From Mycolicibacterium pulveris (GTDB taxonomy: Bacteria; Actinomycetota; Actinomycetes; Mycobacteriales; Mycobacteriaceae): a stretch of 64,000 nt of DNA. Every line of letters starts with the position of its first letter. The stretch's first letter is position 1. The stretch is taken from contig NZ_AP022599.1 in the NCBI RefSeq assembly GCF_010725725.1, positions 248,001 through 312,000 of the forward strand. The letters run 5' to 3'. The notes under the pieces were generated by a model. That model had not been told where the DNA came from. It worked only from the letters and a program-made list of their open reading frames with translations, and ran no database searches. Position numbers and translations under genes: made by a program. Positions 1-64,000 of the stretch are shown here, piece by piece.

Positions 1-702
1 CAGGGCGCGATGACCACGCTGCCGCTACCCGGGCACGCCCCGTCGGGGCTGGGGTTCTGCCCCGACGGCTCGCTGCTGATCGTCTCGACCGAGCGCCGGC
101 AACTGCTGCGCTACGACGGTGACGTCGTGACGACCGTCGCCGATCTGTCCGCGACCGCACCGGCGGATCTGGGCGACATGGTGATCGACGCCGCCGGCCG
201 CGCCTACGTCGGAGCCCAGGCGTTCGAAGGTGGCGTGATCGTGCGGATCGACCCGGACGGGTCCTCGGCCGTCGTCGCGGAGGATCTCGCGTTCCCCAAC
301 GGGATGGTGATCACACCGGACGGCACGCTGATCGTCGCCGAGTCGATCGGCCGACGGCTGACCGCGTTCACCCTCGCCCGCGACGGCGCCCTGACCGACC
401 GGCGGGTGTTCGCCGACGCCCTGGACGGACCGCCCGACGGGATCTGCCTGGACGCCGAAGGAGGCGTCTGGGTGGCGATGACCCTGGCCCACCAGTTCGA
501 GCGAATCACCGAGGGCGGCACGGTGACCGACCGCATCGACATCGGCGACCGGGCGGCGATCGCCTGCACGCTGGGCGGGCCCGAACGCCGCACCCTGTTC
601 CTCGTGTCCGCCGCCGACGCCTATCCGAAGCGGTTGGTCGGCACGAAGTTGTCCCGCGTCGATACGACGACCGTCGAGATTCCAGGAGCCGGCCTGCCAT
701 GA
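1..702 (+). CDS. SMP-30/gluconolactonase-family protein, 5' truncated by window edge
   Basis: The protein is a beta-propeller of the SMP-30/gluconolactonase/LRE family, whose members hydrolyse lactones or related esters using a bound divalent metal. The frame is open to base 1. An ATG at 10 exists, but the protein from there is only 230 residues against about 270-290 for the family, and the usual N-terminal blade (GEGPRW-type segment) is missing, so the true start is probably upstream of the window. Visible blades include PSGLGFCPDGSLLIVS near the start and FPNGMVITPDG and DGPPDGICLDAEGGVW later, which carry the family's conserved Asn and Asp metal ligands. It overlaps the next gene by 4 bases (ATGA), so the two are co-translated. 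The substrate is unknown. Confidence 0.85.
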   Translation, partial: QGAMTTLPLPGHAPSGLGFCPDGSLLIVSTERRQLLRYDGDVVTTVADLSATAPADLGDMVIDAAGRAYVGAQAFEGGVIVRIDPDGSSAVVAEDLAFPNGMVITPDGTLIVAESIGRRLTAFTLARDGALTDRRVFADALDGPPDGICLDAEGGVWVAMTLAHQFERITEGGTVTDRIDIGDRAAIACTLGGPERRTLFLVSAADAYPKRLVGTKLSRVDTTTVEIPGAGLP

Positions 703-1514
703 GCGACGCGTACTACGAACTGATCGACGCCGCCGACCCGATCGGTGAGAAGTTCGCCGCCACCGATCTGGTGCGCAGCACCTGGTCGGCCGACATCCAG
801 CACGGCGCACCGGTATCCGCGTTGCTGGTGCGGGCTTTGGAGCGTTGTGAGGCACGACCGGACACCCGGTTGAGCCGGGTGATGATCGACCTGCTCGGCG
901 GCGTACCCGCCGAGGGCGACCTGTGGGTGCGGGCCCGGATCGACCGCCCGGGCAGGCAGATCGAGTTGGTCAGCGCCGAGATGCTCGCACCGGGGCCCGA
1001 CGGCCAGCCGCGGCCCGTCGCCAAGGCCAGCGGGTGGCGGCTGAAGACGGTCGACACGCCGACCCTGCTGCACGCGTCGGCTCCGCCGCTGCCCCCGCTC
1101 GGCGAGGCGCTCGCCCGTGACATGAAAAAGGACTGGGACCGCAACTACGTGCACAGCCTGGACTGGCGTTGGCTGACCAAGCCGTTGAGCGACGGGCCGG
1201 GCGAATCCTGGATCAAACCCGAGGTCGACCTGGTCAACGGCGAGATTATGACCCAGCTCGAGCGGTTGTTCGCCGTCGCCGACGACGCCAACGGCATCGG
1301 CACCAAGCTCAACCCGCGAGAGTGGACGTTCATGAACACCGATCTCGTCGTGCACATCCACCGGGTGCCCGACGGCGAATGGATCGGCATCCGCTCGGAC
1401 ACCAACTACGGACCCGACGGCATCGCGACGACGATCGGCACGCTGTTCGACGAAACCGGCGCGGTCGGGGGCATTCAACAGTCGGTGTTGGTGCGGCCCA
1501 TGCCCGGCCGCTGA
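699..1514 (+). CDS. Acyl-CoA thioesterase-like double-hotdog protein
   Basis: This 271-residue protein resembles actinobacterial thioesterase-family proteins with an N-terminal and a C-terminal hotdog domain (TesB/Acot-like architecture), which hydrolyse acyl-CoA thioesters in the cytoplasm. The N-terminal half contains the typical segment around IQHGAPVSALLVRALE. The C-terminal half contains REWTFMNTDLVVHIHRVPDGEWIGI, split here as two motifs, and ends near GAVGGIQQSVLVRP, a pattern shared by this family. The start is the ATG inside the ATGA overlap with the upstream SMP-30 gene, which implies translational coupling. No signal peptide is seen. The physiological acyl substrate cannot be read from sequence. 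The gene is convergent with the protease gene that follows, with 16 bases between stops. Confidence 0.8.
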   Translation: MSDAYYELIDAADPIGEKFAATDLVRSTWSADIQHGAPVSALLVRALERCEARPDTRLSRVMIDLLGGVPAEGDLWVRARIDRPGRQIELVSAEMLAPGPDGQPRPVAKASGWRLKTVDTPTLLHASAPPLPPLGEALARDMKKDWDRNYVHSLDWRWLTKPLSDGPGESWIKPEVDLVNGEIMTQLERLFAVADDANGIGTKLNPREWTFMNTDLVVHIHRVPDGEWIGIRSDTNYGPDGIATTIGTLFDETGAVGGIQQSVLVRPMPGR

Positions 1515-1530
1515 GGCCTGTCGGCGCGGC

Positions 1531-2304
1531 TCAGCTGACGCACTCGCCGGTGGATACGGGCTCGGAACCGTTGGCGCTGACCGCCATGCCGAAGAGCTGT
1601 TTGGCGGTGAGCACGAAGCTGGAATCGGGATCCTCGACGCCCGCGCCGAACGCGACGCCGAGAATCCGGCCGTCCAGGTCGATGAGGGGGCCGCCGGATC
1701 CGCCCTGCCGCACGCCGCCGCGCACCACGTACACCTCGCGGTGCACGGTCTTGGTGCGGTAGATGTCGGGTCCACTGAGCTCGATGACCTCGCGGATGCG
1801 TGCCGGGGTGGCGACAAACGGCCCGCCGCCGGGGTATCCCAGGATCAGCGCGTCGGTGCCGGAGGGCGCCATCCCCTCGGCGAAGGACAGCGCCGGGGCC
1901 TGCAGGCCGGGCACATCGAGGATCGCGATGTCGGCGTCGGGGTCGTAGAACACGACCGTGGCGGAATAATCGCCGCCGTCGACCGACACGGTGATGTCGG
2001 TCGCGCCCGCGACACCGTGGGCACTCGACATGACCCGGTTCGGCGCGAAGACGACACCGCTGCCGTCCAGCATCTTCTGGCACGACGGCGCAATGCCGTG
2101 AATCTTGGCGACACTGCGCTGCGCCTGCGCGATCACCGGGCTGCTCGCCAACGCGGCATCGGGCGGTTCCACCGTGGTGACGGTCGCGCTCTCGACCGGC
2201 GACGACGGGTCGTCGGCGGCGGGCCATCCCCCGGCGCAGCCGGCCGCCGTGGCCGCCATCAGGGCGGCGATGGTCAGCATCACCGCCCGTCGAATCGGTC
2301 TCAT
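1531..2304 (-). CDS. MarP-like trypsin-fold serine protease, lipoprotein form
   Basis: The 257-residue protein begins with a signal peptide and a lipobox ending in Cys23, then a chymotrypsin-fold protease domain. The triad reads as His96 (SSAHGVAG), Asp125 (DADIAILD) and Ser203 (GGSGGPL). The His-Asp and Asp-Ser spacings are 29 and 78, against 29 and 79 in M. tuberculosis MarP (Rv3671c). Cys75 and Cys255 fall where the MarP disulfide cysteines would be (21 before His and 52 after Ser). MarP is a periplasmic protease needed for acid and oxidative stress tolerance and has four N-terminal membrane helices. Here these are absent and a lipid anchor takes their place. The ATG at 2304 was chosen because the signal peptide starts there; the open frame further upstream has no family similarity. 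Confidence 0.85.
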   Translation of the reverse strand: MRPIRRAVMLTIAALMAATAAGCAGGWPAADDPSSPVESATVTTVEPPDAALASSPVIAQAQRSVAKIHGIAPSCQKMLDGSGVVFAPNRVMSSAHGVAGATDITVSVDGGDYSATVVFYDPDADIAILDVPGLQAPALSFAEGMAPSGTDALILGYPGGGPFVATPARIREVIELSGPDIYRTKTVHREVYVVRGGVRQGGSGGPLIDLDGRILGVAFGAGVEDPDSSFVLTAKQLFGMAVSANGSEPVSTGECVS

Positions 2305-2351
2305 CGAGGAAACGATATCGGGTTGGCCTACGCCGGCTGAGAATTGGGCGA

Positions 2352-2543
2352 TCAATCGACCAGGCGAAGCGCCCCCACCGGACACTGCATGACGGCCTGT
2401 TGCATCCGGTCGCGATCCGATTCGGGCCGCTCGTTGCCGTGGATGATCACGCTGCCCGCATCGGTCACCTCGAAGACGTCCTCGGCGATCGATTCGCAGA
2501 TCCCGTGCCCGGTGCACTTGTCGAGATCGACTTCGACGCGCAC
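2352..2543 (-). CDS. Small 3Fe-4S-type ferredoxin, P450 partner
   Basis: This is a 63-residue single-cluster ferredoxin that would pass electrons to the adjacent cytochrome P450. Cluster ligands are Cys10 and Cys16 in CTGHGIC and Cys54 in the CPVGAL motif. The position that is Cys in 4Fe-4S ferredoxins is His13, a pattern common among mycobacterial P450-linked ferredoxins with 3Fe-4S or atypical clusters. The GTG at 2543 is preferred because a GGGAG ribosome site lies 5 bases upstream, and MRVEVD is the usual N-terminus. The start lies 10 bases after the P450 stop, so both are in one operon transcribed leftward. Longer open frame upstream overlaps the P450 and is not family-like. Confidence 0.9.
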   Translation of the reverse strand: MRVEVDLDKCTGHGICESIAEDVFEVTDAGSVIIHGNERPESDRDRMQQAVMQCPVGALRLVD

Positions 2544-2553
2544 GCTCACTCCC

Positions 2554-3795
2554 CTAGCGGACGACGGCAGGCAGCCGTTTGACGCCGTGCACGAAACTGC
2601 TGTACAGCAGGTCGGGCTCACCGAACTCGATACTGGTGAGCCGGGTCAACAATTCGTGGAACAGGTGTCGCAACTCAGTTTTGGCCAGCTGGTTGCCCAG
2701 GCAGAAGTGCGGACCGCCGCCGCCGAAGCCCACATGCGGGTTGGGCGAACGGGAGAGGTCGAACGCGCCGGGATTGTCGAACACCGCCTCGTCTCGGTTG
2801 GCCGAGCAGTAGAACAGGCCGACCTTGTCCCCCGCCGTGACCGGGTGGCCGTTGATCTCGGTGTCCTCGGTGGCGAACCGGGCGAACTGCAACACCGGTG
2901 ACGACCAGCGCACGAATTCCTCGATGGCGGTGCCGATTCGACCGTCGAAGTCGGCCATCAGCCAGTCCCGCTGTTCGGGATGCGCGACGAGCGCCATCAT
3001 CGCGTGCGTGGTCGCCTGCTTGGTGGTGTCGTTGCCCGCGGAGGCGAGCAGGATGAGGAACGCGCCGATCTCCTCGTCGGTCAGCCGGTGCCCGTCGACC
3101 TCGGCGTTGACGATGCTGGTCATCAGGTCGTCGCCGGGGTGGGTGCGACGGAACTTCGCCAGCTCCACCCCGGTGTTGGACAGCAGCGCGATCTGCGCGA
3201 CGGGATCGCCGACGCGCTCGTCATCGGAGACGTACTCGTCGTCGCTGATGCCGAACAGCTTCTCGGCGGCGTAGGCCACCGCGGGCTGATCGGCGGTCGG
3301 CACCCCGAGCATGTCCATGATGGTCAGCATCGGCAGCTTCGCCGAACACGCTGACACGAAGTCGATCTCGCCCGCGCCGATGAGGTTCTCGACGATGGTG
3401 ACCGCGTTCTTGTGGATCTGCTCTTCGATCAGGCGCACGTTGCGCGGTGTGAACGCCGAGCTGATCAACCGCCGGTACACGGTGTGCTGCGGCGGGTCCA
3501 TGGTCAGGAAGAACGAGGCGAAGCGCTGAATCTCGGCAGGCATCGGGTTCAACGCCACGCCTTGGGCGGAGGTGAACAGTTCCGGGTGCTGGCTGACGTA
3601 GACGATGTCGGCGCGCCGCGTCAGCGCCCAGAACCCGGGCTCTTCGACCTCGAACATCGACGGCAACGGCGGATGCCACGTCAACCCGTCCTTGGCGCGC
3701 AATCGTGCGAACGTTTCGTCACGCACCGCGAACGGTTGGCTCCAGAACTCGTCGGACGTGATGTCTTCCGCGGAGTACTCACGGGCTGATGTCAC
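2554..3795 (-). CDS. Cytochrome P450 monooxygenase
   Basis: A full-length 413-residue bacterial class I P450, a haem monooxygenase that hydroxylates small hydrophobic substrates. Landmarks are the I-helix AGNDTT (253-258), ExxR at Glu293-Arg296, and the haem loop FGGGGPHFCLG with Cys365 as iron ligand. Overall it resembles the CYP124/125/142-like group of mycobacteria that act on lipids, terpenoids or sterols, but the exact CYP family cannot be set by eye. It starts at a GTG. The partner ferredoxin follows 10 bases downstream. It is divergent from a TetR gene, with an operator-like site (3803-3832) between them starting 7 bases from this start codon, so direct repression is likely. Confidence 0.93.
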   Translation of the reverse strand: MTSAREYSAEDITSDEFWSQPFAVRDETFARLRAKDGLTWHPPLPSMFEVEEPGFWALTRRADIVYVSQHPELFTSAQGVALNPMPAEIQRFASFFLTMDPPQHTVYRRLISSAFTPRNVRLIEEQIHKNAVTIVENLIGAGEIDFVSACSAKLPMLTIMDMLGVPTADQPAVAYAAEKLFGISDDEYVSDDERVGDPVAQIALLSNTGVELAKFRRTHPGDDLMTSIVNAEVDGHRLTDEEIGAFLILLASAGNDTTKQATTHAMMALVAHPEQRDWLMADFDGRIGTAIEEFVRWSSPVLQFARFATEDTEINGHPVTAGDKVGLFYCSANRDEAVFDNPGAFDLSRSPNPHVGFGGGGPHFCLGNQLAKTELRHLFHELLTRLTSIEFGEPDLLYSSFVHGVKRLPAVVR

Positions 3796-3802
3796 CGATT
3801 TA

Positions 3803-3832
3803 GCGTGACACTTGAACGAAAATTTGTAAAGC
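3803..3832. promoter_or_regulatory. Regulon site A: bipartite TetR-type operator and promoter
   Basis: The left arm is GCGTGACACT (3803-3812) and the right arm TTTGTAAAGC (3823-3832), with arm starts 20 bp apart. The same arrangement recurs at 7705, 8926 and 10681. On the plus strand the site also reads as a promoter (GTGACA, 16 bp, TAAAGC) whose expected transcription start is at or next to the ATG of the TetR gene at 3840, so that mRNA may be leaderless. It separates the divergent P450 and TetR genes. That one of the two TetR proteins of the module binds it is inference. Confidence 0.75.
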
Positions 3833-3839
3833 TAAGGCG

Positions 3840-4388
3840 ATGCCGGACACCTGCGCCGAACCTGACATCCCGACCCGAGAGCGACTGCTGGTCGCCACGG
3901 CCGAGGTCTTGGGCCGCCACGGCATGACCAAGCTCAGTCTGTCCGAGGTGGCCCAGCAGGCCGGCGTGTCACGGCCCACGCTGTATCGATGGTTCGCCTC
4001 CAAGCGGGAGCTGCTCGACGCGTTCGTGGTGTGGGAGCGCCAGTTCTACGAACGTGCGGTGGCCGATGCGACGTCCGACCTCCCGAAGGCCGAGCGGCTC
4101 GACGCCGCGTTGCGGGTGATCGTGGACTACCAGCACTCCTATCCGGGCCTGCGGATGATCGACGTCGAGCCGGAGCGCGTCATCAAGCGGTTGTCTCGGG
4201 TGATCCCGCTGATGCGACACCGGCTCGAGCGGCTGGCCCCCGGACCCGATCCCGGGCTGGCCGTGGCGACCGCCGTCCGGGTCGCGGTGTCGCACTATCT
4301 GGTCCGCAGCGACGACGACGCCGACTTTCTCGACCAGCTTCGGCACGCGGCGCGGGTCAGGCATCACGCGCCGGAGGTGAACCGGTGA
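3840..4388 (+). CDS. TetR-family regulator, copy 1 of a sister pair
   Basis: A 182-residue TetR/AcrR-type repressor. The N-terminal helix-turn-helix is in the segment LSLSEVAQQAGVSRPTLYRW (about residues 40-60), and the C-terminal ligand domain contains YQHSYPGLRMIDVEPE. It is closely related throughout to the TetR at 10112, which also has 182 residues, so the two are paralogues. It is divergent from the P450 and shares site A with it, which suggests autoregulation. The ATG lies 7 bases after the putative -10 element, with no room for a ribosome site, as expected for a leaderless mycobacterial mRNA. Its stop overlaps the start of the kinase-like gene behind it (GTGA), so both are made from one message. 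Confidence 0.9.
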   Translation: MPDTCAEPDIPTRERLLVATAEVLGRHGMTKLSLSEVAQQAGVSRPTLYRWFASKRELLDAFVVWERQFYERAVADATSDLPKAERLDAALRVIVDYQHSYPGLRMIDVEPERVIKRLSRVIPLMRHRLERLAPGPDPGLAVATAVRVAVSHYLVRSDDDADFLDQLRHAARVRHHAPEVNR

Positions 4389-5431
4389 GCATCCCGGCCG
4401 GCGTCGACGAGCTGACGCCCGAATGGTTCACCAAGGTTCTGAGCGCTCCAATCGACAAGGTCGAGGTGATCGACGCCCACTCCGGCACGACCGGCCGCGC
4501 CCGCGTCGCGCTGCGCTCCCCCGCCGATGTGCCCGAGACGGTCTTCGTCAAGCTGCAGCCGTTCGTCGAGGAACAGCGCAAGTTTCTGCGCCAGATCGGC
4601 CTCGGCGTTGCCGAGGCCCGGCTCTACGCCACGGTCGGCAACGAGTTGCCGGTGCGGGCCCCGCGCGTGTGGCACGCCGATCACGACAGCGCGGACGGTT
4701 CTTTCGTGATGGTGCTCGAGGATCTGGAGGCGTCCGGATGCCACTTCCCCAGCCCCTCCGACGACGGCATCCTGTCGGTGGCGGAGTCGCTGGTGGCGGA
4801 ACTCGCCGTCCTGCACGCGACGTACGCGGGTCAGGATCTGGGGTGGTTACGTACGCCATCGGGTATGCGCAGGAAGCCCGAGGATACCGAAATAGCTGCG
4901 CGCCGTGCGCAATTCATCGTGTCGGCGGTCGAGCAGTTCGCCGACGAGATGCCCGCGGCGTTCCGCAGGCTCGGCGACCTGTACGCCGAGCGGTCGCTGG
5001 AGGTCGTCGCGCTGTTCAACGAAGGCGAGCGCACGCTGATCCACGGCGACACCCACAGCGGCAACCTGTTCGTCGACCGCGGCCGCTGCGGCTTCTTCGA
5101 CTGGGCCGTCGCCGGCCGCGGCCCCGGCATGCGGGATGTCGCGTACTTCCTGTGCAATTCGCTGCCGATCGACATGCGTCGCGCCGAGGAAGCGGCGTTG
5201 CTGGCGCGATACCGGGGCGCCCTGGCCGACGAGGGCACGACGCTCGACGAGCACACCGCCCATGAGCAGTACCGGTTGTTCTCGGTGTACTCCTGGATCG
5301 CTGCCGCGTCGACGGCGGCGATGGGCTCGCGGTGGCAACCGATCGACGTATCACGCGCCGCGATGGTGAGCACGACGCAGGCGATCGAAGATCTCGACGC
5401 GGTTGGCCTGCTCGAAGAACGGCTGGGGTGA
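4385..5431 (+). CDS. APH-fold phosphotransferase 1
   Basis: A 348-residue member of the aminoglycoside phosphotransferase/choline-kinase fold, which moves the ATP gamma-phosphate to a hydroxyl group of a small molecule. The catalytic loop LIHGDTHSGN is at about residue 218-227 and the metal-binding Asp of FFDWAV at about 238. An N-terminal lobe with RARVALR and VFVKLQPF supplies the ATP-binding Lys. The GTG start at 4385 overlaps the TetR stop by 4 bases. A catabolic role is more likely than drug resistance, because the operon encodes a P450, a CoA-transferase and an aldehyde dehydrogenase and two more kinases of the same fold lie within 6 kb. The substrate is unknown. It ends 7 bases from the stop of a convergent gene. 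Confidence 0.88.
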   Translation: MSIPAGVDELTPEWFTKVLSAPIDKVEVIDAHSGTTGRARVALRSPADVPETVFVKLQPFVEEQRKFLRQIGLGVAEARLYATVGNELPVRAPRVWHADHDSADGSFVMVLEDLEASGCHFPSPSDDGILSVAESLVAELAVLHATYAGQDLGWLRTPSGMRRKPEDTEIAARRAQFIVSAVEQFADEMPAAFRRLGDLYAERSLEVVALFNEGERTLIHGDTHSGNLFVDRGRCGFFDWAVAGRGPGMRDVAYFLCNSLPIDMRRAEEAALLARYRGALADEGTTLDEHTAHEQYRLFSVYSWIAAASTAAMGSRWQPIDVSRAAMVSTTQAIEDLDAVGLLEERLG

Positions 5432-5438
5432 CCGACGT

Positions 5439-6512
5439 CTAACCTGGCGAGCGGACCTGGTTGACGCGATCGTCGCGCGGCATGACGGGTCCGTCGTCAA
5501 GCGATTCCTCGATGCCGAGGTCGGAAAGACCCAGCTTCGTCAACAGGGGAATGCCGCTGGCGTTCAACAGGAACCGCGGGTCATCGGAGTGGCCCGCGTC
5601 AAAGAGCATGGACCCGATCAAACAGATGACCGCCATCTTGTAGGCGTTCAGCGCCCGGTACCACGGCCGGTTCTGCGCGGGGATCCCGCCGGCGGCCTCA
5701 TACTGCGACAGGAACTCGTCGAACCCGGGCGCCGCCGGGTGGCTGGTGATGCCCACCGGCTGCATCCACATCAGTTCCAGCCAGCCGATGTCGGTGAGCG
5801 GATCGCCGACCGTCGTCATCTCCCAGTCGAACACCGCGCTGACATCGGCCTCGACGAAGGCGAAGTTACCCGGTTTGGCGTCGCCGTGCACAAGTGTGAT
5901 CGTCTGGGACTGCGCGGGTTTGGTGCGCACCAGCTCCCGAACCAGACGCTCGAGCGCCGGCAGCGGTCCCCGTTGGACACGGCGCATCTCCGAAGCCCAG
6001 TGCGTCAGTTCCCGATCGAGATGGTCGCGACCGTCGCCGAGAAACTCCAGTCCTGCCACCCGCACATCGACGGTATGGATCGCCGCGAGTTGGTCGGCCA
6101 TGCTCCGGCACATCTGCCGGATGTGTTCGTCGGGCGCCTGCGGCGCCTGCATCTCGTACACCTGCCCGCCGACGCGTTCCATGATCAGGAACGGACGCCC
6201 GAGCACATCGCCGGTGTTCTCCAGCCACAGCGCTCTGGGCGCGCGGATCGCGGTGCCGTCCAGCGCGCGCAGAATGTCGAATTGGCGTTTGAGGTCGTAG
6301 GGTTCGAGCAACGCGGGCGGCCGTGGACGCATCCGCAACACGACGTCGCGTTGTTGGTCGGCGCCGTCTCGCGAGAGCGCCACGGTGAACACCATCATCT
6401 CCGCGGAGTGGCCGAACTCGACCCGGTCAAGACCGTCGATGCGGACATCGTCGGCGTCGGGCAGCCGTTGGTGAAGCCACGCGGTCAACCGGCCGGCGAC
6501 GTCGCCGCTCAT
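5439..6512 (-). CDS. APH-fold phosphotransferase 2
   Basis: A 357-residue APH-family kinase of the type often called acyl-CoA-dehydrogenase-associated phosphotransferase in mycobacteria. The catalytic loop LVHGDAKPGN lies near residue 205-214 and the metal-ligand Asp in VFDWEMTTVGDPLTDIGWL near 226, the classic signature of this subfamily. N-terminal LIMERVGGQVYE is the hinge segment. The start is the ATG at 6512, which overlaps the upstream stop by 4 bases (ATGA), so it is translated together with the lipocalin-like gene. It is only distantly like kinases 1 and 3, so it is not a recent duplicate. In related proteins the substrate is thought to be a hydroxylated acyl or alcohol intermediate, but none is established here. 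Confidence 0.88.
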   Translation of the reverse strand: MSGDVAGRLTAWLHQRLPDADDVRIDGLDRVEFGHSAEMMVFTVALSRDGADQQRDVVLRMRPRPPALLEPYDLKRQFDILRALDGTAIRAPRALWLENTGDVLGRPFLIMERVGGQVYEMQAPQAPDEHIRQMCRSMADQLAAIHTVDVRVAGLEFLGDGRDHLDRELTHWASEMRRVQRGPLPALERLVRELVRTKPAQSQTITLVHGDAKPGNFAFVEADVSAVFDWEMTTVGDPLTDIGWLELMWMQPVGITSHPAAPGFDEFLSQYEAAGGIPAQNRPWYRALNAYKMAVICLIGSMLFDAGHSDDPRFLLNASGIPLLTKLGLSDLGIEESLDDGPVMPRDDRVNQVRSPG

Positions 6513-7669
6513 GTGTATGACACCTTGTGATCGGACTCTTCGGTCAGCCCCAGCTCCGGCCACACCCCGCCGATCAGGCTCTCCATGATCCCGTACCCGA
6601 CAGCGTCGCCCTCGCGGACGCGGATCGGGGTGTCCCTGAACTGGCCCAGCCTCGGCAGGTTCTCGTCGTTCCAGCAGTCGGCGATGTGTTCGCCGTCGAC
6701 GTGCAACGCGCCCTTCCAGGACCCGTGCTTGTGGCCGTCCCAGGCCCCGTAACCGGCGGTCTTCAGGAAGAATCCGGACTCGCCGAGCGCCTCGAACACG
6801 ATCACCCGTTCCTCGCCCGACTCCATCGTCAGCACGAGCTCACCGCCTTCGACGAAGCGGGTGCGGGTGTCGTAGTCGACGCGGGGTTGGACGCGGCGCA
6901 CCGGCGCTTGGCTGCCGTCGGCGTCGTTGACATAGGCCGAGCTGTACCCCCACGCGCCCTCGACGACGAATATGGCCGTCTCGTAATAGGTGTCGTCCGG
7001 ACGGCGGAAGAAGGCCGGGGACCATTTCATCCCGCCGCGGGTGCCGGCCGGTGGCTTCGGCGACGGGATCAGATCGGACAGCGGCTCGCCGATCGCCTGC
7101 CGCACTCCCCAGGAGTGGTCGCGGAACCCGAACCATTCGTCGGGGCGGACCTCGTGGGTCTGGCCGTCGACCGTCACCGTCCCGGACGCCCAGCCCCCCT
7201 GGTGGTAGCGGACGACGTCGACGTCGATCCGTCCGGTCCGGCGGTTGCGGACCAGGTTGCGCTCCTCGAAGAACGGCGGGGTCACCCCGGAGAGCACGAT
7301 GTCGTACGAGATCGGTTGCACGTCGTTGGGTTCGAGGACGAAGCGGATCTGCTCGAGCGGTTCGATGATCTCCATGCGCACCGGGCCGACGCCGAGATGC
7401 TCCGGCGCAGAGGACAACTCGCGGCTGCCGCGGACCGTCCACTGCTCCCGGCCCCGCGACACGCCGCCGAAACCGTCGATGATGCCCCGGTTCTGGTACT
7501 TGCCGAGGCCGAAGTCCACTTGTAGCGACCCGTCGGTGCGCGCGATGGAGGCCCAGATCTTCTCGGTCCAGGCCATGTCCGTCTGGGACAGCGTCGCGAA
7601 CGTATCGACGATCTGGTGGTTCAACCCTTCGTCCGCTCCGAGCAGTGGCCCGATGTCATTGATCGCCAT
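6509..7669 (-). CDS. CrtC/AttH lipocalin-like protein of unknown function
   Basis: A 386-residue soluble protein without signal peptide or membrane helix. The composition, with repeated beta-strands such as EWFGFRDHSWGVRQ in the middle and GSWKGALHVDGEHIADCWND near the end, suggests the double-lipocalin fold of hydroxyneurosporene hydratase (CrtC) and AttH relatives. Actinobacterial homologues are annotated only as DUF domains. CrtC-type proteins act on terpenoid double bonds, so a terpenoid-related substrate is possible but is inference. The ATG at 7669 is used because it is the first start in the family-like region; a GGAGG lies 13 bases upstream, rather far. Regulon site B lies 36-65 bases upstream. 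The gene overlaps kinase 2 by ATGA. Confidence 0.7.
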   Translation of the reverse strand: MAINDIGPLLGADEGLNHQIVDTFATLSQTDMAWTEKIWASIARTDGSLQVDFGLGKYQNRGIIDGFGGVSRGREQWTVRGSRELSSAPEHLGVGPVRMEIIEPLEQIRFVLEPNDVQPISYDIVLSGVTPPFFEERNLVRNRRTGRIDVDVVRYHQGGWASGTVTVDGQTHEVRPDEWFGFRDHSWGVRQAIGEPLSDLIPSPKPPAGTRGGMKWSPAFFRRPDDTYYETAIFVVEGAWGYSSAYVNDADGSQAPVRRVQPRVDYDTRTRFVEGGELVLTMESGEERVIVFEALGESGFFLKTAGYGAWDGHKHGSWKGALHVDGEHIADCWNDENLPRLGQFRDTPIRVREGDAVGYGIMESLIGGVWPELGLTEESDHKVSYT

Positions 7670-7704
7670 GAACCCGTCCGAACCTCCTTCGACGCTGGGC
7701 GTCA

Positions 7705-7734
7705 GCGTGACACTAGTAGCGAAATTTGTAAAGG
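7705..7734. promoter_or_regulatory. Regulon site B: bipartite TetR-type operator
   Basis: GCGTGACACT (7705-7714) and TTTGTAAAGG (7725-7734) repeat site A with the same 20-bp arm spacing. The controlled genes (lipocalin-like and kinase 2) are on the minus strand, so the site is turned around relative to the genes at sites A and D. This argues that the shared element is a protein-binding site and not only a promoter. Confidence 0.75.
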
Positions 7735-7737
7735 ACG

Positions 7738-8907
7738 TCAGCCGCGCCGCTGCCGAAGTTCGGCGAGCACGTCCGCGGTGTGCTCGCCGAGCCTCGGCGC
7801 AACGGACCGCGGCGCCCACGGGGTGCCGGAGAAGTCGGCGGGCGAGGCGACCATCGGGACCGTCGAGTCGCCTTCAGGTACATAGACAATGCCGCCCGCG
7901 GCGTGGAACTGATCATCGGCCACCACGTCCTCGACCGAATTGATCGGCGCCCAGAACAACTCGGGCTCGGCGGCAAAGACGTCGGCCCATTCGTCGAGGG
8001 TCCGGGTGGCGAAGATCTCGTCGAGTTCGGCGATGAGCTCGGCGGAGTGCGAGGCGCGCGACCAGGCCGTGGCGAACCGCGGATCGGTCAACCACTCGGG
8101 GCGGCCGACCGCCCGGCACAGCGGCGGCCAGTGCCGGTTCGCCTCCAGGCCGACGATCCAGAATCGGCGCCCGTCGCCGGCGGCGTAGTTGTTCATGCAC
8201 GGGTTGCCCATCGTTTCGCGTTGCCCGATCGCGATGGCGTGCCCGCTCAGCAGAAATGTGTTGAGGTCGAAGCTGACCGTGTACGCGCCCTGCCGGTACA
8301 GGGAGGTGCTCACCAGTTGACCCTCACCGGTGCGGGCCCGCGCCACCAACGCCGCGCATACCGCCGCGGCCAACGTCATCCCCGCCGAGTGGTCGCCCAT
8401 CCCGCCGCGTTGAAAAGGCGGGGTCTGGCCGGGGCGGGTCAGCAGGTGTGCCAGCCCCGCGCGGGCCCAGAACGCGGCGACGTCGTAGGCCGCGCGGTCG
8501 GCGTCGGGACCCGTCTCGCCGTAGCCGGTGATCAGCCCGTACACCAGCCGCCGGTTGCTCGTGGCCACCGCCGCGAAGTCCAGGCCCATCCGGCGCAGCG
8601 CGCCTGGACGGACGTTGGTGATGAAAACGTCGGCATCGCAGAGCAACTCGAGCGCGGTGGTGCGGCCCTGCTCGGTGGTCACGTCGAGCACGACGCTGCG
8701 CTTGCCGCGGTTGTCCATCTCGAACGGCGGGTTCGCCGCATCGTCGTCGATGCCCAGCATCCGCCCGAACGCGCGCGCCGGATCGCCGGTCGGGGGTTCG
8801 ATCTTGACGACGTCGGCGCCCCAGTCGGCCAGGATCCCGCCCGCCGCGGGCCCGGCCACCCAGACCCCCAGTTCGACGACCCGGATACCCTGCAACGGTC
8901 CGGCCAT
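7738..8907 (-). CDS. CaiB/BaiF family CoA-transferase
   Basis: A 389-residue class III CoA-transferase, which moves CoA between carboxylic acids through an enzyme-aspartyl intermediate. The N-terminus GIRVVELGVWVAGPAAGG, then GADVVKIEPPTGDPAR and DNRGKRSVVLD, are family hallmarks, and the segment GYGETGPDADRAAYD holds the conserved region near the catalytic Asp. Length is normal. The ATG at 8907 is preferred over earlier TTG/ATG codons because GGAAAGG lies 6 bases upstream of it. It is divergent from kinase 3 and shares the symmetrical site C with it. It presumably activates a carboxylic acid made by the P450 and aldehyde dehydrogenase of the module. Confidence 0.92.
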   Translation of the reverse strand: MAGPLQGIRVVELGVWVAGPAAGGILADWGADVVKIEPPTGDPARAFGRMLGIDDDAANPPFEMDNRGKRSVVLDVTTEQGRTTALELLCDADVFITNVRPGALRRMGLDFAAVATSNRRLVYGLITGYGETGPDADRAAYDVAAFWARAGLAHLLTRPGQTPPFQRGGMGDHSAGMTLAAAVCAALVARARTGEGQLVSTSLYRQGAYTVSFDLNTFLLSGHAIAIGQRETMGNPCMNNYAAGDGRRFWIVGLEANRHWPPLCRAVGRPEWLTDPRFATAWSRASHSAELIAELDEIFATRTLDEWADVFAAEPELFWAPINSVEDVVADDQFHAAGGIVYVPEGDSTVPMVASPADFSGTPWAPRSVAPRLGEHTADVLAELRQRRG

Positions 8908-8925
8908 GCCCATCCTTTCCAACTG

Positions 8926-8955
8926 AGTTTACAAACTCGGGGAAATTTGTAAACT
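8926..8955. promoter_or_regulatory. Regulon site C: perfect 10-bp-arm palindrome with face-to-face promoters
   Basis: AGTTTACAAA (8926-8935) and TTTGTAAACT (8946-8955) are exact inverted copies separated by 10 bp. The right arm aligns with those of sites A, B and D. Each strand reads TTTACA, 16 bp, TAAACT, so the same 30 bp can serve as promoter for the divergent CaiB and kinase 3 genes. The plus-strand start codon (GTG at 8962) lies 6 bases after the -10 element, consistent with a leaderless mRNA. Confidence 0.8.
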
Positions 8956-8961
8956 GGCGAG

Positions 8962-10065
8962 GTGAGTCGGGTTGCGCCGATCGTCGGCTTGGCGTCGCAT
9001 CTGGGGCGCGGTGTTCAACGTATCGCCACCGACGCCGTCGTCGGCCGGATCCGGTCGATTCCGCGCACGGTCGGCGATCTCGACGCGGCGGCGCTGACCC
9101 GAATCATGGGCCGCAGGGTCACCTCGGTGTCGGTGCTCGGCGGTGACGCGGGCACGTCGTCAAGGGCGCGGCTCGCGCTGACCGGAGACAACGTCCCGGC
9201 TTCGGTGTTCGTCAAGATGTCGGCCGAAACGGCCGCGACCCGCCTGATGGGTGAGCTGGGCAGGCTCGCCGACACCGAAACCCGCTTCTACCGTGAGCTT
9301 TCCACGCGGCTACGCGGTGTTCCCCGCTCGTACGGTTCCGCGTTCGACACGTTGACCGGGCGCTTCGTGCTCGTGCTCGAGGACCTGCCCGCCGACGAGT
9401 GCCAGTTCCCTGACACGCTGCATCCGTTGCCCCGCGATCAGGCCGGGCTCATCGTCGAACTGCTGGCCCAGCTGCACGCAACGTTCTGGGGGCGGGTTCC
9501 GGCGTGGGCGTACACCGCCTCGGGCGACAGCGCCGCGCTGCTCACCGGCCCGCTGCTCAAGACGTCGTCGCGCCGGATCGCCGAGCGCACCGACATTCCC
9601 GTCGACCGCGGCCGGTTCATCGACGCCAACTACCGCGCGGTGGCCCGGCTGATCGACCGGCCGCCGCACACCGTCATGCACGGCGACGCCCATCCCGGCA
9701 ACGTCTACTTCCGCAACGGCCAGGCGGGGCTGCTGGACTGGCAGGCCGTGCGGCGTGGCCACCCCGGGCGCGAACTCGCCTACACCCTGGTCACCAGCAT
9801 GACCCCGGCCGATCGCCGCGCCGAGCAACGCGACCTGCTCGACGTCTACCGGCAGGCGCTGGCCGCTCACGGCGGACCGCAGCTCGATCGCGACGAGTTG
9901 TGGCACCGCTACCGGCAGGGCGCCCTCTACGCCTACGTCGCGGCGCTGATCACCGCGGGCATGGGCGGTATGCAGGCCGAAGACATCGCGTTGGAGGGCT
10001 TGCGCCGCGGGGTGGCCGCGCTGGAAGATCTCGACACCGTCGCGCTTTTGGCGCAGTCGCTGTGA
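8962..10065 (+). CDS. APH-fold phosphotransferase 3
   Basis: A 367-residue APH-fold kinase resembling kinase 1 (4385-5431) more than kinase 2. The catalytic loop VMHGDAHPGN is near residue 237-246 and the metal-ligand Asp in LLDWQA near 258. The N-lobe has SSRARLALTG and SVFVKMSAE, and the C-terminus has the helix ALEDLDTVALL also seen at the end of kinase 1 as AIEDLDAVGLL, so kinases 1 and 3 are sister genes. It starts at a GTG directly behind regulon site C and probably has a leaderless mRNA. The second TetR gene follows. Substrate unknown; drug resistance is possible but the context favours catabolism. Confidence 0.88.
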   Translation: MSRVAPIVGLASHLGRGVQRIATDAVVGRIRSIPRTVGDLDAAALTRIMGRRVTSVSVLGGDAGTSSRARLALTGDNVPASVFVKMSAETAATRLMGELGRLADTETRFYRELSTRLRGVPRSYGSAFDTLTGRFVLVLEDLPADECQFPDTLHPLPRDQAGLIVELLAQLHATFWGRVPAWAYTASGDSAALLTGPLLKTSSRRIAERTDIPVDRGRFIDANYRAVARLIDRPPHTVMHGDAHPGNVYFRNGQAGLLDWQAVRRGHPGRELAYTLVTSMTPADRRAEQRDLLDVYRQALAAHGGPQLDRDELWHRYRQGALYAYVAALITAGMGGMQAEDIALEGLRRGVAALEDLDTVALLAQSL

Positions 10066-10111
10066 CCGAGGCTCTACGATCGACTGACTCGGACGATTGA
10101 GAGCCTTTCAC

Positions 10112-10660
10112 GTGAGAGACCCACTACCCGACGCATCCGGCGAGGACGAGGACACCTCGACGCGGCACCGCATACTGGCCGCCACCGCAGAAGTGCTGGG
10201 CCGCAGTGGTCAGACGAAGCTGAGCCTCTCGGAGGTGGCGTTGCAGGCCGGCGTGTCGCGGCCGACGCTGTACCGCTGGTTCGCCTCCAAGTCCGAACTG
10301 CTCGACGCGTTCGGGGCCTACGAGCGCGACCTGTTCGACAACGGCGTCAGCAAGGCCACGGCCGGGCTGCGCGGCACCGAAAGACTCGACGCCGCGCTGC
10401 AGTTCATCGTCGACTACCAGCGCTCCTACTCCGGGGTGCGGTTGGTCGACATCGAACCCGAAGTGGTCATTCCGCAGCTGTCGAAGATCATTCCGTTGAT
10501 GCGGGCGCGGCTGGAGCGGCTGCTGAGCGGTCCCAACAAAGCCGTCAAGGCGGCCACCGCGATTCGGGTCGCGGTCTCGCACTACATCGTCCGCAGCGAC
10601 GACGATGATCAGTTCCTTGCGCAGCTGCGGCACGCCGTCGGGATCAAGCCACAGGGCTGA
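10112..10660 (+). CDS. TetR-family regulator, copy 2 of the sister pair
   Basis: A TetR repressor with helix-turn-helix LSLSEVALQAGVSRPTLYRW and ligand domain containing YQRSYSGVRLVDIEPE. It matches the TetR at 3840 almost segment for segment. A TTG at 10097 is also open, but the GTG at 10112 gives 182 residues, the same as the sister, and has a GAGAG stretch 8 bases upstream. It follows kinase 3 in the same orientation, just as copy 1 precedes kinase 1, so a kinase-TetR pair seems to have been duplicated. The last bases run into the leader of the aldehyde dehydrogenase gene, whose operator (site D) lies 20 bases downstream. Confidence 0.88.
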   Translation: MRDPLPDASGEDEDTSTRHRILAATAEVLGRSGQTKLSLSEVALQAGVSRPTLYRWFASKSELLDAFGAYERDLFDNGVSKATAGLRGTERLDAALQFIVDYQRSYSGVRLVDIEPEVVIPQLSKIIPLMRARLERLLSGPNKAVKAATAIRVAVSHYIVRSDDDDQFLAQLRHAVGIKPQG

Positions 10661-10680
10661 GCGCCGGGACTTCGGGGAAA

Positions 10681-10710
10681 AGCTGACACTTCCAAAAGAA
10701 TCTGTAAAGC
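10681..10710. promoter_or_regulatory. Regulon site D: operator/promoter of the aldehyde dehydrogenase
   Basis: AGCTGACACT (10681-10690) and TCTGTAAAGC (10701-10710) keep the 20-bp spacing of the other three sites. As a promoter it reads CTGACA, 16 bp, TAAAGC. The ATG of the dehydrogenase is 8 bases after the -10, with no ribosome site between, so the mRNA is probably leaderless and repressor binding would cover the core promoter. Confidence 0.75.
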
Positions 10711-10718
10711 TGTCTGGC

Positions 10719-12203
10719 ATGACCGAGGTGCAGACTGAGACCGGCGTGCTGGCCGGCGAAGAGCGGATGTTGATCGCTGGCGAACTGCAGTTCACCAGCA
10801 GCGGCGCGAAATTCGACGTCGTACACCCGGCCAGCGAGGAGGTCGCGGGCCAGGCCACCGACGGGACCGTCGAGGACATGGCACGCGCTGTCGGCGCGGC
10901 ACGGCGAGCGTTCGACGAGAGCGACTGGTCACGCGATCTCGAGTTCCGCTACCACTGTCTGACCCAGCTGCACGAGGCGCTCGAGCGCAACAAGGAGCGG
11001 CTTCGGCGGATCCTCATCACCGAGGTCGGGTGTCCGGTCTCGGTGACCGCCAGCCAGATCGAAAGCCCGATCGAGGAGGTCAAGCACTGGACCGAGCACG
11101 GCAAGAACTTCACCTACCTCGTCGACAACGGTGTGCACGAGACTCCGCTCGGTCCCGCGCGGCGCAAGATCCACTACGAACCCGTCGGCGTGGTGGGCGC
11201 GATCACGCCATGGAACGTGCCGCTCTATCTGAACATCGCCGAGACCGTGCCCGCGCTGATGGCCGGTAACACCGTCGTCCTCAAGCCCGCCCAGCTGACC
11301 CCGTGGTCGGGCAGCGAGTACGGCCGCATCGTCGCCGAGGAGACCGACATCCCGGCCGGGGTGTTCAACGTGGTGGTGTCCAACGCCAACGAGGTCGGGG
11401 CGGCGTTGTCGGCCGATCCACGCGTCGACATGATCACGTTCACCGGATCGACGGCCACCGGACGGGCGATCCTGGCCGCCGGTGCGCCGACGGTGAAAAA
11501 GACGCTGCTCGAGTTGGGTGGCAAGTCCGCCCACATCGTGCTCGACGACGCCGATTTCAACGCCGCGCTGCCGTTGGCGGCGATGATGGCGTGCGTGATG
11601 TCCGGCCAGAGCTGCATCCTGCCGAGCCGGATCCTGTTGCCGCGCAGCCGCTACGACGAGGGTATCCAGATCCTCAAGACGACGATGGAGGGCTTCCCGG
11701 TCGGCGACCCGTGGACGCCCGGCAACATGCAGGGCCCGCAGATCAGCGAGACTCAGCGCGAGAAGGTGCTGGGCTTGATCAAGAGCGGCATCGACTCGGG
11801 TGCGCGGTTGGTCACCGGCGGTGGTATCCCGGAGAATTTGCCGACCGGCTACTACACGCAGCCGACCTTGCTGGCCGACGTCGACCCCAATTCCCAGGTG
11901 GCCCAGGAGGAAATCTTCGGCCCGGTCCTGACCGTCACCCCGTACGACACCGACGACGAGGCGATCGCCATCGCGAACAACTCGATCTACGGGCTGTCCG
12001 GTGAGGTCAGTAGTGCCGACGTGGATCGCGCATTCGGCGTGGCCTGCCGCATGCGCACGGGCAACGTCACGATCAACGGCAAGAGCCACTTCGGCATCAA
12101 CAGCCCGTTCGGTGGCACCAAGCAGAGCGGCCTGGGCTACCGCAACGGCGAAGAGGGATACAAGGAGTACCTCGAGGCCAAGACCATCGGCATGCCCGAC
12201 TGA
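10719..12203 (+). CDS. NAD(P)-dependent aldehyde dehydrogenase
   Basis: A complete 494-residue aldehyde dehydrogenase that oxidises an aldehyde to its acid. The general-base Glu265 is in LLELGGKS and the nucleophile Cys299 in SGQSCILPS, 34 residues apart as usual. The cofactor-binding FTGSTATG is at about 241-248, and EEIFGPVL and the C-terminal FGGTKQSGLGYRNG are family blocks. The ATG at 10719 is chosen over upstream starts that overlap the TetR gene and operator. It stands under regulon site D. A natural role is to oxidise an aldehyde formed from the P450 product, delivering an acid to the CaiB CoA-transferase. It overlaps the SnoaL-like gene by one base. A related enzyme lies at 59624-61099. 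Confidence 0.94.
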   Translation: MTEVQTETGVLAGEERMLIAGELQFTSSGAKFDVVHPASEEVAGQATDGTVEDMARAVGAARRAFDESDWSRDLEFRYHCLTQLHEALERNKERLRRILITEVGCPVSVTASQIESPIEEVKHWTEHGKNFTYLVDNGVHETPLGPARRKIHYEPVGVVGAITPWNVPLYLNIAETVPALMAGNTVVLKPAQLTPWSGSEYGRIVAEETDIPAGVFNVVVSNANEVGAALSADPRVDMITFTGSTATGRAILAAGAPTVKKTLLELGGKSAHIVLDDADFNAALPLAAMMACVMSGQSCILPSRILLPRSRYDEGIQILKTTMEGFPVGDPWTPGNMQGPQISETQREKVLGLIKSGIDSGARLVTGGGIPENLPTGYYTQPTLLADVDPNSQVAQEEIFGPVLTVTPYDTDDEAIAIANNSIYGLSGEVSSADVDRAFGVACRMRTGNVTINGKSHFGINSPFGGTKQSGLGYRNGEEGYKEYLEAKTIGMPD

Positions 12204-12637
12204 TGGACGTCCAGCGACTCCGCGACGAACTCGACATCACGGCGCTGCTGCACCGCTACGCTCGCGCGGTCGACACCAAGGACTGGGAGCTGTACCGCTC
12301 GGTGTTCACCGACGAGGCGGTGATCGACTACTCGTCGGCGGGTATCCCCGCCGGTTCCCGTGACGAGATCACCGACCTGTTCAGCCGGACATTCACCGCG
12401 ATCCCGTGGACCATGCACTACATCACCAATATCGAAGCCGAATTCGATGAGACCGGTGACACGGCCACGGTGAGGGCGATGTTCTACAACCCGATGCAGC
12501 TGCCGGGCATGGCTGAGCAAAGCTCTTGCGGCGGTTACTATTTCCACGATCTCGTGCGCACCCGGGACGGGTGGCGCAGCCGAGGACTGCGCGAGGACAA
12601 CGTCTGGTTCCTCAACCGGCCCGGCAGCGTGACCTGA
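12203..12637 (+). CDS. SnoaL-like NTF2-fold protein
   Basis: A 144-residue single-domain protein of the SnoaL/NTF2-like fold, starting LRDELDITALLHRYARAVDTKDWELYRSVF, quoted here only as its typical opening LHRYARAVDTKDW. Such proteins are cone-shaped isomerases, dehydratases or hydrolases, or have no catalytic role. The start codon overlaps the aldehyde dehydrogenase stop (TGATG), so it is part of the regulon D message. It could act on an intermediate of the pathway, but no catalytic residues can be assigned with confidence. Its stop is one base from the stop of the convergent TetR gene. Confidence 0.85.
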   Translation: MDVQRLRDELDITALLHRYARAVDTKDWELYRSVFTDEAVIDYSSAGIPAGSRDEITDLFSRTFTAIPWTMHYITNIEAEFDETGDTATVRAMFYNPMQLPGMAEQSSCGGYYFHDLVRTRDGWRSRGLREDNVWFLNRPGSVT

Positions 12638-12638
12638 C

Positions 12639-13241
12639 TCAGTCGCCCGCCGGCACGAGGCTCGAGACGATCAGTTGCAGATAGGGTCGGTACAGGTCGG
12701 ACCCGTCGAGATGGCTACCGAGGGTGACGCCGTCGTTGACCGCGAGGATCAATTGGGCCAACGTGTCGGCCGGCATCGTCAGTGTTGCGCCCAATCGTGC
12801 GACGTTCTTGCCGATGAATTCGCCGAGCGACCGGATGGTCTCGTGCCGTTGAGAATCGAGTCGCTCGCGCGCCTGCGGATTGCGTAACAGATAGAGCGTG
12901 AGTTCGTAGTTGAGCGCGGCCCGATTCGGGTCGTTGCCGACTTCGCGCCATCGCTCGGCGAGTTCGTCGACGCTGAGCTCGTCCAGGCGCCCGAAGGACT
13001 GGATGGTCTCGTTGAAGCCGTCGAGGAAGCGCTGCCGCTGGCGATCGACGACGGCCAGGAACAACTCTTCCTTGGCGCCGAAGTGCGAATAGATCGCCCC
13101 GCGGGTGTAGCCGGCCACTTCCGCGATGTCCTCCAGGGCCGCTCCGGTCAGACCCTTGCGCGCGAACACTTCCTCGGCCGCGTCGAGCAGCAGGTTACGG
13201 GTGTGTTCGAGACGTCGCTCTCTGGTCCACCGCTCCGGCAT
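12639..13241 (-). CDS. TetR-family regulator of the Rieske operon (probable)
   Basis: A 200-residue TetR protein with helix-turn-helix in LEDIAEVAGYTRGAIYSHF (about residues 34-52), followed by GAKEELFLAV, the AcrR-like hallmark. The C-terminal half is a divergent ligand-binding domain. The ATG at 13241 begins MPERWTRERR, a usual length of lead-in before the DNA-binding domain; the open frame extends 14 codons further without similarity. It is unlike the sister TetRs at 3840 and 10112. Its most likely target is the pair of palindromes at 13754-13786 in front of the Rieske oxygenase gene. An adjacent small minus-strand gene lies between the regulator and these sites. Confidence 0.88.
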   Translation of the reverse strand: MPERWTRERRLEHTRNLLLDAAEEVFARKGLTGAALEDIAEVAGYTRGAIYSHFGAKEELFLAVVDRQRQRFLDGFNETIQSFGRLDELSVDELAERWREVGNDPNRAALNYELTLYLLRNPQARERLDSQRHETIRSLGEFIGKNVARLGATLTMPADTLAQLILAVNDGVTLGSHLDGSDLYRPYLQLIVSSLVPAGD

Positions 13242-13279
13242 CCGCCGATCCTCCCACAACGCCGCGCCACCACCGACCG

Positions 13280-13699
13280 TCACGGCGCCACCGTGAGCGC
13301 CGAGGTGTGCACGAATTCCCGTAGCGCCATCATCTTTGATGATGTACCCAGCAGGAACATCTCGAGATCGGCGGTGTTTGGTGGTAGACCGGCGGCAAGC
13401 AACGCCCGAGACTTGAAAGTGCGCGCCGCCGCGCTGACGTGATGGCGCACGCAGTCGGACCCGTCACGAGCGGTGTCTTGCGCAGCGACGGCCCGCACGA
13501 CCAGCGCATCCACCCCCTCGGGTCTGCCGACCAGTTCGCGCGCCGTCACGCCGAGAATCGCCGAGGAGCGAGCGTCGTCGAGCTTCGATACCCACACCGT
13601 GACCGTCCAACCGGCCATCACACGATCGCACAGCCAGCCACCCGCGATGCTGATCAGATCCGCGGAGCTCGCCGCGCGCAGGTCGAGTGCGCACTTCAT
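13280..13699 (-). CDS. Hypothetical protein, 139 residues
   Basis: I do not recognise this protein. The open frame runs to 13780, but an ATG at 13699 has AGGGAGGAA 6-8 bases upstream, so that start is used. The predicted product is soluble, of mixed composition, with no signal peptide or clear metal motif; it contains a Trp-rich stretch (GGWLCDRVMAGWTVTVWV) and a basic middle. It is transcribed leftward, divergent from the Rieske oxygenase operon, and so would share the twin-palindrome control region. It points toward the TetR gene and may be in one transcript with it (38-base gap). Coding status is probable rather than proven. Confidence 0.55.
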   Translation of the reverse strand: MKCALDLRAASSADLISIAGGWLCDRVMAGWTVTVWVSKLDDARSSAILGVTARELVGRPEGVDALVVRAVAAQDTARDGSDCVRHHVSAAARTFKSRALLAAGLPPNTADLEMFLLGTSSKMMALREFVHTSALTVAP

Positions 13700-13753
13700 T
13701 GCCGGTTCCTCCCTTTTGGCCGCACGCGGTCGGGTGTGACTCAAGCCACTTTC

Positions 13754-13786
13754 ATACATTGTTGTATATCCCATACACAAATGTAT
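13754..13786. promoter_or_regulatory. Two tandem 14-bp palindromes, probable TetR operator
   Basis: ATACATTGTTGTAT (13754-13767) and ATACACAAATGTAT (13773-13786) are both of the form ATACA-N4-TGTAT, with centres 19 bp apart, on an AT-rich island between divergent genes. Two adjacent dimer sites of this type are typical for TetR repressors. The Rieske oxygenase start lies about 80 bases downstream. Confidence 0.8.
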
Positions 13787-13867
13787 ATGGTGACTGTCGT
13801 CACAGCGTTCGATCGCGCCTACGTGCGCTCACAGCCCAATGAGCATCCGGTGACCAGGAGGAATGAC

Positions 13868-15235
13868 ATGACACAGGTGCTTCGCCCCGGAGAATGGCTT
13901 GACCCGAATTCGGGGAAGGGCCTTGGCCTGGACGACATCACGCCCGGCACGTTCAACATGAACATTTCGACGGATCGCTACACCTCCCGGGAGTACGCCG
14001 CAGTCGAGCGCGATCGCATCTGGATGCGGGTGTGGCAGGTCGCCGGGCGCGTCGATGAGCTGCCGAAGGCCGGGGACTGGAAGCGTTACCAACTCCTCGA
14101 CCAGTCCTACATCATCGTCCGCGGCAAGGACGAGAAACTGCGAGGCTTTGTCAACGCGTGCCGCCACCGCGGAAACATCCTGTGCAACACCAACACTGGT
14201 AACGCCAAACGCGGATTCCTGTGCCAATACCATCTCTGGTCCTATGACCTGGAGGGCAAACTGCGCGGTGTCTTGCGGGAGGACCTCGCCGGCCAAGTCG
14301 ACAAGAGCGACAACTCGCTGCTGGAGGTGTCGGTCGACACGTTTGGCGGTTTCATCTTCATCAACCCGGACCCGAATGCCGCACCACTGCGGGACTATCT
14401 GGGCGACGAGGTGATCGAACTCCTCGAGCCCTACCACCTCGACCAGATGACCACCGTGATGGACGTTCGCGAGGCCATCGACTGCAACTGGAAGGTCGTC
14501 ATGGACGCCTTCGAGGAGGGCTACCACATCAACGGAATCCACCCCCAGTTGCTCGCGGTCCTCAACATCGATCCGGCAACGACCCGCTACCAATTCTTCG
14601 AGAACCACAGCGTCGCGGTGGCTCCGTTCGAGGTGCGGGGCGCCGGGGCGCAAAAGCAGGTTGACGGCATCATGGCGCTGCCCGAGACGTTCCCCGGCAC
14701 CGCGGCGGTGATCCCGCGGTTCCAGGAACTCGTCGCTCCCTATCAGGGGGCGGACGGTGAGGTGGAATTCCCCGAAGGCGTGACCGCGCGGGGACTGCTT
14801 CAGCAGGCCACCCGCGACACCCTCACCGGCATGGGCCTCGACGTCAGCGGGCTCACCGACGCCCAGATGAGCGACAACCAGGGCTGGGTGCTGTTCCCGA
14901 ACTTCTTCATGACGGTCCGGGCCGGCGAATGCCACATCATCATGGCGGTGCCGCATCCCGACGGTGACCCCAACCGCTGCATCTGGCACGTCAGCAGCCA
15001 CATGTTCTTGCCTGCCGAGCACCGAGACGCGTTCCGCGCCGAGCTCATCGAGGTCGACGAACCCGGCAGCTACAAGTACTTCGAGGCGCTGCACCAGGAC
15101 TACGTCCAGATGCCGCGTCAGCAGAAGGGCTTGCGCAACAACCGACTCGACCACATGTCCTTGGTGAAAGAGGAAGTCGTGATCGGACACTTCCACACCG
15201 TCGTCGACCGGTACATGACGACAGCCACATCCTGA
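13868..15235 (+). CDS. Rieske non-haem iron oxygenase, alpha subunit
   Basis: A 455-residue aromatic-ring-hydroxylating oxygenase large subunit. The Rieske 2Fe-2S ligands are Cys98 and His100 in ACRHRG and Cys119 and His122 in CQYHLW. The mononuclear iron site is in the segment EEGYHINGIHP with His220 and His225; Glu217 holds the place of the bridging Asp found in naphthalene dioxygenase. The ATG at 13868 has AGGAGG upstream and replaces a longer frame that runs through the operator. It heads a rightward operon with two NTF2-fold proteins, an SDR and a CMD-family protein. No reductase or ferredoxin gene is nearby, so electrons must come from elsewhere. The substrate is unknown. Confidence 0.93.
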   Translation: MTQVLRPGEWLDPNSGKGLGLDDITPGTFNMNISTDRYTSREYAAVERDRIWMRVWQVAGRVDELPKAGDWKRYQLLDQSYIIVRGKDEKLRGFVNACRHRGNILCNTNTGNAKRGFLCQYHLWSYDLEGKLRGVLREDLAGQVDKSDNSLLEVSVDTFGGFIFINPDPNAAPLRDYLGDEVIELLEPYHLDQMTTVMDVREAIDCNWKVVMDAFEEGYHINGIHPQLLAVLNIDPATTRYQFFENHSVAVAPFEVRGAGAQKQVDGIMALPETFPGTAAVIPRFQELVAPYQGADGEVEFPEGVTARGLLQQATRDTLTGMGLDVSGLTDAQMSDNQGWVLFPNFFMTVRAGECHIIMAVPHPDGDPNRCIWHVSSHMFLPAEHRDAFRAELIEVDEPGSYKYFEALHQDYVQMPRQQKGLRNNRLDHMSLVKEEVVIGHFHTVVDRYMTTATS

Positions 15236-15267
15236 CCGCGATCAACGCCCGAATCCGAAAGGAAGCA

Positions 15268-15792
15268 ATGACTCTCGAGGAGCGCATCGCGCGCCACGTC
15301 CGGATGGCCGAGGCCTACCGCGACGCTTACCTGCGCCAAGGCGTGCAAGACGGCGAGGCCTTCGCCGACGCCTGGAAGTTCGCCGAGGACGGCGTGTACG
15401 TGTCGCCGTACTTCACCGGTGACCAGGTTTTCAAGCTCAGCGAGTTCCCCTCCGACACGGCGCGGGCCTCGACGTTGGAGGCCACCGTGTACTCGTTGAG
15501 CTTCCCCGACTGGAAGCCGGCGTCGTTCAACTACTGGCCATCCGAGAACGGCCTGGTGATGAAGACCCGGTGGGAGGGCCACACCACTGACGGCACCAAG
15601 ATGGGCTTCTACTCCTACAGCTTCTTGGAGACCGACGACGAGTGTGAGATCACCCGGTGGGAAACGCACGTCAATGACGAGTACAACGCGTTCCTCGACG
15701 TCGCGATCGGTGTGCACGGCCCGTTCCACGGCACCGGTGAATACCTCGAGGCGTTGGAACGCCGCCTGGCCGAATCCGAGGTGACGGAATGA
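15268..15792 (+). CDS. NTF2-fold protein, possible oxygenase small subunit
   Basis: A 174-residue protein following the Rieske alpha subunit by 32 bases. Size, position and the strand-rich pattern (MKTRWEGHTTDGTKMGFYSYSF as a central sheet, cited by its ends) suggest an NTF2/SnoaL-like fold. Ring-hydroxylating dioxygenase beta subunits have the same fold and about the same length, so it may be a structural small subunit, but it lacks an obvious beta-subunit signature and could be an isomerase or hydrolase. A purine-rich GAAAGGAAGC lies before the ATG. It overlaps the next gene by 4 bases (ATGA). Confidence 0.75.
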   Translation: MTLEERIARHVRMAEAYRDAYLRQGVQDGEAFADAWKFAEDGVYVSPYFTGDQVFKLSEFPSDTARASTLEATVYSLSFPDWKPASFNYWPSENGLVMKTRWEGHTTDGTKMGFYSYSFLETDDECEITRWETHVNDEYNAFLDVAIGVHGPFHGTGEYLEALERRLAESEVTE

Positions 15793-16253
15793 CCAGCGTG
15801 GACGAGGTGCTTGCGACGGCGACGGGCCGATCGCGCGCCGTGCTGGAGTACAGCCAGATCACCAAGCGCCTGGTTGATGCCGCCAAGGATCCCGGGTTCA
15901 CCGCGGCGGACTGGGCACCGCTCGCCGAATTGATCGACGTCGACAACTTCGTCCGGGTGGGCCCGTTCAAGGAGGTGATGGACTGGGCGCAGTACGCGGA
16001 CTTTTTGACCAACTGGGCCAAGTCATCGGAATGGGATTGCATCTTTCAGCGTCTCACCGAGACGCCGGACGTGGTGTTCCTCGAACTCGAGGAGCACAGC
16101 CGCATCGGCGATTTCAGCAGCGCGGTCAACAGCGTGTCGCTGTATGAGTTCAACGCCGACAACAAGATTCGGCGCATCGCCGTCTACCTGCAGATGGAGC
16201 TGCCCAACACCGGGTCGGTGCCGAGCTTCGACGGCGCCGAGGGTGCGCAGTGA
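15789..16253 (+). CDS. NTF2-fold protein 2
   Basis: A 154-residue protein, translationally coupled to the preceding NTF2-like gene by an ATGA overlap. The C-terminal part SVSLYEFNADNKIRRIAVYL is the typical long strand of NTF2-like proteins. It is not a close copy of its neighbour. Having two such proteins behind one Rieske oxygenase suggests either a hetero-assembly or two later steps on the hydroxylated product. No signal peptide and no metal motif are visible. Confidence 0.75.
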   Translation: MTSVDEVLATATGRSRAVLEYSQITKRLVDAAKDPGFTAADWAPLAELIDVDNFVRVGPFKEVMDWAQYADFLTNWAKSSEWDCIFQRLTETPDVVFLELEEHSRIGDFSSAVNSVSLYEFNADNKIRRIAVYLQMELPNTGSVPSFDGAEGAQ

Positions 16254-16262
16254 GCCGCGACA

Positions 16263-17018
16263 ATGCCGTTTGAAAACACCACCGCGATCGTGACGGGCGG
16301 TGCCGCAGGCCTGGGGCTGGCCATCAGCGAGGCACTCGCGGCGCGGGGCACCAAGGTCGCGATCTTCGACATCGCCGCGGAGCAAATCGAAACGCAGGTC
16401 GACCGGTTGCGCGCCGACGGCGCGAAGGTCGCCGGCTACGTCGTCGATGTGTCCGACCGCAGTGCGGTGGAGGCTGCCGTCGCACAGGTGCGGGCGGACC
16501 TGGGCCCGGTACTGATCCTGATCAACAACGCCGGCATCGAGCAGTTCGGCAAGTTCGCCGAGATCACCGACGAGCAGTGGGACCGTGTCATGGCGGTCAA
16601 CCTGCGCGGCCCGTTCATCTGCACACAGGTGGTGCTCCCCGACATGATCGACGCGCACTGGGGCCGCATCGTCAACATTTCGTCGTCGAGCGCTCAGGGC
16701 GGGCAGTCGCGCATGGCCGCCTACGTCAGTTCCAAGGCGGGGGTCATCGGGTTCACCAAGAGCCTCGCGCTCGAACTGGGACCAAAAGGCATCACGGTCA
16801 ATACGATTCCGCCCGGCATGGTGGTGACTCCCATGCTGAAGAAGGCCATCGAGGAAGGACGTTTCACCGCCTCACTGGAGCACTTCGCCAAGATCACCCC
16901 GGTGCGCCGAGCGGGCCGGCCCGAGGACATCGCCAACGCCGCCATCTTCCTGTGCCAGGACGAATCCGACTACATCACCGGTCAGGTCATACCCGTCAAC
17001 GGAGGACGCCGGACATGA
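16263..17018 (+). CDS. Short-chain dehydrogenase/reductase
   Basis: A 251-residue classical SDR, an NAD(P)-dependent alcohol dehydrogenase/ketoreductase. The cofactor loop is TGGAAGLG near residue 12-19, the structural motif NNAG (about 86-89), the catalytic Ser in ISSSSAQGG and YxxxK in AYVSSKAG. The C-terminus IPVNGGRRT is usual. The acidic residue after the second strand (FDIA) suggests NAD preference. In the Rieske operon it could oxidise a diol or hydroxyl formed by the oxygenase. Its stop overlaps the start of the CMD-family gene (ATGA). Confidence 0.93.
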   Translation: MPFENTTAIVTGGAAGLGLAISEALAARGTKVAIFDIAAEQIETQVDRLRADGAKVAGYVVDVSDRSAVEAAVAQVRADLGPVLILINNAGIEQFGKFAEITDEQWDRVMAVNLRGPFICTQVVLPDMIDAHWGRIVNISSSSAQGGQSRMAAYVSSKAGVIGFTKSLALELGPKGITVNTIPPGMVVTPMLKKAIEEGRFTASLEHFAKITPVRRAGRPEDIANAAIFLCQDESDYITGQVIPVNGGRRT

Positions 17019-17614
17019 CCCACAGCACCCAGCCCCTCCTCGCACCATTGACGGCCGAGGAATGGGGAGACGACGAGTACGCCGCTTTCGGGGCGCTACT
17101 GGGCCTGCCCGGCGAGAAAGTGCCCCGCGCCGGTTCGGGGCATGCCACCGATCCCCTCAACTTCGACATCATCGGCCTGCTCGCTCGCCACCCGAAGATG
17201 GCCCGCCGCTTCCTGACCTTCAACGGCTGGTTGTTGCAACGCGGCGAATTGCCCTTGCGGCTGCGCGAACTGGCGATCCTGCGCGTCGCGTACACCCGCC
17301 GGTCCGAATTCTTCTGGGCCGAGCACACCAAGGTCGCCACCGAAGGTGGGATGCCGCCCGAAGACATCGCTCGCCTGGCCCACGGCAACGACGAATTCAC
17401 CGGGGCCGACCGGCTGGTGCTCGAGGCCACCGACGAGTTACTGGCCCGCGGCCGTGCCGATCCTCCGACGTGGCAACGCCTCACCGACGAACTCGGTACC
17501 CACCAGGCGATGGAACTCATCTTCGTCGTCGGCACCTACGCGATGTTGGCAATGGCCTTTCAGACCTGGGGATTGATGCCGCCGCCCGGCGGTGCTCCGT
17601 TGCCCGACGATTGA
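17015..17614 (+). CDS. Carboxymuconolactone decarboxylase (CMD) family protein
   Basis: A 199-residue alpha-helical protein of the AhpD/CMD superfamily. The core LRLRELAILRVAYTRRSEFFWAEH (cited by ends) carries the conserved Glu and His but has no CxxC, so it is not an AhpD-type peroxidase; it is closer to decarboxylase- or lyase-like members found beside catabolic genes. It is the last gene of the Rieske operon, coupled by ATGA to the SDR. A long hairpin follows directly after its stop and probably terminates transcription. Exact reaction unknown. Confidence 0.85.
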   Translation: MTHSTQPLLAPLTAEEWGDDEYAAFGALLGLPGEKVPRAGSGHATDPLNFDIIGLLARHPKMARRFLTFNGWLLQRGELPLRLRELAILRVAYTRRSEFFWAEHTKVATEGGMPPEDIARLAHGNDEFTGADRLVLEATDELLARGRADPPTWQRLTDELGTHQAMELIFVVGTYAMLAMAFQTWGLMPPPGGAPLPDD

Positions 17615-17675
17615 GACTGCGCACACGGCGCGATTCTTGAATCCAAGGCCGAATTCGCGCCCTGTGCGCAGTCTC
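17613..17675. terminator. Long bidirectional hairpin between convergent operons
   Basis: GAGACTGCGCACA (17613-17625) pairs perfectly with TGTGCGCAGTCTC (17663-17675), and an inner GGCGCGA/TCGCGCC pair extends the stem. It lies between the stops of the CMD-family gene and rlmN, starting within the last codons of the former. There is no long T-run, as is common for mycobacterial terminators. Confidence 0.65.
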
Positions 17676-17687
17676 GACCAAGAATGC

Positions 17688-18812
17688 TCAACTCTGCGCG
17701 GCCAACTGCCCACACGCGGCGGCGATTTCGCGCCCGCGAGTGTCGCGCACCGTGCACGAGACGCCCCGCTCGCGCACCCGCCGAACGAACTCGCGCTCGG
17801 CGGGCTTGGGGCTGGCGTCCCACTCACTGCCGGGCGTCGGGTTCAGCGGGATGACGTTGACATGCGCCAGCGGACCCAGTGCACCATGCAACCGCTTGCC
17901 CAAAAGGTCGGCGCGCCAGGGCTGATCGTTGACGTCGCGGATCAACGCATACTCGATCGACACCCGGCGACCCGTCACCTCGGCGTAGTACCGCGCGGCG
18001 TCGAGCGCCTCGGACACCTTCCAGCGGTTGTTCACCGGTACGAGCGTGTCGCGCAGTTCGTCGTCGGGGGCGTGTAGCGACAACGCCAGTGTGACGCCGA
18101 GCCTTTCGTCGGCGAGCTTGCGGATCGCCGGGGCCAACCCGACCGTTGACACCGTGACCGATCGGGCCGAGATGCCGAACCCGTTGGGAGCGGGCCCGAT
18201 GATCCGTCGCACTGCTGCGAGCACCCGGTTGTAGTTGGCCAGCGGCTCCCCCATGCCCATGAACACGATGTTGGACAGCCGCCCCCCTCGGGCCGCAGAC
18301 GCGATTCCCTCCCCGTCGCGGTCACGCAACTCGACCGCAGCGGCGCGCACCTGCTCGAGGATCTCGGCGGCCGACAGGTTGCGCTGGAGCCCACCCTGGC
18401 CGGTCGCACAGAACGGGCAGGCCATTCCGCAGCCCGCCTGTGACGATATGCAGACCGTGTTGCGCTGCTGGTAGCGCATCAGCACCGACTCGAACGTGGT
18501 GCCGTCCACCGCGCGCCACAGCATCTTGCGCGTCTGGCCCGCATCGGTTTCGATCTCGCGCACCGCGTCGAGCAGCGCCGGGAACAACGCCTCTGCGACC
18601 TTGTCCCGCACCGCGGCCGGCAGGTCGGTCATCTGCCGCGGATCGGCGATCAACCTGCCGTAGTACTGGTTGGCCAGCTGCTTGGCCCGAAAAGCCGGAA
18701 GCCCGAGTTCGGTGACCGCCGCCGCCCGGTCACTCTCGTCGAGGTCGGCGAAATGCCGCGGCGGCATGGCGCGGCGCGGCGGATCGAAAACCAGCGGTAG
18801 GGAGGCAGACAT
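17688..18812 (-). CDS. rlmN: 23S rRNA (adenine-2503 C2)-methyltransferase RlmN
   Basis: A 374-residue radical-SAM enzyme that methylates C2 of A2503 in 23S rRNA (and A37 of some tRNAs). The CxxxCxxC cluster motif is CGMACPFC, after SSQAG. The resolving Cys near the C-terminus is in [19 protein letters not shown] is the SAM-binding GGE-like motif. The N-terminal helical domain with [11 protein letters not shown] is complete. It is the distal gene of the pyrH-frr-cdsA-rlmN row, 23 bases after cdsA, as in other mycobacteria. Cfr, the resistance homologue that methylates C8, is excluded by the context and length. Confidence 0.96.
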
Positions 18813-18835
18813 GTGCCCTCCAGTATGCCGGGGCG

Positions 18836-19720
18836 TCAGGCCAACAGCGTCAGCACGATCCAGCCGGCCACCGCCGACGGCAGCATCGCATCGATCCGGT
18901 CCATGAGGCCGCCGTGGCCCGGCAGCAACGTACCCATGTCCTTGATGCCCAGGTCACGCTTGACCTGCGACTCGACCAGATCGCCCAGCACACCGGTGAT
19001 CACCAGCAACAGGCCCAGCGGAAGGCCGACCCACCACGGCTTGTCGAGCAGGAACGTCACCGCGAGCACGGATGCGGCGGTCCCGAACAGCAGCGATCCG
19101 GCCATCCCCTCCCACGATTTCTTCGGGCTGATCGCCGGCGCCATCAGGTGCTTGCCGAACAACACCCCGCCGACGTAGCCGCCGATATCGCCGAACACCA
19201 CCGTGGCGATGACGGCGAACACCCGCCCGCCGCCGTGTTCCTGGAAGATCAGCAGCGCACTGAACCCGGCGAACAGCGGCACCCATGTCGCAACCAGGAT
19301 CGTCGCCGCGATATCACGCAGATAGTTCACCGGCTGCTTGCGCAGTCCCTGGCCGACCAACCGCCACACCATCGCGGCCACGACCGTGCCCCCGTAGGCA
19401 CCCAGCAGGCCGGCCGGACCCCATGGCCACGTCAACCAGATCATCGCCTGGCCGCCGATCAACAGCGGGACGGCCGGCAGGGCGTACCCGGCGTCGCGCA
19501 TTCGGCGGATGACTTCGTGGGTGGCGACCGGAATCGCCACCGCGAGCATGACCAGCCACCCGATCGGCACGAAGAGCAACACCCCGATGGCCAGCGCACC
19601 GAGGACGACACCGACCGCGATCGCGGCGGGCAGATTGCGGCCCGCCCGCGAGGTCTTTTCGGGCGGCTCGCTTGGGCCGGCTTCGGTGTCTGCCACGGGA
19701 GTCGCTCGCTGTCGGGCCAC
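18836..19720 (-). CDS. cdsA: Phosphatidate cytidylyltransferase CdsA
   Basis: A 294-residue integral membrane enzyme that makes CDP-diacylglycerol from phosphatidic acid and CTP, the precursor of phosphatidylinositol, PE and cardiolipin. It has several hydrophobic helices from about residue 30 onward. The signature is at the end: [20 protein letters not shown] and [10 protein letters not shown], with the conserved Lys-Arg-Asp and Asp residues. PKKSWEG earlier is also conserved. It starts at a GTG that shares one base with the frr stop, so translation is coupled. The hydrophilic N-terminus of about 28 residues is variable in mycobacteria. Confidence 0.96.
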
Positions 19721-20277
19721 TAGACCTCCAGCAACTCGCCTTCCTTGTGTTTGACCAGGTCGTCGATCTGGCTCGTGTACTGGTGGGTGGTCTTGTCGAG
19801 GTCCTTTTCCGCGCGGGCGACCTCGTCCTCGCCGGCCTCGCCGTCTTTTTTGATGCGGTGAAGTTCCTCCATCGCCTTACGACGGATGTTGCGCACCGCC
19901 ACCCGCGCCTCCTCGCCCTTGGCCTTGGCTTGTTTGACGAGGTCACGGCGGCGTTCTTCGGTGAGCTGCGGGATGGCCACCCGGATCACGTTGCCGTCGT
20001 TGGTCGGGTTCACCCCGAGGTCGGAGTTGCGGATCGCATCCTCGATGTTGCGCAACTGGTTTGCCTCGTACGGCTTGATCACGACCAACCGCGCTTCGGG
20101 CACGTTGATGCTGGACAGCTGCGTGATGGGGGTGGCCGTGCCGTAGTAGTCGACGGTGACACGGTTGAACATGCCGGGGTTGGCCCGGCCGGTGCGGATC
20201 GACGCCAGGTCGTCGCGCGCCACCGCCACCGCCTTTTCCATCTTCTCTTCGGCGTCGAAGAGGGTTTCGTCGATCAC
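19720..20277 (-). CDS. frr: Ribosome recycling factor
   Basis: A 185-residue protein that, with EF-G, splits the post-termination ribosome. The length is exactly the family norm. It opens [17 protein letters not shown] and has the conserved [13 protein letters not shown] at about 31-43 and RRDLVKQAK at the start of the long helix bundle arm. The C-terminal [10 protein letters not shown] is typical for actinobacteria. It lies between pyrH and cdsA, the standard order. Confidence 0.98.
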
Positions 20278-20319
20278 GGTGCTTCTCCTGTTCCTGCTTT
20301 TCGGGTGCGCAGCCGACCG

Positions 20320-21126
20320 TCAGGTGGTGACCAGTGTCCCGATCTTCTCACCTGCCACGGCCCGCGCGATATTGCCGTCGACCAGAAGGTTGAACACCAG
20401 GATCGGCATCCCGTTGTCCATGCACAGGCTGAAGGCGGTGGCGTCGGCGACCTTCAGGCCACGGTCGATGACCTCGCGGTGGCTGATCGTGGTCAGCAGC
20501 TCGGCGTCGGGGTTCTGCTTGGGGTCGGCGGTGTAGACGCCGTCGACGCCCTTGGCCATCAGCACCACCTCGGCGCCGATCTCCAGTGCCCGCTGGGCCG
20601 CGGTGGTGTCGGTGGAGAAGTACGGCAGGCCCATGCCCGCGCCGAAGATCACCACCCGCCCCTTCTCCAGGTGCCTGCGCGCCCGCAGCGGAATGTAGGG
20701 CTCGGCGACTTGGCCCATCGTGATCGCGGTCTGCACTCGGGTCGCGATGCCTTCCTTCTCCAGGAAGTCTTGCAGCGCAAGGCTGTTCATGACGGTGCCG
20801 AGCATGCCCATGTAGTCGCTGCGGGTGCGCTCCATCCCGCGCTGTTGCAGCTGCGCGCCGCGGAAGAAGTTGCCGCCGCCGATGACGACGGCCACCTGCA
20901 CACCGCTGCGGACCACTTCGGCGATCTGGCGGGCGACCTGGTGCACGACGTCGGGGTCCAGCCCCACTTGTCCCCCGCCGAACATCTCGCCGCCGAGTTT
21001 GAGCAGCACGCGCGAGTACATCGGCCGGATCGACGAATCAGCTGGGGCCGATGGGCTCGCGCCGTTGGGGCCTGTGGGCTTCGACGCCGCCTGACCGGCC
21101 GCGGCGCTGTCGACGGGGTCCGCCAT
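20320..21126 (-). CDS. pyrH: UMP kinase PyrH
   Basis: A 268-residue amino-acid-kinase-fold enzyme that phosphorylates UMP to UDP for nucleic acid and sugar-nucleotide synthesis, usually activated by GTP and inhibited by UTP. It shows [40 protein letters not shown] and the C-terminal [10 protein letters not shown], all nearly identical to the M. tuberculosis protein. The ATG at 21126 (MADPVD) is chosen because the Mtb protein has a similar short low-complexity N-tail; a codon 12 positions upstream is also open. The N-terminal 25 residues are Ala/Pro/Ser-rich and probably disordered. The frr gene follows after 42 bases. Confidence 0.97.
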
Positions 21127-21205
21127 CCGACTCCTTCGAGGTCCTCGCTGAGTTCCCCTCATCCTGCCTCATGGCGGCCACCCCGGCGCTGCGGGGTCGG
21201 CGTGG

Positions 21206-22385
<1,180 letters not shown>

Positions 22386-22424
22386 GTCTGCGCGCGGCCG
22401 GGGTGACAGGCCAGAATGGTGGCG

Positions 22425-23552
22425 ATGAAGATCGTCTTGGCGCCTGACTCGTTCAAGGAGTCGATGACCGCGTCGCAGGCGGTCGCCGCGATGCGCGCCG
22501 GTGTGCAGGCGGTACTGCCGGATGCCGAGTGCGTCGAGGTGCCCATGGCCGACGGCGGCGAAGGCACCGTCGATGCCGTCGTCGACGCACTGCACGGCCG
22601 GCGCGTCGAGGCCGTCGTCCAAGACGCACTCGGCCGGCCGGTGACCGCCGCCTACGGCCACGTTCCGCTGCGCCAGCTCGCGGTGATCGAGATCGCGGCC
22701 GCGGCGGGCCTGGAGCGCATCCCCGTCGCCCAGCGAGATGTGCTGCGGGCCAGCACCTTCGGTGTCGGCGAACTCATCCGATCGGCCCTCGACCGCGGTG
22801 CCGAGGATCTTCTGATCGGGTTGGGCGGGTCGGCCACCAACGACGGCGGCGCGGGCATGCTCGTCGCGCTCGGCGCGGTGCTGACCGACGCCGCCGGAAA
22901 CCCGCTGGAGCCCGGCGGCGCGGCCCTGCAGCGGCTCGAAAGCATCGACATCAGCGGCCTGGATCCTCGGTTGCACGACGTGCGGGTCCGCGTCGCATCC
23001 GATGTCACCGCTCCCCTGCTGGGGCCCACGGGTGCCAGCGCGGTGTTCGGGCCACAGAAGGGCGCGAGCGCCGCCGATGTGCAGTCGCTGGATTCGGCGT
23101 TGTCGCGCCTGGCCACCGTCACGGCGACGACGCTGGGTCGCGCGGAGCCGCAGCGCCCGGGGGCCGGTGCGGCGGGCGGCCTCGGCTTCGCGCTCGCCGA
23201 GTTTCTCGGCGCCGAGATCAGCCCGGGTGTCGACGAGGTCGCACGGACGGTCGGCCTCGAGCGAGCGCTGCTCGGTGCCGACTGGGTGTTCACCGGCGAG
23301 GGCAGTGTCGACGCCCAAACCGTCATGGGCAAAACACCTTTCGGCGTCGCGCAGCTGGCGGTGAAGGCCGGCGCCCGCGTCGTGATCTTCGCCGGGCGGG
23401 TCACCCAGGACGCGTCGGTGTTGTTCGACTACGGCGTGGACCGGCTGGTGGCGATCACCGCCGAAGGAACACCGATCGAGCAGGCGCTGCGCGAGGGGCC
23501 CGCCTCGCTGACCCGTGCGGCCGCACAGGTCTGCCGGGAGATCGCCGGCTGA
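22425..23552 (+). CDS. Glycerate kinase
   Basis: A 375-residue class II glycerate kinase (GarK/GlxK type), which phosphorylates D-glycerate to 2- or 3-phosphoglycerate with ATP. The N-terminus MKIVLAPDSFKESMTA and the block PMADGGEGTVDA are diagnostic, as are GLGGSATNDGGAGML and DWVFTGEGSVDAQT. Length is normal. The ATG at 22425 is chosen because it begins the conserved N-terminus directly. It follows the MarR gene by 39 bases in the same direction, but glycerate metabolism has no evident link with the repressor. Its stop is 3 bases from that of a convergent methyltransferase. Confidence 0.95.
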   Translation: MKIVLAPDSFKESMTASQAVAAMRAGVQAVLPDAECVEVPMADGGEGTVDAVVDALHGRRVEAVVQDALGRPVTAAYGHVPLRQLAVIEIAAAAGLERIPVAQRDVLRASTFGVGELIRSALDRGAEDLLIGLGGSATNDGGAGMLVALGAVLTDAAGNPLEPGGAALQRLESIDISGLDPRLHDVRVRVASDVTAPLLGPTGASAVFGPQKGASAADVQSLDSALSRLATVTATTLGRAEPQRPGAGAAGGLGFALAEFLGAEISPGVDEVARTVGLERALLGADWVFTGEGSVDAQTVMGKTPFGVAQLAVKAGARVVIFAGRVTQDASVLFDYGVDRLVAITAEGTPIEQALREGPASLTRAAAQVCREIAG

Positions 23553-23555
23553 CTT

Positions 23556-24323
23556 TCAGGCGGGCCAGCGGCCGATCCCGGCCATCATCACCGGTGTGCT
23601 CACCCGGATGTCCTCGGCGAAGTGTGCGGAGGTGGCCGCCGCGGCCTCGGCCGACAGCAGGCCCTCGTCGACCAGCGCCTGACGAAGGCTCTCGAAGGTC
23701 AGCCGGAAGAAGTCGAAACCTGGTGAACTGGAGTCGATCACGCGGACCCGGCCCTCGCCGCGGACGTCGACGAAGCCGGCGTCGGCGATGTCGCCGACAA
23801 CGCGCCTGCCGTAATCGGGGGCGAACCCGCGTCGTTGCATGAACTCCAGGACGGCGGCGGAAACCTCCCCGAACCCGTAGCTCTCGTCGTCGAAACCGAA
23901 GCTGCCCCAGTCGTAGTCCTCGAGGACGATCCAGCCGCCGGGCCGCAGCGTGGCGGCCAACCGGTCGAGAACCTGCCTGCGGTCAGCGAGATGCTCGAGG
24001 ACCAGCCGGGAGTGCACCAGATCGAATTCGGATTCCGGAAGGTCGTCTTCGCGAATGTCGATGCGGCGCACGGTGATCACCTCGGATGCCAGATCGTCGA
24101 CAAAGCGGGTGTCGATGTCGACCGCGGTGACCGTGGCGCCGCGGCCCGCCATCCATTCGACCATCGAGCCCCCGCCTGCCCCGACCTCCAGGCAGTTCCA
24201 TCCGGCGCCGATGCCGAGTTCGTCCAAGAGCGCCTGGCTGCCGGCATCCCACAGCGCCTCCATGCCACGCAGCCGCTCCCGCTCGTGGGCGAAGTCCTGC
24301 TCGAAGACGTAGTCGCGGGTCAT
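23556..24323 (-). CDS. SAM-dependent methyltransferase
   Basis: A 255-residue class I methyltransferase of UbiE/UbiG type. Motif I is CLEVGAGGGSMVEWMAGRG, motif II VTAVDIDTRF, then DLVHSRLVLEHLADR and LRPGGWIVLEDYDWG, which is the standard order. The substrate is unknown. The ATG at 24323 overlaps the amidase stop by 4 bases (ATGA) and is preferred; a GTG at 24341 would lengthen the protein by 6 residues. Operon membership with the amidase gene suggests a shared message but not a clear shared pathway. It is unrelated to the methyltransferase at 21206 beyond the fold. Confidence 0.9.
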   Translation of the reverse strand: MTRDYVFEQDFAHERERLRGMEALWDAGSQALLDELGIGAGWNCLEVGAGGGSMVEWMAGRGATVTAVDIDTRFVDDLASEVITVRRIDIREDDLPESEFDLVHSRLVLEHLADRRQVLDRLAATLRPGGWIVLEDYDWGSFGFDDESYGFGEVSAAVLEFMQRRGFAPDYGRRVVGDIADAGFVDVRGEGRVRVIDSSSPGFDFFRLTFESLRQALVDEGLLSAEAAAATSAHFAEDIRVSTPVMMAGIGRWPA

Positions 24324-25726
24324 GGCTTCAAACTCGGCCACGGCCGGGCCTCTTCGAGTTCATAGGCCAGTCTCAGCAGCCGGGCCTCCTGCCCCAGCGA
24401 CGCGGCGAACATCATGCCGACCGGCAGCCCGGATGCCGATTCCGCGAGCGGCAACGAAATGGCGGGCTCGCCAGTGGCGTTCTGCAGCGGGGTGTAGGCC
24501 ACCCAGTCGACCAGGCGATCGATGATCTGCTCATAGTCCGCGGTTGGATCGAGATGACCGATCGGCGGCGTCACGTCGGCCAGCGTCGGCGTCAACACCA
24601 CGTCGTAGGTGTCGGCCAGCCGCGAGGTGACCCGGCGGATCCGCGACAGCCGCGCGATCGCCAGCGGCACCCGGTGCAGGTTGCGCCCCGCGTGCCGCTC
24701 CAGGCCGAGGGTCAGGTTGTCCAACCGGGTCCGGTCGAAGCTCGGGCCGAACGCGCGTCGGCCGCCGCGCACGAGCGCGAACGCCAAAAACGCCCAGTAC
24801 AACAGGAAGTCGTGCATGAAGCGCGGCGGGATGGGGTTGTCGATGGTCGTGACTTTGTGGCCCAGCTCCTCGAGCAGCGCCGCGGTCTTGAGGGTGAGTT
24901 CGCGAACCTCCGGGCTGGCGTCGCGGGTGATCGATCGCGTGCACACCGCGACCCGTAGCCGCTGCCTGCCCGGATGGGTGATGTCGCCGATCGGCGGCAG
25001 CTTCGGGTTGGCGTACACCCGTTCCATCTCGCGGTAGAACGCGGCGGTGTCGCGGACCGACCGGCTGACCACCCCGTTGGCCACGATGCGCAACGGCATC
25101 TGGCGCATGTCCTTGTCCAGCGGCAGCCGTCCGCGTGACGGCTTCAGCCCGACCAAGCCGTTGCAGGCGGCCGGAATCCGGATGGAGCCGCCGCCGTCGT
25201 TGGCGTGCGCGATCGGCACCACCCCGGCGGCGACGAACGCCGCCGATCCCGACGAGGACGCACCGGCGGTGTGTTCGGTGTTCCACGGATTGCGTACCGG
25301 GCCCAGCCGGGGATGCTCAGCCGAGGCGCTGAAGCCGAACTCCGACAGCTGTGTCTTGCCGAGCAGCACAAGCCCGGTCGACAGATAGCCCTTGGCGAAG
25401 TCGCCGTGCGTCAGTTCGGGCCGCGGGTCCCACGCGTCGGTGCCGCTCATCGTCGGGATGCCGGCGACGGCGACGTTGTCCTTGAGAAAGGACGGCACGC
25501 CGTCGAAGTAGCCGCCGAACGACCGCGAGGCGTTCACGCGGGTACGGGCGCGGTCGAACGCCTGGTTGGCCAAGCCGTTGAGGGCCGGGTTGACGGCCTC
25601 GGTGCGGGCGATGGCAGCCGCGACGAGTTCGGCCGCCGACACCGTGCCCGCCCGTAGCGCGCCGACCAGGCCCACGGCGTCGAGATCACCTAGGGCGTCG
25701 TCGCCGAAGGCGGAGATGCGTTTCAT
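24320..25726 (-). CDS. amiC: Amidase AmiC (amidase signature family)
   Basis: A 468-residue amidase-signature enzyme, hydrolysing a carboxamide through the Ser-cisSer-Lys triad. The Lys is in PSFLKDNVAV, the cis-Ser in GASSSGSAAFVAAG, and the nucleophile Ser in DGGGSIRIPAACNGLVGLKP (cited to 20). Length fits. Position beside tsf matches amiC (Rv2888c) of M. tuberculosis, from which the symbol is taken. No signal peptide. The start ATG (MKRISAFGDD) is followed by the usual helical lead-in. The true substrate amide is not known. Confidence 0.92.
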   Translation of the reverse strand: MKRISAFGDDALGDLDAVGLVGALRAGTVSAAELVAAAIARTEAVNPALNGLANQAFDRARTRVNASRSFGGYFDGVPSFLKDNVAVAGIPTMSGTDAWDPRPELTHGDFAKGYLSTGLVLLGKTQLSEFGFSASAEHPRLGPVRNPWNTEHTAGASSSGSAAFVAAGVVPIAHANDGGGSIRIPAACNGLVGLKPSRGRLPLDKDMRQMPLRIVANGVVSRSVRDTAAFYREMERVYANPKLPPIGDITHPGRQRLRVAVCTRSITRDASPEVRELTLKTAALLEELGHKVTTIDNPIPPRFMHDFLLYWAFLAFALVRGGRRAFGPSFDRTRLDNLTLGLERHAGRNLHRVPLAIARLSRIRRVTSRLADTYDVVLTPTLADVTPPIGHLDPTADYEQIIDRLVDWVAYTPLQNATGEPAISLPLAESASGLPVGMMFAASLGQEARLLRLAYELEEARPWPSLKP

Positions 25727-25799
25727 GCCCTGACGGTACCAACTCGTACCGCCGTATGAAGGCGAGAAGGAAACAGCCGGGCGAGGGTCGGGCGGCGGG

Positions 25800-26627
25800 T
25801 TAGGCCTGGCCGACCTCGAAGCGCACGAACCGGGTGACCTTCACCCCGGCCTCGTCGAGCAGCGCCTTGACCGTCTTCTTGTTGTCGGACACCGACGGCT
25901 GATCGAGCAGCACGACGTCCTTGTAGAAGCCGTTCAGCCGGCCCTCGACGATCTTGGGCAGCGCCTGCTCGGGCTTGCCCTCGTTGCGCGCGGTTTCCTC
26001 GGCGATGCGGCGCTCGTTGGCGACCACGTCCTCGGGCACGTCCTCGCGGGTCAGGTACTTGGCCTTCAGCGCGGCGATCTGCAGCGCCACAGCGTGCGCG
26101 GCGTCCTTGTCGGAGCCCTCGTACTCGACCAGCACACCGACGGCCGGCGGCAGGTCGGCGGCCCGCTTGTGCAGGTAGGTCTCCACGGTGCCGTCGAAGT
26201 AGGCCACGCGGCGCAGCTCGAGCTTCTCGCCGATCTTGGCCGACAGGTCGGCGATGACCTGCTCGACGGTAGGGGCCGCCGAATCTGCGGAAATGCGAGC
26301 GGCCTTGAGCGTGTCGATGTCGTTGGCCTTCGCCGCGGCGGCCGCGGTGACGATCTGGTCGGCGACCGCCTGGAACTCGGCGTTCTTCGCCACGAAGTCG
26401 GTCTCGCAGTTCAGCTCGATCAGCGCGCCGTCCTTGGCCGCCACCAGGCCCTCGGCGGTGGCCCGCTCGGCGCGCTTGCCGACGTCCTTGGCGCCCTTGA
26501 TGCGCAGCAGCTCGACGGCCTTGTCGAAATCGCCGTCCGCCTCGACCAGCGCGTTCTTGCTGTCGAGCATGCCGGCGCCGGTCAGCTCCCGCAGTCGCTT
26601 GACGTCGGCAGCGGTGTAGTTAGCCAT
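25800..26627 (-). CDS. tsf: Elongation factor Ts
   Basis: A 275-residue guanine-nucleotide exchange factor for EF-Tu. The N-terminal UBA-like part [20 protein letters not shown], the motif [14 protein letters not shown] that contacts EF-Tu (TDFV), and the later core and coiled-coil segments are complete. It lies 12 bases downstream of rpsB, and the two form the universal rpsB-tsf operon. Length matches the mycobacterial protein (about 271). Confidence 0.98.
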
Positions 26628-26639
26628 CCTCAGCTCTCC

Positions 26640-27512
26640 CTAAGCCTCTGAAGTCTTCGGTTCGGTCTGGACGTTCGCCTCCGGGGTGGAAGGCTCGGCA
26701 CCGGCGGCGGTCGGGGACGCGGTCGTGGCCGCCGGCGCGGTCGCGGAGGCCAGCAGTTCCTGCTCCCACTCGGCCAGCGGCTCGGCACCCGTGGCGTCCG
26801 GCTTGTCGCCGTCACGCCCCACACCGGCCCTAGCCTGCAGCCCCTCGGCGACCGCGGCGGCGATCACCTTGGTCAGCAGCGCGGCCGAGCGGATCGCGTC
26901 GTCGTTGCCCGGGATCGGGTAGTCGACGAGGTCGGGATCGCAGTTGGTGTCGAGGATCGCGATGATCGGGATGTTCAGCTTGCGGGCCTCGGCGACGGCG
27001 AGGTGCTCCTTGTTGGTGTCCACCACCCAGATCGCCGACGGCACCTTCTGCATATCCCGGATACCGCCGAGGCTGCGCTCGAGCTTGTTCTTCTCCCGGG
27101 TCAGCATCAGGATTTCTTTCTTGGTACGACCCTCGAAACCACCGGTCTGCTCCATCGCCTCGAGCTCCTTGAGGCGCTGCAGCCGCTTGTGCACGGTCTG
27201 AAAGTTGGTGAGCATGCCGCCCAGCCAGCGCTGGTTCACATAGGGCATGCCGACGCGGGTGGCCTCTTCGGCGATCGCTTCCTGCGCCTGCTTCTTGGTG
27301 CCGACGAACAGGATCGTGCCGCCGTGGGCGACGGTCTCCTTGACGAACTCGTACGCCTTGTCGATGTAGGTCAGCGTCTGCTGCAGGTCGATGATGTAGA
27401 TGCCGTTGCGGTCGGTGAAGATGAACCGCTTCATCTTGGGATTCCAGCGACGGGTCTGGTGCCCGAAGTGGGTGCCGCTGTCAAGCAGCTGCTTCATGGT
27501 TACAACAGCCAT
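26640..27512 (-). CDS. rpsB: 30S ribosomal protein S2
   Basis: A 290-residue S2 protein. It opens [20 protein letters not shown] and has the signatures [21 protein letters not shown] and [15 protein letters not shown]. From about residue 250 on it carries an Ala/Pro/Thr/Glu-rich tail, a known lineage feature of mycobacterial S2. The ATG at 27512 is fixed by homology; the open frame runs far upstream through the leader without similarity. It heads the rpsB-tsf operon and is divergent from a secreted LytM-like gene. Confidence 0.98.
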
Positions 27513-27798
27513 GTCGGCTATTTCCTTTTTCGTCGGTTGTCGCCCGACGCCGGGTGACGCCGAGCCCTGGTGCCCGCTCGGAATGCCAGACCCGTCTGGG
27601 AACGGGACCGACGGCATCCGGGATACGACCGTGAAGAACCGGGTCGTGGCGCAGACACGCGAAGTCAGCCCGCTCGCGCGAGCTGCGGTTAGCAAGTTTA
27701 CACCGTGTGCAGGGGTGCTTTTTCCACAGCGACCTGCTGATCCACAGATCGCCGCCGAGACCTGGCGCGGTTTACCCAAAATGCGCTGAGCTGGGCCG
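27513..27798. other. Divergent leader/promoter region of rpsB and the M23 gene
   Basis: This 286-base gap has no convincing gene. A candidate -10 for rpsB (TAAACT on the minus strand, 27695-27700, preceded by GTG in an extended-10 context) would give a leader of about 180 bases, a usual length for ribosomal operons and room for S2 autoregulation. No good -35 is visible at standard spacing. Confidence 0.35.
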
Positions 27799-28281
27799 AT
27801 GCGGTGGCTCGCGCTGGTGGCCGCGGCGCTGGTGTGGGCGGCGCCCGCGGGCGCCGACGGTGAACGGTTGCGGTGGCCGCTGCAGCCGCGGCCCACGGTG
27901 GCGCGCGCTTTCGACGCGCCGTCGCCGCACTGGCAGCGCGGGCACCGGGGTGTGGACCTGGCCGGTTCGACGGGCCAGAGCGTGTATGCCGCGGCCGCGG
28001 GCACGGTGGTGTTCGCCGGTGAGCTGGCCGGTCGGCCGCTGGTGTCGATCGCGCACCCCGGTGGCCTGCGCACCAGCTATGAGCCGGTGCAGCCGGCCGT
28101 GCGCGCGGGGCAGCTCGTCGACACCGGGACCGCGATCGGGGTCCTCGACGCCGGCCATGCCGGCTGCCCGACGGCGGCGTGCCTGCACTGGGGCGCGATG
28201 TGGGGCCCCGCGTCGCGCGCGGACTACGTCGACCCGCTGGGTCTGCTCGCCACCACACCCATCCGCCTCAAACCGGTCTGA
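27799..28281 (+). CDS. Secreted LytM/M23-fold protein with altered active site
   Basis: A 160-residue exported protein: signal peptide to about Ala19, then one M23 (LytM) domain. Zinc ligands seem present: His49 and Asp53 in HRGVDL and His130 in CLHWG. The two catalytic His of LytM are not: the HxH pair reads Cys128-Leu-His130, and the usual YxHL reads TSYEPV with Glu95. It may therefore bind metal and peptidoglycan without cutting, or use other residues. It corresponds in position to Rv2891 beside rpsB in M. tuberculosis. LytM-like proteins without full active sites often activate amidases. Confidence 0.85.
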
Positions 28282-28298
28282 GCGTCAACCCCTCTTGG

Positions 28299-28360
28299 CG
28301 CGAGCGTGCGTGTCAGAGGACGACACGCCGAGGTTTTCCGCGAGTTTGCGCACGCTCGCG
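28299..28360. terminator. Hairpin of 12-bp perfect arms after the M23 gene
   Basis: CGCGAGCGTGCG (28299-28310) pairs exactly with CGCACGCTCGCG (28349-28360) across a 38-base loop. It lies between two co-directional genes and may end the M23 transcript. Similar GCGAGCGTGCG hairpins are scattered between genes in many mycobacteria, so it may equally be a dispersed repeat. Confidence 0.45.
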
Positions 28361-28391
28361 ACGACGCCGGCGAGCGCCTACCGTCACGAAC

Positions 28392-29360
28392 ATGACCGTC
28401 GCATCCGACGCGCACCGCAACCGCCGGCTCCGGTTCGGCCTGCACACGGCCCTGCCCCGCGGCACGGAACTGGCCGAGTTCGCCGTCGCGGTCGAAAACG
28501 CCGGCTTCGACGTGCTGACGATCCCCGACCATCTCGTGGCGTCGCTCTCGCCGTTCGCCGGGGCCACCGCGGCCGCCACAGCCACCACCCGGCTGCACAC
28601 CGGCACGCTGGTGCTGAACAACGACCTGCGTCACCCGGTCGAGGTCGCCCGCGAAACAGCCACCGTCGCAGCGGTTTCCGGCGGCCGCTTCGAACTCGGG
28701 CTGGGCGCCGGGCACATGAAGTCCGAATACGACGCCGCCGGCATCCCTTTCGACTCGGGTCGCGTACGGGTCGACCGACTGGTCGAGTCGGTGCAGGTGA
28801 TCCGGTCGCTGCTGGCCGGTGAGCCTGTCGACGTCGACGGCGCCCATTACCGGGTGCACGCCGAGGCCGGATCGCTGGTCGCGGCGCCCGGCGTTCGGGT
28901 GCCGATCCTGGTGGGCGGCAACGGAACCCGGGTACTGCGGTTGGCCGGCCGCGTCGCCGACATCGCGGGGCTGGCCGGGTTCAGCCACAACCGCGACGCC
29001 ACGAAGGTGGAGTTGACGCATTTCGACGCCACGGGACTGGAGAACCGGATCACGGTGGTGCGCGACGCGGCCGGCGACCCTTTCGACGCCGTCGAACTCA
29101 ACGCGCTCATCCAGTTCGTGGTCGTCACCGACGATCGCGAGGCAGCGGCCGCCGAATTGGCCGCCACGTTCGGCGGCGTCTCCCCGGAGCTGTTGTTGGA
29201 CTCCCCCTTCGTGCTGCTCGGCACGCATGACCAGATGGCCGAAACGCTCGTCGCGCGGCAACAGCGCTTCGGGGTGAGCTACTGGACGGTGTTCGACGAA
29301 TGGGTGGGCCGTCCCTCGGCGATGCCCGACATCGCCGAGGTGATCAACCGGTTGCGTTGA
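28392..29360 (+). CDS. Luciferase-like (LLM) F420- or FMN-dependent oxidoreductase
   Basis: A 322-residue bacterial-luciferase-like TIM-barrel protein. It opens LRFGLHTALPRGTELAEFA and carries NAGFDVLTIPDH, GRFELGLGAGHMKSEYDAAG and VPILVGGNGTRVLRLAGR, the pattern of the mycobacterial MSMEG_2516/Rv2893 subfamily (TIGR03621-like F420 group). Such enzymes reduce or oxidise organic substrates with F420 or FMN. Place in the core region matches Rv2893 between rpsB and xerC. The ATG at 28392 starts the homologous part. It is convergent with xerC, 15 bases between the stops. The substrate is unknown. Confidence 0.9.
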   Translation: MTVASDAHRNRRLRFGLHTALPRGTELAEFAVAVENAGFDVLTIPDHLVASLSPFAGATAAATATTRLHTGTLVLNNDLRHPVEVARETATVAAVSGGRFELGLGAGHMKSEYDAAGIPFDSGRVRVDRLVESVQVIRSLLAGEPVDVDGAHYRVHAEAGSLVAAPGVRVPILVGGNGTRVLRLAGRVADIAGLAGFSHNRDATKVELTHFDATGLENRITVVRDAAGDPFDAVELNALIQFVVVTDDREAAAAELAATFGGVSPELLLDSPFVLLGTHDQMAETLVARQQRFGVSYWTVFDEWVGRPSAMPDIAEVINRLR

Positions 29361-29375
29361 GCTCGGCCAGCCGAA

Positions 29376-30278
29376 TCACGCGCGGGGGTGGGCCTGGTCG
29401 TGCACGGCGCGCAGCCGGGCGACGGTGACATGGGTGTAGAGCTGTGTGGTCGCCAGCGTGGAATGGCCCAGCAGTTCCTGTACGACGCGCAGGTCCGCCC
29501 CGCCCTCGAGCAGGTGCGTGGCGGCGCTGTGGCGTAACCCGTGCGGGCCGATGTCGGGTGCCCCGTCGACGGCCGCGATCGTCTGGTGCACGACGGTGCG
29601 GGCCTGCCGCGGGTCGAGGCGGCGGCCCCGCACGCCCAGCAACAGCGCAGGCCCGGAGTCGGCGGTGGCCAACGCGGGGCGTCCGTCGGCCAGCCACGCC
29701 GTCAGCGCCGTCTGCGCAGGTACGCCGAAGGGGACGGTGCGCTGTTTGTTGCCCTTGCCCAGTACGCGCAGCAGCCGCCGCGACGTGTCGACGTCGTCGA
29801 GGTCCAGTCCGCACAGCTCGCTGACCCGGATTCCGGTGGCGTACAACAACTCGACGATCAGGCGGTCCCGCATTGCGAGCGGGTCGCCTTGTTGGGCACC
29901 GGATTTCGCGGCCGCCATGGCGTCGAGCGCCTGGTCTTGACGCAGCACCGACGGAAGGGTGCGCCGGGCCTTGGGTACCTGCAGGCGGACCGCCGGATCG
30001 GCGGCGATCAGCCCGCGCCGCACCGCCCACGCGGTGAACGTCTTGACCGACGACGTGCGCCTGGCCAGCGTCGTGCGGGCCGCACCCGCGGTCGCCTGCG
30101 CGGCCAGCCAGGAGCGCAGCAGCGGCAGCGTCAGCGCGTCCAGGCCCATCTCGGAGATCTGCTGGTCAGCGAACTCGAACAGCGACCGCAGGTCACCGAG
30201 GTAGGCGCGGCGGGTGTGCTCGGAGCGCCCGCACTGCAGTGCGAGGTACTCGTCGAACTCCTCGAGGATCGCCTCCAC
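29376..30278 (-). CDS. xerC: Tyrosine recombinase XerC
   Basis: A 300-residue tyrosine recombinase that with XerD resolves chromosome dimers at dif. The N-terminal SAM-like core-binding domain includes [19 protein letters not shown], and the catalytic domain shows Arg in [14 protein letters not shown], Lys in [38 protein letters not shown] with the nucleophile Tyr. The GTG at 30278 corresponds to the start of the M. tuberculosis protein; a GTG at 30299 is an alternative. It is immediately behind the lactate-oxidase-like gene (32-base gap). Confidence 0.96.
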
Positions 30279-30310
30279 GCCCCTTACCGTCGCAGACACG
30301 ACCGCGGGTG

Positions 30311-31471
30311 TCAGGTGACGCGCCGCATCGCCTCCGGGGTCAGTTCTTTCAGCGAGCGGTAACCGTCGACGGCCATGGTCACATCGGCCTCGGCCAGCAG
30401 TGACCGCAGCACGTGCACGATGCCGTCGACACCGCCCAGGGCGAGCCCGTAGGCGTAGGGCCTGCCGACGGCCACGGCGTCGGCGCCCAGTGCGAGCGCC
30501 TTGACGATGTCGGTGCCGCTGCGGATGCCGGAGTCGAACCACACGGGTAGCCCGTCGGCGGCGTCGACCACCGCGGGCAAACAGTCGATGGCAGGAATTC
30601 CGCCGTTGGCCTGCCGCCCGCCGTGATTGGAGCAGTAGATGGCGTCCACGCCGCCGTCCTTGGCGCGGCGGGCGTCGTCGGGGTGGCAGATGCCCTTGAC
30701 GATGAGCGGCAGATCGGTGAGCGAGCGCAGCCACGGCAGGTCATCCCAGGTCAACGGGTTGCCGAAGATCTGCGCCCACCGCAACACCGCGCCTTGGGAA
30801 TTCTCCTCGGGCGGCTGCGCCAGGCTCGCCCGGAACACCGGATCGGTGGTGTAGTTGGCCAGACACAGCCCGCGAAGAAACGGAAAGTTCGACGACGTCA
30901 GGTCGCGGGGGCGCCACCCGGGAATCCACGTGTCCAGGGTGACGACGATGCCCTTGAACCCGGCCGCCTCGGCGCGGTGCACGAAGCTGGCCGCCAGCTC
31001 GCGATCGGTGGGGGTGTAAAGCTGGAAAAAGCCTGGGGTGTCACCTAATTCGGCGGCCACCTGTTCCATCGGGTCGGCCGACATCGTCGACGCGATCATC
31101 GGCACGCCGGTGCGCGCGGCGGCCCGCGCGGTGGCGAGGTCACCGTGGCCGTCCTGGGCGCAGAGTCCGATGACGCCCACCGGCGCCAGCAGCGCCGGCG
31201 AGGGCAGCGTCATCCCGAACAACTCCACCGACAGGTCGCGCTCATTGGCGCCGACAAACATCCGCGGCATCAGCCCCCAGTGGTCGAAAGCGGTGACGTT
31301 GACGCGCTGGGTGCGTTCGTCGCCTGCTCCGCCGGCGACATAGGACCACATCGACGGGGACATCGCGGCTTGGGCCTTGGCCTCCAGTTCCGCGAACGCC
31401 ATCGGCAGTGCCGGCAGCACGCCGGACAGGCCCTGAAAGTAGATCTCGAGTTGGTAGTCGCTGAACGCCAT
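30311..31471 (-). CDS. FMN-dependent alpha-hydroxy-acid oxidase/dehydrogenase
   Basis: A 386-residue member of the lactate oxidase / lactate monooxygenase / L-lactate dehydrogenase (FMN) family, oxidising 2-hydroxy acids to 2-oxo acids. The catalytic His-Arg pair is in [15 protein letters not shown], the FMN phosphate site in [20 protein letters not shown], and [20 protein letters not shown] is the N-terminal FMN block. It is closest in form to lactate 2-monooxygenase-like proteins. It is an insertion in the otherwise conserved xerC-viuB row, which suggests gain in this lineage. Actual substrate (lactate, mandelate or another) not known. Confidence 0.9.
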
Positions 31472-31495
31472 GCGGCTAGGGTGCCAGGCCGATGC

Positions 31496-32362
31496 TCAGG
31501 CGTTGGCCTGTTCCTCGGCCTTGGCCAGTTCCCGTTTCCACTGGCGGAACGTCTCTTCGGTGCGGCCACGACGCCAGTAGCCGGAGATCGACGACGCCCA
31601 CTTGGCCTCCACACCGCGCTCCTTGCGGATATAGGGCCGCAGGTTGTGCATCACCGCCTGCGCCTCGCCGTGGATGAAGACCTGCACCTGCCCCGGTAGC
31701 CACGGCGTCTCCTTGACCGCCGCGATGAGCGGCGCGTTGTCGCCGGCGATGTCCTCGGGCACCAGGTCGGCGCGGCCGCCACGATAGATCCAGGTCAGCT
31801 CGACACCGTCGGGCCTCTTCAGCGCGATCTCGTCCTCGGGCCCCGCGACTTCAATGAAGGCTTTGCCGATCGCGTTGTCGGGCAACGCTTCCAGTGCCAC
31901 ACCGATCGCGGGGATGGCGGTCTCGTCACCGGCGAACAGATACCAGTCCGCTGCCGGGTCAGGCGCGTAGGCCCCGCTGGGGCCCATCAGATAGGCCGGC
32001 TGGCCCGGTTCGGCGGCCGCGGCCCACGGCCCAGCCACGCCGTGGTCGCCGTGCACCACGAAGTCGATCCAGAGCTCACGCCGCTCGGGGTCGGCGTGGC
32101 GGACGGTGAAGGTGCGCACCGTCGGTCGTCGGTCCGGTGGCAGGGTGTTGAAACTGTCGATGGTCAGCGGCTGCGGCAACGCGCCGACGTCGATGCCGTC
32201 GTCGACGACCACGATCTTGACGTAGGAATCCGTGAACTCGCTGGGCGTGAAGGTATCGAAGCCGGTGCCCGGACCCGAGCCGCCGAGCACCAGGCGGATG
32301 AGATGCGGTGTCAACTGCTCGGTGCGCATCACCTGAAAGGTGTGTATCGGACGCCCTGCCAC
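31496..32362 (-). CDS. viuB: Siderophore-interacting FAD protein ViuB
   Basis: A 288-residue siderophore-interacting ferric reductase, which releases iron from ferri-siderophores in the cytoplasm using FAD and NAD(P)H. It has an FAD-binding barrel with RRPTVRTFTVR (about residues 74-84, FAD contact), YLMGPSGAYAPDPAADWYLF for NAD binding entrance (cited at 20), and the C-terminal VFIHGEAQAVMHNLRPYI and SISGYWRRGRTEE. The GTG at 32362 has GGAGG 7 bases upstream and matches the M. tuberculosis start. Position next to xerC matches Rv2895c. A link with the iron system at 37531 is possible, but no IdeR box was found in front of it. Confidence 0.93.
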   Translation of the reverse strand: MAGRPIHTFQVMRTEQLTPHLIRLVLGGSGPGTGFDTFTPSEFTDSYVKIVVVDDGIDVGALPQPLTIDSFNTLPPDRRPTVRTFTVRHADPERRELWIDFVVHGDHGVAGPWAAAAEPGQPAYLMGPSGAYAPDPAADWYLFAGDETAIPAIGVALEALPDNAIGKAFIEVAGPEDEIALKRPDGVELTWIYRGGRADLVPEDIAGDNAPLIAAVKETPWLPGQVQVFIHGEAQAVMHNLRPYIRKERGVEAKWASSISGYWRRGRTEETFRQWKRELAKAEEQANA

Positions 32363-32455
32363 GAAATTCCTCCACATCCACGACCACACGCCGGCTTTCG
32401 CGCCGACGCGCCCGACTATACGGAGCCATACCAGCGCGAGGCCTGCCGTCGCGGT

Positions 32456-33505
32456 CTACCTTGCCAGCACCTCCGCGGTCACCTTTGGCCGCCAGTCCGA
32501 CGTCAGCAACGCCCCGAAGTTGTCCTGGTCATCCGTTTGGTCCGCGGTGTCGATGTCGCGGATCGAATAGATGAACACCGGACCGCTGTAAACGGTCCGC
32601 GCCGCCTTGGCCAGCACGTCGGTGATCTGCCGCGCCTGCTCTTGTTGGGTGACCCCGCCGGGCGTGGCCGCGGCGGTGGGCGCGCCGATCTCGGTCATCC
32701 AGATCTTCTTTCCGCCGTCGCCGTTGTCGACCATGAGTTGGCGTACCCGTTCGACATCGGACCAACCGTTGTGGTCGTCGATGCCCAACCCGGCGGGATA
32801 AACGTAGGGGTGCATGGCCATCGCATCGAAAAACCCGCCGGCGCCGAGCGCGTACATCGCCTCGACGAACGTCGGCGGCGCGTCCGGCGCGAACGCACGG
32901 CTCATCCCCGCGGCCAACACGGTGCTGTGCGGCTGCACCGCCTTGATCGCCGGATAGGCGGCCTTCAACAGCGCCGTGTAGCGGGCCGCGCGGTCGTCGA
33001 GGTAACCGAAGAAGAGCGGGACGTTCGGCTCGTTCCACACCTCCCAACTGCTGACCCGGTCGCCGTAGCGCTTCACCAGGGTGGTCAGAAAGCTGGCGAG
33101 CAGAGCCGGGTCGACGGGCGGGGCGCTGAAATACGATCCGGGCGTCCTGCCCCATTCCGGGGTGTAGGAGACCATGGCCAGCACCTGCAGCCCGCGCGAC
33201 ACCGCCCCGTCGATCCAGTGATCCAGATAGCCCCAGTCGTAGGCGCCGGGCATCGGCTCGATGCGGCTCCAGTCCACGAACACCCGCAACCATGTCGCAC
33301 CGGTTCGAGCCACTGCGTCGAGTTCGCGGTCGGCGTCCATGGGGCTCATCCACGTCATCGGTGCGCCGACGGCGAAGCCGTACCCGTCGCGGGGGGTGGT
33401 GGCCGGCTGCGCCTGCGCGGTGCGCGTATCGGTGACCGACGTCGCGGCAAACAGCAGCAAGACGGCGGCGATCCCGCCGACGAACCTGTTCACCCCGCTG
33501 CGCAT
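32456..33505 (-). CDS. Secreted clan-A glycoside hydrolase (GH5/GH39-like)
   Basis: A 349-residue exported TIM-barrel glycosidase. The signal peptide ends near TAQAQP (about residue 33). The acid/base Glu is in EVWNEPN (about 158) and the nucleophile Glu in WMTEIGAP (about 272), the clan GH-A arrangement. It resembles GH39 enzymes such as PslG of Pseudomonas, which cut matrix polysaccharide. A mycobacterial cell envelope glucan, arabinan or a host or environmental polysaccharide may be the target; this cannot be told from sequence. It lies between viuB and dprA on the same strand, 12 bases after dprA, and seems to be an accessory gene within the core block. Confidence 0.87.
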   Translation of the reverse strand: MRSGVNRFVGGIAAVLLLFAATSVTDTRTAQAQPATTPRDGYGFAVGAPMTWMSPMDADRELDAVARTGATWLRVFVDWSRIEPMPGAYDWGYLDHWIDGAVSRGLQVLAMVSYTPEWGRTPGSYFSAPPVDPALLASFLTTLVKRYGDRVSSWEVWNEPNVPLFFGYLDDRAARYTALLKAAYPAIKAVQPHSTVLAAGMSRAFAPDAPPTFVEAMYALGAGGFFDAMAMHPYVYPAGLGIDDHNGWSDVERVRQLMVDNGDGGKKIWMTEIGAPTAAATPGGVTQQEQARQITDVLAKAARTVYSGPVFIYSIRDIDTADQTDDQDNFGALLTSDWRPKVTAEVLAR

Positions 33506-33517
33506 TTCGACAACCTA

Positions 33518-34639
33518 CTAAAGGACGCGTTTCCAACGTCCGTCGCGGCGCCTCACCAAGCCGGCCAGCTCAAGGGTTGCCAGCGGGCCCAACACCTGTC
33601 GGGCCGGCAAACCGGCGGCCATCGCGATCTCGTCGAGATCACGGGCCGCACGTGCGGGCAGCGCGTCATAGACGCGTTTGTCGGTGTCGTCGAGGCCGTC
33701 GAGCGGTGAGACCGGCCGCGGCTCGTCGGGAGCCAGCTCGCCGATCCGGCCGACCAGCTCGATGACCTCCTCGGCGCGGGTGATCAGACGGGCCCCGTCC
33801 CGCAGTAAGACGTGGCACCCGACCGACGCCGAGGACGTGATCGGGCCGGGAACCGCGCACACCGCGCGCCCCAGGGCACCGGCCCACGCCGCGGTGTTGG
33901 CGGCGCCGCTGCGGGCCCCGGCCTCCACGACGACGGTGGCGCCGGCCAGCGCAGCCACCAGCCGGTTGCGGGTCAGAAACCGGTGCCGTGCCGGGCGCAC
34001 GCCGGGTGGATATTCGGTGATCAATGTCCCGTCCTCGGCGATCCGTCGCAGGAGCGCGCTGTGTCCCGCCGGATAGGGCACGTCGATCCCGCCGGCGAGC
34101 ACCGCGACGGTCAGCCCGTCGGCCGCCAGGGCGGCGCGGTGCGCTGCCCCGTCGATACCGAACGCCGCACCGGACACCACCGCGACATCTCGTCCAGCCA
34201 ACCCCGCGGCCAGATCTCCCGCGGCGAACTCGCCGTACGCGGTGGCCGCCCTGGTGCCGACCACCGCCGCAGCACGGGCAGTTACGTCGTCTAGCCGCGC
34301 CGACCCGACCACCCACAGCACCATCGGCTTGTGAGCCTGCGGACGCAGCCGCCCACCGATGCCGGCGAACGCGGTGAACGCCAGCATCGGCCATTCATCG
34401 TCATCCGGAGTGACCAGCCGACCGCCCATCGCCGCGAGCAGGTCTAAATCCCGTGCAGCACAGTCGATGTGGCGCCGCGATTCCACTCCGTCGTTCACCG
34501 CAGCCCCGGCTTGCCCGGTGCGGACACGATCGGCGGCTTCGACCACTCCGACCCGCGCCACCAGTGCATTCAGCGCCGGGCACGGTGGTTCGGCCACCCG
34601 GGACAGGTAGGCCCAGGCACGCGCAACGTCGTCGCTCAT
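33518..34639 (-). CDS. dprA: DNA processing protein DprA
   Basis: A 373-residue DprA/Smf protein, which binds single-stranded DNA and loads RecA in transformation or recombination. The Rossmann-like core includes AAVVGTRAATAYGE, VSGAAFGIDGAAHRAAL and VLAGGIDVPYPAGHSALL, and the C-terminal winged-helix domain is at about 305-373. The ATG at 34639 overlaps the stop of the ComM-like gene (ATGA). yraN, comM-like and dprA form one coupled operon, as in M. tuberculosis (Rv2898c-Rv2896c). Confidence 0.95.
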   Translation of the reverse strand: MSDDVARAWAYLSRVAEPPCPALNALVARVGVVEAADRVRTGQAGAAVNDGVESRRHIDCAARDLDLLAAMGGRLVTPDDDEWPMLAFTAFAGIGGRLRPQAHKPMVLWVVGSARLDDVTARAAAVVGTRAATAYGEFAAGDLAAGLAGRDVAVVSGAAFGIDGAAHRAALAADGLTVAVLAGGIDVPYPAGHSALLRRIAEDGTLITEYPPGVRPARHRFLTRNRLVAALAGATVVVEAGARSGAANTAAWAGALGRAVCAVPGPITSSASVGCHVLLRDGARLITRAEEVIELVGRIGELAPDEPRPVSPLDGLDDTDKRVYDALPARAARDLDEIAMAAGLPARQVLGPLATLELAGLVRRRDGRWKRVL

Positions 34640-36147
34640 CGCACACCCCCGCACTGCCGGAAACTCAAGGCCGCCGTGACGTCCTCCAGATCCGGGGAGG
34701 TCCGTCCGGCAAGATCGCAAAGCGACCACGCCACACGTAGCGTGCGGTCCATGCCGCGCGCGCTGAGCTGACCGCGATCGACCGCCCCGTACAGCGGCTT
34801 CATCACGGTCCTCGGCAGGCGAAACCTGCGCCGCAGCAACGCTCCGCTGACCTCGGCGTTGGTTCGGATCCCGTACGCGCGCCACCGTTCCCCGGCCGCC
34901 TGCCGCGCCGCCACGACGCGCTCGCGAACCATGGCGGTGGACTCGCCCTCCTGTTGCACAAGCTCGCCCGCTCGCACCGGATGCATCTCGACGCGCAGAT
35001 CGACGCGGTCGATCAGCGGGCCGGACAGCTTGCCGAGATACCGCCGCTTCTCGGCCCCGCCGCAGATGCAGTCTCGGGGATTGGGCGGTGCGCACGGACA
35101 CGGGTTGGCCGCCAACACCAACAGGAACCGTGCCGGATAACGCGCCACCCCGTCGCGACGTGCCAGCCGAATCTCCCCGTCCTCCAGCGGGGTTCGCAGC
35201 GCCTCGAGCACGCTGACACCGATCTCCGCGCACTCGTCGAGAAACAGCACGCCGCGGTGGGCGCGGCTGACGGCGCCAGGACGCGCCATTCCCGAGCCGC
35301 CCCCGACCATCGCCGCGACGCTGGAGGTGTGGTGCGGAGCGATGAACGGCGGTTGTGTGATCAACGGCGTGTCGGTGGCAAGCAATCCCGCCACCGAGTG
35401 AATCGCCGTCACCTCCAGCGACTCACTTTCCGACAGCGTCGGCAGCAGTCCCGGAAGCCGTTGTGCCAGCATCGTTTTACCCACGCCGGGTGGACCGGTC
35501 AACATCAGATGGTGCCCGCCGGCCGCGGCGACCTCGACGGCGAACCGCGCCTGGCTCTGTCCGACCACGTCGGCGAGGTCGAACGTCGGCCCCGAAACAC
35601 CGCGTGGCGCATCAACCCTGCCCCGCAGCGGTGCTTTTCCCGTGATCCAGGACTGCAGCTCACGCAGCGTGCGCACGCCCAGCACCTCGATGCCGTCGAC
35701 CAGGCTGGCTTCGGCGAGGTTGTCGACGGGCACCACCACGGTCGGCCAGCCCTCGCGTTTGGCGGCCATCACCGCGGGCAGCACACCGGTGACCGGCCGC
35801 ACCCGACCGTCGAGCGCGAGCTCGCCGAGCAACACCGTTTTCTCCAGCCGCGGCCACTCGGTCTTCTTTTCCGCCGACAGCACCGACAGCGCGAGCGCCA
35901 AATCGTAGACAGACCCCATCTTCGGCAGCGTCGCCGGCGACAGCGCCAACGTCAGCCGCGCCATCGGCCAGTTGTTGCCGCAGTTGGTGATCGCCGCACG
36001 CACCCGGTTTCGCGATTCCTGCAGCGCCGCGTCCGCGAGGCCGACCAGATGCACGCCGGGCAGACCCGACGAGATGTCGGCCTCGATCTCCACGATCTGC
36101 CCCTCGAGGCCGCGGATGGCCACCGAGAAGGCCCGCCCCAGCGCCAT
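34636..36147 (-). CDS. YifB/ComM Mg-chelatase-like AAA ATPase
   Basis: A 503-residue AAA+ protein of the YifB/ComM family. It has an N-terminal Lon-protease-like domain (GLPGVHLVGLADAALQESR and LALSPATLPKMGS), then a Mg-chelatase ATPase with Walker A TGPPGVGKTML near residue 215 and Walker B GVLFLDE, and a C-terminal Zn-like cysteine cluster (NPCPCAPPNPRDCICGG). ComM helicases help branch migration in natural transformation. The ATG at 36147 shares a base with the yraN stop (TGATG). The function in mycobacteria has not been settled but coupling with dprA supports DNA recombination. Confidence 0.93.
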   Translation of the reverse strand: MALGRAFSVAIRGLEGQIVEIEADISSGLPGVHLVGLADAALQESRNRVRAAITNCGNNWPMARLTLALSPATLPKMGSVYDLALALSVLSAEKKTEWPRLEKTVLLGELALDGRVRPVTGVLPAVMAAKREGWPTVVVPVDNLAEASLVDGIEVLGVRTLRELQSWITGKAPLRGRVDAPRGVSGPTFDLADVVGQSQARFAVEVAAAGGHHLMLTGPPGVGKTMLAQRLPGLLPTLSESESLEVTAIHSVAGLLATDTPLITQPPFIAPHHTSSVAAMVGGGSGMARPGAVSRAHRGVLFLDECAEIGVSVLEALRTPLEDGEIRLARRDGVARYPARFLLVLAANPCPCAPPNPRDCICGGAEKRRYLGKLSGPLIDRVDLRVEMHPVRAGELVQQEGESTAMVRERVVAARQAAGERWRAYGIRTNAEVSGALLRRRFRLPRTVMKPLYGAVDRGQLSARGMDRTLRVAWSLCDLAGRTSPDLEDVTAALSFRQCGGVR

Positions 36148-36515
36148 CACCCCACCCCCTGCAGATGGATGATCTCGGGCGTGCGCTGCCTGCCGATGCG
36201 CACCCCGACGACGTCGATGCGCAGATGCGCCCACCCGGTGTCCTGTGCGGCCAACCACAAGCACGCCAGGCGGCGTAGGCGCTGCACCTTCTCCGGGGTG
36301 ACCGCCTGTTCGACACCGCCGAACCGATCGCTGGTGCGGGTCTTCACCTCGACGAAGATCGCGATGCGGGCGGCGTCGTCGGCGGCGATCACGTCCAGCT
36401 CGCCATACCGGCAACGCCAGTTCCGGTCGAGCACCCGCAAGCCAAGCGACCGCAGATGATCGACCGCGAGTTGCTCTCCGAGTGCACCGATTTCAGCGCT
36501 GGTGAAGGAAGTCAT
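36147..36515 (-). CDS. YraN/UPF0102 family endonuclease-like protein
   Basis: A 122-residue protein of UPF0102, which has a restriction-endonuclease-like fold. Conserved features are LGEQLAVDHLRSLG, the acidic ELDVIA and the FVEVKTRTSDRFGG core, which holds the ExK nuclease motif. The function is not established; a Holliday-junction nuclease is suspected. The ATG at 36515 is chosen by similarity with Rv2898c; the open frame extends another 64 codons upstream across the promoter region. It is the first gene of the leftward yraN-comM-dprA operon. Confidence 0.92.
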   Translation of the reverse strand: MTSFTSAEIGALGEQLAVDHLRSLGLRVLDRNWRCRYGELDVIAADDAARIAIFVEVKTRTSDRFGGVEQAVTPEKVQRLRRLACLWLAAQDTGWAHLRIDVVGVRIGRQRTPEIIHLQGVG

Positions 36516-36642
36516 GGCACCACCGTGGGGCAGGCGACCGACAAATCGCCGCCGACCGGCCGCCGTCATCCCCAACCGGGGATTCATCCACAGATTCGGC
36601 GCCGCCTGTTTCGCCGGCCTAAAATGGCGGGTACACCCCGGC

Positions 36643-37461
36643 ATGACCCACAAGTCGTTACATGGCGTCGCCGACCGCGCCACCGACAGTGACGCGTTCG
36701 AATACACCGCGCGCGCCGGGTTCGCGGTCAGCGGCGTACTGCACCTGCTGGTCGGCTACCTGATTCTTCGGATCGCCCTGGGGTCAGGCGGCAACGCCGA
36801 CCAATCCGGGGCGTTGGCGACGCTGGCGCAGCGAACCGGTGGCGCGGTGTTGCTGTGGGTCGTCGCCGCGGGCTTGTTCGCCCTCGGGCTCTGGCGCGTC
36901 GCCGAGGCGGTCGTCGGCCCGCGGCCCGGGGAGGGATCGCGGCGCGCCGACGACGACACCCCGGCGTGGAAGCGCGCGAAGTCGCTCGGCCTGGCCGTGG
37001 TCAATTTCGCGATCGCGTTCTCGGCGGCCCGCTTCGCCATGGGCAGCGGACAGCAGAGCGCCCAGCAGAACGCCGGGCTGAGCGCACAGATGATGCAGTC
37101 GGGCTGGGGCAAGGCGGTGCTGGTCGCGGTGGGGCTCGGGCTGATCGGTGTCGGCGGCTACCACGTCTACAAGGGCGTGACGAAGCGCTTCTGCAAGGAC
37201 CTGCGCGGCGGCGTCGGATCCGGGGTCAGCGCTGTCGGGATCACCGGCTACGCGGCCAAGGGGCTGGCCCTGGCCGGCGCGGGCCTGCTGGTCGTCGTGG
37301 CCACGCTGCAGGCCGACCCGTCCAAGGCGACGGGACTGGATGCGGCGGTCAAGGCGCTCGGCGAGGCGCCGTTCGGCCAGTTTCTTCTCGTCCTGGCAGC
37401 CGTCGGAATCGCCGCGTTCGGCATCTACAACTTCGTTCGGGCCCGCTTCGGGCGGATGTGA
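36643..37461 (+). CDS. DUF1206 membrane protein
   Basis: A 272-residue integral membrane protein with six predicted helices arranged as three similar two-helix units, each with a Tyr/Ala-Arg-Ala-Gly-type entry such as EYTARAGFAVSGVLHLLVGY, GLAVVNFAIAFSAARFAMG and ITGYAAKGLALAGAGLLVVV. This is the DUF1206 pattern, which is actinobacterial and of unknown function. A candidate -10 (TAAAAT, 36620-36625) lies before the ATG at 36643. It is divergent from yraN. No link with the iron operon behind it is apparent, since an IdeR box and a new promoter lie between. Confidence 0.88.
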   Translation: MTHKSLHGVADRATDSDAFEYTARAGFAVSGVLHLLVGYLILRIALGSGGNADQSGALATLAQRTGGAVLLWVVAAGLFALGLWRVAEAVVGPRPGEGSRRADDDTPAWKRAKSLGLAVVNFAIAFSAARFAMGSGQQSAQQNAGLSAQMMQSGWGKAVLVAVGLGLIGVGGYHVYKGVTKRFCKDLRGGVGSGVSAVGITGYAAKGLALAGAGLLVVVATLQADPSKATGLDAAVKALGEAPFGQFLLVLAAVGIAAFGIYNFVRARFGRM

Positions 37462-37530
37462 CTGCCGGCACACCGACCTCGCTCATCTGCCCACAGCCCG
37501 CCGGCTCAAACCCCGAAAGGGTATCTTTCA

Positions 37531-37549
37531 TTAGGTAAACCTCAGCTAA
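37531..37549 (+). promoter_or_regulatory. IdeR/DtxR iron box
   Basis: TTAGGTAAACCTCAGCTAA matches 14 of 19 positions of the IdeR consensus palindrome (TTAGGTTAGGCTAACCTAA), with both outer half-sites TTAGGT and GCTAA intact. It lies 47 bases before the start of the ferric-iron binding protein gene. Iron-loaded IdeR would repress the operon, so the transporter and the fusion enzyme behind it are expected to be induced in iron shortage. Confidence 0.85.
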
Positions 37550-37595
37550 AAGAGCTGCGGTCTGACCTGTCCGAACAGTGAAAGGACTCCCCTGC

Positions 37596-38612
37596 ATGCG
37601 ACCACGGTGGAGGCGGATCGCCGCCGTCCTGTCAACGCTGGCCGTCGCGATCGGCGCGACCGCATGCACCAACTCGGGTGACAGCGACGAGCTGCTGATC
37701 TACAACGCGCAGCACGAGTCACTGGCCAAGGAGTGGATCGACGCGTTCACCGAGGAGACCGGCATCAACGTGTCCTACCGCCAGGGCGGCGACACCGAGC
37801 TCGGCAATCAGCTGGTGGCCGAGGGCGACGCCTCACCCGCCGACGTCTTCCTCACCGAGAACTCCCCCGCGATGGCGGCCGTGGAACGCGCGGGCCTCTT
37901 CGCCGAACTCGACGCCGAGACCCTCGATCAGGTGCCTGCGCAGTTCCGCCCGGACACCGGCAGGTGGACCGGGGTCGCCGCGCGCAGCACCGTGTTCGTC
38001 TACAACAAGGACAGGTTGACGCCCGACCAGTTACCGAAGTCGATGCTCGACCTGCAGCAGCCCGAGTGGAAGGGCCGCTGGGGTGCCCCGCCGACCAAGG
38101 CCGACTTCCAGGCGATCGTCGCCGCGCTGCTCGAACTCGAGGGCGAGGCAGCCACCGCGCAGTGGCTCGAGGCGATGAAGGCCAACGCGGTGCCCTACAA
38201 CAACAACATCGACACCCTCAAGGCGGTCAACGCCGGCGAGGTCGACGGCGGCATCATCTACCACTACTACTGGTACCGCGATCAATCCAAGACCAAGGAG
38301 ATCAGCGGCAACACCGCGCTGCACTATTTCAAGAACCGCGATCCCGGTGCCTTCGTCAGCCTGTCCGGCGGAGGCGTGCTGGCCTCCAGCGACAAGCAGG
38401 ATCAGGCGCAGCGCTTTCTGCGGTTCGTCACCAGCAGGGCAGGCCAGGAAGTCCTCGAGAAAGGCACCTCCTTCGAGTATCCGGTCGCCAGCGGTGTGCC
38501 CGCGAATCCGGAACTGCCTCCTCTGGATTCGCTGCAGGCGCCCGATGTCGACCCCTCGAAGTTGAACGAACAGAAGGTGACCGAGCTGATGACGAAGGCA
38601 GGCCTGCTGTAG
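37596..38612 (+). CDS. Ferric-iron ABC transporter, substrate-binding lipoprotein
   Basis: A 338-residue exported lipoprotein: signal peptide with lipobox ending in Cys about residue 24 (AIGATAC). It belongs to the FbpA/SfuA/FutA family of Fe3+-binding proteins. It opens ELLIYNAQHESLAKEWIDAF and has GGDTELGNQL, and the tyrosine cluster IIYHYYWYRD around residue 220-228 that binds ferric iron. The ATG at 37596 has AAAGGA 9 bases upstream; a GTG at 37578 is also open. It is the first gene of an IdeR-box operon and directly precedes the permease. Confidence 0.93.
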   Translation: MRPRWRRIAAVLSTLAVAIGATACTNSGDSDELLIYNAQHESLAKEWIDAFTEETGINVSYRQGGDTELGNQLVAEGDASPADVFLTENSPAMAAVERAGLFAELDAETLDQVPAQFRPDTGRWTGVAARSTVFVYNKDRLTPDQLPKSMLDLQQPEWKGRWGAPPTKADFQAIVAALLELEGEAATAQWLEAMKANAVPYNNNIDTLKAVNAGEVDGGIIYHYYWYRDQSKTKEISGNTALHYFKNRDPGAFVSLSGGGVLASSDKQDQAQRFLRFVTSRAGQEVLEKGTSFEYPVASGVPANPELPPLDSLQAPDVDPSKLNEQKVTELMTKAGLL

Positions 38613-40187
38613 GTGGCCGTCCCCACCGTCGCCCGCACCGCAGCACCGGCCTCGCGGCCGGACAGCACCACCCGGCCGGGCCCGCTGGTTTCGGCAACCG
38701 TTGCGATTCTGGTTGCCGCGACGGGCATTCCGCTCGGCTACGTGGTGTGGGGTGCTGTCTCGGTCGGATGGGACCGCGCCTACGAACTGGTGGTGCGGCC
38801 CCGCGTCGGCGAGCTTCTGTACAACACCGTCGCGCTGGTGGCCATCACCGTGCCGCTCTGCGTGCTGATCGGGGTCGGGGTGGCCTGGCTGGTGGAACGC
38901 ACCGACCTACCCGGACGGGCAGTCTGGCGTCCGTTGTTCGTTGCGCCGCTTGCCGTTCCGGCGTTCGTCAACAGTTACGCCTGGGTGGGTGTGGTGCCCT
39001 CGCTGCACGGGCTGTGGGCTGGGGTGTTGATCTCCACGCTTTCCTACTTCCCGTTCATGTACCTGCCCGTCGCGGCGACCTTACGTCGACTCGACCCGGC
39101 GGTGGAGGAATCGGCGCGGGCGCTGGGATCGGATTCGGTGACGGTGTTCTTCCGCGTGGTGCTGCCCCAACTGCGGCTGGCGATTCTGGGCGGCGGCCTG
39201 TTGATCGGTGTGCATCTGCTCGCCGAATACGGTGCTTTCGCGATGGTGCGCTTCGACACCTTCACCGTGGCGATCTTCCAACAGTTCCAGGTGACGTTCG
39301 ACGGTGCCGCGGGCAGCATGCTCGCCGGGGTTCTGGTGTTGCTCTGCCTTGCCTTGTTGGTCGCCGAGGCCGCGGCACGCGGCAACGCCCGCTTCGCCAG
39401 AATCGGATCCGGCGCGCCCTCGGTGATCACCCCGATTCGGCTGGGTCGCAGCGTGATCCCTGCCTCCGCAGCGCTTGTCGCGCTGGCTGCCCTGGCGCTC
39501 GGCGTGCCGACGTGGACCATTCTGCGCTGGCTGTGGATCGGCGGCGCCGAGGTGTGGGACTTCGGGGACATCGTCACCTCGCTGAGTCAGACCATCGGGT
39601 TGGCCGCGGCAGCGGCGGCGCTGACGACCTTGCTCGCGTTCCCCGTGGCGTGGGTGGCGGTGCGCTCCAGCGGTTTTCTTGCCCGCGCAGCCGAAGGGGC
39701 CAACTACGTCGCCAGCTCGTTACCCGGCATCGTCACCGCGCTGGCGCTGGTCACGGTCACCATCTCCGTTGCGCCCGTTCTATACCAGAGCGTCGCGCTG
39801 ATCGTGTTCGCTTACGTGCTGCTGTTCATGCCGCGCGCACTGGTCAACGTCCGCGCCGGGCTGGCTCAGGTTCCGACCAGCCTCGAGGAGGCCTCTCGCT
39901 CGCTCGGCAGTTCGCCGACCGCCACGTTCTTCCGCGTCACGCTGCGCCTGACCGCGCCCGCCGCGGCCGCCGGGGCCGCACTGGTGTTCGTCGCTGTCGC
40001 CACCGAGTTGACCGCCACCCTTCTGCTCGCGCCGACGGGCACCAACACGCTGTCGATGAGGTTCTGGTCGTTGTCCAGCGAGCTGGACTACGCCGCCGCC
40101 GCGCCGTACGCGCTGGCGTTGGTGGTGCTGGCGATACCGGTGACGCTCATCCTGCTGCGCCAGTCGGCGAAGGCGGCCGCGCTATGA
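38613..40187 (+). CDS. Ferric-iron ABC transporter permease
   Basis: A 524-residue fused two-domain permease (FbpB/SfuB type) with about 12 membrane helices. Each half carries an EAA loop for docking the ATPase: EESARALGSDSVTVFFRVVLPQL (cited as EESARALGSDSVTVFF) near residue 166 and EEASRSLGSSPTATFFRVTL near 427. It starts at a GTG directly following the TAG stop of the binding-protein gene without any spacer, so translation is coupled. Its stop overlaps the ATPase start (ATGA). Confidence 0.93.
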   Translation: MAVPTVARTAAPASRPDSTTRPGPLVSATVAILVAATGIPLGYVVWGAVSVGWDRAYELVVRPRVGELLYNTVALVAITVPLCVLIGVGVAWLVERTDLPGRAVWRPLFVAPLAVPAFVNSYAWVGVVPSLHGLWAGVLISTLSYFPFMYLPVAATLRRLDPAVEESARALGSDSVTVFFRVVLPQLRLAILGGGLLIGVHLLAEYGAFAMVRFDTFTVAIFQQFQVTFDGAAGSMLAGVLVLLCLALLVAEAAARGNARFARIGSGAPSVITPIRLGRSVIPASAALVALAALALGVPTWTILRWLWIGGAEVWDFGDIVTSLSQTIGLAAAAAALTTLLAFPVAWVAVRSSGFLARAAEGANYVASSLPGIVTALALVTVTISVAPVLYQSVALIVFAYVLLFMPRALVNVRAGLAQVPTSLEEASRSLGSSPTATFFRVTLRLTAPAAAAGAALVFVAVATELTATLLLAPTGTNTLSMRFWSLSSELDYAAAAPYALALVVLAIPVTLILLRQSAKAAAL

Positions 40188-41224
40188 CCGCGACGGTTGA
40201 AACCCACGGATTGGCAAAGTCTTTCAACGGACACACCGTGCTGCACCACATCGACCTCGAGGTGCAGCCAGGCACCATCACCGCGGTCGTCGGGTCGTCG
40301 GGCTGCGGGAAGACGACGCTGCTGCGCCTCATCGCCGGCTTCGAGCAACCCGATGCGGGCACGATCAGCATCGGGGGACGTCAAGTCGCGAGCCCGGAGC
40401 GCTCGGTGCCGCCCCATCGCCGGGCGGTCGGCTACGTCGCCCAGGACGGTGCACTGTTTCCGCATCTGACCGTCGGGCAGAACATCGCCTACGGTCTGCC
40501 GCACAGACAGCACCGCGAGCGGGTGCGTGCCCGGGTCGCCGAGTTGCTGGAGACGGTCTCGCTGGACCCCTCCTACGCATCCCGGCGCCCCCATGAACTG
40601 TCCGGCGGGCAGCAACAACGGGTGGCACTGGTGCGGGCGTTGGCGCGCGAACCGGCGCTGATGCTGCTCGATGAACCGTTCAGCTCGTTGGACACCGGGC
40701 TGCGCGCATCCACCCGCAAGGCGGTGGCCGGATTGCTCGCCGACGCCGGCGTGACGACGCTGCTGGTGACCCACGACCAGGAGGAAGCGCTCTCGGTCGC
40801 CGGTCAGATCGCCGTGATGCGGGACGGCAGGTTCACCCAGGTCGGTCCGCCGCAGCAGGTCTACCGCGAACCCGCCGACCATTTCACCGCGGCTTTTCTG
40901 GGGGACTGCATCTCGCTGCCGTGCACGGTGAACGCCTGCGTCGCCGAGTGCGCTCTCGGGCGCATCCCCGTGCAGGCCGACGACGGGCCGGCAACGGTGC
41001 TGCTGCGCCCCGAACAGCTTGTGGTGACAGGTGTTTCAGATACCGAGCAGTTCCGGGGCGTCGGCACCGTGGTCGCCTCCGAGTTCCTGGGTCACGACGT
41101 GCTGCTGACCATCGACCTCGCAGGTGATGCCGCACCGGTGGTCGTGCGTCAACACAGCCTCAACGCCCCTCCGATCGAGGCCAAGGTGCATATCGAGGTG
41201 GTCGGCAAAGGAATCGTGCTGTGA
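40184..41224 (+). CDS. Ferric-iron ABC transporter ATPase
   Basis: A 346-residue ABC ATPase of the FbpC/PotA group. Walker A is GSSGCGKTTLLRL (about 37-49), the Q-loop AQDGALFPH, the signature LSGGQQQRVALVRALA (about 138), Walker B MLLDEPFSSLD, and H-loop VTHDQEEAL. The C-terminal 100 residues form a TOBE domain (RPEQLVV). The ATG at 40184 overlaps the permease stop by 4 bases. The next gene's start overlaps this stop, so four genes form one coupled unit. Confidence 0.94.
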   Translation: MTATVETHGLAKSFNGHTVLHHIDLEVQPGTITAVVGSSGCGKTTLLRLIAGFEQPDAGTISIGGRQVASPERSVPPHRRAVGYVAQDGALFPHLTVGQNIAYGLPHRQHRERVRARVAELLETVSLDPSYASRRPHELSGGQQQRVALVRALAREPALMLLDEPFSSLDTGLRASTRKAVAGLLADAGVTTLLVTHDQEEALSVAGQIAVMRDGRFTQVGPPQQVYREPADHFTAAFLGDCISLPCTVNACVAECALGRIPVQADDGPATVLLRPEQLVVTGVSDTEQFRGVGTVVASEFLGHDVLLTIDLAGDAAPVVVRQHSLNAPPIEAKVHIEVVGKGIVL

Positions 41225-43740
41225 TGCACCGGCTCGTCGACCTCCTTCGCGGCCACGGCGAGAACGTCGCGGTGCTCACCGAAACGCATCGGCTCACATA
41301 TGCGCAGCTAGCCGACCGGGTCGCCGCAGCCGTGCCTGGCATCGGGGATACCCGCCGCCTGGTGTTGCTCGAAACCCGCAATGACATGTGGACGTTGGTG
41401 CATTACCTCGCGGCCCTCACCGGTGAGCATGTCGTGCTTCCCGTACCCGCCGGCCGCGATCACGCGACCATGGTGCAGGCCTATGATCCCGACGTGGTCG
41501 TCGCCGACGGCGCCGTGCACCATCGGCGAAGGGCTTCTCGGCATCGGCTGCACCCCGATCTCGCGCTGCTGCTCTCCACCTCCGGAAGCACCGGGTCCCC
41601 GAAACTGGTCCGGTTGTCACACACCAACCTGATCTCCAATGCGACCGCCATCGCCGAGTATCTGAACATCCGCGAATCAGACCGGGCCGCAACCACGCTG
41701 CCGATGTCCTACTGTTACGGCCTTTCGGTGGTCCACAGCCATCTGCTGCGTGGCGCCGCGCTGATCCTCACCGACCGGTCGGTGATGGACGAGCAGTTCT
41801 GGGACCTTTTCCGCCGGTGCCGCGGCACCTCGTTCGCCGGCGTTCCCTACACCTTCGAACTGCTCGAACGCATCGGCTTCGACACCATGGATCTGCCCAC
41901 CCTTCGCTACGTCACCCAGGCCGGCGGCCGGATGGCGCCGGAGCGGGTGACGCGATTCGCCGAGCTGGCGCAGCGCCGCGGCTGGGAGCTGTTCGTGATG
42001 TACGGTGCGACCGAGGCCACGGCCCGAATGGCCTATCTTCCACCGGATCTGGCACTGTCGCGGCCAACCGCGATCGGCAGGCCGATCCCCGGCGGGTCGT
42101 TGACCCTGGAGCCGCTCGAGGACTGGGCCGACGACGACGTCGGCCAGCTCGTGTACCGCGGCGACAACGTCATGATGGGGTACGCGCGCGGCCCCGACGA
42201 CCTGTCGCTCGGCAAGACCGTGGACACGTTGCACACCGGCGATATCGCCCGCCGCGCTCCCGACGGCCTCTACGAGGTGATCGGCCGCACCAGCCGATTC
42301 GTCAAGATCTACGGCCTGCGCATCGATCTGCAACAGCTCGAATCCAGCCTGCGCGCAGGCGGTATCACGACATTCTGCACATCCGACGACGGACACCTCG
42401 TCGTCGCCGCGGCCCGGCGACACGACGCATCCGCCGTGCAGCGCGCCGTCACGGAGGCCACCGGGGTGCCCGCCTGCTCGGTGCGGGCGGTGGCCGTCGA
42501 TGAGTTGCCGCTGTTGCCGTCGGGCAAGCCCGACTACCCGACGGTGCGCCGGCTTGCGCGCGGCGCTGGACACTCGACCGTCACCGACCTGCGTGAGCTC
42601 TTCGCCGGTGTGCTGCAAAAGGATCCGGCCGGTATTGATCCGGAGGCCACGTTCGTCGACCTGGGCGGCAATTCGCTTTCCTATGTCGCGATGTCGGTAC
42701 GGCTGGAGCGGATGCTCGGACACCTTCCGACCGACTGGCATCAGCGGCCGCTGCGCGAGCTGGAAACGATGGCGCGCCCCGTCACGGGCCGACGGCGGTG
42801 GTGGGCCTCGACGCTGGAGACCAGTGTGGCGTTGCGGGCGATCGCGATCGTGCTCATCGTGGGCTCGCATGCTGGGCTTTTCGAGCTGTGGGGCGGCGCG
42901 CACGTGTTGCTCGGGGTCGCGGGATACAACTTCGGCCGGTTCTGCATGACGTCGGTGCCGCGCACCGAGCGGGTGCGACACCTGCGCAGTACCATCGCTT
43001 GGATTGCGGTGCCGTCGGTGGCGTGGGTGGCCGTCGTGATGCTGCTCGACGACGACTACACGTGGACAAACCTGTTGCTGGCCAACAAGATTCTCGGTCC
43101 GCACGATAGCATGACCGCCGGGCGGCTGTGGTTCGTCGAGGTGCTGGTGTGGACGCTGGTCGCGCTGCTGTTGCTGTTCTGGCTGCCCGGACTGGACCGA
43201 CTGGAGCGGCAACGACCGTTCGCCGTCGCGGTGGCGTTCCTGGTGGTGGGGCTGGCGCTGCGCTACGACGTGCTCGGGCTGGGCCTTGGTCGGGAGGCGT
43301 GGTTCACGATGCTGGCGTTCTGGTTCTTCGCGATCGGCTGGGCGGCGGCGAAAGCGTCGACGACGCTGCAACGCGCCGCGGTGACGGCCGTGCTGGCCGT
43401 GGCACTGCACGGGTATTTCGGCAGCACGCTGCGCGAGGCGATGGTGCTGGGTGGGCTGGTATTGCTCATCTGGCTGCCGACGCTCCGCTGCCCCGTCGGG
43501 CTGACGACGGTCGCCGGTGTCCTTGCGGAGGCCTCGCTGTACACCTACCTGGTGCACTACCAGGTGTATGAGTTGTTCCCCCGCCACCCCATGCTCGGGG
43601 TGATCGCGTCGCTGGCGGTCGGGGTGCTGCTCACCTACCTGCTGACGCTCCTGCGCAGCCGCTTTTCTTCGCCCAAAGGGACATTCGGGCGACAAAGTGC
43701 GAGTAGATCGCGCCAAAACGTCGATCTCGGCGCGGGCTAG
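41221..43740 (+). CDS. Adenylation-carrier-membrane acyltransferase fusion protein
   Basis: An 839-residue three-part protein. Residues 1-440 are an AMP-forming ligase: STSGSTGSPK (about 121), YGATEA (about 260), TGDIARRAPDG, GRTSRFVKIYGLRID and the C-terminal LLPSGKPDY. Residues about 450-520 are a phosphopantetheine carrier with LGGNSL. From about 535 to 825 is a polytopic membrane domain starting LRAIAIVLIVGSHAG and ending with LYTYLVHYQVYEL, the marks of acyltransferase family 3 (OafA-like). It should activate an acid, load it on its own carrier and pass it to an acceptor across or at the membrane. It overlaps the iron-transporter ATPase by GTGA (ATG 41224 is an alternative start), so it is under the IdeR box. 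The acid and acceptor are unknown. Confidence 0.88.
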   Translation: MMHRLVDLLRGHGENVAVLTETHRLTYAQLADRVAAAVPGIGDTRRLVLLETRNDMWTLVHYLAALTGEHVVLPVPAGRDHATMVQAYDPDVVVADGAVHHRRRASRHRLHPDLALLLSTSGSTGSPKLVRLSHTNLISNATAIAEYLNIRESDRAATTLPMSYCYGLSVVHSHLLRGAALILTDRSVMDEQFWDLFRRCRGTSFAGVPYTFELLERIGFDTMDLPTLRYVTQAGGRMAPERVTRFAELAQRRGWELFVMYGATEATARMAYLPPDLALSRPTAIGRPIPGGSLTLEPLEDWADDDVGQLVYRGDNVMMGYARGPDDLSLGKTVDTLHTGDIARRAPDGLYEVIGRTSRFVKIYGLRIDLQQLESSLRAGGITTFCTSDDGHLVVAAARRHDASAVQRAVTEATGVPACSVRAVAVDELPLLPSGKPDYPTVRRLARGAGHSTVTDLRELFAGVLQKDPAGIDPEATFVDLGGNSLSYVAMSVRLERMLGHLPTDWHQRPLRELETMARPVTGRRRWWASTLETSVALRAIAIVLIVGSHAGLFELWGGAHVLLGVAGYNFGRFCMTSVPRTERVRHLRSTIAWIAVPSVAWVAVVMLLDDDYTWTNLLLANKILGPHDSMTAGRLWFVEVLVWTLVALLLLFWLPGLDRLERQRPFAVAVAFLVVGLALRYDVLGLGLGREAWFTMLAFWFFAIGWAAAKASTTLQRAAVTAVLAVALHGYFGSTLREAMVLGGLVLLIWLPTLRCPVGLTTVAGVLAEASLYTYLVHYQVYELFPRHPMLGVIASLAVGVLLTYLLTLLRSRFSSPKGTFGRQSASRSRQNVDLGAG

Positions 43741-43759
43741 GCACCTCGGCGCGGGCTAG
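43726..43759 (+). repeat. 15-bp direct duplication covering a stop codon
   Basis: CTCGGCGCGGGCTAG occurs at 43726-43740 (including the TAG stop of the fusion gene) and again at 43745-43759, 19 bp apart. It looks like a small slippage duplication at the gene end. Confidence 0.8.
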
Positions 43760-43780
43760 ATCCAGGGCCCCTAAAAAGCA

Positions 43781-43806
43781 GTAGACCCCCTTCGCAGGGG
43801 GTCTAC
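43781..43806 (-). terminator. Intrinsic terminator of the GjpA-like gene (probably bidirectional)
   Basis: GTAGACCCCC (43781-43790) and GGGGGTCTAC (43797-43806) form a perfect 10-bp stem with a 6-base loop. On the minus strand the stem is followed by TGCTTTTTAG, a true T-run, so it stops the leftward gene that ends at 43820. It may also stop the iron operon from the other side. Confidence 0.85.
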
Positions 43807-43819
43807 CGAGTGGAACGTG

Positions 43820-45391
43820 TTACGCGTCAGCGCCGGAACCCGAGCCGGTATCGGAATCCGAACCGTTGCCCGATTCCGAATCCGAGCCGGTACCCGAATC
43901 CGGGCCGGTGCCGGAACCTGGGCCGGTGCCGGTCTCGACGTCGAGGTCGGTGTCGTCGGCATCGTCATCGGTCAGGCCGCCGTCCTCGTCCCCATCGTCG
44001 ACACCGAGGTCCACGTCGTCGAGCTCGTCGTCATCGACGCCGGTTGCATCGGTGTCATCGAGTGGCGTCTCGGAGATGACGTCCTCGTCGGAGTCCGAGT
44101 CCCCGGCGTCCTCGTCGCTTGCAGCCGACGAGTCGACGGTGAGTGTCACCAACCGGGCGTTATCGGTTGAAGGCACGTCGTTCGCAGCGAGTTCGCTTGT
44201 GGCGCCCTCGTCGACGGCACCCTCGTCGGCGGCGAGACTCTGCAGGGCGCCCGCTTCCTCGGCGCTGGGCTCGTCCTCGACGTCCTCGATGTCGTTGAAG
44301 ATCGGGAACTTCAGCTTGGACAGCGGGGGTACCGCGAAGGCGTTCTTGCCGTCCCAGCCGCTGCCGAGCAGCACGCCGATCGTCTGGTCGATGCTCAGCA
44401 ACGCGCCAAGTGGGCCGACCGGCTGACCCGGAATATCAAGGGTAAGAGGCGGACCGAGGATGTCGGTCGTGATATTCAGGCCAAGGCTGTTCAGAATCGA
44501 GCCGCCCGGGACGGTGATCGGGTCGGCATTTGCATTGGCCTTGTATGTGCCTTGCGACACGCTGCCGACGCTGAGCAACCCGCCGAACGCAAAGCTGATG
44601 GCGTTGATCGTCGTGTCTCCCAAAACACCGGATTGGTTCAGCGCCGGCGCCAGCACACTGAGATCGAGGGTGGCGCCGTTGAAGAAGGCGTTGACGATGT
44701 TGGCCGGGGTGTCCAGCAGGGCCGTCAGCGCCCCCTCGGTGTCACCGGCCGAGATCGCGTCCGCAACTGCGATGACGCTGTTGGTGAGTGCCACCCATGG
44801 GCTGATGAACGGTCCCACCGCACCGATGAAGAGGCCGCTTGCCGGCGACGACAAGAAGTTCAGGATCTGCACCACCGCAGCGCGATTGTCGGGTCCGATG
44901 AAGTCGGGGATCGCAGTGCGCAGGACGCCATGCAAGTTGTCCAAGGTGTGCGGCACGACCGCGTCGATCGTTTCGTCGCTCGCGGTCAGCAGCGCCATGG
45001 CGGAGGCCACCTTCGCCACGTTGCCGAGGAACTGCTCGAGAACGACGTTGATACTCGACGGGTCGTTGAGCACCTGGTTGGCGTAGTCGGCCTGGTTGAC
45101 GATCGCCTGCTGCAGCGCCACGCCCGGCGCCAGGAAGAAGTTGTTGACCAGCGTCGACGCGTTGGCGGACGAGGTGTTGAAGGCTGCTTTCCACTGAGCA
45201 AACGGCTCCCAACCGGCTGTCAACCTCACTTGGCTGGCCCGTACATCCAACTGGGGGTCGGGAAGGGGGGCGACCCCCGGGGCGACGGCGATCGCCCCGA
45301 CGCTGGCTGCAGCGATGCCGGCGGTCAACCACCGGGAGACCGTCTGTGGGGTTTTACCTGCGGTTATGCCGTCCTTGGATGCGAGCTGCAT
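43820..45391 (-). CDS. GjpA-like outer-membrane porin with acidic C-terminal tail
   Basis: A 523-residue exported protein. The N-terminus has a signal peptide (about residues 1-45, ending near VAPGVAPLPDPQ). The body, about 50-360, is Ala/Asn/Gly-rich with VRLTAGWEPFAQWKAAF and ALQQAIVNQADYANQVL, the pattern of the PE/PPE-neighbour family named after the Gordonia jacobaea porin GjpA. The last 159 residues (about 365-523) are a strongly acidic low-complexity tail with Asp/Glu runs and then Gly-Ser-Asp-Thr repeats. Channel activity is known only for the Gordonia protein. The gene stands alone with its own AT-rich promoter region and terminator. Confidence 0.82.
   Translation of the reverse strand: MQLASKDGITAGKTPQTVSRWLTAGIAAASVGAIAVAPGVAPLPDPQLDVRASQVRLTAGWEPFAQWKAAFNTSSANASTLVNNFFLAPGVALQQAIVNQADYANQVLNDPSSINVVLEQFLGNVAKVASAMALLTASDETIDAVVPHTLDNLHGVLRTAIPDFIGPDNRAAVVQILNFLSSPASGLFIGAVGPFISPWVALTNSVIAVADAISAGDTEGALTALLDTPANIVNAFFNGATLDLSVLAPALNQSGVLGDTTINAISFAFGGLLSVGSVSQGTYKANANADPITVPGGSILNSLGLNITTDILGPPLTLDIPGQPVGPLGALLSIDQTIGVLLGSGWDGKNAFAVPPLSKLKFPIFNDIEDVEDEPSAEEAGALQSLAADEGAVDEGATSELAANDVPSTDNARLVTLTVDSSAASDEDAGDSDSDEDVISETPLDDTDATGVDDDELDDVDLGVDDGDEDGGLTDDDADDTDLDVETGTGPGSGTGPDSGTGSDSESGNGSDSDTGSGSGADA
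43824..43950. repeat. Degenerate short repeats coding the Gly-Ser/Thr-Asp tail
   Basis: Repeats of about 6-18 bp based on CCGGT(A/G)CC(G/C)GAATCCGA code for the GTGPDSGTGSDSESG-type end of the GjpA-like protein. Such tracts expand and contract by slippage, so tail length may vary between strains. Confidence 0.7.
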
Positions 45392-45635
45392 GCCCTTCCC
45401 CCTTTTTGCTGTGGAGTTTGCCTAAGCCGGATATTAACCCATGAGTAATTGAAAAGAAAGCAAACTTGCCGCCAAATCTGCATTCATCGCGACAGGTTAG
45501 TGCAGCAAATTACTTTTGCTATCGCAATAGTTGATGCCGAAAGCGATGTCAAGCCCAGAGGCCAGTTGCCTGCCGCGTCGCAGGACGCTAATCGGGCCAC
45601 GCCCGAGATCGATCGCCAGGCTCCGCGTCGCGCTC
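45392..45635. other. AT-rich promoter region of the GjpA-like gene
   Basis: These 244 bases between two leftward genes hold no gene that I can support. The part 45430-45540 is clearly richer in A+T than the surroundings and has an AGCAAA/TTTGCT inverted pair, in line with a promoter and perhaps a regulator site for the GjpA-like gene. No specific -10/-35 is assigned. Confidence 0.4.
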
Positions 45636-47465
45636 TCACTGGGCGCGCTGTTGCTGCACCAGCGCGGTCTTCAGCACCTCGGCCGCTTTGATCGCCGTCT
45701 CCAGTTCCCTGGCCTTGACGAGGTCGGCATCCGCCGACGGTGCGTGCCATGCGGACACCGCTGTGATGGCACCGTCGAGGTACTGTCGTCGGCACTGACC
45801 ACGCTGGATCTTGCCGCTCGAAGTCGTGGGAATCGACAAGTGCTCGACCAGGACCACAGCGTGCGCCTCGATGCCGAACCGTTCGGGAATCGCCTGCCGG
45901 ATTGCGGCGATGACGTCGGCAAGGTCCACCGCACTTACCTGATCGCGGTAAACCTCTTGCACGACAACGAGTCGTTCGACGGCGTTGAGTCCCGGCGTAA
46001 TGGTGAAGGCGGCGCCGCGACCCGGCACCAGCACCGGATAACAGTCCTGCACCGTGAACTCGATGTCGTTGGGGTAGTAGTTGCCCCCGCGGATGGTGAC
46101 GAGGTCCTTGCAGCGCCCCGTGATGAACATTTCACCCGCATGCAGGAAACCCATGTCACCGGTACGCAGGAACGGGCCCTCCGACGTCTCGGCAAGAACC
46201 GCCGAGAACGTTTGTTCGGTCTCCTCTGGCCTCGCCCAGTAACCCAGGCCGACGCTCGGTCCGGCGATCCAGATCTCGCCGACCTCGTCCGGCTGGCATG
46301 GGCGCCGGGTCACAGGATTCACGATGACCACCCGCCCACCCTGGGGGTGGCCACAACCGACCATCGCCACCGCGGATTGGTCCCCCGGCACCGCAGCGAC
46401 AAGCCGGTCCTCGCGTAACGCGCCGCGATCGACGTGTTGGACTACCGGAAGAGGGGATTTCGAGCCGCCGGAGACCAGCAGCGTGGCTTCCGCCAAGCCG
46501 TACACCGGCATGAACGCCTCGGGCCGGAAGCCGGCCGGAGCGAAGGCCTCGGCGAACCTCTGCAGGGTCTCAACACGGACCGGTTCCGCACCGTTCATGG
46601 CGACGGTGAGGCTCGACAAGTCGAGCGCCGCACGCTCCTCCGCGGTGCTGTTCTCGACGCAATGGTCGTAGGCGAAGTTGGGCGCGGCGGTGAAGGTGCA
46701 CCGATTTCGGGAGATGGCTTCCAGCCACCTCATCGGGCGCTTGATGAAGGCGGTCGGCGACATGAGGTGGGTGGTGCAGCCGACGTAAAGCATCGAGAGG
46801 ACAGCGCCGATCAGACCCATATCGTGATGGGGCGGCAGCCAGAAGACACTCGTCGCGGTGTCGTCGCCGTGCCACACCCGACGGATGGTCTCCAGGTTGT
46901 GTAGAAGATTTCGGTGTGTCAGCACGACTCCCTTCGGCGCCGTGGTGGAGCCGGAGGTGTACTGCACCATCGCGATTGTGTTCGGGTCGATGTCTGGGGG
47001 CACCCAACTCTCTGCACCGGCGACGCCCTCGTCCGACCTGCCCCACTGCAGACGACGTCCGTCCTCCAAACCCTCCAGCGCGGCTTTGACTTTCGCTCCG
47101 GTCTTGGCCGTGCCGAGAACGAAACGTGCTTGCGCATCGGGGACCACCGACGAGAGCCGCGGAGCCAGCCGCTCATGCACCGGCACGGCGACGGCGCCCG
47201 CGTAGATACAGCCGAAGTAGCCGGCGATACTGTCCAGGCCGGGGCGGCACAGTACGAGAACACGCTCGCCGGCGGCGCCCCGTTGCTGCAGGCTGGACGC
47301 GATTGCTCGCGCCCGTGCGTCTAGCTCTTGATAGGTCAACTGGGTCCGGTCTTCACCGTCGCCGTTGTACGAGAAGCTGAAGGCAACCTTGTCTCGATAG
47401 GCCGCGGCCCGCTGCTGCAGCAGGTCCACCAAGGTGGCTGCGGCGGGCGTCATGTCCTCTGGCAT
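45636..47465 (-). CDS. Fatty-acyl-AMP ligase (FadD, FAAL type)
   Basis: A 609-residue adenylating enzyme of the FAAL class, which forms acyl-AMP from long-chain fatty acids and usually hands it to a polyketide synthase or carrier protein. The A3 motif is VQYTSGSTTAPKGVVLTHRN, then FWLPPHHDMGLIGAVL, typical of FAALs, and YGLAEATLLVSGG. TGDMGFLHAGEMFITGR and the C-terminal Lys in SSGKIQRGQCR complete it. The start MPEDMTPAAAT gives a usual length; a Met four codons later is possible. No polyketide synthase is within the window, so its partner is elsewhere. The thioesterase 182 bases upstream is co-directional. Confidence 0.92.
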   Translation of the reverse strand: MPEDMTPAAATLVDLLQQRAAAYRDKVAFSFSYNGDGEDRTQLTYQELDARARAIASSLQQRGAAGERVLVLCRPGLDSIAGYFGCIYAGAVAVPVHERLAPRLSSVVPDAQARFVLGTAKTGAKVKAALEGLEDGRRLQWGRSDEGVAGAESWVPPDIDPNTIAMVQYTSGSTTAPKGVVLTHRNLLHNLETIRRVWHGDDTATSVFWLPPHHDMGLIGAVLSMLYVGCTTHLMSPTAFIKRPMRWLEAISRNRCTFTAAPNFAYDHCVENSTAEERAALDLSSLTVAMNGAEPVRVETLQRFAEAFAPAGFRPEAFMPVYGLAEATLLVSGGSKSPLPVVQHVDRGALREDRLVAAVPGDQSAVAMVGCGHPQGGRVVIVNPVTRRPCQPDEVGEIWIAGPSVGLGYWARPEETEQTFSAVLAETSEGPFLRTGDMGFLHAGEMFITGRCKDLVTIRGGNYYPNDIEFTVQDCYPVLVPGRGAAFTITPGLNAVERLVVVQEVYRDQVSAVDLADVIAAIRQAIPERFGIEAHAVVLVEHLSIPTTSSGKIQRGQCRRQYLDGAITAVSAWHAPSADADLVKARELETAIKAAEVLKTALVQQQRAQ

Positions 47466-47647
47466 CCGTCACCTAATCCGTCATGTCAAGCCGTTCGGAC
47501 TGCTCGTGGTCGGCTCCCAGGCGGGAAAGCGAGCGCCCTCGTATCGGGGCGTCTCCTCGACCACTCAGCTGTGACCGTGGGCACATGCCGACCGTACCTG
47601 AGAAGGATTCCGGGACACTGGGGACACTGGGGGCACTCAGGCGCGGA
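47466..47647. other. Intergenic region upstream of the FAAL gene
   Basis: No gene is seen in these 182 bases. The right end (47611-47640) has three tandem copies of a GGGACACTG-like 9-10-bp unit, with no known role. The FAAL promoter is probably here, but no clear hexamers are assigned. Confidence 0.4.
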
Positions 47648-48451
47648 CTAGGTCCGCTCGGCAATGAGACCTTCCTGAGCAAGCGTCGCCGCGATCACGC
47701 CGTCGGCGCGGATCAAGCTCCCGGTGACGACACCACGTCCGCGCGCGGCCGCCGGCGAGACCGTCTCGAGCAGATTCCACTCGTCGGCGCGAACCGACCG
47801 ATGAAACCAGATCGACGAATCCGTCGTACCGCTTCGATGGGTCCGTGCCCGCATCGAATGGCCGTGTACCTGCAACGCCGGGTCAATCATGTACACATCG
47901 CAGACGTACACGGCCAGCAACGTGTGCAGTAACGCATCGTCGGGCAGAGAAGGGGTTGCGCGCCACCAGAATCGGCGCACGAACTCGTCACCGCTTCCGG
48001 AGTCGGCGATCCTGATGTCGAGTTCGTCGAGCGGCATCGACGGCGCTGGTCCGGCGGGTCCGGTCCGAGGCAGGCCGTCGGGGTCCTGTGGCAGGCGGGG
48101 CCGACGACCGTGTTCAGGCCCCGGCAGTTCGGTTGCGAAAGACACCGTCGCCGTCGTCAACAACCGGTCACCCTGAAAGGAATCCACTCGTCGCGCCGCC
48201 GCGGTGCGCCCGTCGAACACCCGCGTGACGCTGTACTCGACGTCGTCGCCTGCTTCACCGCCGCGCAGGAACTGCAGGTGCATGTTGGTGGCTGGCCGGT
48301 CCGCGTCGACGGTGCGGATGGCCGCCGCCAGGCTCTGCGCGACGAACTGCCCGCCGTAGGCCCGCTTGCCCGCCGGCCCGCTGGCCGGGCCGATCCACGA
48401 GTCCGCGCCCTGGCCCGGCCGCACGTCGAGCAATTTCAGAAGCTTGCTCAC
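47648..48451 (-). CDS. Acyl-CoA thioesterase II (TesB family)
   Basis: A 267-residue double-hotdog thioesterase of TesB type, releasing fatty acid from acyl-CoA. The first domain has KRAYGGQFVAQSLAAA and NMHLQFLRGG, and the second has the catalytic Asp-Gln-Thr-type region with LLAVYVCDVYMI and LQVHGHSMRARTHRSGTTDS, then SSIWFHRSVRADEWNLL. The GTG start overlaps the stop of the CaiB gene (GTGA), so both are translated from one message. Length is near the family norm of 280-290. It may act on the CoA ester made by that transferase. Confidence 0.92.
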   Translation of the reverse strand: MSKLLKLLDVRPGQGADSWIGPASGPAGKRAYGGQFVAQSLAAAIRTVDADRPATNMHLQFLRGGEAGDDVEYSVTRVFDGRTAAARRVDSFQGDRLLTTATVSFATELPGPEHGRRPRLPQDPDGLPRTGPAGPAPSMPLDELDIRIADSGSGDEFVRRFWWRATPSLPDDALLHTLLAVYVCDVYMIDPALQVHGHSMRARTHRSGTTDSSIWFHRSVRADEWNLLETVSPAAARGRGVVTGSLIRADGVIAATLAQEGLIAERT

Positions 48452-49668
48452 TTGGTGTGTCCCGTTGCCACGCTACCTGATTCGACGAGCCGCGACACCT
48501 CGTCACCGCTCATGTCCAACCATTCGGTGAGCACCGCGGCGGTGTCGTCGCCCAGCGCAGGCGCGGCGGCCGCGGGTGGGTATGCGCCGCCGATCGAGAT
48601 CGGCAGCCCCGGCGCTAGGTATTCGCCGATGCGCGGTTGGTCCAGTGGGGTGAACAACGGGTTGGCGGTCACCTTCTCCTCGGCGACGGCCTCGGCGAAG
48701 CTCCGGTACCGGTCCCACAGCACCGACGAACCCGAAAGCGCCGCGGTGATCTCCTCGGCGGTGTGCGACGCGAACCATTCACCGAACAAGCCAGTGAGCG
48801 CATCACGGTGCTCAAACCGCTGGCCTTCGTCGCTGAAGTCAGCACCCAAGGTATCGGACAGCGCTGCAACGGCTTTCGTGGTACCGGTCAGCTCGGCCAG
48901 ATCGCGGAAGTGGCGCGCGGTGAGCGCGACCACCATGAACGAAACCCCGTCGCTGCTGGTGAAGTCCTGGCCGTACTGGCCGTACACCGAGTTTCCGATC
49001 CTCTCGCGGCTGGTGCCGTTGACCATCACCTCGGTGAAGAAGCTCAGGTTGCCCGCGGTCGCCAGCGCGACGTTCTCCAGCGGGATGCTGATCCGCTGGC
49101 CTTGCCCGGTCGCGTCGCGATGGCGCAGTGCGGTGACGACGGCCAGTGCCGCATAGATCCCGCAGGAGACGTCCCAGGCTGGCAGAACGTGGTTGACCGG
49201 AGCGGCCAGCTCGGCCGGGCCGGTCACCAGCGGGAACCCGATCCCGGCGTTGACGGTGTAGTCCACCCCGGTGCCGCCGTCGGCGCGGCCCGACACCTCC
49301 ACGTGGATCAGGTCGGGACGAAGCGCGGCCAGCGTGTCAAACGAATGCCATTCCCGACCGGCGACATTCGTCAACAGCACGCCGCTGTCGGCGATCAGTC
49401 GCTGCACCAGCTGCTGACCCTCCTGCGAGCGCATGTCGGCGGCCACCGACCGCTTCCCCTTGTTCAACCCCGCCCAGTAGATGCTCTCGCCCTCGGCGGT
49501 GACCGGCCACCGGCGATAGTCGGCCGCGCCGCCGACCGGATCGACCCGCACCACCTCGGCGCCGAGCTGGGCCAGCGTCATCCCGGCCAGCGGCACGGCG
49601 ACGAAACTGGAGATCTCGACGATGCGCACCCCGGCCAACGGCCGGGCAGGATCAGCTGTGCCGGTCAT
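48448..49668 (-). CDS. CaiB/BaiF family CoA-transferase 2
   Basis: A 406-residue class III CoA-transferase. It has GVRIVEISSFVAVPLAGM, GAEVVRVDPVGGAADYRRWP, LNKGKRSVAADM and DVSCGIYAALAVVTALRHRD with the usual spacing. This AlphaMethylacyl-CoA-racemase-like form (short first loop, VDPxGG) is common in mycobacterial lipid and sterol catabolism. It lies 12 bases behind the fused E1 gene and is coupled to the TesB gene, so E1-CaiB-TesB is an operon. It is not a close copy of the CaiB protein at 7738. Confidence 0.92.
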   Translation of the reverse strand: MTGTADPARPLAGVRIVEISSFVAVPLAGMTLAQLGAEVVRVDPVGGAADYRRWPVTAEGESIYWAGLNKGKRSVAADMRSQEGQQLVQRLIADSGVLLTNVAGREWHSFDTLAALRPDLIHVEVSGRADGGTGVDYTVNAGIGFPLVTGPAELAAPVNHVLPAWDVSCGIYAALAVVTALRHRDATGQGQRISIPLENVALATAGNLSFFTEVMVNGTSRERIGNSVYGQYGQDFTSSDGVSFMVVALTARHFRDLAELTGTTKAVAALSDTLGADFSDEGQRFEHRDALTGLFGEWFASHTAEEITAALSGSSVLWDRYRSFAEAVAEEKVTANPLFTPLDQPRIGEYLAPGLPISIGGAYPPAAAAPALGDDTAAVLTEWLDMSGDEVSRLVESGSVATGHTK

Positions 49669-49680
49669 CCGGCTAAGTTA

Positions 49681-51867
49681 TCAAGGCGTGCCCCGCACCA
49701 TGGCGACCGCGGCCGCCTCGACCGCGCCCTCGGACAGCAGAACGGTCTGCGCGGCGTCCCCCAGCGGAATAAAGCTGTCCTCGGCGGCCACCCGATGCGC
49801 AGCGCCGCCGTAGCCGTTCGCGAGCAGTTCCGCGAGCACTCCTTCGCCCACTCCCCCGGTTCGGCGTGTCTCGTCGACGATCAGCACCCGTCCGGTTTCC
49901 GTCGCCTCACGGATCATGTCCTGCACCGGCAGCGGCGCCAGCCAGCGCAGGTCCACGACGCGGGCGCCGATGCCCGCCGTCTCTAGCCTGCGGGCCGCCC
50001 GCAGGCTCATCCGCACGCCGTTGCCGAAGGTGAGGATGGTCAGATCGGCACCGCTTCCGTGGGTTCGCGCGCGCCCGATGGGTACACCGACCGACGGGTA
50101 GGGCGCCAGCCACAGGTTGTCGCCGTCCTCGTAGGTGTCCCGAGTGTGGTACAGCGCAATAGGTTCCAGAAAGACGCACACCACCCCGGCGGAGGCGGCG
50201 GCCGCCGCGCAGGTGTGCAACATCGCCGCGGCGTCGTCGGGGAGGGAGGGTGAGGCGATGACGACCCCTGGGATATCCCGCAGCGCGGCAACCGAATTGT
50301 CGTTGTGGAAGTGTCCGCCGAACCCTTTCTGGTAACCGTAGCCGGGCACCCGAACCACCATCGGGTTCCGGAACTGGCGGTTGGAGAAGAACTGCAGCGT
50401 GGCGCCCTCACCGCGGATCTGGTCCGCAGCGTTGTGAAGGTAAGCGAGGTACTGGATCTCGGGAATCGGCAACAGCCCGGACACTCCGGCGCCGAGCGCG
50501 AGGCCCAGGATCGTCTGCTCGTCCAACAGCGTGTCGAAAACACGTGCCGAACTGGTCTTGGCTTGCAGTCCCCGGGTCACACCGTAGACGCCGCCCTTGC
50601 GTGCGACGTCTTCGCCGAAAATCATCGCGTTCGGGTAGCGGTCCAAAATGTCGTGTAGGGCACGGTTTATCGCCTGCGCAACGGTGACCGGTGCGCCCTG
50701 GTCACCGGATCTCACCGATGCGGCCAACGACGTGGGCGCCGCACGAAGCGCCTCCTGCATGCTCGCCTGCAACGAAGACATCACCGCGTGCGCGCTGTCC
50801 AGTCGCGGCGCCTGCGCGGCCCGTTCGGCCAGCAGGAGGGCGGTGGAGCGCATCGCCTCATAGCGGCCCAGCACCTCATCGGGCGTCAACGCGCCGCTAC
50901 GGATCAATAGTTTCGCGGTACCCAGCACCGGATCCCGCGCAAGGTCCGCGGCAATCTCGTCGGGCCTCCGGTACGCGGCCTCGTAGTCGGATCCGGCATG
51001 GCCCATCAACCGGCCCATGCGCAGGTGCAGGAACGCGGGCCGCCGGTGCCGCCGGACCCACGCCGCGGCGGCCGCGCTCGCCTCGAACGTCGCCACCACA
51101 TCGGCGCCGTCGGCGTCGAAATAGGCTAGGCCGTCGCGGTTTCGGTACGCCCGGACGATCCAGTCGCGCGGCGTCTTGACGCTGATGCCCCACCCGTTGT
51201 CCTCGCACACCAGCAGCAGCGGCATCGGCACACCCTGATACGCCGCGTGCAGGGCCGCGTTGATCGCGCCGACTGCGGTCGAATGATTCACCGACGCATC
51301 ACCGAAACTGCACACCGTGACCGCGTCCTGCGGCCATGGGCTGACGACGCCCAACTTCCGGGCACGGGCGATGGAGAACGCCACCCCGACCGCGCGCGGA
51401 AGATGTGACGCGATCGTGGAGGTCTGCGGGATGATGTTGAGATCGTGGCGACCGAACACCTTGTGGCGACCACCGGCGATCGGCTCCTCGGCCGCGGCCA
51501 CCAACCCCAGCAGCACATCCCACAGCGGGTCGCTGCCACCCACCTGCGCGGCCCTGGCCAGAAAGAAGCCGCCCGAACGATAGTGCAGCAGCGCCGGATC
51601 GGTGGGCCGCAGCGCGGCAGCCACCGCGGCGTTACCTTCGTGCCCGGATGAGCCGATCGTGTAGTAGCCGCTGCCCCTGGCGCGCAACCAGCGCGCGGCG
51701 AGGTCCAGATGCCGGCTGCCGAGCTGAGCGTCGAACAGCCTCAGGCAGTCCGAAACCGTCAGAGCGGATTCGGTGCTCACCAGCTCGCCGGCCGCACGGC
51801 GCGGACCGGTCTCGGTGAGCGCGGAGACGACCTCGGTGAAGTGTTCGTCGACGCGTTCGGCGGTCAT
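49681..51867 (-). CDS. Fused E1 alpha/beta thiamine-diphosphate 2-oxoacid dehydrogenase
   Basis: A 728-residue protein joining E1-alpha (about 1-360) and E1-beta (about 390-728), which decarboxylates a 2-oxo acid (branched-chain or acetoin type). In the alpha part SSGHEGNAAVAAAL and the thiamine-diphosphate motif GDASVNHSTAVGAINAA, ending CEDNGWGIS, are visible. The beta part has MIFGEDVARKGGVYGVTRGL and the C-terminal VDETRRTGGVGEGVLAELL. No E2 or E3 gene follows, so it either borrows these from another complex or releases an aldehyde. It begins with ATG/GTG at 51867, 16 bases after the HAD gene. Confidence 0.9.
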   Translation of the reverse strand: MTAERVDEHFTEVVSALTETGPRRAAGELVSTESALTVSDCLRLFDAQLGSRHLDLAARWLRARGSGYYTIGSSGHEGNAAVAAALRPTDPALLHYRSGGFFLARAAQVGGSDPLWDVLLGLVAAAEEPIAGGRHKVFGRHDLNIIPQTSTIASHLPRAVGVAFSIARARKLGVVSPWPQDAVTVCSFGDASVNHSTAVGAINAALHAAYQGVPMPLLLVCEDNGWGISVKTPRDWIVRAYRNRDGLAYFDADGADVVATFEASAAAAAWVRRHRRPAFLHLRMGRLMGHAGSDYEAAYRRPDEIAADLARDPVLGTAKLLIRSGALTPDEVLGRYEAMRSTALLLAERAAQAPRLDSAHAVMSSLQASMQEALRAAPTSLAASVRSGDQGAPVTVAQAINRALHDILDRYPNAMIFGEDVARKGGVYGVTRGLQAKTSSARVFDTLLDEQTILGLALGAGVSGLLPIPEIQYLAYLHNAADQIRGEGATLQFFSNRQFRNPMVVRVPGYGYQKGFGGHFHNDNSVAALRDIPGVVIASPSLPDDAAAMLHTCAAAAASAGVVCVFLEPIALYHTRDTYEDGDNLWLAPYPSVGVPIGRARTHGSGADLTILTFGNGVRMSLRAARRLETAGIGARVVDLRWLAPLPVQDMIREATETGRVLIVDETRRTGGVGEGVLAELLANGYGGAAHRVAAEDSFIPLGDAAQTVLLSEGAVEAAAVAMVRGTP

Positions 51868-51883
51868 CAGCGCATCACGCCCG

Positions 51884-52657
51884 TCAGACCAGCTCGACGG
51901 CCTCGGCGATCGACGGCAGCACCCGGCTCGGACGGAAGGGGTAGCGCTCGACCTCGTCGGGCGCCGTGGATCCGGTCAGCACCAGGATGGTCTCCAGTCC
52001 GGCCTCGATGCCGGCGACGACGTCGGTGTCCATCCGGTCACCCACCATCACGGTGCTCTCGGAATGGGCTTCGATGCGGTTCAGCGCGCTGCGGAACATC
52101 ATCGGGTTCGGCTTGCCCACGAAATAGGGTTCGCGGCCGGTGGCCTTGGTGATCATCGCCGCCACCGAACCGGTGGCGGGCAGCGGGCCCTCGGCCGACG
52201 GGCCGGTCACATCGGGGTTGGTGGCGATGAACCGGGCGCCACCCAGGATCAACCGGATGGCCTTGGTGATCGCGGTGAACGAATACGTCCTGGTCTCGCC
52301 GAGCACCACGAAGTCCGGCTCGATGTCGGTGAGGGTGTAGCCGACCTCGTGCAGGGCGGTGGTCAACCCGGCTTCGCCGATGACGTAGGCCGATCCGCCG
52401 GCCAACTGGTCGCTGAGAAACGTCGCGGTCGCTAGGGCCGACGTCCAAATCGCCTCCTCGGGCACCGACAGCCCCGAGCGCAGCAGGCGCGCCGACAGGT
52501 CACGCGGCGTGAAGATTGAGTTGTTCGTCAGGACCAGGAACCGCCGCTCGCGTTCCAGCAGGCGCTGCAGGAACTCCGCGGCGCCGGGTAACGCGTGCTC
52601 TTCACGGACCAGAACCCCGTCCATGTCGGTGAGCCAGCACATCGGTGGAGTGCGCAT
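51884..52657 (-). CDS. HAD-superfamily phosphatase, NagD/class IIA type
   Basis: A 257-residue HAD hydrolase. Motif I is LTDMDGVLV with nucleophile Asp11 and acid/base Asp13; motif II is LVLTNNSIF; motif III/IV are GKPNPMMFRSAL and VMVGDRMDTDVVAGIEAGL. This is the NagD/4-nitrophenylphosphatase class IIA arrangement with a large C2 cap. It dephosphorylates sugar- or nucleotide-phosphates or glycerol-phosphate, and substrate cannot be told. It lies at the head of the leftward E1-CaiB-TesB row, but a link with it is not evident. Confidence 0.93.
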   Translation of the reverse strand: MRTPPMCWLTDMDGVLVREEHALPGAAEFLQRLLERERRFLVLTNNSIFTPRDLSARLLRSGLSVPEEAIWTSALATATFLSDQLAGGSAYVIGEAGLTTALHEVGYTLTDIEPDFVVLGETRTYSFTAITKAIRLILGGARFIATNPDVTGPSAEGPLPATGSVAAMITKATGREPYFVGKPNPMMFRSALNRIEAHSESTVMVGDRMDTDVVAGIEAGLETILVLTGSTAPDEVERYPFRPSRVLPSIAEAVELV

Positions 52658-52683
52658 GCACCCAGTCTGTCAGTCTTCGGTCG

Positions 52684-53028
52684 CTAGCCCATCGGCATGT
52701 CGGGTAGCGGCGCGTCGCAGCGGGCGCGGAAGTCCGCTGCCGCCTGCCTGACGGCCCGAAGCTCATCTCGCACCTGTGGATTTGCGTCCAGATAAGCCCT
52801 GATCTCCGCCGTCATCTGAGACCTGGGCTTACCTTTGAGCCCGGTGAAGAACGCATTGACGTCCGGATGGGTGAACAGATACGACGACGTGCCCGCCGAG
52901 ACGCCCGCCATGACACCGGCGAGGTCAGCGGCCGTGCAGTTCGGCGGATCGGCGGCAGCGGTTCCGGTGGCGCCGAAAAGTACCGCGCCGGTGATGATGC
53001 CGACGCCAAAGACCTTGCGAGCGAACAA
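52684..53028 (-). CDS. Secreted MHB-type haem-binding protein
   Basis: A 114-residue exported protein: signal peptide to about Ala26 (TGTAAA), then a small helical domain with Cys31 and Cys104, presumably forming a disulfide. The block TSSYLFTHPDVNAFFTGLKG and AYLDANPQVRDEL is the hallmark of the mycobacterial haem-binding (MHB) family that includes the hemophore Rv0203. A TTG at 53028 is the likely start, since AAGGAG lies 6 bases upstream and it gives a normal signal peptide; the longer frame upstream lacks similarity. It shares orientation with the small secreted protein gene 36 bases upstream. Confidence 0.85.
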   Translation of the reverse strand: MFARKVFGVGIITGAVLFGATGTAAADPPNCTAADLAGVMAGVSAGTSSYLFTHPDVNAFFTGLKGKPRSQMTAEIRAYLDANPQVRDELRAVRQAAADFRARCDAPLPDMPMG

Positions 53029-53063
53029 TTTGTGCTCCTTACTCGAACTGAAACGGACTCGGC

Positions 53064-53360
53064 TCAGCGCTGGCCGGGACGGCCGGGGCGCCCGATGTCG
53101 ATGGGAGGACGGGGCGGATTGGGGTCGATGATCACGTCGATCCCCCAGTCGTCGCTGCAATACCATGGATCAGCGCAGTAGCCGGGATAGACGGGACCCG
53201 CCTGCGGGGCTTCGGGTCCACCGCCGCGCACCGTCCCCTGTGCACACACGGTGGCGGCACCGGCACCTGTGCAGTCCGCGTCTGCGCTCGGTGCGCCGAC
53301 GATGACGGACATCCCCGCCGCAACAACTGCCAGCGGGAGTACGCGCCAGAAGTTTCGCAC
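53064..53360 (-). CDS. Small secreted protein of unknown function
   Basis: A 98-residue protein with a signal peptide ending near APSADA (about residue 28) and a mature chain of about 70 residues that contains four Cys and many Pro, Gly and Asp residues (YPGYCADPWYCSDDWG in the middle and a PRPPIDIGRPGRPG tail). Such small Pro/Cys-rich exported proteins are common in mycobacteria and are uncharacterised. GGAGGGA lies upstream of the ATG. It is probably in one transcript with the MHB-type gene. Confidence 0.75.
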   Translation of the reverse strand: MRNFWRVLPLAVVAAGMSVIVGAPSADADCTGAGAATVCAQGTVRGGGPEAPQAGPVYPGYCADPWYCSDDWGIDVIIDPNPPRPPIDIGRPGRPGQR

Positions 53361-53388
53361 GGGATCCCTCCTCTCTCGGATGAAAGGA

Positions 53389-53400
53389 TCCGTATACGGA
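53389..53400. promoter_or_regulatory. 12-bp palindrome upstream of the small secreted gene
   Basis: TCCGTATACGGA is a perfect palindrome 28 bases before the start of the 98-residue secreted protein. It might be an operator. The remaining space to 53559 (about 160 bases) holds no gene that I can support. Confidence 0.35.
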
Positions 53401-53559
53401 CATTACGGCGACCGTCGCCAAAATGCGTGGCTAATCGCGATGCGCAGCGCGACTCCGTTGCCAAGCCAAATGTTGGCCTGGCTAGCTTGTCGATCCACGA
53501 ACCGGGCGGCGACGAACGAGGTGCCCCTCGGGTCGCTGTGGATCCAACTGCGTCAGAGG

Positions 53560-54348
53560 CTATCTGGGTTGGTTCGGGATGCCGGGGAACAGCTGTTCCG
53601 ATGGTCCGGAGGTCACGTACCCGGCCAGCTTCGTCACGAGGTGGGGCGCGAAAACCGCGCCGTAGACCGCGTGCCCGACCAGGATCGCGGCGATGATCGA
53701 CACGATCGTCGACTGGACACTGGTCTTGGAGATCTTGTCCGCCAACATGTCGATGACATTGCGGCCTTCCGAGTCGGTGCGGCCGAGCAGGTAGGTGAAG
53801 ACCATCATCTGCACACCCATCGCGAGCGCGTCGTAAAGCGGGTACTGGAACTTGCTGCCCTCGAACAGGCCGAGCCCGGGGATGATGTAGCCGTAGTAGA
53901 AGACACCCATTCGGGGGCCGAAGAACCCGTTGAACAACAGCGCCCAGCAGAACCCGACCACCAGGCCCACGACCAACAGCGTCTGCGGTGCGCGCCAGCC
54001 GAACCGGCGGACGACCCGCCTTCCGAGCGCCGCGCCGATCACGGCGGGCAGCACGAAGTACGCGATGTACCCGATGGGCACGGCCGACGGCAGCCCGCCG
54101 CCCCACGTCATGTTCAGTGGCCACCACGACGGCATCCGCGGCAGCGCGGGCGGGAACTGGGCATACACCGCCCAGTCGTAGGGCGCCTCGATCCAGGAGA
54201 ACGAGATCGCGGAGATGGAAACCAACAACAGCGGATGCAGGCGGCCACGCCGGATGCTCAAGAACACCCCGTAGGCGAGAAACAGCACCCCGCCGATGTA
54301 GGCGAACGACAGACCGGCGATCAGGGCCGGCGTCAGCTCGGTGTTCAT
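53560..54348 (-). CDS. AveC-family (spirocyclase-like) membrane protein 1
   Basis: A 262-residue integral membrane protein with about seven helices. FSWIEAPYDWAVYAQFPP, the WP-rich loop MPSWWPLNMTWGGGLP and GVFYYGYIIPGLGLFEGSKFQYP (cited by ends) mark the AveC-like family. AveC of Streptomyces acts in avermectin biosynthesis on spiroketal formation or dehydration; the role of mycobacterial members is unknown. The ATG at 54348 has GAGGAG 6 bases upstream and overlaps the stop of a 37-codon upstream gene (ATGA). A second family member lies at 61972-63117. It is divergent from a TetR gene with a strong palindrome between them. Confidence 0.83.
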   Translation of the reverse strand: MNTELTPALIAGLSFAYIGGVLFLAYGVFLSIRRGRLHPLLLVSISAISFSWIEAPYDWAVYAQFPPALPRMPSWWPLNMTWGGGLPSAVPIGYIAYFVLPAVIGAALGRRVVRRFGWRAPQTLLVVGLVVGFCWALLFNGFFGPRMGVFYYGYIIPGLGLFEGSKFQYPLYDALAMGVQMMVFTYLLGRTDSEGRNVIDMLADKISKTSVQSTIVSIIAAILVGHAVYGAVFAPHLVTKLAGYVTSGPSEQLFPGIPNQPR

Positions 54349-54458
54349 CGGTGCTCCTCGTTCGCGTTGCCGCGAGCATCGGGATCGAAGTAGATCACCA
54401 GGCCGAAAATCAAGACGATCAGCCCGAACAACGTTCCGAGCATGATGAGTTGACCCAT
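54345..54458 (-). CDS. 37-residue single-helix membrane peptide coupled to AveC 1
   Basis: A short open frame that starts at ATG 54458 and ends with TGA at 54345, overlapping the AveC 1 start by 4 bases. The product has Met-Gly-Gln, then one hydrophobic helix of about 20 residues (IMLGTLFGLIVLIFGLVIYF, residues 5-24) and a charged tail rich in Asp, Asn, Glu. Coupled start/stop, a plausible transmembrane helix and position right behind the palindromic operator make it a credible small gene. It may be a subunit or stabiliser of the AveC-like protein. No homologue is known to me. Confidence 0.6.
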   Translation of the reverse strand: MGQLIMLGTLFGLIVLIFGLVIYFDPDARGNANEEHR

Positions 54459-54460
54459 GC

Positions 54461-54480
54461 GTAATAGTGGACACTATTAC
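54461..54480. promoter_or_regulatory. Perfect 20-bp palindrome, probable TetR operator
   Basis: GTAATAGTGGACACTATTAC has 9-bp arms that match exactly around a 2-bp centre. It lies 2 bases from the small membrane gene on one side and 73 bases from the TetR gene on the other. It most likely binds that TetR and represses the small gene-AveC 1 unit. Confidence 0.85.
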
Positions 54481-54553
54481 TTAGGTTTGGTCAAGGACGC
54501 TATCGTTTACGTGGTCAGCCGCTTTTCCGCGCGGTCCCAGAAAGTGAGAATCC

Positions 54554-55216
54554 GTGTCCCAGCGGCGTTCGGCCGGAAAGCAGTCCACCACCGCGACGAC
54601 GGTTCAGGGAGCACGTCGCCCGCGTGGGGAGGCGCGTCGGCTCCTCCTCGATGCCGCCCGTGAGCTGTTCGCCCGCCGCGACTACCGCACCACGACTACC
54701 CGCGAGATCGCCGAAGCCGCAGGCGTCACCGAGTACCTGCTGTTCCGCCATTTCGGCTCGAAGGCCGGCCTGTTCCGCGAGGCGCTGGTGCTGCCGTTCA
54801 CCGACTTCGTCGACGACTTCGGCAAGACCTGGCAGGCCGTCATTCCCGACAAGACCAACGAAGAGGAACTAACCCGCCAGTTCGTCGGCCAGCTCTACGA
54901 CGTGTTGGTCGAACATAGAGGCCTGCTGTTGACTCTGGTCGCATCCGACGGGCTCAGTGACGACGAGATCGAAGGCGCGGGCATCGCCGACATCAGACGA
55001 GCGCTGACGCTGCTCGGCCAGATCAGCGCCGAGGGGATGCAGTTACGCGGAATGCATTCGGGCCAACCGGATCTGCCCGCTCATTCGACCGTGGCGATGA
55101 TCGTCGGCATGGTCGCATTGCGGTCGACCTTCTTCGGTAACCGGCCGCCGCCACGCGAGGCGATCGTCAACGAGCTCGTCCAGGCGATTCTGCACGGTTT
55201 CCTGCACCGGCCCTAG
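54554..55216 (+). CDS. TetR-family regulator of the AveC cluster (probable)
   Basis: A 220-residue TetR protein with helix-turn-helix TTREIAEAAGVTEYLLFRHF (about residues 48-67) and a basic N-terminal arm of about 28 residues. Divergent from AveC 1 with a perfect palindrome between. GTG is the start. The end is unusual: the TAG stop shares its CTAG tetranucleotide with the stop of the convergent SDR gene, so the two genes overlap tail-to-tail by 4 bases. It probably responds to a ligand or intermediate of the cluster. Confidence 0.9.
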   Translation: MSQRRSAGKQSTTATTVQGARRPRGEARRLLLDAARELFARRDYRTTTTREIAEAAGVTEYLLFRHFGSKAGLFREALVLPFTDFVDDFGKTWQAVIPDKTNEEELTRQFVGQLYDVLVEHRGLLLTLVASDGLSDDEIEGAGIADIRRALTLLGQISAEGMQLRGMHSGQPDLPAHSTVAMIVGMVALRSTFFGNRPPPREAIVNELVQAILHGFLHRP

Positions 55217-56091
55217 CCGCCGGGACCGTTGGGCCACTTGAGCAGTGAACCGGCGTCGACGCGGATGTGTTGCCCGGTGATGTAGCGGCTGTCGTCGCTG
55301 GCCAAGAACACCCCGAGGTTGGCCATGTCCTCCGGTTCGATGTAGGGGATCGGCATCGCCTGAAAGAGGGTGAACAGCGGTTCGGCGTCCTCGCGGGTGG
55401 GTGTCTTGCCCTCGGCTTTCAGGTCGGGCCGGAACACGCCGTACATGCCCTCGTTCTGCAACAGGTGGGTGTTGCAGTTGGTCGGGTGGATGGCGTTGAT
55501 GCGAATCATTCTGGGCGCCAGGTGAAGACACATCTCATCGACGTACTCCATCACGATCCGCTTGCTCCATCCGTATCCGGCGCCGCCGGGACCCATGTCG
55601 GGGCTGGTGGTGGTGCCGCGGATCATGCCTGCTGTCGAGCCGGTGACGATGATCGACGCGCCATCGGGTAGATGCGGAATCGCCACTGCGACCGTGTTCA
55701 TCACGCCCAGCAGATCGACATCGGAGGCGTCGACGAACCCCATCGGATCGGGATTGCCCATCGCCATCGGCAGGATCCCGGCATTGGCGACGACGATGTC
55801 GACCTTGCCGAGGTCGGCCACACCCACCTCGATGGCCTCGCGCAGTTCGTGCCGCTCGCGCACATCGGCCACCCGCGCGACGACGCGCCTGCCCAGTTCC
55901 TTTATCGACCGCTCGGTCTCGGCGAGATCCTCGGGCGTCGCCAGCGGGTACGGGTTGGACGGGATGTCGCGGCAGATGTCGACCGCGATGACATCTGCGC
56001 CTTCCCTGGCCATCGCGATCGCGTGCGCACGGCCCTGACCGCGCGCCGCACCCGTGATGAAAGCGACCTTCCCGGCCAGCTTTCCAGTCAT
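55213..56091 (-). CDS. Mycofactocin-coupled SDR
   Basis: A 292-residue SDR of the mycofactocin-dependent subfamily. The glycine-rich loop is TGAARGQGRAHA, followed by VIAVDICRDIPSNPYPLATP, the long insertion specific for this group, then ANAGI and VTGSTAGM with YGWSKRIV holding Tyr and Lys. Such enzymes keep their NAD bound and pass electrons to the peptide-derived cofactor mycofactocin, typically when oxidising alcohols. It is the last gene of the leftward P450-SDR-ALDH operon (43 bases behind the P450). That points to oxidation of an alcohol produced by the P450s. Confidence 0.92.
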   Translation of the reverse strand: MTGKLAGKVAFITGAARGQGRAHAIAMAREGADVIAVDICRDIPSNPYPLATPEDLAETERSIKELGRRVVARVADVRERHELREAIEVGVADLGKVDIVVANAGILPMAMGNPDPMGFVDASDVDLLGVMNTVAVAIPHLPDGASIIVTGSTAGMIRGTTTSPDMGPGGAGYGWSKRIVMEYVDEMCLHLAPRMIRINAIHPTNCNTHLLQNEGMYGVFRPDLKAEGKTPTREDAEPLFTLFQAMPIPYIEPEDMANLGVFLASDDSRYITGQHIRVDAGSLLKWPNGPGG

Positions 56092-56134
56092 TTCGTACTC
56101 CCTTTCTTCTGCCGAGCGGCTCTAGATGCCCGGC

Positions 56135-57403
56135 TTAGTCAACCGGTGTGAACGTGATGTGCAGTTCGCTGAGCCCACGCATGATGAAGGTCGGCTCGAA
56201 GGTGAAATCGCGGTTGTCCGGCGGTCCGTGGTGCTCGGCGGAGATCGTGATTTCACTCATCCGGTCGAGGATCCGGTTCAACGAGATCCGGCCTTCGGCG
56301 CGGGCCAGCGGCGCACCCGGACAGGAATGGGCACCGCGGACGAACGCGATCTGTTCACGCACATTCGGCCGGTCAGCACGGAATTCATTGGGGTCAGCGA
56401 ACTTCCGCGCGTCGCGGTTGCACGCCCCGGGAAGGAGCATGACGGTTGTGCCCGCCGGCACTTCGACTTCGCCGATCTTCGTCGTGGTGCGCGCCATCCG
56501 GAAGTGGGACTTGACCGGGCTTTCCATCCGCAGCGTCTCCTCCAGGAACGCGGGGATCTTGCTGCGGTCGTCGCGCAATTGCTTTTCGAAACCCGGGTTG
56601 TCGGCGATGAATCGGATCGCCGAGCTGACCAGCTTCGTCGTGGTTTCGGTGCCGGCTGCGAACAGGAACGTCGACAGGTTCATGACGTCCTCGATCTCGG
56701 GTGTCGACCCGTCCTCGTGCTTGGCCTGCGCCAGTTCGGTCAGCACGTCCTGGCGCGGCGAGCGCCTGCGGTCCTCGAGGTAGGAGTAGAACTTCTCGTT
56801 GAGCCACTCCAGCGGGTTGTACGACGTCGGCGCGTCCTTGCCCAGTTCGCCGACCGTCTCCAGCGCGAACACCTCTTTGAGCTCGTCATGGTCCTCCTGC
56901 GGTATGCCGAGTAGGTCGGCGATGACCAGAAGCGAGAACGGCTTGGCGTACGCGGCCAGGAACTCGCAACCCCCCTTGTCGAGGAAGGTGTCGAGTTGCT
57001 GGTCGGCCAACCGCCACATGAAGTCTTCGTTTTCCTTGAGCCGCTTGGGGGTGATGAGCTTGTTCAACAGCCCCCGGGTGCGGGTGTGCAGCGGCGGATC
57101 CTGCGACGTGATGTGTTCGGCCATCGGCACCGCCCCGCGGTGCTGCTCGATCAGCTCGGTGACGTCATCGGAGTCCCCCGGCCCGATCGGCATGCCGGAG
57201 AACGGTCCGGCGACCGAGATGCACGACGAGAACGCCGGGTCCTTGTAGACCGCCAGCGCCTCCTCGTAACCGGTGACGGCCAGCACGTTGAACGGGGTGG
57301 CAGGGGTTACCGGGCACTTCGATCGCAGGTGGTCGAAGTAGGGGTAGGGATCGGGAATCAGCGACTCGTCGGTGAAGAAATCGACGGTCTCGAAATCGGT
57401 CAC
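56135..57403 (-). CDS. Cytochrome P450 2
   Basis: A 422-residue P450. The I-helix motif is AGTETT, ExxR is in FLEETLRME, and the haem loop FVRGAHSCPG has Cys361. The Arg in place of the second loop Gly is somewhat unusual but seen in some actinobacterial families. GTG 57403 has AGGAG 6 bases upstream and overlaps the SDR stop (GTGA). The long open frame further upstream is out of family. It is not close to P450 3 or to the P450 at 2554. The substrate is unknown; a terpenoid or sterol is plausible. Confidence 0.92.
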   Translation of the reverse strand: MTDFETVDFFTDESLIPDPYPYFDHLRSKCPVTPATPFNVLAVTGYEEALAVYKDPAFSSCISVAGPFSGMPIGPGDSDDVTELIEQHRGAVPMAEHITSQDPPLHTRTRGLLNKLITPKRLKENEDFMWRLADQQLDTFLDKGGCEFLAAYAKPFSLLVIADLLGIPQEDHDELKEVFALETVGELGKDAPTSYNPLEWLNEKFYSYLEDRRRSPRQDVLTELAQAKHEDGSTPEIEDVMNLSTFLFAAGTETTTKLVSSAIRFIADNPGFEKQLRDDRSKIPAFLEETLRMESPVKSHFRMARTTTKIGEVEVPAGTTVMLLPGACNRDARKFADPNEFRADRPNVREQIAFVRGAHSCPGAPLARAEGRISLNRILDRMSEITISAEHHGPPDNRDFTFEPTFIMRGLSELHITFTPVD

Positions 57404-58311
57404 AAGACACTCCTGGTTGCTTCGGTGACGTAGGAATCGTGGACGTTCATGATCTGGTCGAGGTTGTCGGCGATGTCTTCGACGCTCAGCGGCGATTTCG
57501 TGATGCCCTGGGTGCGGACGACGGCCAGCCGCGCCACCCCGCCCATCCCGGTCATCAGCACCTCGCCGTTCAAAGGGCACGCCTCGTGGGCGAGGAAAGC
57601 CGCTGCCGGAGCGCATAGTTCGGGAGGCATGCTGGCGTTGATCTCGGCCATCACATCGTCGGGCATGTCGAACAGCTCGGCGAGCTGGCGCCCCTGCGAT
57701 GCCGACATGCGCGTATAGGCCCGTGGCGCAATCGCATTGACTGCGATGCCGTGGACCGCGCCCTCGGTCGCCAGGTTACGGGTGAGACCCCACACCGCGC
57801 CCTTGGCGGACCCATAGCTGGTCAGCTCGGGGATGCCGCCGAGCATCGCCTCCGAGATCGTGTTCACGATCCGGCCGTGGCCCGCGCGGACGAAGTGGGG
57901 CCATGCCGCCTTCGACACGAAAAGCGTGCCGAAGAAGTGCACGTCGAGCACCGCGCGGATACGGTCGGTGGACAACGTCTCGAACAAACCGGGGTCGTGC
58001 ACCCCGGCGTTGTTGATCACCGCGTCGATCCGACCGAAGGCGTCGATGGCGGCATCGACGATCGACTTGGCCCCTTCTTCGTCGGCGACCGAAGCGCCGC
58101 ACGCCACCGCATGTCCCCCGGCCCGCGAGATCTCGGCGACCACCGTTTCAGCCGGTCGAGATGTGGTCGGGCTTCCGTCGATCTCCGCGCCGTTGTCGGC
58201 GACGACGACGGCGGCGCCCCTGGCGGCCAGCAGCAATGCGTGGCAGCGGCCGATCCCCCGACCCGCTCCGGTGATGACGACCACCTTGTCGTCGAAGCGC
58301 AGTTCGGTCAT
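57400..58311 (-). CDS. Short-chain dehydrogenase 2
   Basis: A 303-residue SDR. The cofactor loop is TGAGRGIGRCHA, NNAG is followed by VHDPGLFETL, and SYGSAKGAV holds the Tyr/Lys pair. The catalytic Ser is in NTISEAMLGG. Length is above the classical 250 because of the C-terminal extension of about 50 residues also seen in HSD17B4-like forms. ATG 58311 is selected since AGGAG lies 6 bases upstream. It is coupled with P450 2 by a 4-base overlap. It likely oxidises a P450 product. Confidence 0.92.
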   Translation of the reverse strand: MTELRFDDKVVVITGAGRGIGRCHALLLAARGAAVVVADNGAEIDGSPTTSRPAETVVAEISRAGGHAVACGASVADEEGAKSIVDAAIDAFGRIDAVINNAGVHDPGLFETLSTDRIRAVLDVHFFGTLFVSKAAWPHFVRAGHGRIVNTISEAMLGGIPELTSYGSAKGAVWGLTRNLATEGAVHGIAVNAIAPRAYTRMSASQGRQLAELFDMPDDVMAEINASMPPELCAPAAAFLAHEACPLNGEVLMTGMGGVARLAVVRTQGITKSPLSVEDIADNLDQIMNVHDSYVTEATRSVL

Positions 58312-58377
58312 TCGCATCTCCTGGTTACCGACACGAGCAGACGTGAAGACCCCCAACAATGTCCTGTATTGGGGTAT

Positions 58378-59613
58378 TCACGACTGCTCGTCAGGGGGAG
58401 GGTTCGCGTCGAAGAGGATGGGTACCGACGTCGGCGACCGGAACGCCTGGCCGCGGATGTAGGGGTCGTCGGCCGCGGGGTCCAGCCGCAGGTTCGGCAG
58501 GCGGTCCAGCAGCAGGTTCAGCGCCACCCGCATTTCCAGCCGCGCCAGGTGCATGCCCAGGCAGACGTGCACACCGTAACCCCAGCCGATGTTCGCCTTT
58601 GCCTCGCGGAAGATGTCGAACTGATCCGGGCTCGGGAAACGTTCCTCTTGCCGGTTGGCCGCGCCCAGCACCGGCATCACCGACGAGCCCTCGGGGATAT
58701 GTACGCCACCGAGCTCGGTGTCTCGGCTGGCCACCCGCGTGATCATGATCAGCGGCGGCTCCCAGCGCACCGCCTCCTCGATCGCCTGCGGTATCAACGA
58801 TCGGTCGTTCCGAAGTGCTTGCAGCTGTTCGGGATTGGTGAGCAGCCCGAACAACAGGTTGCCCAGGGCCCGATAGGTGGTTTCGACACCTGCGGGCAGG
58901 AGCAGCCGCAGGAACGAGAAGATCTCCTCGTCTGAGAGCTTCTCGCCGTCGATCTCGGCCGCTGCCAGCCCGGTGATCAGATCATCACAGGGATCTTCGC
59001 GGCGCGCGGCAAGGATCGGCCTGAAGTACTCGGCGAGCGCTTGGGAGGCTTCACGGCCCCGCTCTGGGTTGACCGTGAACGACAGCAGCGAGATGGACCA
59101 CTTCTGAAACTGCGCGTAGTCCTCTTGAGGCAACCCGAGCAGCCCGGCGATGATCAGCGTGGGATAAGGGAAGTTGAACTCCTTGACCAGGTCGGCGCTG
59201 CCCCGGTCGGCGAAGCGGTCGATCAGCGAATTGCCGATCTTGCTCACCAGGGTGTCTTCCCAGCGTGCCAACGCCTTCTGGGAGAACGCCTTTGCCACCA
59301 ACGCTCGGTGCCTGCCGTGTGCGGGTTCGTCCATCCCGAGCATCACGTGCTTGCCGAACACGTCGCCGAACGCCTGGATGATGATCGACGAGGAGAACGT
59401 CTCGTTGTCCCGCAGTACCTGCTGGGCTTCCTCGTAGCGGTACACCATGACGATGGGCTTTCCCTCTTGCCCTGGTATGCCCGGGATCTCGATCTTCTGG
59501 ATCGGTTCCTCACGGCGCAACCTGGCGAGTTCGGTGTACGGGTCGCGCACGTCGCCCGACACGAAGTCGTCGAACTCGCCGAAGTCCTCGAGGTCGTCGA
59601 AAAGCTGCTGCAA
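58378..59613 (-). CDS. Cytochrome P450 3
   Basis: A 411-residue P450. The I-helix is LLPAGVETT, ExxR is in IEEAVRWEPP, and the haem loop WGYGVHVCLGMHLAR has Cys351. Trp in place of the usual Phe before the loop is a minor variation. MDEPAHGRHRALV is the C-helix. The start is a TTG with AGGAGG 6 bases upstream, directly after the aldehyde dehydrogenase. A 66-base gap with a weak CCCCAA/TTGGGG hairpin separates it from the next gene, SDR 2. Confidence 0.92.
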   Translation of the reverse strand: MQQLFDDLEDFGEFDDFVSGDVRDPYTELARLRREEPIQKIEIPGIPGQEGKPIVMVYRYEEAQQVLRDNETFSSSIIIQAFGDVFGKHVMLGMDEPAHGRHRALVAKAFSQKALARWEDTLVSKIGNSLIDRFADRGSADLVKEFNFPYPTLIIAGLLGLPQEDYAQFQKWSISLLSFTVNPERGREASQALAEYFRPILAARREDPCDDLITGLAAAEIDGEKLSDEEIFSFLRLLLPAGVETTYRALGNLLFGLLTNPEQLQALRNDRSLIPQAIEEAVRWEPPLIMITRVASRDTELGGVHIPEGSSVMPVLGAANRQEERFPSPDQFDIFREAKANIGWGYGVHVCLGMHLARLEMRVALNLLLDRLPNLRLDPAADDPYIRGQAFRSPTSVPILFDANPPPDEQS

Positions 59614-59623
59614 GGCGTCCTCC

Positions 59624-61099
59624 TCAGCCGGCCGGATAGGCGACGGACTTGATCTCGGTGTACTGGTCGAACCCGGCCACCCCGTTCTGGCGCCCGATGC
59701 CGCTGGCTTTGTATCCGCCGAACGGGGTGTCGGCGCCGTAGCCGGCGGTGCCGTTCAAGCCGATGAAGCCGGCCCGAAGTCGTTTGGCCACCGAAAGTGC
59801 ACGGTCCAGCGTGCCCGCCATCACGTTGCCCGCCAACCCGTACGGGCTGTCGTTGGCGATGCGCACTGCGTCGTCCTCGTCGTCGAACGGGATCACCGCC
59901 AGCACCGGTCCGAAGATCTCCTCCTGCGCGATGGTCATGGAGTTGTCGACATCGGTGAAAAGTGTTGGCTTGACGAAAAATCCTTTGTCCATGCCGTCGG
60001 GCGCATCGGCACCGCCGACCAGCAGGGTCGCGCCTTCCTCGACACCCTTGTGGATGTATCCGCGGATGCGGCTGCGCTGCTTGTCGGAGATCACCGGACC
60101 GCACAGCGTCGCCCGGTCCTGCGGATCGCCGGGCGCCACCCCTTCGTAGATGCCCTTGAGGATCTCGACGCCTTCGTCGTAACGCGACCGCGGTAGCAGC
60201 AGCCGGGTGGGGTTGGCACAACCCTGGCCCGCGTGCATGCACGGTGCGATGCCCATCATGCATCCCACCGCGAAGTCCGCGTCCTCGAGCACGATGGTCG
60301 CCGACTTGCCGCCGAGTTCGAGGAACAGTCGCTTCATCGTCGCGGCACCTTTTTCCATGATCCGTTTCCCGACCACGGTGGATCCGGTGAACGAGATCAA
60401 GTCCACCTTGGGCGACAACGTCAGCTCTTCGCCGACGAAGTGATCCGATGCGGTGACGACATTCACCACGCCTGGTGGGATGTCGGTGTTCTCCGCGATG
60501 AGCCGGCCCAGCCGGGTCGCGTTATAGGGGGTGTTGGGCGCCGGTTTGAGCACGACGGTGTTTCCGGTGCCCAGGGCCTGACCGATCTTTTGGATGGTGA
60601 CCTCGAACGGGAAGTTCCACGGCACAATGGCACCGACCACACCGACGGGCTCGCGCCAGACTTTGCGAGTGGTATTGACCCCGGTGACCGACACGACGGT
60701 ATCGCCGAGCGATGTCTCCCAGGGATATTCGTCGATCAGTTGGGCGGGGTAGCGCAGCGCGTCCGACAACGGCGCGTCGAGTTGCGGCCCGTGCGTGATG
60801 GCGCGCGGGCAACCCACCTCGAGGATGAGTTCCTCACGCAGCTCTTCCTGTTCGGCCTCGAGCGCCTCCTGTAGCTGCAGCAGACAGCGTTGACGCAAGG
60901 CATGGTTCGTCGACCAGTCCGTCTCGTCGAAGGCACGGCGGGCGGCGTCGATGGCGCGGTGCATGTCCGCCTTCGATGCATCGGCCACCTCGCCGAGCAC
61001 CTCTTCGGTCGCCGGGTTGATGTTGGTGAAGGTGCCTCCCTCGCCGTCGACGAGCTTGCCGTCGATCATCATCTTCGTTTCGAAGCGAACGTCAAGCAT
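59624..61099 (-). CDS. Aldehyde dehydrogenase 2
   Basis: A 491-residue NAD(P)-dependent aldehyde dehydrogenase. Glu261 is in FLELGGKS, the nucleophile Cys294 in AGQGCANPTR, and FTGSTVVG is the cofactor motif. It is related to the aldehyde dehydrogenase at 10719 (shared blocks LLLPRSRYDEGVEILK and PWN.P), which suggests parallel chemistry in the two clusters. It overlaps the upstream SDR by 8 bases. It would turn an aldehyde from SDR-oxidised alcohol to the acid. Confidence 0.94.
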   Translation of the reverse strand: MLDVRFETKMMIDGKLVDGEGGTFTNINPATEEVLGEVADASKADMHRAIDAARRAFDETDWSTNHALRQRCLLQLQEALEAEQEELREELILEVGCPRAITHGPQLDAPLSDALRYPAQLIDEYPWETSLGDTVVSVTGVNTTRKVWREPVGVVGAIVPWNFPFEVTIQKIGQALGTGNTVVLKPAPNTPYNATRLGRLIAENTDIPPGVVNVVTASDHFVGEELTLSPKVDLISFTGSTVVGKRIMEKGAATMKRLFLELGGKSATIVLEDADFAVGCMMGIAPCMHAGQGCANPTRLLLPRSRYDEGVEILKGIYEGVAPGDPQDRATLCGPVISDKQRSRIRGYIHKGVEEGATLLVGGADAPDGMDKGFFVKPTLFTDVDNSMTIAQEEIFGPVLAVIPFDDEDDAVRIANDSPYGLAGNVMAGTLDRALSVAKRLRAGFIGLNGTAGYGADTPFGGYKASGIGRQNGVAGFDQYTEIKSVAYPAG

Positions 61100-61979
61100 G
61101 GTTTCTGCTTCCTCGTAGCGCGCCGAACCGCGGGATGCCCATCATCAGTCGGATCATCTGGTGCAACCCCGCCGAGGGGAACACGCGGTTGGCGATCAAC
61201 AACATTCGTGCGTCGGGTCCCACCGGCTTCTTGACGAACGGCTTCGAGCTGTCCAACGCCTTGGTCAGGCCCTCGGCAAATTTCTCGGGCGATCGTGCCG
61301 CCATTCGCATGGCGGCCCGGCCGCGCTTGTCCATCGTGCTGTGGTGCGGGGCGTAAGGCCCCGCCAAGTCCCGGCAGTCGGTGGTGCCCGCATCGGTGAT
61401 GATCTCGGTGTCATAGGTTCCGGTCACCAAAATCGTGACACCGATGCCGAACGGCGCGATCTCAGCGGCCATCGACTCGCCCCAGCGTTCCAACGCGCCC
61501 TTCACCGCCGAATACGGCGCGGTGGCGGGCATTCCGCGCACGCCACCCTGACTCGACACCAAGACGATACGACCGCGTCCCGCCTCACGCATAGCAGGCA
61601 GCAGCTCCTTGGTGAGAGCGACGGGGCCGAAGATGTTGGTCGCGAACATCTGCTCCCACAGGCTCAGCGGCGTCTCCTCCACCATGCCTGCGGCCGAGAT
61701 TCCCGCGTTGTGCACCACCGCATACGGTGCTCCGACGATCTCCTCGATCTCCTTTGCGGCTGCCTCGATCGAGGAGGCGTCGGTGAGGTCGAGCGTGACA
61801 CCGATCAGGTTCGGATCGTCTGGCGGCGCACCCGTGGCCTCACGCAGCCGCCGCATGCCGACGTCGACCGACCGCATGGCCGCGACGACCCGCCAGCCCT
61901 GGCGGTACAGATGAGACGCCGAGGCCAGCCCCAGCCCTCGGGACGCGCCGGTGATGACGACGCTGCGCTCATCACCCAT
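61092..61979 (-). CDS. Short-chain dehydrogenase 3
   Basis: A 295-residue SDR. The loop TGASRGLGLASA, HNAGISAAGM, VLVSSQGGVRGM and YSAVKGALERW show cofactor site and the Ser-Tyr-Lys triad. The form is like retinol-dehydrogenase/17-beta-HSD-type SDRs that act on hydrophobic alcohols. ATG 61979 overlaps the AveC 2 stop by 8 bases, and its own end overlaps aldehyde dehydrogenase 2 by 8 bases. The three genes are thus tightly linked in translation. Confidence 0.92.
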   Translation of the reverse strand: MGDERSVVITGASRGLGLASASHLYRQGWRVVAAMRSVDVGMRRLREATGAPPDDPNLIGVTLDLTDASSIEAAAKEIEEIVGAPYAVVHNAGISAAGMVEETPLSLWEQMFATNIFGPVALTKELLPAMREAGRGRIVLVSSQGGVRGMPATAPYSAVKGALERWGESMAAEIAPFGIGVTILVTGTYDTEIITDAGTTDCRDLAGPYAPHHSTMDKRGRAAMRMAARSPEKFAEGLTKALDSSKPFVKKPVGPDARMLLIANRVFPSAGLHQMIRLMMGIPRFGALRGSRNHA

Positions 61980-63117
61980 TGGCGTTTTCCGGTGCGCAGC
62001 GATCGCTCTTGGCGCCCAGTTGCACGTCCGGACGCCCATCGGGTTGTCCGCTCATCCAGGTCGACATGATGCCGACGGAGTACGGACCGACCTGACCGTT
62101 CTCTTCGTAGAAGCCTTGCGGGTCATAGATCTTCACTTCGGGATACGGCCACGGACAGGCTACCGAGGTGGAGATCTTCGTCGCCTTCACGATCGCGAAC
62201 AGCCCGCCGTAGCAGAAGTACGCGACGTTGATGATCACGAACATCACCACGAAGGTGCCGAGCCTGGGCCGGCTGGCGAAGATGCGGGCACGCTGGGCGA
62301 GCTTTTCGGCGACGGACTTGCCGGTGTCGTCGCGGTACAGCAGCACACCGGCGGGGATCATCACGAACGTCACCGCCACCACTTCCCAGATCAGCGGGAA
62401 CTGATGGGGCTCACCGGTGAACACCGACGCCCACGGAGGCACCTGCGAATAGATGTACATGCCCGTACGCACCAGCGTGATCTCCAGCGCCGCGTCCACG
62501 ATCACACCGATCGGGAAGATGATGGCCGCCAGGCTGATCAGCGGGTGACGCCACACGAAAGAGTCAACCGGCCTACGCGCCTGCAGTTTTCGCAGAATCC
62601 AGATTGCGGGGAAATAGGGCCCGAGGTAGAACATCACGTATCCGAGCACCACGAAGGGTTCCACCGTCGGTGACACCGATACCAGCGGCCAGTCCTCGGG
62701 CAGGTGCGCCAGCTCCGGGTTGTACACCGCGAACGGCGACCAGTTCATCAGCGGGTCCTGCCACACGATCAACGAGGTGACCAACGCCATCAGCAAGGTG
62801 GGGTTGTGCGGATTGCGCCGCCAGTGCACCACCCACAACGTGATGATGACGGCCATCGTGATGACGGTGAAGGTCTCGAGGATCACCACCCACGTCGACG
62901 TGCTCCACCCGAAAAGTACCTCGACGGGCCGCGGTGCGCCTTCGACGTCGGGGTTGGCGATCCGGGGGGAGCCAGGCCCCTTGCGGGTGTTGACGCCGAA
63001 GAACACGGCGACGGCGAGCAGCGCTGCCACCGAGATGGTCGGCCCGAGCCAGGAGCGTTTCGTCGGCTCTTCTACGGCCGGCGCGGTGGGGTCGGCTTTA
63101 GGCGTTTCGGTGGTCAC
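61972..63117 (-). CDS. AveC-family (spirocyclase-like) membrane protein 2
   Basis: A 381-residue integral membrane protein with about 7-8 helices and a short acidic cytosolic N-tail of about 25 residues. Segments with WQDPLMNWSPFAVYNPE, DWPLVSVSPTVEPFVVLGY (cited by parts) and MYIYSQVPPW show the AveC-like pattern. It is longer than AveC 1, with a C-terminal extension holding CPWPYPEVKIYDPQGFYEE. The GTG start overlaps the stop of the binding-protein gene (GTGA). Placed between a ligand-binding protein and oxidising enzymes, it may take part in uptake or a cyclisation/dehydration step; both are inference. Confidence 0.83.
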   Translation of the reverse strand: MTTETPKADPTAPAVEEPTKRSWLGPTISVAALLAVAVFFGVNTRKGPGSPRIANPDVEGAPRPVEVLFGWSTSTWVVILETFTVITMAVIITLWVVHWRRNPHNPTLLMALVTSLIVWQDPLMNWSPFAVYNPELAHLPEDWPLVSVSPTVEPFVVLGYVMFYLGPYFPAIWILRKLQARRPVDSFVWRHPLISLAAIIFPIGVIVDAALEITLVRTGMYIYSQVPPWASVFTGEPHQFPLIWEVVAVTFVMIPAGVLLYRDDTGKSVAEKLAQRARIFASRPRLGTFVVMFVIINVAYFCYGGLFAIVKATKISTSVACPWPYPEVKIYDPQGFYEENGQVGPYSVGIMSTWMSGQPDGRPDVQLGAKSDRCAPENANG

Positions 63118-64000
63118 GGGTACTCCTCACCAAAGCGATCGACGAGATGAGAGTTGAGGCCGTCGGCGTCCAGCCTTCGGGCCACCAGATAGCCGGCGCC
63201 CATCCACGCTCGGCGTGTCCAGTTTCCGAACGAGACACGGGTCCCCGGAGCTCCGGCCGCGGCGGGCATCATCTTTACCCGTTCGAGCGCCTCCTTGAGT
63301 CCGCGCGGACTCAGTGGATGGGCGTCGGTGCACGCACGCAACAGTGTCGTCGCGACGTCGCAGTTCACCACCGGGACACAGTATTCCGGGCGACGACCGA
63401 ACTTCTCCTGGTACTTGTCGAGGAAGCGCTGACCGACGGGGTTGCCCTCGTCGTACTGGTCGACGCCCGTCCATCCCATGAACGCGTTCCACATGATCGG
63501 GTTGATCCACGCGTTCTGGAACGCCGTGCTGGTGAAGCGCGGCGGGTCCCACCCGAGGGCTTCCAGCGCCGGGTTGACGAACACGATGCCGAAACCGAAT
63601 CCAGCGTGCACCACTGCCTGCGCCTTGGCTTCGTACAGGGTCTGCACCGCCTCGGAGACATCCTGCGCCGTCTGGGCGATCGTCGCCTCGGCGACGATCC
63701 GGATTCCCTTGCGCCGACATGCATTTCGGAAGTTCTTCACGTATGTCTCGCCGACCAGCGACTGCTCCATGAGGACACCCACCTCGGTGTGGCCGCCCTT
63801 GGCCAACAGGTCTGCCCAGAAGATCGGCTCGTCGGTAAGCGATCCCTGTGGGAACGAGAAGGTCCACTCCCCCAGCCAGGCGTCGCTGCCGGTGACGCTG
63901 AGGGCAGGGACCCGGAACCGTTCCTCGATGGCCTCGCGCGTCGGCACGCAGTTGTCGGTGATGTGTGGGCCGAACACCGCAAGGCATCCCTCGTCGACGA
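63114..64000 (-). CDS. Periplasmic ligand-binding protein (LivK-like), 5' part outside window
   Basis: The frame is open to the right end of the window, so the N-terminus is missing. The visible about 295 residues are a type I periplasmic-binding fold (Peripla_BP_6). They begin with DEGCLAVFGPHITDN, then PALSVTGSDAWLGEW, GVLMEQSLVGETYVKNF and the hinge VVNCDVATTLLRACTDA, typical of branched-chain amino acid or amide-binding proteins. It is the most upstream visible gene of the operon and is coupled with AveC 2 by GTGA. In actinobacterial catabolic clusters such proteins can work as substrate receptors without adjacent ABC genes; whether transporter genes follow beyond 64000 cannot be seen. 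Confidence 0.85.
   Translation of the reverse strand, partial: VDEGCLAVFGPHITDNCVPTREAIEERFRVPALSVTGSDAWLGEWTFSFPQGSLTDEPIFWADLLAKGGHTEVGVLMEQSLVGETYVKNFRNACRRKGIRIVAEATIAQTAQDVSEAVQTLYEAKAQAVVHAGFGFGIVFVNPALEALGWDPPRFTSTAFQNAWINPIMWNAFMGWTGVDQYDEGNPVGQRFLDKYQEKFGRRPEYCVPVVNCDVATTLLRACTDAHPLSPRGLKEALERVKMMPAAAGAPGTRVSFGNWTRRAWMGAGYLVARRLDADGLNSHLVDRFGEEYP

Follow-up and report, generated by a model that had tools for sequence, protein, structure and literature searches.

A probable TetR operator family overlapping predicted two-way promoters in a catabolic gene module of Mycolicibacterium pulveris

Introduction

KstR and KstR2 are TetR repressors of mycobacterial sterol catabolism, with several operators before catabolic operons. 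Proteins of the TetR family can also act as activators. The KstR and KstR2 regulons are named in PMC6593523, and other mycobacterial members of the family have been linked to palindromic DNA: Rv3167c binds a palindrome in its own intergenic region by EMSA (PMC5340868), less significant motifs are given for Rv0767c and Rv3167c (PMC4482099), and at Rv3160c-Rv3161c the palindromes of a TetR-type repressor have been proposed to block the -10 region (PMC7810876). Leaderless transcription is common in mycobacteria, where it accounts for 26% of the genes that have a primary start (PMC3898074), and in E. coli near-symmetrical DNA drives transcription both ways, as at acrA/acrR with its TetR-family repressor (PMC12825309).

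Here, we analyze a stretch of 64,000 nt of Mycolicibacterium pulveris (the window; GCF_010725725.1, contig NZ_AP022599.1, 248,001-312,000 of the forward strand), for which a preliminary description had proposed a compact regulon with four copies of one bipartite operator. By sequence comparison we established the sites, how far they are conserved, that they occur together with the TetR, and their distances from start codons. We consider it highly probable that the locus represents a regulon of TetR repressors, with an operator overlapping a promoter that works in both directions. Limited literature searches found no description of the present operator, and those on TTTGTAAAG with mycobacterium returned nothing on regulation, judged by title.

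Operator sites and genes of the module

All four proposed sites were present when the window was searched by pattern and compared with shuffles (Table 1). Sites A, B and D are the only three matches to GTGACACT-N10-TTTGTAAA with up to three mismatches in the 64 kb, where shuffles expect 0.01, and site C is the only match in the window to TTTACAAA-N10-TTTGTAAA with up to two (expected 0.00); the inverted left arm that had been described for one site is thus found, in exact symmetrical form, at C. The common arms hold without mismatch in A and B, while D departs from them in both arms. Together with its AGC/GCT extensions (3802-3833), site A forms a fuller inverted repeat, AGCGTGACA...TGTAAAGCT. 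The spacing needs correction, as arm starts said to lie 20 bp apart are separated by 18 bp (8+10) for 8-bp arms as written. A figure of 20 bp fits only 10-bp arms begun at the positions used in the preliminary description.

Table 1. Sites, predicted promoter elements and genes of the module. Plain numbers are window positions; C1: marks positions on the genome contig.
Feature	Position	Strand	Details
Operator site A	3805..3830	+	GTGACACT-N10-TTTGTAAA, 0 mismatches; P450 on one side, TetR1 on the other
Operator site B	7707..7732	+	0 mismatches; upstream of minus-strand Rv3169-family/kinase 2 genes
Operator site C	8928..8953	none	symmetrical, exact TTTACAAA-N10-TTTGTAAA; gap between CaiB-type gene and kinase 3
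Operator site D	10683..10708	+	CTGACACT-N10-TCTGTAAA, 2 mismatches; upstream of aldehyde dehydrogenase
Seventh site	G000:C1:247856-247879		just outside the window, beside SMP-30-like gene
Further site	C1:240524		outside the window, left; acyl-CoA dehydrogenase alongside, ORF start MDFSHVELSEED-like
Predicted -10 for TetR1, AAAGCT	3828..3833	+	17-bp spacer to -35 GTGACA 3805-3810; from sequence and offset peak, inferred
Predicted -10 for P450, CACGCT	3802..3807	-	17-bp spacer to -35 TTTACA 3825-3830; from sequence and relatives, inferred
SMP-30-like gene	10..702	+	name presumed from sequence; adjoins seventh site; true start may be left of window
Cytochrome P450	2554..3795	-	Pfam PF00067; GTG start at 3795
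TetR1, 182 aa, proposed repressor	3840..4388	+	Pfam TetR_N, 54.4 bits (cut-off 24)
Kinase 1, APH/EcKL-type	4385..5431	+	family scan
Kinase 2, APH-type	5439..6512	-	family scan
Rv3169-family protein (previously 'lipocalin-like')	6509..7669	-	NCBIfam NF053593, 358.8 bits (cut-off 150)
CaiB-type CoA-transferase (family III)	7738..8907	-	PF02515
Kinase 3, EcKL/APH-type	8962..10065	+	family scan; GTG start 8962
TetR2, 187 aa	10097..10660	+	TetR_N, 45.7 bits (cut-off 24); TTG start uncertain
Aldehyde dehydrogenase	10719..12203	+	Rv0768-family relative, below cut-off (601 vs 775 bits)
Another TetR-like ORF of the region	12639-13283		named by eye

The TetR_N scores place both TetR1 and TetR2 in the TetR family. 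Described earlier as nearly identical, the two proteins share 65% identity over 175 columns; their recognition helices read alike (SRPTLYRWFASK). None of the named NCBIfam TetR subfamilies listed for them (18 for TetR1 and 15 for TetR2, including KstR) scores over its cut-off, and a sequence search of solved structures returned distant TetR relatives only, the best being Mce3R (E 3.5e-8 and 1.2e-6).

Extent and conservation of the regulon

The form TKACAMW-N10-WNTGTMA occurs exactly at nine places in the 5.48 Mb genome, seven of them inside 22 kb (C1:236590 to 258707) and three of these seven to the left of the window. The exact pattern is clustered, and the compact regulon is supported, its four sites being part of a larger set of at least seven. 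Allowing one mismatch gives 16 forward and 16 reverse matches genome-wide; since the reversed control already yields 5 and 6, those found elsewhere are largely background.

The motif is also kept in relatives, where, as in this genome, the palindrome adjoins tetR1. Among 75 loci retrieved solely through the TetR protein (L026, L027 and L028 were left out of the analysis), 70 carry the pattern, with 206 occurrences and none for the reversed control, and two of the other five have a one-mismatch site. In the genus set of 148 genomes, 113 contain the strict motif, and the reversed control is absent from every genome; all 113 are among the 123 with a TetR at E<=1e-30. Ten TetR-bearing genomes do not have the strict motif; eight were examined (G070 and G078 were left out), of which four have one-mismatch sites and four nothing convincing. 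Conversely, the strict motif was found in 0 of the 25 TetR-less genomes of the genus, four of which are less than 90% complete and five of which were identified by elimination. The family set, 121 genomes of 31 genera of which seven were already counted in the genus set, has the motif in nine and the TetR in ten (the same nine plus one), and the strict motif in 0 of 111 TetR-less genomes. In both sets, TetR absence was judged from the best 22-27 first-look candidates per genome. These counts are not independent, because sites and TetRs share ancestry.

Could such sites be accidental, or copies left by a recent duplication of the DNA upstream of these genes? Duplication has taken place in the module, as its two tetR genes and its three kinases are paralogues. 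Nevertheless, spacer positions 8-14 carry 0.09-0.44 bits among 174 unique asymmetric sites, with arms near 2 (some arm positions being fixed by the search pattern), and chance is opposed by the shuffle expectation and by the empty reversed control at the 75 loci. We hold both origins to be exceedingly improbable.

Ten sites remote from the main cluster were taken from among the matches listed, and six of them immediately precede ORFs with a MDFSHVELSEED-like beginning, which is also how the acyl-CoA dehydrogenase beside C1:240524 begins. The motif precedes what, as read from sequence, seems to be a single target gene even where it sits elsewhere. Gene families at the relatives' sites were assigned by crude peptide patterns, with some rows wrong.

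A variant operator beside a TetR paralogue

TetR3, a third paralogue that is 46% identical to TetR1, lies in a module elsewhere in the genome with its own variant site. Its sites, of the form TTTACAT-N10-ATGTCACACT-like (type II), have the same spacing as those described above (type I). A type II site stands within 300 bp of seven of eight TetR3 orthologue genes, and a type I site of none; of the 152 remaining genes, type I sites accompany 74 and type II sites 0, and 78 have no site of either type. From these sequences, protein and operator differ together between the TetR3 lineage and the TetR1 type.

This observation bears on whether TetR1 and TetR2 are the binders or merely linked to sites used by another regulator, either the other TetR-like ORF of the same region, so named by eye, or a protein encoded elsewhere. 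Linkage by itself would also yield co-occurrence. However, the site begins 33-99 bp from the gene in the 15 listed genes of the TetR1 type that have a type I site, and the paralogue module carries its own variant, leaving another regulator as a decidedly improbable reading. The earlier prediction of TetR1 and TetR2 as binders is supported by sequence comparison, through conservation, co-occurrence, remote target sites and the TetR3 variant.

Promoter elements and leaderless starts

The arms look like -10 promoter elements. At site A, the TetR1 ATG at 3840 and the P450 GTG at 3795 each stand 6 nt beyond the predicted -10. Likewise, TAAACT (8950-8955) at site C is followed after 6 nt by the GTG of kinase 3 at 8962, and AAAGCT (10706-10711) at site D after 7 nt by the ATG of the aldehyde dehydrogenase at 10719. 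The mycobacterial -10 is TANNNT, from which AAAGCT and CACGCT differ at the first base.

The same spacing recurs in relatives. Asymmetric sites have start codons at offset 6 in 82/174 cases on the right and in 82/174 on the left, with a further peak on the right at offset 0 (49/174). Symmetric sites show start codons on the right at offset 5, equivalent to the asymmetric offset 6, in 30/38 cases, and no peak on the left (0/38 at offsets 5 and 6, 8 at 7). SMP-30 starts vary, with 14/42 at offset 8 and 9/42 at 5. The peak of start codons 6 nt past the arm at asymmetric sites suggests leaderless mRNAs. The left AGCG is found in 49/55 TetR1-P450 sites and 46/51 SMP-30 sites, and in 0/27 aldehyde dehydrogenase sites, which have no divergent gene; acyl-CoA dehydrogenase sites, which do have a gene to their left, show AGCG in 1/8 and ACCG in 7/8.

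Arms that resemble -35 and -10 elements, with start codons 6-7 nt beyond, are also what one would expect of a conserved promoter read by one specific sigma factor, without any TetR binding. Against this, T is kept at spacer positions outside the hexamers (99% at positions 6 and 17 of asymmetric sites, where the pattern permitted A or T), the motif is found in the genus and family sets only in genomes with a TetR1/TetR2-type TetR, and a variant site at equal spacing lies beside TetR3. A promoter alone thus appears improbable. The orientation of site B had been taken to argue for a protein site over a promoter, an argument that fails, since promoter elements seem to be present in the arms on both sides; judging from sequence, one site can be both.

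Proposed mechanism

For the TetR repressor regulon, we infer binding, repression, promoter elements, leaderless transcripts and an inducer as follows. TetR1 and TetR2 would bind the palindrome TKACANT-N10-TTTGTMA as dimers at seven clustered sites, and repression would cover a catabolic set of P450s, dehydrogenases, acyl-CoA dehydrogenase, CaiB-type CoA-transferase, APH/EcKL kinases and the Rv3169-family protein, until a pathway compound released both repressors and the genes came on. At divergent sites, each arm would overlap the -10 for the near side and the -35 for the far side, 17 bp apart, and several genes would start 6-7 nt beyond the arm on leaderless mRNAs. Bound TetR would then hide both promoters at once, with tetR1 repressed too, and if this is true a single repressor event silences both divergent genes.

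Two putative operator codes are seen at one spacing, TGACANT...TTTGTAA versus TGACATN...ATGTAA. Whether the palindrome of about 32 bp is operator and two-way leaderless promoter together, with a duplicated TetR lineage on the neighbouring code forming two insulated switches, is a proposal that we regard as evenly balanced. The related TetR pair with distinct putative operators at equal spacing would be useful for learning how recognition helices change specificity. With an operator, its probable repressors and seven or more target sites named for a widespread mycobacterial degradation gene set, screening for inducers could lead to the substrate; the start sites of several leaderless genes are predicted to the base.

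Comparison with known systems

The closest published candidate is motif X of the Rv0767c-type TetR, likewise a mycobacterial TetR regulon predicted from upstream motifs, covering P450, aldehyde dehydrogenase and short-chain dehydrogenase genes (PMC6593523). As presented in that source, motif X is palindromic and, in Mycobacterium sp. VKM Ac-1817D, lies upstream of phytosterol-induced genes for P450, dehydrogenase and TetR proteins, so the present motif might already be described. However, the Rv0768-family member over the cut-off is a different gene here (C1:3049039, 949 bits), and the locus of that gene, where a TetR-like ORF lies divergent (L159), gave 0 matches to TKACA-N14-TGTMA when one mismatch was allowed. 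In addition, Rv0767c binding regions are given as rich in GAC and GTC and poor in TAA and TTA, a depletion that holds for most factors in the same source (PMC10312376). Identity of the two systems is judged unlikely from these binding regions and from an Rv0768-type locus that lies elsewhere without the motif.

Like the KstR and KstR2 regulons, the module would have several operators in front of catabolic operons under a TetR-family repressor; the KstR cut-off is 280 bits, of which TetR1 reaches 24.1 and TetR2 27.2. As in Rv3167c-Rv3168-Rv3169, where a TetR lies beside the Rv3168-Rv3169 operon (PMC5340868), a TetR here accompanies an Rv3169-family protein, placed in that family by its NF053593 score. 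Rv3160c-Rv3161c differs in being one operon with two nested inverted repeats, with no shared operator family described there (PMC7810876). Leaderless mycobacterial transcripts share transcription from the start codon (PMC3898074), here predicted from spacing only. Finally, E. coli bidirectional promoters commonly have divergent starts separated by 18, 10 or 23 bp (PMC12825309), whereas a separation of 45 bp is predicted for site A, where each -10 would overlap the -35 of the other direction.

Operator sites and their distribution in the genome

The four bipartite palindromes of the cluster (sites A to D) belong to a real, conserved TetR-type regulon. All four had been claimed before, and both direct reading of the sequence and a pattern search confirmed them. 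Allowing up to three mismatches, GTGACACT-N10-TTTGTAAA was matched three times in the whole window against 0.01 expected, while the form found at site C had an expectation of 0.00. Two details of the preliminary description had to be amended. Its 8-bp arms lie 18 bp apart from start to start, the 20-bp figure holding only for 10-bp arms begun at the coordinates that it used; and the proposed repressors TetR1 and TetR2, called nearly identical, share 65% identity, with identical recognition-helix letters.

Operator sites, the paralogue TetR3 and tandem site pairs
Feature	Position	Description
Site A	window 3805-3830	GTGACACT-N10-TTTGTAAA, exact
Site B	window 7707-7732	GTGACACT-N10-TTTGTAAA, exact
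Site C	window 8928-8953	TTTACAAA-N10-TTTGTAAA, 0 mismatches
Site D	window 10683-10708	GTGACACT-N10-TTTGTAAA, 2 mismatches
TetR3	C1:3401937-3402458	shares 46% identity with TetR1 (165 residues)
Variant operator at TetR3	C1:3401858	L112:5858
Variant operator at TetR3	C1:3402475	L112:6475
Tandem pair	L074:8759/8852	
Tandem pair	L080:9870/9940	
Tandem pair	L089:9869/9940	
Tandem pair	L092:8190/8250	
Tandem pair	L097:9841/9934	
Tandem pair	L098:4336/4413	

The source genome is a single contig (C1) of 5,484,749 bases, with the window at C1:248001-312000. A genome-wide search, proposed earlier as a check, showed the pattern to be clustered: TKACAMW-N10-WNTGTMA occurs exactly at nine places, seven of them within C1:236590-258707, namely sites A to D and three sites left of the window (C1:236590, 240524 and 247856). 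Of these three, the first precedes a DUF427 gene, the second lies between an acyl-CoA dehydrogenase gene and an ORF without Pfam match, and the third is at an SMP-30-like gene; the labels SMP-30 and NIPSNAP in this region are our presumption from the sequences. One mismatch gives 16 forward and 16 reverse matches versus 5 and 6 for the reversed motif, and since this control already yields so many, the added matches are mostly background. Further exact palindromes (C1:2941726-2941749 and 4099252-4099275) and one-mismatch palindromes (C1:86581-86604 and three in 3527767-3530223) could be remote targets or chance.

At the SMP-30 site just left of the window (L024:19840-19900), an upstream TTGACA is conserved in relatives, and in the source genome a GTG in frame with the SMP-30-like gene falls within the operator, as if a second promoter began the gene there. 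A further TetR-like ORF of a different sequence type was seen by eye at window 12639-13283, just past the ALDH and SnoaL genes.

Conservation with the TetR

Scanning named genomes with TetR1 yielded 75 loci (1,337,179 bases), and the search of relatives found the pattern retained in 70 of them, with 206 occurrences and none for the reversed control. Two of the other five (L087, L102) hold a site one mismatch off the strict motif, GTGACANT-N10-TTTGTAA. In counts that are not independent trials, because the genomes share descent, the strict motif occurs in 113/148 genus genomes (reversed control 0 in each of the 148) and the TetR in 123/148, including all 113 (profile A1, E<=1e-30, best 22 first-look candidates per genome scored). 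The strict motif was found in 0/25 TetR-less genus genomes, four of which are <90% complete. Ten genomes have the TetR and no strict motif (G026, G042, G054, G055, G056, G063, G070, G071, G078, G084); four of the eight examined (G026, G054, G055, G071) carry one-mismatch sites. In the family set (121 genomes, 31 genera, seven genomes already counted in the genus set), 9 genomes have the motif, and the TetR is present in 10, namely these nine and one more with a distant match; beyond the genus, both occur together only in genus g20 (two genomes). Tandem site pairs spaced 60-93 bp were observed in several loci.

Ten remote sites outside the main cluster were chosen among the matches listed for genus genomes. 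Six (in G020, G021, G124, G096, G141 and one of those in G049) stand directly before an ORF starting MDFSHVELSEED or nearly so, and the acyl-CoA dehydrogenase next to the source genome's site C1:240524 starts VDFSHVQLSD from its predicted GTG. Because the N-termini are alike, we infer that the six ORFs are probably this same gene. Among the remaining four sites, one has a P450-like ORF nearby, another separates a TetR paralogue from a P450-like ORF (ORFs identified by eye), and two have no clear target. G049 has five TetR matches of the TetR1 group, three of which share a second contig, C5 (L120, L121), with two sites.

Start-codon spacing and predicted promoters

Leaving out duplicates and sites <80 bases from a locus end, 212 unique sites (174 with asymmetric and 38 with symmetric arms) were surveyed. 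At asymmetric sites, ATG or GTG lies exactly 6 nt past the arm's GCT in 82/174 on the right and 82/174 on the left, with 0-2/174 start codons at right offsets 10-14. At symmetric sites the right start codon is at offset 5 in 30/38, their TAAACT ending one base sooner. Against a simple spacing rule stand the starts at offset 0 (49/174 on the asymmetric right side, often an ATG in frame with another at 6) and the peakless left of symmetric sites (0/38 at offsets 5 and 6; 8 at 7). When the sites are sorted by gene, the first start codon in frame falls at offset 6 in 22/33 cases for P450, 18/28 for ALDH (7/28 at 7), 3/3 for acyl-CoA dehydrogenase and 22/60 for TetR1 (32/60 at 0). Kinase 3 has it at offset 5 in 11/21 and offset 2 in 7/21, SMP-30 at offset 8 in 14/42 and offset 5 in 9/42.

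The left AGCG is conserved at sites between TetR1 and P450 (49/55), at SMP-30 sites (46/51) and at unclassified sites (27/44), and it is present in 1/8 acyl-CoA dehydrogenase sites (ACCG in 7) and in 0/27 ALDH sites, the ALDH sites having no divergent gene. We read it as a probable part of the left promoter, not of the operator core. At site A, GTGACA-17-AAAGCT-6-ATG would serve as rightward promoter and start, and TTTACA-17-CACGCT-6-GTG as their leftward counterparts. Judged from sequence, the regulon is most likely repressed by TetR1/TetR2 through predicted operators overlapping two-way promoters.

TetR3 and its variant operator

The paralogue TetR3, with its variant operator, an APH-like ORF (by eye) and an Rv3169-family gene, is a sister module of the TetR1/TetR2 cluster. 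Tolerating one mismatch, the eight best TetR3 orthologue loci, the source genome's included, show TTTACAT-N10-ATGTCACACT-like palindromes (type II) with the spacing of the TetR1/TetR2 kind (type I). The flanks of 160 distinct TetR genes were long enough to search. A type II site lies no more than 300 bp from 7/8 genes of the TetR3 type, and type I from 0/8; the other 152 have type I in 74, type II in 0 and neither in 78, many of these being TetR2-type genes positioned behind kinase 3. The recognition helix changes from YRWF to YRYF or YRHF in the TetR3 type; no single residue is claimed for specificity, because two TetR1-type genes with YRYF retain type I sites.

Comparison with known systems

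Most mycobacterial -10 elements read TANNNT, and genes without a leader are frequent (PMC3898074); AAAGCT and CACGCT of site A match TANNNT only in part. The predicted starts there are 45 bp apart, whereas starts in known bidirectional promoters are commonly 18, 10 or 23 bp apart (PMC12825309). The Rv0768-family gene that scores over the cut-off in the source genome is at C1:3049039, and its locus, with a divergent TetR-like ORF, has 0 copies of the TetR1/TetR2 motif. In the TetR/ALDH intergenic region of this locus (L159:12870-13010), GACACGTGTCC-like palindromes are present that may serve that TetR as operator. The nearest published claim found is motif X (PMC6593523); Rv3167c binds a palindrome beside its own gene (PMC5340868), and a model in which Rv3160c obstructs a -10 region has been put forward (PMC7810876). 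These three are of one kind with the TetR1/TetR2 regulon, and none is shown to be identical to it.
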